The notes below the pieces were generated by a model. It was not told where the DNA came from and made no database searches. It saw nothing but the letters and a program-made list of their open reading frames with translations. Positions 1 through 25,251 of a stretch of DNA of 25,251 bases are shown piece after piece. A program made the position numbers and the translations under genes. Each line of letters begins with the position of its first letter. Position 1 is the stretch's first letter. Source of the DNA: Funneliformis mosseae (taxonomy: Eukaryota; Glomeromycota; Glomeromycetes; Glomerales; Glomeraceae); assembly GCA_910592005.1 (NCBI GenBank), contig CAJVPP010000864.1, positions 1 to 25,251 of the forward strand. The letters run 5' to 3'.

Positions 1-810
1 ACGACCAAAATTGGGCTAGTTACATAATGACGATCTACCGCAGTAAAAATTGTCATTTTTTTTGCACACCACTGTATGTAGATCGTTTTATAAGAATTGC
101 TTTAAATCGGTTATATACATTTTGGAATTTTAATAAAAATTGATTTACCAAATATAATGTCTGCGAATGGGCTAATTTATCATAAATTTTGTGAATAACA
201 CACTGGAATTAAATAAATTGAGCTTCGTCGGGATAATAACCTTTCGAAGCGCAAAGTTTATATTAAAAATTTGGAGAGAATAGTATACTTGCCTATATAA
301 CAAGTACCAGCCTAACAGAATGTATGGTATAACTATTTGTGTTAACATTGTTTTAACTCGTTATCAAAAATATGTTAAATATGATTCGTAATATTTTTAA
401 CATATTAAATAATATATTGCAAATAAATATGTCAAATATATTATAATATAATGTATCAAAAATATGTATTTTATATTTAAATTGTTATGTTTTTATTGTA
501 TGTTGAGAATATGCTAAAAAGAATTATCTAAATATTCTCATTTTCTTGTTATATTAAAAAAGAAAATATCAGTGTTTATAAAAATTTCTGTATTGTTAAG
601 TTGTATCATTTAATTTAACATAAATGCATTTAATAAAGTTTATATTTACCTGTATCTTTTTCAAATGTCTTGCGCCATATCGATATAACAATCGAATAGT
701 AGATAGAATTTAGTCAATATTAGAAAATTACCGAAACCTGAAAAAAGAAAAAAAAACTTTATGTTAATAATATTTTATATTAATAAAATCAAAAGAGTTT
801 TAAAATTACC
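1..810. other. AT-rich intergenic DNA, no gene seen
   Basis: All frames are broken by frequent stops and I see no splice-compatible chain of coding segments. The stretch has many A and T runs. Nothing marks a promoter or an RNA gene. Confidence 0.5.
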
Positions 811-814
811 TCAC

Positions 815-1280
815 CACCTGAAACCAAATGTTCAAAGATAAAATCTAAAATAAAGAAATATTATATTTGTAGCTACCCTTTATGAACCTTAGTAAAATTC
901 TAAAGCCGAACCTACAAAAGAAGAAACAAGAAATATTAAATATATTTCTATAAAATAATCAAAAAAAAATAATATTTCATAAGTTTCGTATGAAATTCAC
1001 TATTTTAACGTAGAGGAAACAAATCTTACAAAAGAAGAAATAAGAGATATTTAGAATGTGTTCTATTAGATTAATCAAAAAAAAAATAATATTTTGTACA
1101 TTTTGTCATACAAAAATTATCGTTTTCAGTATCCAGTACTAAACGAAATTCAGAAACCTACAAGAAATAAAAAAGAAATATTAGAAAAACGTTCCTAATT
1201 AAAAAAAAGCATATTTGTAAGTTTCACGAAGAAGCTTATCATTTTCAAACTTCCTACTTGATTGAAATTCTAAAAACCTT
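815..1280. repeat. Decayed tandem repeat, about 115-130 bp units
   Basis: The block starting CCTACAAAAGAAGAAACAAG at 911 recurs as CTTACAAAAGAAGAAATAAG at 1025 and as CCTACAAGAAATAAAAAAG at 1157. Each copy is followed by an AATCAAAAAAAAAATAATATTT-like or AATTAAAAAAAAG tract, then a TTTCRTA-like segment and a GAAATTC/AAAC junction. Spacing is 114 and 132 bp. A partial unit may precede the first. Copies have diverged heavily, and no coding potential is visible. Confidence 0.5.
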
Positions 1281-1458
1281 TTTCAATAAAATAATTTATT
1301 TAAAAATTTAAATTTCATAAAAAGTTAAGTGTTAAAATGTATTTAACTGTATTAAAAAGTTAAATAAAACTTGAATTAAAAGTTTAATAGAAATAAACTG
1401 CAGATACGGCTGCGACTTATCTATCATATAATACATGTAATATTAGGGTGGAAGATAG

Positions 1459-1921
1459 ATCAAAACTATATGTAGTCCTTATGACAATTTACTATTGATC
1501 GAAGTTTCCTAATAAATTAATGTATTTTCGCATCTTTATAACTTTGAATTCTTCTTTGATTTTTTTTTCAAATACTGTGAAGATGTTCCAAATAGGTCTT
1601 ATTTATGTGATATCTTTCTTTTTTTCTAAAAAAAGTTTCACAATTTGGAAATAATAAAGAACTATTTTAAGAACTATCTTTCTATAAAAAAAATTTTTTG
1701 TGTTTCAAAAAAAAGCGAGCTATACCATTATTCTTAAAGTTATTATATGTCTATTTATGCTTTTAATATTACCCAAATATTCTCAAAGAATAAGATCAAA
1801 TTTTGAAAATTGGGATTTTTTTTAATGGAAAAGAAGTAATACTCAATTTGGCATCATACAAATTGATGATAAAAACATCAAACAATAACAAATGTTCATA
1901 AGGACTACATATAATTTTGAT
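1459..1921. mobile_element. MITE-like element with 32-bp terminal inverted repeats
   Basis: Positions 1459-1490 and 1890-1921 are inverted copies. Both contain TATATGTAGTCCTTATGA, and I count about 29 of 32 matching bases. The 463-bp unit has no long open frame, so it would be non-autonomous. I could not identify a clear target-site duplication, so the exact ends and the superfamily are uncertain. Confidence 0.6.
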
Positions 1922-2568
1922 TTAATTAGTTAATCTGCTACCACAACGTGATATTTTAAAAGTATATAACCTTTTATTTCATTTTTGATTTTATTTCTTT
2001 TAATTTAAATTTATTAAATTTTAAATTATAATTTCAGCTGAAATTTTTTTATTCTTATGAAAAGCCCTCTTCTATGAATGGGTAAAGATCTTTTAGCACC
2101 TATAGGAGAAGAGCTATTGCCCATTCATAGCAACAAAGGAAGGATGTCTTCAGAGTAAGATATGTTAAATACTAAAAAATTAGGTGTAAAATTTAGTCTA
2201 AAAATAAGGGTTTCAGCAAAGTTTATTTTCCTTTTGCAGATTTTAAAATTTTAATTTTAAAAATTTCAAATAATAGATTGATTAATCAGGCAAACTCCAA
2301 CTGCGTTCTCTAATATGATATGTTAATATTTTTATAATATTACAGTTATATATTTAAAAGATTGCAAACATACTGTATTTCGAAAATATTTTATTAATTA
2401 TTTTAATTTATGTGCTATAATTTTTTATTTCATTAAGTTAATATTTAGTATAAATTTATATCTAAATTCGAAATGTATTACAGATCTGTTTTTCACGTTA
2501 AAATATTTTGACTATACATCAAACATTTAATTGCTATCAGTTAGTGATGTTTATTATATTTATGAAAA
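1922..2568. other. AT-rich spacer with one inverted repeat
   Basis: The only notable structure is CTATGAATGGG at 2072-2082 facing CCCATTCATAG at 2120-2130, an 11-bp perfect inverted repeat with a 37-base loop. No open frame of interest was found. Confidence 0.4.
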
Positions 2569-2757
2569 TTGAAGGTTTCTGTAAAGTTGGCATTGTTAAG
2601 TATTCAGCCGTATTGTCTAGGTATGTATAATTCCTCAGCTACAACTACAATGGTTGACAATAATAACAATGATAATAACAACAATGGTGATGAACCTGTC
2701 CCACACTATGTCCCAAATGTCCTATCATCTATGTCCCATGATAATACTGCATAAAAG
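2569..2757 (+). other. Short Asn-rich open frame, possibly a 3' exon remnant
   Basis: A 61-codon open frame ends with TAA at 2755-2757. It contains a run of AAT/AAC codons (about 2658-2690) coding an Asn/Asp tract, followed by a Pro/Val/His/Ser-rich tail. Asn tracts are common in AT-rich eukaryotic proteins and also arise by chance in trinucleotide repeats. A possible acceptor (TTGTCTAG, about 2613-2620) lies just before the Asn-rich part, but I see no upstream exon. I do not recognise the product. Confidence 0.2.
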
Positions 2758-3695
2758 TATATTTTTTCCCTTAATAAAATAAGTTCTGATGTTGATGTGA
2801 TGAAGCTGATAAGCATGATGTGTCGAAACTATATCTTTAACAATGTCAAATAAAATCATTGTGTTAGAACCATATATTTATAATTCAAATTCAACTAAAA
2901 ATTTATATTTTATAAAAAATATAGATATTCTTTTTAATAATTTAAAAAAATATCTAATGATTTATAATATAGGTAATTTTTTTTATTAATTTATATTTAT
3001 TAGATTATTATTATGGTAATTCAAACTCAATATACTCAATATTATTTTTTAAAAAAAAATGGATATAGATAGTAAGTTATAATTAAGCTTTTTTGTAATT
3101 TAAGTTTTTGCTTTTGTAGCTATTGTATAGTATTTACTTTAAAATTACTTTTGACCATAAAGTGTTCCGTCTTTTTTTTGAGAAATTTTAATCCGTTTCA
3201 TCAATTATATCCTACTTACAAAGAACGATGCAAGCATAAGTAATTAAACTTGATTTTATACAAAATATAAAACTTTGTTATTTTATTATTATTGAATTGT
3301 CGACTTTTTATCATTACTTCAATTAAATTGATACCGCTCAAAAAAAATACGAAAATCTGAGAATGATATTTTCTCAGTATGGGGAATTTTTCAATATTGT
3401 GAAATAATTAAGATTATTGACAAACCAATTATCTGCTAGCTATCACCAAAAAAGTAAACATTGAATTTGATTAGGGAATAATTAAAAAAAAAGAATTAAA
3501 CTCTGAGGTAATTCATTTAATAAATTTGTATAATTCGTCTAATTTTAATTGATCATGGTCTTATACTTCATTTGTTTTTTTTAATTAAATGTGTGGTTCA
3601 TGACCATAATTTAGAAAATATAAATATTTAATAAGCATCCTCTTTCATATTAAATCTAAAATTAATAAAGGGCAATAGACATCAAATATAATGTA
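2758..3695. other. AT-rich spacer, no gene seen
   Basis: Dense stops occur in all frames. There are poly-A/T runs and a short imperfect inverted repeat around 3553-3604 (ATGGTC facing GACCAT). I see no supported gene. Confidence 0.4.
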
Positions 3696-4008
3696 ATGGA
3701 AAGTATTTCCAAGTTTACGGAGCTCATTTGTAGACCTCCTTCACCTGATGGCGTAACAAATTTCTAATTAGTTCAGAAGCTATCAGCAACCTCATCAAAG
3801 ATATCGAAGCTTTGGGAATCAATAAATCCGTCAAAGATATGGTTTTACCTCATATTGCTCGTCTTGGGTAATAACTGTGATATGACTCCCAATTTCAAGT
3901 AATTTAAAATTGAATTCAAAGCCAGTTACATTTCCTTAATTGTTCCTTCTCTTTTAATTATAGTTGGAAATGATAAATAGAGCAGATTATGTCAAAACTT
4001 CCATCTAA
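3696..4008 (+). pseudogene. Broken spliced gene of unknown function
   Basis: I see an ATG at 3696 followed by 23 sense codons (MESISKFTELICRPP, then SPDGVTNF) to a TAA at 3765. After a frame change the frame at 3770 gives SSEAISNLIKDIEALG, then INKSVKDMVLPHIARLG up to 3868. One more base shift gives NNCDMTPNFK up to a donor GTAATT at 3899. An acceptor TTTAATTATAG ends at 3963, and the downstream exon reads LEMINRADYVKTSI to a TAA at 4006. The amino-acid composition is far more balanced than the surrounding DNA would give by chance, and the splice sites fall in place, so I take this as a real gene that has lost its frame at two points. I do not recognise the family. Confidence 0.4.
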
Positions 4009-4334
4009 CAGTAATCTCTTTGTGAAATAAAGAAACTTTAACTTTTAATATCGGCTCTATAGTCAGATATTTCAAAACCATTGATGTTTACAAATAATTT
4101 TTATCATTCACGCATATATCCTGGAATTAGAAATTTTAATTCATACTATTCAAGAAATGTTCGTATTGATCAATCCACCCCTTTGAATGTTTCCGATCCG
4201 GAAACTCTATTTGACACCATAATGGTTCAAACAAATTCAAACCTCATCCTTCATCAATTAGTTCAATTTTATTTTACTTGGTAACCATTATCACACACGA
4301 TCTGTTTGATTTTCGCCGAATGAACTATACATTA
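4009..4334. other. Spacer with a weak 67-codon open frame
   Basis: A plus-strand frame from 4081 to 4284 stays open and has a fairly balanced composition, including a stretch QSTPLNVSDPETLFD. It may be another fragment of the broken gene just upstream or of a mobile element. No splice signals join it convincingly, and I assign no function. Confidence 0.2.
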
Positions 4335-4845
4335 AGGTTGGCGGGCAAAACCTGAAGGTTTCGACAGGCATCGAAATTGAAACGTTTGCCAAATTTTTTT
4401 AATTGCAAAAATTTCGACGGTGGCAAAATTTTCGATTGATGAAAAAACTCATCGAAACCTTCTGACATTAAAATACAATTTTTGAAATTTAAAAATTTAT
4501 TATTTTGTTTTTAAGAGATGAGCAAATCGTATATAGCAGGTCACTTTCTTTTGTTTTAATTTTATAAAAGATAAGAAAATTAAATATAGTTAAAGTAAAT
4601 TAATTCTTTATCAAGTTCAATTATCATCTTTCTCCCAATTAGTATTTTCTTCATTTATACTCATGACAGTATACCTATCTTCTTCTTCATTAAACTTTCT
4701 TTTGAAAATCATCATTCTCTTCATAAGGTAATCCTTCTAATTATTCAACAAGTTTCTATGCTTCCAAATTTAAAACTTGCTCGATAAACAATGTGCGAAA
4801 TAGCAATGGTCGGGAGAATATTACAAATTAAAAAATTAAATATTT
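4335..4845 (-). mobile_element. Transposon 3'-end fragment (ORF tail plus terminal region)
   Basis: Read on the minus strand, 4845 to about 4625 shows a decayed coding tail. One frame gives EQVLNLEA, KLVE and LEGLPYEENDDFQKK separated by TAG/TAA codons. After a one-base shift it gives NEEEDRYTVMSINEEN and a stop. The region 4470-4335 that follows is the terminal segment, with several TTTCGA/TCGAAA motifs and GGCAAAA/TTTGCC words. The same order (coding tail, spacer, terminal segment) appears on the plus strand at 24764-25251, so this is one end of a dispersed element. The coding tail resembles the C-terminus of a transposase, but I cannot name the superfamily. Repeated subterminal motifs would suit a hAT-type element. 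Confidence 0.55.
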
Positions 4846-5238
4846 TGGATTATATATAATATATTTCTAAAACTGTGAACTGAAATCAAAAATTTTCTAA
4901 AAAGACAAAACAGAAAGCATGGTTACTTGACAAATCTACTCAATCTCAGCTTTGAAAAAAAGTAGGTGTCCCATTTTATTCTATTAAAAGGCCACGCACA
5001 TTAACATTTTTGGTTCACGTCACCAACCAAAAAATGTTTATATGTAAAAAATTTATCACGTGACTTCGAAGTATAATTCATTAACACTGTTGTATTCAAT
5101 TCTTTCTGCCTGTGAAACATGAAATTTTTAATAAAATTGCTAATGATCGGCAGTGATAATTGCAATATGTAAAATTGCCTCGCGTCAGAATCTCTTTTTT
5201 CTTGGGATTATTATTCTTTAAAAACCTATTTTGCAATA
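4846..5238. other. Spacer upstream of the decayed family gene
   Basis: No supported gene. The minus-strand open frame across 5096-5434 lies opposite the start of the decayed gene and is a shadow of it. Base composition is somewhat less AT-extreme near 5160-5240, just before the ATG at 5239. Confidence 0.4.
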
Positions 5239-8200
5239 ATGAGTAAATATAAACAATATGATGTTTTGTTAATAACAGCAAGAAAATTGGATGAAGAATT
5301 ACATTTTGGAGTATTTGGACGTTTTTGGTGGCAATCATGTAGCCACGAGGATAATACTTTATTATATCCTGTACGCTTAGGATGAAAACTCTTGTTACAC
5401 TTAAGGAAACCAACTTTATAATTACCGTAGTCAAAGGAAATTTGAATTTTATCTTTCGGCCTGGTTTTGTTTATGAAGCAAATGGTATTACAAGTTCTAT
5501 TAATGATACTTCTTCTGGAGCAATAAACTCTTTATATTCAACATTATTCAATTCAAAAACAAGATTTTCTGGTCCATTAATATGTGGTTATAATAATAGG
5601 AAAATTACCAAAGAAATTATGAATGATGTTCCTTTTCAACTATTTATATTAACAATTGGTAAATTGCAGGTGTTTATAGGAATTATGAGAGTTTCTGATT
5701 GTAAGGTTTTAAAATATGTAGGATTGAAATATATGTCATCTTTTATTTATCAAATTGGAAAAATACAAACATTATTTGTACAAAGGATTTATCATCATCA
5801 TTGTTCAATAACCTTATACCAGAATGAACAAATATAGTGGTAGTAATCCTAATGAAGTTTGGAAAGAACTTTGGAATAAATTCAATATATTACAAAATTG
5901 GAATGGAAAAACTTTATTTGATATTAATCATGAAAAAACTTAAAATTTAATAAATAGCCTCTGAATACCTTCTTGTATAATTAATGAATGGAATAATAAA
6001 ATTATGATGATACAATTATATAAACATCATTTACACAAATTTACAATTGCTGATGTTTCTTAGTATGAATTTTTACTCAATTGGAAAAAAGAACAATGTA
6101 ATATAATAGAATTATATGGTACTCTTAAAACTATCTATCTGGAAGAATATCAATTTAAGAAAGAGAATTTCGTACTTAGAAAGTGGTATTACATAGTATT
6201 AGATGCACTAATATTACACCATTTAATAAAAATGAATCAGAAGTAAGAAAAATATTTTTTCTAGAAAAAATTTTGAATAAAGCTGAAAATCCAATTGATG
6301 ATAAAAATCTCCTTCTTTATTTATATAAAAACAATTTTCTTAATATATCTATTTTAAATGAATGTTCTAATTCAAATGTAGATAAATTGTGATCTTATTT
6401 TAATGAATCTTTAAAAATAAATAAAGGAGGAATTGATGGAAAAAGAAGAATTTTATCAATAATTGCAGATGATTTTTTATATGAAAAAATTAGAACAAAT
6501 TTATCAGTAAGTTATTTTAACTTATCTAATTAATTATATTTTTAATTATAATTTTTTTATTTATCAACTTTTAATATAAGTTGCTCTAAATACAATTTTC
6601 AATGCTTGTAAATATGCTAGGTTGAATGGTCCTAATACTAATCAAATTGAAAAACCTATAAGAACAATAAATAAACTATCACAAGAAAAATTAGAACAAT
6701 TCTGTAATTTTTTTAAAGATTAAGCAAATGTTATTATATCTTCTTATAAAATAGATACTAAAATCCAAATACCTATTCTTTATTTGAAAAATACAAATAA
6801 AGCACTTTGGGAAAAATTTTACAAAATATATCTAAATGGTTTAAAAAGAATAACTTTTATTGCTAATTAAAAGGGAATTATTATCAATATTAAAAAGATA
6901 TAGGAGAACTTTGCATTATCTGTAATATTTATAAATATAAAGTATTTAGAAATCTGAAAGATTTTATTCAAAAAAAAATTAGTTCAATGGAACTTCAGGT
7001 AAAATTAAACTAAAAATCAATATATAAATGTAAATAAAATACTTACTTTATATTCTATATTATTTTAGCATAAATTTATTCAATGTGTTAAAAATTTATA
7101 ACGTTATCTAAAAAGATCATGTGAATAAAAATTTAAAGTATTAGAAAATAGAATAACTAAACATGATTCTTGCATCAATTATTGTTTATTGTATACTTTT
7201 AGAACTTGTGATGAATTACATACTCAAATATGTAATAAATGTTAAGAATTATTTACTTTTTTTTAATGATCTTAAAGAAATTATCAACTTAACTTCTTAT
7301 AATAATTTGACAAACTATGAAAAGAAACTTATTTACTACCTGTCTTATCAAACAAGAAAAGTTTATTTAAATCCTCAATTTAATATAACAATAATAGAAT
7401 TAGATAAAAAAGAAGCTATTCTATTAGTAGATTATAAAATGAAAATCTTATCACAAACTGTAAGATAAATCAAATAGAATTTTTATAGTACAAAAGAATA
7501 ATTTCTATATTTTATTTTAGTTTATACAAATCTATTGAAAATAATCAAATCTGTATTGAAGCATTTAATTACTGGTTATATGATTCAAAGTAAGATGTAT
7601 AGTTCATAGCTTCATCTTTATATAGTGTAATTGAAGCTCTTAATGAAAACCTGAATAGATAAGTATTATTTAAGATAATGATCTACATTATCATAATTCT
7701 GAGTTGATAATAATATTAAGTTATTAGAAAGAATAGTATAATATAAGAGTAAATAAGTGGATATTTTTAGAAGTGGGAGAATCAAAAACTGCTATTAATT
7801 CAAATCATATACAGGTATAATAGTTTACTTACTTAAATTATTTAAATTAATGATTGAATTATTTAGATTTCACATTCAATTAAAAGGCAAGTTAAACTTG
7901 GATTTGAAATGAGAAATGGTGAAAATATTCAAGAAGCAATTAAAAACATTGCTAGAATTTATGTAGCTCATTTAGAACTTTATAGAGATGATGATAAATT
8001 TATTTTGTTAAAAACTAAATTATTTAATATATATACTATATATTTAACATATTATCTAAAATAACAAAAAGAAAATAAAGGAGATAAAATAAAAACAATT
8101 CCTGAAATTTCAAATTATTTTGAATAGAGATGGCTGAATGAAGAAGAATTAGATAAATGTATACAAGTAAGAGCTTAACTCATATTAGTAAATGAAAAAC

Positions 8201-9081
8201 CTTTACACTAAATCAAATATCTAATTGGATAAAAGATAGAATACATATGATATAGTCATAAATTTCATCACATACTACTCCAAAATCTTCTTAGAAAATC
8301 CTAATATCACATAATTCAAATAAGTATTAGCATTAGTAATTATGTTATATAATAAAATTAACATAAAAATATATCAAGTTTTGTTCTCAGATGTTAATGT
8401 AAAAAAGCTAAAGGTGAAACAATTGCAAGAGGAGTTAGAAAATTGAGAAATAATAACAAATAAAAAAGAAAGTCACGTAAAAATAATAAAAATGTTAGAT
8501 TATAAGATGGTAAAAGAAACACAGACTAAAAAAATCAGTAGATTTTAAAAAGTGATTTTTATTTTATAAAAGATTCAAATAATAAATTTTTATTATAGAT
8601 AGTAGTAATACATAAATATCAGAAAGAATACTAAATGATATTACTAATATATCATAAAATAAGTAAGAAATTATATAAAAATCTAATGCTATATTGTCAA
8701 TCTTAACTGATAGTAATCTTACAGATGTAAATGCATTTCCTTTGTTATGTGATTAGACATTAAAGTATAACTAAAAATATGGTAAAAAAGATTCAGAAAA
8801 AAGAATTGCTTTACAAGTTATAACACTATTAGAATGTTTCTTTTTGGATGGTAATATTTATAAAAATAAAAGAATGAGTGGAAATAATATATAGGATAAA
8901 CTAGTTGAGAAATAGAAACATGATGAATTAGTGCAAAATGTTGAAATTCTAGAAGTATTCTCTATAAATAATTGGATAATAAGATTTGCTATCTAAAAAG
9001 AACTTATCTGAGCAAGCTATAGCTAGATTTTCAAAGTTTAAAGCAAAATTACTATCTTATACTGTTTTAAAATATCAGTAA
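5239..9081 (+). pseudogene. Decayed copy of a dispersed gene family, DDE-transposase-like core
   Basis: The frame opens at ATG 5239 (MSKYKQYDVLLITARK) and shifts at about 5383 into a 151-codon open stretch. It can then be followed through about nine frame changes to a TAA at 9079. Intron-like segments lie at 6507-6580, 6999-7068 and 7815-7866. Recognisable blocks include ITPFNKNESE, DGKRRILSIIADDF, CIICNIYKYKVF, HDSCINYCLLYTFRTCDE, LLVDYKMKIL (Asp codon 7430), HYHNSELI (Asp codon 7674), KWIFLEVGESKTAINSNH and ISHSIKRQVKLGFEMRNGE. A Cys/His-rich stretch at about 6907-7242 may bind zinc. The spaced Asp, Asp and Glu blocks suggest a DDE transposase-derived fold, which is inference. From memory this is a high-copy Rhizophagus family of unknown function; I could not check this. 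There are about 32 in-frame TAA/TAG and 2-3 TGA codons, so it cannot give a full product under the standard code. Confidence 0.7.
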
Positions 9082-12000
9082 AATACTGAGAATCTCACAT
9101 TTTAACAAAGTTTAAGTCAAAATTTTTTGTATAAAAATTTCAATTAAATTTATAATACAAAAATCCAAGTTTGATTATATTATAACAAGGGTTTTTTTTA
9201 ATATTACACTATTAAGTAGTACTTTAACATTATCAAACTTTATTGCAATTCTATACATTTTATTATATGATCGACATAAATTTCACCAAATTTATGTAAT
9301 GATTTTTTACAGTTTACTGTAAATCATAAATTAATCATTTTTGCCTTAACTCAGCTCTTTACAATTTATTGTTATTAACTCAAATAATTGCTAATTATTA
9401 AATGCTAATTAATTAAATTACACTAAAATAATAAATGAAAAATAAAATAAATAAAAATATTAAAACAATAAGTCAAACAAAATTTATGAATTTTATGAAG
9501 TTAAAATTACGAAAGTGAATATTGCAAGGAAAAAAAGGAAAGAATTAAGGTATATGTATAAATAAAGGAAAATAAAATATACTAAAAAGAATTTAAAGAA
9601 CTTGCCAAAATTTCAAGTGACTTAAAATATAAATATTAAAAATTTTAATTAGAACGACTTGCATTCTAACAATATAGTATCCTAACAATATAGTCAAAAT
9701 TGATTAACCAATATGATTATAAATGAAAATTATGATTTTTCAGATAGAATGTATTAATACAAATAAACACTGATTGACTTATAATCATAGTTCTCATCAT
9801 TTTTTGATTTACTTGATTTTTTATACTTCTTTTTTAATTCTCTTTTTACTTTTGGAAATGATTATAAATAATTAATTCTTAAAAGTTAACTAATTATATC
9901 ATTATAATTTTACATATAATATTTTTTTATTAATAAATAATAAATCCTGTGTTTTTAAAATTTTAAAGTTACATAAACTGAAATACTAATTTTCCTGATG
10001 ATTTTATATCAGAAGCATTTTTGTATTATATCATATTATAATAAAACTCAAATAAGAAATAAAAATAAAAGAATTTATATCTAACGCTAATATGACTGAA
10101 TGACTGTGATGAGATTCAATCTGATTGTCACTTTTGATTGCTTAATAAAATTTTAAAATTAATTAGTTTTATTAAATTAAGTATATAATAAGTTAAATTT
10201 TATCACTATTAATTCTTTACCTCCTATTATACAATTATTTCATTTGATCTTGTATTAAAGGAGCATTAGCATTACTATGTTAAAATATTAATATTTAATA
10301 TTATAATATCATTTAAGGTTTTTTTTTAAGGTAAGGTTACTGAAAATTTAAATATTTTCAAATTAGTTATACTATTCTGCCACAATTACTTTTTTATAAA
10401 CTATACTAATTTTGGATCAAATGTGTATACCTGATAGTTAAATAATTCTTTATTCATTTGATTATGAATTTAATCTTTCAATTAGATAATACTTTTATAA
10501 TTTAATACTATGAATAAATAATAGTTATTTACCACAAGATATGAGATATCTTAGCTGTCATTTTTTTTTCTAATAAGCATATTATATGACTTATTAAAAT
10601 AAATATTGGCAAATATTTATAGAATTGGTAATAAATAAATTTCATGATTCTAGTAATGCATTATTTGTTTAAAATAATCAATTTTAACTTTAAAAATTGC
10701 AATTTACATTTAATTAAAATAAAGAATATCCTGTATTTTTTGAGTTTATTTATGCAATAGTAACTACTCATATTTTTCTCATTTGATAATAATAAGAATA
10801 AACTTCTTCCTCTTTTTCATATTTTGTTGTCTTCTATTTGCAACATATAAATCATAAAATAACTTCACATTCTTTTATACAACTGAAAAAATGCATTTAC
10901 ATCTAAACCATCAAGTCAAATAATCAATATATTACTTTTTTCTTTTTCTATTCTCTTTTATTGTATTTTAAAAACTTATATTTATTAATTATTTAATAAA
11001 ATTTTGCATATCGTTACATTTTGTTTTTTATAAAGATGTCTAATATCATTTTAAAAGCTGCCAATTATATTGTTGATACTTTTACTTTTACTCTTATTAT
11101 CTTTTTCTAAATAAATTAAAATAATGATTATTATCTCATTCATTAATGTTATATTATTTATTATAATATATGATTAAAATCTTTCTTATTGAATAAAATT
11201 TCTAAAATTTCTTTTCTTTCTGGATTCTTTAGCAGAATATCTTATTATCTAAGGTATTTTTAACTAATACTTTTATTTTATTCATAAATTAAGTAATAAA
11301 CATTTTTTTTAATCCTTTAACATAATAATTTTATTCTCAGAATTTACAACTTTAGAGTTTTTCTCTTTCTACTAGTATATGGAAATCATTTGCTATTAAA
11401 AACTTTTCATTTTTCTATAAGATGAGTAAAAACTTAAAACTCTCACTTTTACTTAAGCTTAGTGATAACCTTTTTTATAATACTTAAAAACTAAAATTTT
11501 ATCCATTAATTAATAATCCAATAATAATAATAATAAAATAACATTTCTTTAATTTTAATTATCTCAGCATCTAGTTATCCATTTGAGATAAAATATATAT
11601 TATTATAATACTCTTAAATTAATAAATACATTAATACTATTTTTATGAAATTATGATCAGTAGATCATGAGAAATTCACGTCTGAGATCTGTTTATTCCA
11701 ATTGGATCTCCTAAATTAATGAAGAGATTAATATTTTCTAAAGCATTTTCTGATTCTATATAAATATTTATCCTAAACTTGATAAGATTAGCTTTATCAC
11801 TGTAATATTTAAATAATTTAAACCTTTTATTGATCTTACGAAAATTAAATGTCCTATAATTTTAATTGGTACTGAAGAAGATAAACTAATTGATTTAAAA
11901 ATTATAAAAGAAATTTCTATTAAGCTTAAATGCTACATTATTAGAATAACAAAGCTTATTTGCTAATAAGAAGTTTAAATCAGAAACTATAAAAGAAATA

Positions 12001-12189
12001 AATACAAAATTAATTAAATTAATGGGTCAGATTGTCTTTATTAATAATTTATATTTTAAGGAAATAAATATTGGCAAAGTTATAAGTTTTATGTGGTTAA
12101 AATTATATTTTATTAAATTATAATATAGAAACTTAAAAACTTATTTTTTTGTTAAAGTGACATTATAGGATATTTATATATAATACAAT
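9082..12189. other. Extremely AT-rich region with only coding traces
   Basis: TAA and TAG are so frequent that no standard-code gene is possible. Some minus-strand stretches look less random, for instance NANAPLIQDQMK near 10242-10277 and ELFNYQVYTFDPKLV near 10400-10450. In DNA this AT-rich almost any frame looks open once TAA/TAG are ignored, so I do not call genes from them. The composition resembles the decayed gene on its left, and it may be one continuous block of degraded repeats. Confidence 0.4.
11832..11963 (+). pseudogene. Possible small-GTPase fragment (G4-G5 region)
   Basis: A 44-codon open stretch reads CPIILIGTEEDK and later LKCYIIRITK before TAA. The first block resembles the beta-strand and G4 motif of Ras-like GTPases (PIILVGNKxD), and the second resembles the strand before the G5 motif (ETSAK). 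The spacing, about 20 residues between the blocks, is right for Ras. The key Lys of G4 and the SAK of G5 are absent, and I found no P-loop or DxxG upstream. It may be chance resemblance in AT-rich DNA. Confidence 0.2.
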
Positions 12190-12362
12190 TATAAAAAAAA
12201 GATATTTAATAAAATAAAGAAAATAAATATAACTATAATAATAAATATAATAATGATAATAATGATAAACATTATAAAAATTATAATAAATATCACAATA
12301 ATAATCATGATAGTTATGAAATCAATGAAAATGATAATCACAGTTTTTTTGGTGATTATTGA
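12190..12362 (+). repeat. Imperfect AAT/ATA trinucleotide tract
   Basis: A run of AAT, AAC, GAT and TAT triplets with scattered interruptions, densest at 12221-12310. One frame would code an Asn/Tyr/Asp-rich tract ending at TGA 12360-12362. It reads like a degenerate microsatellite, and I see no flanking coding sequence. Confidence 0.45.
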
Positions 12363-14160
12363 TGACCTTTATTAATGCAATTATCTAGTAATTCATATGG
12401 ATTATCACTAATACTACCAATATTTATGGTGTTAAATTTGATATTATTATTAAAGATATAGACTCACAGTATTATGTTATACCTTATATGTAAGGATGCT
12501 TCTAGTGTAATTTTCAATAAAATTTAAGAAAAAGTTGTAAACAAGAAATAATAATCTTATACCTAAATATGCTTGATTTTTTGATAAGTATAATTGAAGT
12601 AGTTTTAACTAACTACAAATTAAAAGTTATTAAAAATATAGTGCTAGATTAAATTATATATTGTAGATTAATAATATTTGAAAAAAAAGAATGTTTAATT
12701 TTCTAATATAAGATTTCTTCTTGTTTTAAATTTTTTTTTACAATTATTTAATAATTCTGTTAAGATAATAATTTAATAAAAAATCTATAAATATAGTGAT
12801 AATACCTAGTAAATTGACATCTACACTTAAATTAATTTTTTTTCAAAATTTTTGCAGAGTTTTCTAAATATAAACATTTTTCAATGTTTCAAAATTATTC
12901 TAATTGTTTTATTCTTTGAATCATTTTACAAAAACAGCCAGCAAAGATTACTAGTTCAAAGAAAGTTATTTTATATAGAACATTCGTTAGGCCATAATGA
13001 AAGTGATTGCTATGTATTGTTCCTTATTGTTGTCAAAGGTATCTATTTGAAGAGTTAGTGTCTCAAAACTAAAATTTTTATAGAACACATAATTTTCAGC
13101 CTAATCGATTTTCATATTAGATTTATGATGAGATTTTGATATTTAAAACATTAGAAAAAAAATATTTCTTGAATTAACTTAGCATGTTTAGAGCATGTTC
13201 AAGTTGATCATAAGTCCTATAAATTTATAGAAGAAGCTAATCCCATATATCTTCTTAATATGTATCATTAACAAATATTTATTAATAAAAACTAAATTTA
13301 TTCTTTTCAAACCTTTCTTTATAAAGTTGAATAAATTGTATTATTCTTATCTATTTATAATAAAGTCATCTCTGTTAAAAATATTTTTGTTAGTATAACC
13401 TAACATCAAATTTTTTTGTTACTTTGTTTCAATCTTTGTGATAAAAAAAAAATTTTCATTTCTATAAAATAATTTTATATCTCACTTTAAAATAAATTCC
13501 TCATACAGGTAAATCATGATTGTACTTGGAATCTCATGATAATAAGTAATGAATGAGATACAAGTTGCTTTTATTTTATACTTTAAAATATAGTTTAAAT
13601 TTTATTACACTAATTTAATATGTCAGATGTAAATCAAGTGCCATGAAAAATTTAAATTTGGCTTATCATTTATATTGAACGCAATACCTAATACTTTTGA
13701 ATTATTGGTAATGAATCTTACCCGATTTATCATTTACATTAACAATTGGAATAAGTGCTGAATTTTTTGTATAAATGTTTTCACTTTCAAATTTATTAGT
13801 TTTCTTTTTCATAGAAATTTAATTTGGGACAATGATTTTTATTCTTGATAATATGATTCATTGTATAAACATGGATGACATAAGAACAAATCCTATTGAG
13901 TAGTTGAAGATGTAAGAATAAGGTTCGATTCATTATTTTTAATTAAATAATATTAAAAACTCAATATATAAAATTAAATGCACAAATACGTTAAGTTAAC
14001 AGGATTGCTGTTCATTAATAATTTGGTTTATTTTTTCTTATACCTTTATATACTTTACTAACGCATCTAATAACTCTTTGAATAGTGTAAAATGAAATAT
14101 ATCAATAACCATTGTTTATTATATTTGTGTTTTTGCGATAAAAAAAAGAAAATTTAAAAA
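12363..14160. other. AT-rich spacer, no gene supported
   Basis: The longest frame (12852-13058, plus) has a composition typical of random AT-rich DNA and no splice context. The AT excess eases slightly after about 12850. I see nothing else beyond poly-A/T runs. Confidence 0.4.
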
Positions 14161-15180
14161 ATTAATTTTTGGAACAAAACGACTCTTAGGGCCGGTTATA
14201 GACATGTCAAAGAGAGAAAGACAGTATTTTTGGTCCGGACCTGACCGGTCTGTCCTTAAAAAGATCATTCAGAATCGACTAATCGCGATTTTCGTTTCTC
14301 AAGATTTGACTCTAAGATTCGATTTTCGATTTTCGATTATCGAATATAATCGATCGATCCATTGAGTTTTGTGCTTGAGAACACCTAAATTGATTAAATT
14401 CGAAAAATAAAATCAAATAAAAAATAAGGGAAATTCTTATACTGGTATATACGAATTAAAAAATAATTAAAAAATGTTAAATTAAAATATTAGAACCCGC
14501 GATTATAAAAAAAAATTTTTTAAAATAAATTACAAAATTAAAATAATTAATTAAAAAAAATGAACATTCCTCAGCGTTTTTTATTTTTTTTGAATATTTA
14601 ATATTCGCAATTTTTTTTAGTTTAGGTAGAATTAAAAAAAGAATTCATTCTAAAATAAATTAATAAATTAAAAAAATCAATTAAAAAATCAATTAAAAAC
14701 ATTAAATTAATAAATAATAAAAAAAAACGAAATTAAATAAATAACTTACATTTAAAAATCATTAATAAAAATATATTACATTGTTAAATCAATTTACAAT
14801 CCTTTTCTTAAAAAAAAAAAAATGCCGATAATCATTGTACATGTGTTTAATTCTAAAACAGTATTTGAATGGGAAGAGCTTAGTGTTAATGAGGATATGA
14901 ATATAATGAAAATAGGAGGAGAATTTTTAAAGATGTTGTAGTTTATAAATTAAAGTCAGAACTATGGGAAAGAAAAAATTAGGTTGTTTGTATTACATGC
15001 TTTCTACAATTGATCATAACGCTTGACATCAAATGTTTCAATATTATAAATCGATTCTCTCTACAAATATTATTATTATTTGAAATCCAAATTTGTTTTG
15101 CAATTTTAGATGAACCTTAAAATCCTCAGTTCGACCAGACCGAGAGATAAGTATATTTTTGAATCAGGCCACACATTAAA
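14161..15180. repeat. Probable degenerate repeat with GC-richer ends
   Basis: A GC-richer patch at 14190-14260 contains GGTCCGGACCTGACCGGTC, and a patch at 15128-15155 contains TTCGACCAGACCGAGAG. Roughly inverted GACC/GGTC words at the two ends, with a long A/T-only middle, suggest a decayed element, but I could not align the ends convincingly. GATTTTCGATTTTCGATTATCG lies at about 14318-14342 in pieces. A short open piece near 14865-14935 (VFEWEELSVNEDMN) is unassigned. Confidence 0.3.
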
Positions 15181-15797
15181 AATGATGTCTTAGTTTCAGA
15201 TTTCTTAAAAGGTTTAGAAAACTTCAATTCAATCATCTATGTAATGTAAGAGAGATATTTAATTCTTATAATTTACTTTTAAGAAAATTGTTGTATATTG
15301 AAAAATAGAAAATATTATAATAACGATAAATGCAAAGCAATTATATTAAATGAAGTTTAAACTAGTATTTCTACTTTTTTTTATTTTTTAAATGTGGTTT
15401 ACTAATAAAATCACGTACGGATCTTATAACTTATTTTGACTCAAAACTTGTTTTAACCTGAAGAAAAAAAAATTATATATTTATTTATTCTAGCTAACAA
15501 AGAGTTTTTTGTATATAATAATATATACGAATAAAAAACACAATTAATGTAATGTTAAATGTAATCGAGTTAACATTCGAATATTTATTAAGTGATGAAA
15601 TTCTGAGATGGAAAAAAAATGGAATACTTATTTTTTTAATAAAAACATTAGGTTTTATATAAACTAATTTCGAATTATGATTGATATGTCCATTTTCGAA
15701 AAACTTCTATGAAATTTGATATTTGGCAATTAGAAATTAAAATTTAGTATATATTCCATAAAATCAATACATTATTGATTACTTTGATTACATTAAG
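15181..15797. other. 3' flank of the kinase gene
   Basis: This AT-rich stretch lies downstream of the minus-strand kinase gene stop codon (15800-15798). It would contain the 3' UTR and poly(A) signal. I see AATAAA-like words on the minus strand but cannot choose one. No gene is seen. Confidence 0.4.
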
Positions 15798-18700
15798 TTA
15801 AGAATTTTCCTCCTCAGCCCAATCCGCTGGATTTATATTTATCATCAATGAATCATCAATGCAAGTTCTTGATGAAATTACTGTGCTTTCTGATGAAAGT
15901 GTTGAAGAAACTAGAGAGCTTGAGCTTGCTGATGCTGATGAAAGAGTTAAGGAATCAATTGTATCTGACATCGAAAGTGTTTGAAAGAATTTCCGAAAAT
16001 AAGGATTAATAATTAGTAAAAAAAAAAAAAAAATGCATAAAGTTACTTTACCTTCATTTTCAATTAACTTCTCCAATACCTCATAAACATATTCAACAGT
16101 ATGTCTTTTTTCAGGTTCATTATCCCAACATTTATTATATAACTCATAATATTCATTAGGAGTCTCTTGCACTCTTTCTTGCTTATTTCCTGACAAAATT
16201 AAATGATGATATTCAAAAGGAGGTTTACCGCTTGATATTTCCCATAATAATACTCCTAAACTATAAACATCAGAAGATTTTGTATAAGGACCCGCCATTA
16301 AAACTTCGGGAGCAACATATGGAAGTATACCAAATATACCGTCATGTAGATTTGTTACTGTACACATACTTTTTGAATTACCAAAATCCGTAATTTTTGC
16401 TTTTCCATGATGAACTAATATATTTTTAGCATGCTAGAAATGAAATTTATTATTAGCAAAACAACAATAAAATGTAATAAATAGAATACAATAATTCTTA
16501 AATTTACTTACGAGATCTCTATGCAAAATATTTTCTTTATGCAAAAAATATAATCCATTTGTAATATCTAAAGCCAATCGAAGTTTTTTATTCCAATCAA
16601 GACTCAAAAATTTTTTTGAAAGATACTTTCTTAAATCCCCTTCATTAGCACATTCCATAACGATACAATAGTCACCATCTAAACCTAAAATAATATAAGT
16701 TGTTCAAGTGTGCTAAAATAAATGAATATTAAATCTCAAAACTTACTTTTACTTATTCCTAAAACTCGGATAATATTTTCACAAATATGTGCTCTACTTT
16801 GTAATTGTATTTCATGTCTAAATGCTTCCCACTTCTTATATTTAATATCTGATGTAATAAATAATTTTTTATATGCTACATGTTTATGAGTTTTAGACCA
16901 ATATGCTTGATGCACTAATCCAAAATTTCCTGCTGATAACTTTTTATGAGAATTAAATTCGGACCATGCTATTGATTTAATAACTTTTCGTTTAATCGAA
17001 TCTTCAATCCATTCCTTTGCTTTATTTTCTAATTCATCAACGGATTCAGCCTGTGATATGTAAATATTTTTTGGAACTAAACTTTGAGAAAATCCATTTT
17101 GTTGGTAACTACCAGTTAATTCATTAAGTTCATTGAAAATAGTGGGAAAACTTGAACGCTCCCGTGAGTCATGATGCCAATCTAAGTAAAAAATTTTTTA
17201 ATCTAATACCTTTCTTTTTTGAAAAATATTTTTAATATTATATTAAGCTTACTATTTTTAATGATTTCAAAATATTTTTCTTGAAAACTTTCATCATTAT
17301 TTGATCTGCTTTCTAATGTCTCCCTGTCCTTGTTTAGAACATGATTCTTTATTTTACGTACATTCCAACCTTGATAAGGAACTTTTTCAAAGGCAAGCTC
17401 CCACATTAACATACCAAAGCTACAAATTAAAATATATTGTATTAATAAAGGTTATAATTTATGTTAACAAAAGGAGCTTGCAAATACCTAAATGCTTCAC
17501 ATTTTACATCATATCGATGAAATCTAAAATATTTAATTTTTTCTGGGGCCATCCAATTAATAACATCGTCTAAATTTGGTATTGATTCATAAAAGGTTTT
17601 TTTAGGTTTAGAGACCCCATCGAACATTATATGTGCGCATTTAAAATTTGTAATTTTAGGTTCTAAACGTGCTGTAATCATAATGTTTGCGCAACGAATA
17701 TCATGATGAAGAATAGAACAAGAATGCAGAAAAATGATGCCACGACAAATACCAAGAGCAATAGAAACCTAAATAAAAGAATAAAAAATTTTTATGAATA
17801 TATTTTTTAAAAAAAAATTATACATTACTTACCTTTGTAGTCCATGAAATATCATATATATTATAAACATCACAAAGGTTTCTTAATTCAGCCCATTCAA
17901 ATATCGTTACCAATTGATCATCAATATGGGAGAGTCCATAGAATTTCAAAATGTTATCAGAGTAACGAAGTTTTTCTAACATAGTAAAATGAGCTATAGT
18001 TTTCATGAAATCATCATCTTGGATTATAGTGGGAGTATAAGCCACGTCTACACTAAATTTTATGGACTTTTTCACAATCCCACGATCAGTTGGTTTATCT
18101 CCAAGAGGATCTGTAAGTTCATGTGGCTCTATTGTCGTTGTTTTAATGGTCTATATTCAAAGTAAGAAGAAATAATTAATTAAAACAATCTTTATCTAAA
18201 AATAAAATAATTTTGAAATAACTTGCCGGTTGATCAATTGTCGTGATGTTCAAGTCTCCCATAAAGTTCTCAACATTATTAATCAATCTATAAAAAATAT
18301 GTGATATTGTAATTATATTTTTTGTAATATCTTGTAATTGAGAGATATCTTTTATAAAATCCCTGATTTCTTCCATTACTTCAATAAATTTTACATAATC
18401 TATAATAAAATTGCCAGTAGTCTTAATGGTCTTAATAGCAATTTCAGCCATATCAACTCTATCCATTAATACATCGCAAATTTTTTTGTTATTTTGAGCT
18501 GCTTTATAAATTTTATTAATTTCGCGTATTTCTGTGTCAATTGTAGTAATCCAATACTTTTGTAATAATTCAATAGCTTCAGGATTATAAGCTAACACAG
18601 CTAATCTTAAATATTTCATGCCAAGTGGTACATTTTTAGTCACACCCAATTTACCATTAATATATAAATCGCCTAGATTAAATTGAGCCGTATTATTATT

Positions 18701-21700
18701 ATTATCTGCAGATTTCGTAAGATATTCAATAAATACCGGTAAGTTAATTCCATTATTTTCAATTAAACTAAATGCATATCGTAACTGTGCATCTGCAAAT
18801 CCGTCATCAGCAGCTGCTTTAAATAATTTTGATGCTTCTTCTTGATCTTTTTGATCAGAAGAGTTTTCCCATAAATAATATCCTTTCCAATATTTGGCTT
18901 TGGTATTACCCAACTCTGCGTGTGCATTAAAACATTCCCATGCTGTCGCATAGTCGCTTCTTCTATAAGCTTTAATACCTTCCTCAAGTGACATTATTTC
19001 TTGCACAGCACTAATAGAGAATTCCATATCAAAATCTGGCAAATCTAACCCTCCTATATCGCTAACGGAAACTGCTTTTGATCCATCCAAATCTAAAGGT
19101 TTAAGGGCAAGTGAAGTATTGTACCCTGAAGAGCAATGTGTTGTATATAAGTCGTGTAAATTCAAGAAAATTTGTTGTAATGAAGCTCGAATTTGAGGAT
19201 CATCTTGCCAAGCTAATTGAGGTCAAAAAATTTATAATTTTACAAATTTGCATCAAAATATTAATATAAATATATATATATGGATCTCTTACCCGAAACG
19301 ATAATTTTCGCATAACTTTTTTGGAGGTTTTGAATATCAGGATTTTCTCCACCAAAAGTAATCTTTTCTCGTTTGTTAGACAAAACATGTTCTTTTATTT
19401 TAGCCATGTCCCAACGTTCATAGGGAATCTTTTCAAATGCCAATTCCCAAAGTAGCATTCCAAAACTTTTTTTTTTTTTAAAAGTAAGAAAATTTTAATA
19501 ATTTTAACCTAATAACAATAGAAATAAACAATTGTAATATTCTCACCTGAAAACTTCGCATTTCATGTTATATCGCTGATTACCACCATTTCTCAATCTC
19601 TCGGAAGCAAGCCAATGCACAATTTCAGATGTATCAAAAATAAAACTTGTGTCATCATTATCATAAACACGTGTAAATCCAAATTTTGCAATTTTAGGTT
19701 CCAAACGCGAAGTCATCATAATGTTTTCACAACGGATGTCGTGATGAAGCACGGAGCAGGAATGTAAGAAAATGATTCCGCGACAGATACCAAGAGCAAT
19801 AGATACCTTAATAAATGATAAAAGTTGAATTAAAAAAAAATTATAATAATAAAAAATCATAATTATAAACCTTTGCAACCCAAGAGATTTCGTATGTATT
19901 ATAAACTTCGCGTAGGTTTCCATGTTCGGCCCATTCAAATACCATGACCGGGTGACTTTCGACATAAGAGAATCCATAAAATTTCAAAATGTTGGGAGAA
20001 TCTTGAAGTTTTCCTAAAATAGATAGTTGAGCTTGAAACCATTGAGCTTTCTGGGAATTATCATCTTGTAATTTAGTTGGAATACAAGCGACGTCTATAC
20101 TCTGCTTTAAGCATTTCCTTAAAGTATAAGGTTCCTCTTTCCCACGACGATCAGATGCCTTCCCTCCAAGGGGTTCAGTAAGCTCATTTGGTTCTATTTT
20201 GTTTGCTTTAATAGACTCAGGTATCGGTAGATATCTTTTTTGAGTGCTTTCTATTTGATTCTTAATTAATATGACTTCTTGGAGAACTGTATTAATTTGG
20301 TTATTATCAGAAACAATACCACCTCCAATCCTTTCCAAAAACTATATTAAAAAAAAGAATTATATTTTATTTTAAAAAAAAAAAAAAAAATGTCCACAGT
20401 TTTATAGAATAACTTACTCTGGACATTTCGACTATATCTTCATTAAGAGCCTTCCGGTCAATTTTACGCTGTTCTCCATTGTCAATTGTCGTTGTGAAAT
20501 TCAAAACGTCTATAATGATATCAAAATCGTATACTAAATCATTAAAGGTATCTTTAATAGAACAGGAGTGTAAGAATTTATTGTAACCCTTTAGTTGGGA
20601 GACATCTATAATAAAGTTTTTAATTCTTTTCATGATTTCAATCAATTTTATAAAAGCTAAATAATATTCTTTATTACGAAGAAGATTTTCCTTCCATTTT
20701 CTTCTCTTTAATATATAATCAACTATTTGAACTCTATCCATTAAAGCATTACAAATCTTTTTGTTATATTCAATATCTTCATAAATCCAAAAAATTTTAT
20801 CAATTATGGTTGTAACAATCGCAATATATGGTATATAAGGTTTAACGGCTTCTCCTAAAGCTCCTACAGTCTCTAAAGTTCTTTGATTTTCCATAGCTCC
20901 TTCGGTTCCTTCAGTTCGTATAGTATCTACATTTGCTTCGGTACCTACAACTCCAACAGCACAGTCAGTCATCATAGTCTTTACGGTTACATCGGTACTT
21001 ACAACTTCTACGGCAACTTCAGTTCTTTGCGTATCAACAGCTCTCTCAGATCCCATAGTCTCTGCGGTTTTATCGGTTCCTTGATTACCCATAGTCTTGG
21101 TTCCTTCGGTTTCTACAATTTCTTCGGCTTCAAGAGCTGCCTTTTATTAATCAAAGAAAAGAATTATAAAATATTGATAAAGTTATAGAATTATGAATAA
21201 AAATTTACCTTCGCCATTTCGGAAGAATCTTCAGTAAGGGCTAGTTGATCAATTCTGCGTTGCTCTTTATCGGTGAAATTCAAATCCTTCATCACGGACT
21301 CAAAATCACTAACTAAACCATTAAATTCATAGAATTTTTTGTAAAATAGTAATTTGGAGACATCTTTAATAAAATCTCTAATTTCTTTCATGACATTAGT
21401 AAACCTTGCAAAAGCCAAATAATATTTCATGTTGCGAAAATTTTTTTCGTTCTCTTGTTTCCTTCTGCTTAAAATTTTAATAAAAATTTCAGCAATATAA
21501 ACTCTATCCATCAAAAAACTACAAATTTTTTTATTATTAGATTCCACACCATCATAAATTTTGATAATATCATCAATTAAAGTTGTAACAACCGCGATTA
21601 ATTGTAAATATGGTTTAATGGCTTCTTCTACGGTTCCCGAAGCTTTAAAAGAGGTCTTTGTAATTTCGATACTTTTGGAAATTTCTGCTCCAAAAATAAA

Positions 21701-21709
21701 TTCTGACAT
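15798..21709 (-). CDS. Giant fusion: 3 MLKL-like helical domains, 2 pseudokinases, Sel1, kinase
   Basis: Exons, 5' to 3' on the minus strand: 21709-21209, 21140-20418, 20341-19871, 19806-19547, 19465-19293, 19212-18227, 18150-17833, 17768-17488, 17419-17253, 17181-16747, 16684-16512, 16433-16052, 15964-15798. They total 5,037 nt and 1,678 residues; all phases agree. I chose the ATG at 21709 because it opens the first four-helix exon. Introns are 62-87 bp. Only intron 6 (18151-18226) is GC-AG. Domain order is four-helix 1, nine-residue repeats, four-helix 2, pseudokinase 1, Sel1, four-helix 3, pseudokinase 2, kinase, Ser-rich tail. The third kinase domain has all catalytic residues, so the protein is probably a cytoplasmic signalling Ser/Thr (TKL-like) kinase. 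MLKL-type architecture suggests a stress or cell-death role, but that is inference. If the GC-AG intron is not used, translation stops at 18176 and a separate downstream gene would be needed. Confidence 0.8.
16052..16960 (-). other. Apparently active kinase domain (residues about 1368-1622)
   Basis: A nucleotide loop SAGNFGLVHQAYW (1376-1388), VAYKKL with Lys 1398, and a candidate helix-C Glu 1417 (FRHEIQL) are present. So are the catalytic loop ILHRDLHAKNIL (Asp 1495, Asn 1500), ITDFGNSKS (Asp 1512), YVAPEVL (Glu 1539) and DVYSLGVLLWEISSGKPPF. All residues needed for phosphotransfer are there. The type is TKL-like by the HRDLHAKN and GVLLWE patterns. A Ser-rich tail follows in the last exon. 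Confidence 0.85.
17114..18150 (-). other. Pseudokinase domain 2 (residues about 1039-1316)
   Basis: This is a paralogue of pseudokinase 1: ILKFYGLSHIDDQL, LHHDIRCANIM (Asp 1167), NWMAPEKIKYF and FGMLMWELAFEKVPYQGW. The lysine motif is VAYTP, without Lys. The DFG position reads NFK (Asn 1185), so metal binding is lost. Introns fall at the same places and in the same phases as in pseudokinase 1. The C-lobe ends WHHDSRERSSFPTIFNELNEL in the exon that also opens the active kinase. Confidence 0.75.
18151..18226 (-). other. GC-AG intron of the kinase gene
   Basis: The donor reads CCG|GCAAGT and the acceptor AATATAG|ACC. GCAAGT is the usual context of the rare GC donor class. Splicing joins ITTIDQP to TIKTTTIEPHELTDP in phase 0, and IEPHELTDPLG matches IEPNELTEPLG in the first pseudokinase module, which supports the join. 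The intron is 76 bp. Confidence 0.6.
18227..18523 (-). other. Four-helix domain 3 of the fusion protein (residues about 940-1038)
   Basis: NNKKICDVLMDRVDMAEIAIK at about 951-970 is followed by YVKFIEVMEEIRDFIKDISQ, as in the first two copies. This copy is shorter at its N-terminus, where it fuses to the Sel1 region. It lies in the same exon as the Sel1 repeats, so no splicing assumption is needed for the fusion. Confidence 0.65.
18551..18988 (-). other. Sel1-type repeat region (residues about 785-930)
   Basis: Helix-pair repeats with the Sel1 pattern (A-x(5)-G, G-x(5)-YW/LG) are visible: EEGIKAYRRSDYATAWECF, AHAELGNTKAKYWKGYYLWE, KLFKAAADDGFADAQLRYAF and LTKSADNNNNTAQFNLGDLY. Sel1 repeats serve as protein-binding solenoids and often follow kinase domains in these fungi. 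Unusually, the exon runs on in frame into four-helix domain 3. Confidence 0.75.
19142..20098 (-). other. Pseudokinase domain 1 (residues about 490-733)
   Basis: The protein-kinase fold is recognisable from ILKFYGFSYVESHPVMVFEW, LHHDIRCENIM, CEVF-S-FGMLLWELAFEKIPY and WQDDPQIRASLQQIF. The VAIK lysine is replaced (VACIP), there is no glycine-rich loop, HRD is HHD (Asp 588) and DFG is KFG (Lys 606). Loss of both the lysine and the DFG aspartate predicts no catalysis, so a scaffold or switch role is more likely. Confidence 0.75.
20427..20864 (-). other. Four-helix domain 2 of the fusion protein (residues about 260-405)
   Basis: This has the same layout as domain 1: VKPYIPYIAIVTTIID, then YNKKICNALMDRV (about 293-304), then YYLAFIKLIEIMKRIKNF. 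It ends at EMSR, matching EMAK at the end of domain 1. Both are followed by a phase-0 intron, which supports exon duplication. Confidence 0.6.
20916..21077 (-). repeat. Coding 27-bp minisatellite: six 9-residue repeats
   Basis: Residues 189-242 divide into six exact 9-residue units: TDKTAETMG, SERAVDTQR, TEVAVEVVS, TDVTVKTMM, TDCAVGVVG, TEANVDTIR. A longer, irregular unit follows (TEGTEGAMENQR). The consensus is T-[DE]-x-x-V-x-[TV]-x-x. The array joins four-helix domains 1 and 2. The periodicity could be a flexible linker or a short beta-type repeat; the sequence does not decide. Confidence 0.7.
21215..21622 (-). other. Four-helix domain 1 of the fusion protein (residues about 30-165)
   Basis: The exon codes an all-helical, amphipathic segment with the signature NNKKICSFLMDRV (about 58-70). 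It is followed by FIKIL, KYYLAFARFTNVMKEI and RDFIKDVSKLL. The NKKIC-x2-LMDRV signature is shared with the two other copies in the same protein. From memory, such segments in Rhizophagus kinases are annotated as similar to the N-terminal helical domain of MLKL; I could not verify this. Confidence 0.6.
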
Positions 21710-22449
21710 CCTTATCTTTTTTTGGTTATTAATTATTTAAAAAATACAAGTGGGCTGGGCATTTATTTTATCAATTTTTTTTTTTGGTGTGACATTTATA
21801 ATAATCAAATACCTAAAAAGGTTAACAAGCTAAAGTGAAACATACATATGAAACAAGATCATCTGATACAAGTTAGAAATGCTTAACATTAGGTGTGATA
21901 AGAGTAGATAAAATTTTATTTTTATAATATGGCAAGTTCATGATTATGTTTATGTTATTTATTTTTGAGACAGAAGATTTAAGACAGACTTTGATGGTAG
22001 GAATGATTCAAATTGCTTATAAGAAAGAATAATACCATAGTAGAATTATTAAGTTAGAAATGTAATTGGTACAATCTTGAGCTATTCTTTTCGCCAGATT
22101 GGTAGCAGAGCAGAGTAGTTGTTTTAAACTAGTAAGATACGTGATGATTTTTAAATATTCATCATGAATTTAAAAATGTACAAAAACAGAATAGCAAAAT
22201 TTACGATTTATACACATAAAAAAAAAAAAGGGTTAGCAGAAATGCATGATGTTATCTATCCTAACACCTTCTTTGATATTTTTTTTGCTATTGAATTGAT
22301 GCATATGCAACGCATTTAACTGCGTACATACCAAATATGTTGAAATCACTTTTATTTAGAAAATTTATAAAGCAGAAACTACGTCCCCTCAATCACAGAT
22401 TTCAGCATTCAAAAAACGAAAAATAAATTTATTGTATTAGCTGTTTCGT
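21710..22449. other. 5' flank of the kinase gene
   Basis: No gene is supported. On the minus strand this region should carry the promoter and 5' UTR of the kinase gene. The sequence just before the ATG is AAAAAGATAAGG. I cannot single out a TATA box in DNA this AT-rich. Confidence 0.4.
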
Positions 22450-22862
22450 TCAAATTTTTTTTTTACTTGCATGAACTGGACATTTAGATATTTTTTTATT
22501 GTATGAACTTGGAATCAGTAAGTATGTCCGCATCATGATGTAAAATTTGGCAGTTTCGATGATCAACCTAAGGAGTATTTTCCACTTATATTTTGACTTG
22601 TCAACAAACTCTGTAAATAATCGAAGTTAATCCTTAATAATTCCAAATGAAGATGTCATTAGTGTCATTGTTTCAATCGCTTCACCAACACCGCTACTTC
22701 ACATATCGATCATCATCACCATTAAGCTCAACCATAGAATTCGAAACCTCTTCAATAGTAGATAATTTAACTGTGTGCTTATTTATTCCAACAATAAAAT
22801 ATGAAAAACATACCCGCATAATAAATTCCATTGGTAGTACAACACTTTCGCTAAATTTCTAA
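22450..22862 (-). pseudogene. Unassigned coding remnant
   Basis: Read on the minus strand, 22695-22450 gives SGVGEAIETMTLMTSSFGI, a single in-frame TAA at 22629-22627, then LRLFTEFVDKSKYKWKILL and RLIIETAKFYIMMRTYLL before TGA. Further upstream a different minus frame reads KLSTIEEVSNSMVELNG. The plus strand of 22647-22862 is also open for 71 codons. Composition is less AT-biased than the flanks. I judge this a frame-broken gene remnant, more likely on the minus strand, of unknown function. Confidence 0.28.
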
Positions 22863-23099
22863 TAACAGTAAAAGTATCTATTAACTAATGATTTCAACCT
22901 GACCTGATAGTGTTATGGTATCAACCCACGGCAATTTTAAAATTAAAATCATATTTTATTAACACTATTTAACAATATATACAGTTCATGTCATATAGTT
23001 TTAAATAAAAAAAATTGGGACAGGAGAATCACTGAGTAAATAAAGTAAAGTTTTTTTGTGATTTTTATTATGTAATTATGTAAAAAAAAAAAATAATAA

Positions 23100-23682
23100 T
23101 TAGTTATTATAATGATTATGATTACTACTAATATTTAAAGTAATGATAAATACCATACCAATAAAAATCAAAGAACCTATGCAGCAAGCAACGAAAATCC
23201 TATAATTACCGATCTAGCCTAAAAAAAAAAAAAATAGTGAGAATAATAATAAAATTAAAGAACCATGTATTAAAAATAATTTTAGTCATCTGTATTTCGC
23301 CACCGATCAAAAATTTCTTCGAGATCCGGTCTGATCTAACCTAAAACCGCCTAAGAAAAAAAAAAAATAAAACAAAACAATCAAATAAATAAATAAAATA
23401 AATAAAATTAGTAATCAGAACTAATTACCAAAATAAGAAAAAGAAAAAAAAATAAATAAATATTAGTCAGCTTACCTTCGCCACGGTCACGAAATGGACG
23501 GTTCCGTTCGAAGTTACGTCCAGTTCTTGGCCTACGAGAGGGAACTGATCTAACCAAATATAAAAAAAATTAATAAAAATAAAAAAAAAAAAAATTATTC
23601 AATAATTAATCAGCCTACCTTCGTCGCGATGACGAACTGGACCGTTCTGTTCGAAATCAAGCTTATACAGCAATGGGAACAT
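23100..23682 (-). CDS. Possible small membrane protein gene made of repeated exons
   Basis: I propose exons 23682-23619 (ATG at 23682, MFPLLYKLDFEQNG, then PVRHRDE), 23549-23476 (DQFPLVGQELDVTSNGTVHF to VAK) and 23213-23100. The last exon reads IGNYRIFVACCIGSLIFIGM, then VFIITLNISS, to a TAA at 23102-23100. Phases fit, and the product would be about 83 residues with one C-terminal membrane segment. The 3' ends of exons 1 and 2, with their donors, are about 79% identical over 39 bases. A third similar unit at 23335-23282 has the same acceptor (GGTTAG|ATCAG) but a lost donor; read through, it gives RPDLEEIFDRWRNTDD and a stop. Acceptors of all downstream exons end TAG|ATC. I do not recognise the family, and upstream exons may be missing. 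Confidence 0.38.
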
Positions 23683-23787
23683 GTTGAAATAATAAATTTA
23701 GATAAAAATTCATTAATAGTAGATCCAGATGTAATTGAAGAATATTCTCGTTTGAAACAAAAAGCATCACAACCACTTCCAATTTAA
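23629..23787 (+). other. Plus-strand open frame overlapping the previous gene
   Basis: 52 codons from ATG 23629 to TAA 23785. The last part reads QQWEHVEIINLDKNSLI, then VDPDVIEEYSRLKQKASQ and PLPI. This acidic, helix-forming tail looks like a genuine C-terminal exon, and a possible acceptor (CTTATACAG) ends at 23670. The first codons overlap the minus-strand repeat unit, so only about 23671-23787 may be original coding sequence. No function is assigned. Confidence 0.3.
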
Positions 23788-24489
23788 TAAAACATCATAA
23801 TCTTTACATATACAATATATATACCAGCAAAATTAATAATGATATTTATAAAAATTAAATAAAATACATGTACTTTCAAATATTAAGCCGGCCCCTGGTC
23901 AGCCATGACCATGAACCTAGTTGATTAAAATTAAAAAAATGCGCAAGCTAAAAATTGTAATTTTGAAAATTCATCCGTGGTATTCAATTTATAGAGTCTG
24001 CATGATGTTTTGAAAAGAATATCGAGACTATATAAGTATATTCTTGTCATCTTCATTTTTATGGGGGGTCAATGGTATATTATATTCGTTTAATTTTAAT
24101 TAAAATTATTTAAAAATTATATAAAAAAAGAATAAAAAAATACACTCTATTTATAAAAAAAAAAAAATGATTAAAGTTTTATTCTTAATAAACTATGCAA
24201 TTGTAATAAAATGACTACAAATCTGTATGAAACTTGTACAATTTTTTGCCGATGGGTCGTTTAATAAGGATTGAAACCAAAAATGAACTTCTATAAAATT
24301 TTTGGAAACTTTATATTTTACTATATATTTGATTCAGATATTGTATGTTTAACGGTTATTTTGCGAAAGTTGAAAATTATTTTTCTATTTCAGTTATTTT
24401 CAGACCAATTTCAAACCAACTATTATTTAATATTTTTTTTTCATTTTTTTGTTTTTAAAAATTATTTATATTTATATAAAGTTATAGTT
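23788..24489. other. AT-rich spacer
   Basis: No gene is seen. A small perfect inverted repeat TGGTCAGCCATGACCA lies at about 23897-23912. The open frame starting at 24271 has low-complexity hydrophobic content and runs into the repeat at 24490, so it is not a gene. Confidence 0.4.
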
Positions 24490-24542
24490 GCGTGGCAAAA
24501 CCCTAAACCCATTTGGCAAAAGTCGAAACTTTTCAGAAATTA

Positions 24543-24611
24543 TTTCGACGATTTCGATGAGTTTCGACAGTTTCGATGGGTTTCGACAGGTTTCAACGGG
24601 TTTCGATGGGT
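24543..24611 (+). repeat. Short tandem array TTTCGAYRGG
   Basis: About seven consecutive 9-10 bp units alternate TTTCGACAG and TTTCGATGGG variants. This is far more GC-rich than its surroundings. Subterminal arrays like this are typical transposase-binding regions in several DNA-transposon groups; that role here is inferred. Confidence 0.65.
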
Positions 24612-24838
24612 CTCAAAAGTTACGACAGTTTCGATAACAACTTTGCGAATTTGACGGTTTAACAAGTTTATTGTAATACAATGTAGGATATAAAAAACGA
24701 TTTTTATTTTTTTTGATTTTTATTTTAAATTAGAACAAAGTTTTCAAAATAATACATTATTTTTCGAACAGGTTTTGAAATTAGAAGCACTGTTACTTGT
24801 TGAAGAATTAGAAAAAATTACCTTATGAATAAAATGAT

Positions 24839-24977
24839 AGTTGGAACCGGGTTTATTTTATATCCGGATTTATTTAATTTTAAAAATAGGATCCGGATTT
24901 AAATCCGAATATCAATCTCTATACACCCTGCGGATATCTGGGTTAAATCAGAATGTCGAATCCGGTTCCAACCTTTA
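24839..24977. mobile_element. 139-bp palindromic MITE nested in the transposon remnant
   Basis: The ends are GTTGGAACCGGGTT (24840) and AATCCGGTTCCAAC (24959-24972), an inverted repeat with one mismatch in 14. Internally ATCCGGATTTAAATCCGAAT (about 24891-24910) is nearly palindromic. The flanks carry GAT on both sides (24836-24838 and 24978-24980). The homologous sequence without the element is present at 4708-4716 (minus strand AATGATGAT), so this is a real insertion, with GAT as a likely 3-bp target duplication. Confidence 0.7.
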
Positions 24978-25251
24978 GATGATTTTAATGAAATTTTAAT
25001 GGATAAAGTAGAAGAAAATAAGAATATTGTCATGAGTTTAAATGAAGAAAATATGGGATATTATAAAAGAAAGTGATCTTTCGTTAAACGAAAATAATAA
25101 AATTTTAAATTCAAAAATTTGTATTTAGTATCAGAAGGTTTCGATGGGTTTTGCCGTCCGTCGAAACTTTTGCTACCCGTCGAAACTTTCGCAATTTTGC
25201 CTTTAATAAAAATATTTGGCAAAACGTTTCGACGGGTTTCGATTTCGATGC

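Follow-up and report, generated by a model that had tools for sequence, protein, structure and literature searches.

A window of 25,251 nucleotides from the arbuscular mycorrhizal fungus Funneliformis mosseae contains one gene for a predicted 1,678-residue protein, in which an extra four-helix bundle (4HB) precedes two fused units: unit A, an MLKL-like series of 4HB, brace, pseudokinase, and Sel1 repeats that is widespread in Glomeromycotina, and unit B, in which a bundle is followed by a pseudokinase and then by a kinase that retains its catalytic residues. The gene structure and the homologies are nearly certain. As a whole, the product is best explained as a single-chain, necroptosis-like signaling protein, a reading to which we assign a probability of about 0.4; within it, the killing mechanism is a guess, possible rather than probable. 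The features, all on the reverse strand, are as follows.

15798..21709 (-), whole gene, 13 exons, 1,678 aa; shares its start and stop with the deposited model P0001
21209..21709 (-), exon 1 with the start codon, first bundle (4HB1); family HMM and Pfam MLKL_N
20856..21140 (-), first part of exon 2, linker of degenerate 9-residue repeats; self-match lags
20418..20903 (-), exon 2, second part, second bundle (4HB2); Pfam MLKL_N and family HMM
20074..20232 (-), 159-bp tract with an exact counterpart in a paralogue on contig 931; alignment to that paralogue
19154..20209 (-), exons 3-6, first pseudokinase (PsK1); VACI, HHDIRCEN, KFG
18530..18997 (-), exon 6, Sel1-like repeat region; family HMM, 223-227 bits
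18227..18568 (-), exon 6, third bundle (4HB3); alignment and AlphaFold2
18151..18226 (-), intron 6, GC-AG with donor GCAAGT, at the 4HB3/PsK2 joint; exon assembly
17123..18144 (-), exons 7-9 with its end in exon 10, second pseudokinase (PsK2); residues 1041-1313
16052..16990 (-), exons 10-12, kinase (K3); VAYK, Glu, HRDLHAKN, DFG, and APE intact
15798..15964 (-), exon 13 with a Ser-rich tail and the stop codon; exon assembly

One gene of thirteen exons

The exons assembled from the window gave 5,037 nt (1,678 codons and a stop) with no internal stops and with all phases matching, and annotation with family profiles returned the order 4HB, 9-residue repeats, 4HB, pseudokinase, Sel1, 4HB, pseudokinase, and kinase from the N to the C terminus; the first-pass annotation was borne out on both counts. 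The 12 introns measured 62-87 nt and 11 of them were GT-AG, with an unusual donor (GTTTAT) in intron 3. We considered whether two or three adjacent genes, or a decaying read-through, had been mistakenly joined. Intron 6 is GC-AG and is joined otherwise in P0001, this deposited model of 1,331 residues omits several segments including the kinase C-lobe, and Met908, which lies inside the Sel1 region and is the only possible start for 4HB3 apart from Met within the bundle, could in principle begin a second protein. Against such a misjoin, the critical joints fall inside single open exons, with exon 6 holding the PsK1 C-lobe, Sel1, and 4HB3 and exon 10 running from the C-lobe of PsK2 into the N-lobe of the kinase. 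PsK2 and the kinase also lack a restart Met in their own exons: the first Met from exon 7 onward is residue 1087, beyond the VAIK position, and K3 has none in exon 10, its first being residue 1448 in exon 11. A Funneliformis geosporum protein spans joints 1/2, 6/7, and 9/10 in the same order, with a gap of six residues at 6/7, and is 55-83% identical across exons 1-10. Exons 11 and 12, which the deposited model skips, show constraint. The comparison was with a separate gene on contig 1614 of the same genome, in which a pseudokinase-like domain (NFL replacing DFG) and a K3-like kinase are joined in one exon; omega was 0.41 for exon 10, 0.28 for exon 11, and 0.25 for exon 12. The annotation pipeline likewise speaks against a misjoin: PMC10512289 describes assemblies that were repeat-masked and then annotated by GeneMark-ES with Swiss-Prot guidance, and we infer that P0001 belongs to that set. 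Given open exons 6 and 10, the missing restart Met, and the order conserved in F. geosporum, we reject separate genes joined in error; this reading, decaying read-through included, is very improbable. At the sequence level we conclude that one gene, not several, is confirmed. Elsewhere, an Rfam scan of the window gave nothing above its thresholds, and seven other open reading frames in it had no Pfam match above the cut-off.

Kinship of the bundles and kinase-like domains

The identity of the helical domains, as proposed in the first-pass annotation, was supported by profile searches. The whole protein matched Pfam MLKL_N (PF22215) with 26.0 bits (E 7e-6) at a curated cut-off of 27; among single exons, exon 2 (E 1.1e-4) and exon 1 (E 0.019) matched below the Pfam cut-off, and exon 6 had no match at E≤1. 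4HB1 scored 210 bits with the family HMM (residues 12-181) and 14.9 bits with MLKL_N, and 4HB2, the strongest of the three copies in MLKL likeness, scored 254 bits and E 3.6e-5, respectively. Nine of the ten sequences in the 4HB alignment matched MLKL_N at E≤0.1 (best 7.5e-11), and some of the ten also matched further helical families, namely IFT46_B_C in 5/10 (best 2.2e-5), DHC_N1 in 3/10, and HeLo (PF14479) in 3/10 (best E 0.00068), with no HeLo match at E≤1 for exons 1, 2, and 6 of the window. When the unit-A profile was compared with the PDB, full-length MLKL was the best match (129 bits versus 104 for the best non-MLKL chain), with 4btf first and 6lk5 (also MLKL) second over 448 contiguous profile positions covering the bundle, the brace region, and the pseudokinase. 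This contiguous alignment places an MLKL-type brace between 4HB2 and PsK1, in exon 3. MLKL also ranked first for the 4HB-only profile, modestly (E 0.0023), and made up the first 7 of the 12 chains listed. The MLKL case rests on profiles because other bundle types tie with MLKL in the structural ranking. Structures were predicted for 4HB3 and for the whole unit of a family member, P0062; the latter AlphaFold model (pLDDT 60) was set aside and not used.

The third bundle is the weakest of the copies in MLKL likeness. AlphaFold2 predicts four helices (pLDDT 85, pTM 0.78), and the top Foldseek row for this model was the MLKL executioner domain (probability 0.99, TMq 0.62, E 0.16); the structural matches included the plant protein AtMLKL3 (6ka4) and bundles that do not kill, the CBL helical domain being one. 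Helix 1 of 4HB3 runs on from the last Sel1 repeat so that the customary N-terminal stretch is missing, and no brace lies between the bundle and PsK2. The results support the helical domains being MLKL-related by profile, with 4HB3 compatible by predicted fold. The earlier description of three MLKL-like helical domains stands for their kinship, but to call all three executioner domains would be an overstatement: 4HB3 lacks the N-terminal stretch and the brace, is probably structural, and may not be an executioner. The preceding Sel1 region scored 30.0 bits with Pfam Sel1, slightly below the cut-off of 30.7. For the linker between the first two bundles (residues 168-262), self-matches were in excess at lags 3, 9, 12, 18, and 27 (p 0.0005-0.002 from 2,000 shuffles over 29 lags, uncorrected); Tandem Repeats Finder listed no array there, and we regard the 9-residue repeats as real though degenerate.

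Against two Pfam kinase models, the whole protein gave E values of 1.7e-111 and 7.6e-103, with three stretches per model. Both PsK1 and PsK2 (VAYT, HHDIRCAN, and NFK in the latter) lack the VAIK Lys and the DFG Asp, whereas K3 retains all five catalytic residues checked (VAIK Lys, alphaC Glu, HRD Asp, Asn, and DFG Asp) and is apparently an active kinase, in agreement with the two pseudokinases and one active kinase first proposed. PsK2 and K3 form a pseudokinase-kinase tandem joined in exon 10. Like unit A, MLKL has bundle, brace, and pseudokinase in this order (PDB 4btf and 6lk5) and a degenerate DFG, which reads GFE in the two MLKL chains aligned as well as in two members of the family. Unlike MLKL, the gene product continues beyond the pseudokinase with Sel1 repeats, and it has fused, duplicated units, an extra 4HB, and an apparently active kinase on the chain; an animal MLKL orthologue would end after the pseudokinase. 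The HRD Asp, again unlike MLKL, is usually kept in the fungal family.

Relatives and origin of the fusion

Of the 28 long proteins annotated (the first 28 of 61 matches), 18 combined the 4HB-pseudokinase module with a kinase on one chain, in front of it in 12 and behind it in six, the latter including P0001 and its nearest relatives, P0002 and P0003. Among 70 annotated proteins (the new ones of 88 matches), 43 were 4HB-pseudokinase-Sel1 proteins without any kinase; these counts are not frequencies because the searches were seeded with the gene product and were length-limited, and so were biased to fusions. In P0082-P0086, of which some are incomplete, the PsK2-kinase pair was present but no 4HB was detected. 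Eight loci of the family in the F. mosseae genome itself were read; the 14 control genomes, whose nine named ones are all prokaryotes, have little bearing on other fungi. Catalytic residues were counted in domains of at least 200 residues, leaving out P0001 but retaining near-duplicates, three pseudokinase domains (P0025-P0027) from proteins without a detected 4HB, and 7/30 kinase domains from such proteins. The HRD Asp was retained in 106 of 115 family pseudokinases. The DFG Asp was found in none of 113 readable pseudokinase domains, a count not fully independent of the sorting because domains were assigned by the better-scoring of two profiles and the pseudokinase profile was built from unit-A proteins. 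In a midpoint-rooted tree of 118 domains of at least 190 residues, P0001 included, PsK2 fell in a clade of eight domains (support 1.0), all followed by a kinase, and PsK1 in a clade of six (support 0.98), all followed by Sel1, with P0001 counted in each. These separate, supported clades rule out a recent tandem duplication as the source of the two pseudokinases; an older duplication is likely because both clades lie inside a wider clade of 17 (support 0.89). Judged from sequence, the results suggest that a common Glomeromycotina 4HB-pseudokinase-Sel1 protein was fused to a rarer pseudokinase-kinase protein, and the gene looks like a fusion of two Glomeromycotina gene types rather than an isolated oddity.

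In the excerpt of PMC8778642, MLKL homologues (TCDB 1.A.105 matches) are reported from Glomeromycotina alone and carry Sel1. These MLKL-like Sel1 proteins, of the same kind as unit A, are thus already in print; degenerate kinase motifs, tandem units, and a fused active kinase are not mentioned in that excerpt. In the literature listed by searches of an open-licence library, we recognized no description of a 4HB/pseudokinase/Sel1/kinase fusion. The fungal HeLo/HELL proteins (HET-S and HELLP) belong to a related bundle superfamily, and some HELL domains occur in proteins bearing kinase or pseudokinase domains, according to the review PMC12881547. The gene product differs from them in that two simple RHIM-like patterns, which divergent motifs would escape, are absent across all 1,678 residues, and Pfam HeLo matches 3 of 10 members. 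Plant MLKL proteins (AtMLKL3) and wheat Pm13 also combine a 4HB with a kinase-like domain, as single units for which the source excerpts describe neither Sel1 nor an extra fused kinase. Proteins laid out like MLKL, with bundle, brace, and pseudokinase, form a sizeable family in arbuscular mycorrhizal fungi, to which kinases are fused in F. mosseae and other genera. Such fusions give a direct, testable hint as to which kinase acts on which pseudokinase, and the family offers a way to ask if the bundle-pseudokinase switch predates animals; it could make both the death of cells and the recognition of nonself experimentally accessible in mycorrhizal fungi.

Candidate action and variation in PsK1

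In animals, the active kinase RIPK3 acts with the 4HB-pseudokinase protein MLKL. This pair, two proteins in animals versus one chain in F. mosseae, where the simple RHIM-like patterns are absent, is a candidate parallel for the gene product, and necroptosis-like action is a fair inference. As a single-chain signaling protein carrying its own kinase, the product might have K3 activated by proximity or by a signal received at Sel1, at the repeats, or at PsK1. The active K3 would phosphorylate the pseudokinases or switch them in some other way, either in cis or in paralogues of unit A, and the freed N-terminal bundles 4HB1 and 4HB2 would oligomerize at membranes, like MLKL bundles. The product would likely serve to shut down a compartment of the hypha locally, in a necroptosis-like way, when nonself or a parasite is recognized.

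In JAK and in plant tandem kinase proteins, a pseudokinase allosterically regulates the adjoining kinase; the latter proteins carry the two domains in tandem on one chain, and PsK2-K3 is like them in layout. The gene product could by the same token be a signaling receptor and no executioner, its pseudokinase regulating the kinase and its bundles serving for oligomerization or docking, an alternative that we hold to be somewhat improbable. It is favored by the unit B core, PsK2-kinase, occurring without a detected 4HB in the five proteins noted above and by the non-killing bundles among the folds of the same shape. Unit A, however, resembles MLKL more than it does the other chains in the PDB, also in the brace region, and the 43 kinase-free proteins are more in keeping with an effector that can be switched than with a regulator of kinases.

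PsK1 overlaps a variable region. In a comparison with P0002, a predicted protein from another Funneliformis assembly, 80-residue windows starting at residues 361-641 had 52-89% identity versus 92-100% in the scorable windows elsewhere; this is one pair, and in eight windows the aligned residues were too few for scoring. The 159-bp tract falls in this region, and its identity to the contig-931 paralogue, which is 83% identical over a long alignment, makes gene conversion, in either direction, probable. These observations would suit a nonself-recognition sensor or bait in which PsK1 would be the recognition surface, exchanged fast, and the remainder a signaling chain; we consider this unlikely, given the single, thinly aligned comparison and given that paralogues can undergo neutral conversion, which may run either way. 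A more elaborate form of the necroptosis-like reading, still less likely, would have a RIPK3-MLKL-type pathway condensed into one polypeptide, with the built-in kinase firing the pseudokinase switches to release several membrane bundles and with gene conversion keeping PsK1 diverse as the recognition part in nonself rejection.

Gene structure and the deposited model

Translation of the minus strand and joining of exons from 21709 to 15798 bore out the proposal of the first-pass annotation, a 13-exon, in-phase gene encoding 1,678 residues without a stop. The introns are 62-87 nt long; 11 have GT-AG borders, intron 6 is GC-AG (donor GCAAGT), and intron 3 has the donor GTTTAT. A protein search matched P0001, a deposited 1,331-residue model of this gene from Funneliformis mosseae, which the taxonomy check placed within Glomeromycotina. 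The start and stop of P0001 are identical to those of the 13-exon model, and it lacks all of exon 12, parts of exons 2, 4, 6, and 11, and a few residues of exon 7. The sequence missing from P0001 includes conserved segments, the kinase C-lobe among them, and parts of the kinase are also missing from its nearest Funneliformis relatives, P0002 and P0003. On the basis of its naming style, P0001 appears to be part of the annotation set of PMC10512289, the available text of which describes repeat-masked assemblies annotated by GeneMark-ES with Swiss-Prot alignments as a guide. Because the kinase exons 11 and 12 (skipped partly and wholly, respectively, in P0001) are under constraint, with omega values of 0.28 and 0.25 in comparison to the contig-1614 paralogue, the 13-exon model is probably better than the deposited one.

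The end of the first pseudokinase (PsK1), the Sel1 region, and the third MLKL-like four-helix bundle (4HB3) occupy a single open frame in exon 6, and the exon 10 open frame joins the end of the second pseudokinase (PsK2) to the start of the kinase (K3). The first exon 7 Met available to PsK2 is residue 1087, and the translated exon 10 contains no Met for a kinase start; a restart of translation at Met908, inside Sel1, is conceivable. Helix 1 of 4HB3 stands in frame where the contig-931 paralogue has the post-Sel1 tail that ends its unit. The order is also conserved in F. geosporum P0003, which spans most joints (the exon 6/7 joint with a six-residue gap), its kinase being incompletely predicted. 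P0002 (named F. caledonium) is consistent with the window protein over comparable parts, and its prediction has neither 4HB3 nor the greater part of the kinase. In the available text of PMC10512289, rDNA groups F. caledonius isolate UK204 with F. mosseae.

Catalytic residues and composition of the fusion

The motifs agreed with the claim of two pseudokinases and one intact kinase: VACI, HHDIRCEN, and KFG in PsK1 and VAYT, HHDIRCAN, and NFK in PsK2, versus VAYK, HRDLHAKN, DFG, the alphaC Glu, and APE in K3, which is predicted from these residues to be active. None of the 113 readable pseudokinase domains (115 examined) has the DFG Asp, the position being occupied by Asn (94), Lys (15), Gly (3), or Glu (1); retention was common for the VAIK Lys (85 of 113) and for the HRD Asp (106 of 115). 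All five checked catalytic residues were present in 21 of 30 kinase domains (23 from 4HB-bearing proteins, including K3), with four degenerate and five gapped.

In a FastTree analysis of 118 domains, P0001 included, PsK1 grouped with proteins of the 4HB-brace-PsK-Sel1 type (unit A; six domains, support 0.98), and PsK2 grouped with PsK-kinase proteins (support 1.0), where a kinase follows all eight domains; P0001 domains were present in both groups. From this separation, the gene is most plausibly a composite of unit A, a bundle-PsK-kinase unit B, and one extra bundle. A PsK-kinase-layout gene on contig 1614 of the same genome (L061, L062) joins its first domain and a K3-like kinase in one exon; NFL replaces DFG in that first domain, which matches the PsK profile weakly, and the kinase shares 58-76% identity with K3, depending on the exon. 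Another kinase lies downstream on the same strand. On contig 1390, a 4HB-PsK-Sel1 unit is followed after ~1.1 kb by a kinase on the same strand (L050 4415-5359), in a separate frame. Contig 2782 carries family matches tail to tail at 4201-5962 (+) and 7431-9678 (-), with 4HB seen for the minus-strand set alone.

In comparison to P0002, which stems from a different Funneliformis assembly, scored alignment segments were 92-100% identical, but those starting at residues 361-641 were 52-89% identical; eight segments could not be scored. Strong divergence among the scorable segments was confined to PsK1 (residues about 400-650, exons 3-4). Within it, 159 bp at 20232-20074 are identical to the contig-931 paralogue (L049 1757-1915), the longest alignment to which has about 83% identity; against this paralogue, exon 3 gave a dS of only 0.04, with dN 0.07 and omega 1.79. 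The simplest reading is that gene conversion, in either direction, probably occurred in PsK1 between these genes.

Relatives, proposed function, and a neighboring frame

MLKL homologues with Sel1 in Glomeromycotina are published (PMC8778642, available text), and the accessible part of a 2025 review (PMC12881547) states that some fungal HELL domains accompany kinase or pseudokinase domains. We recognised no description in the open-licence literature of tandem units, DFG loss in the Glomeromycotina MLKL-like family, or the kinase fusion. Named relatives came from Funneliformis, Rhizophagus, Glomus, Diversispora, Entrophospora, Geosiphon, Ambispora, Acaulospora, Gigaspora, and other genera, together with three metagenome proteins. 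Taxonomy look-up confirmed Glomeromycotina placement for three species; the other named relatives belong there also. In searches seeded with the window protein, whose counts are not frequencies, 4HB-PsK-Sel1 was the commonest layout (43 of 70 annotated proteins), and PsK-kinase proteins, a 4HB being detected in some and not in others, were rarer. Each of the eight own-genome loci read was a single unit; Sel1 was present in seven, and the eighth was truncated by the contig end. Among 28 annotated long proteins from these searches, the kinase stands in front in 12 and behind in six, three of the latter being the window gene and its nearest relatives. Judged from these proteins, kinases are joined to the module in different ways in other lineages. 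Rhizophagus irregularis P0022 and P0023 have a series of four weak 4HB-like matches, then a pseudokinase, then a kinase with intact catalytic residues.

The gene structure, kinship, and conserved residues of the fusion are established. The kinase may switch the pseudokinases, the helical bundles could then be released, and the outcome might be death or shut-down. The kinase fusions found in several genera are evidence that kinase and module work together, though not of the outcome. Among the bundles, 4HB3 is the least likely killer; neither the usual N-terminal stretch nor the brace is present in it.

Elsewhere in the window, a 128-residue open frame at 24268-24654 gave no Pfam match; a tandem repeat of the TTTCGACG type lies at 24543-24616.
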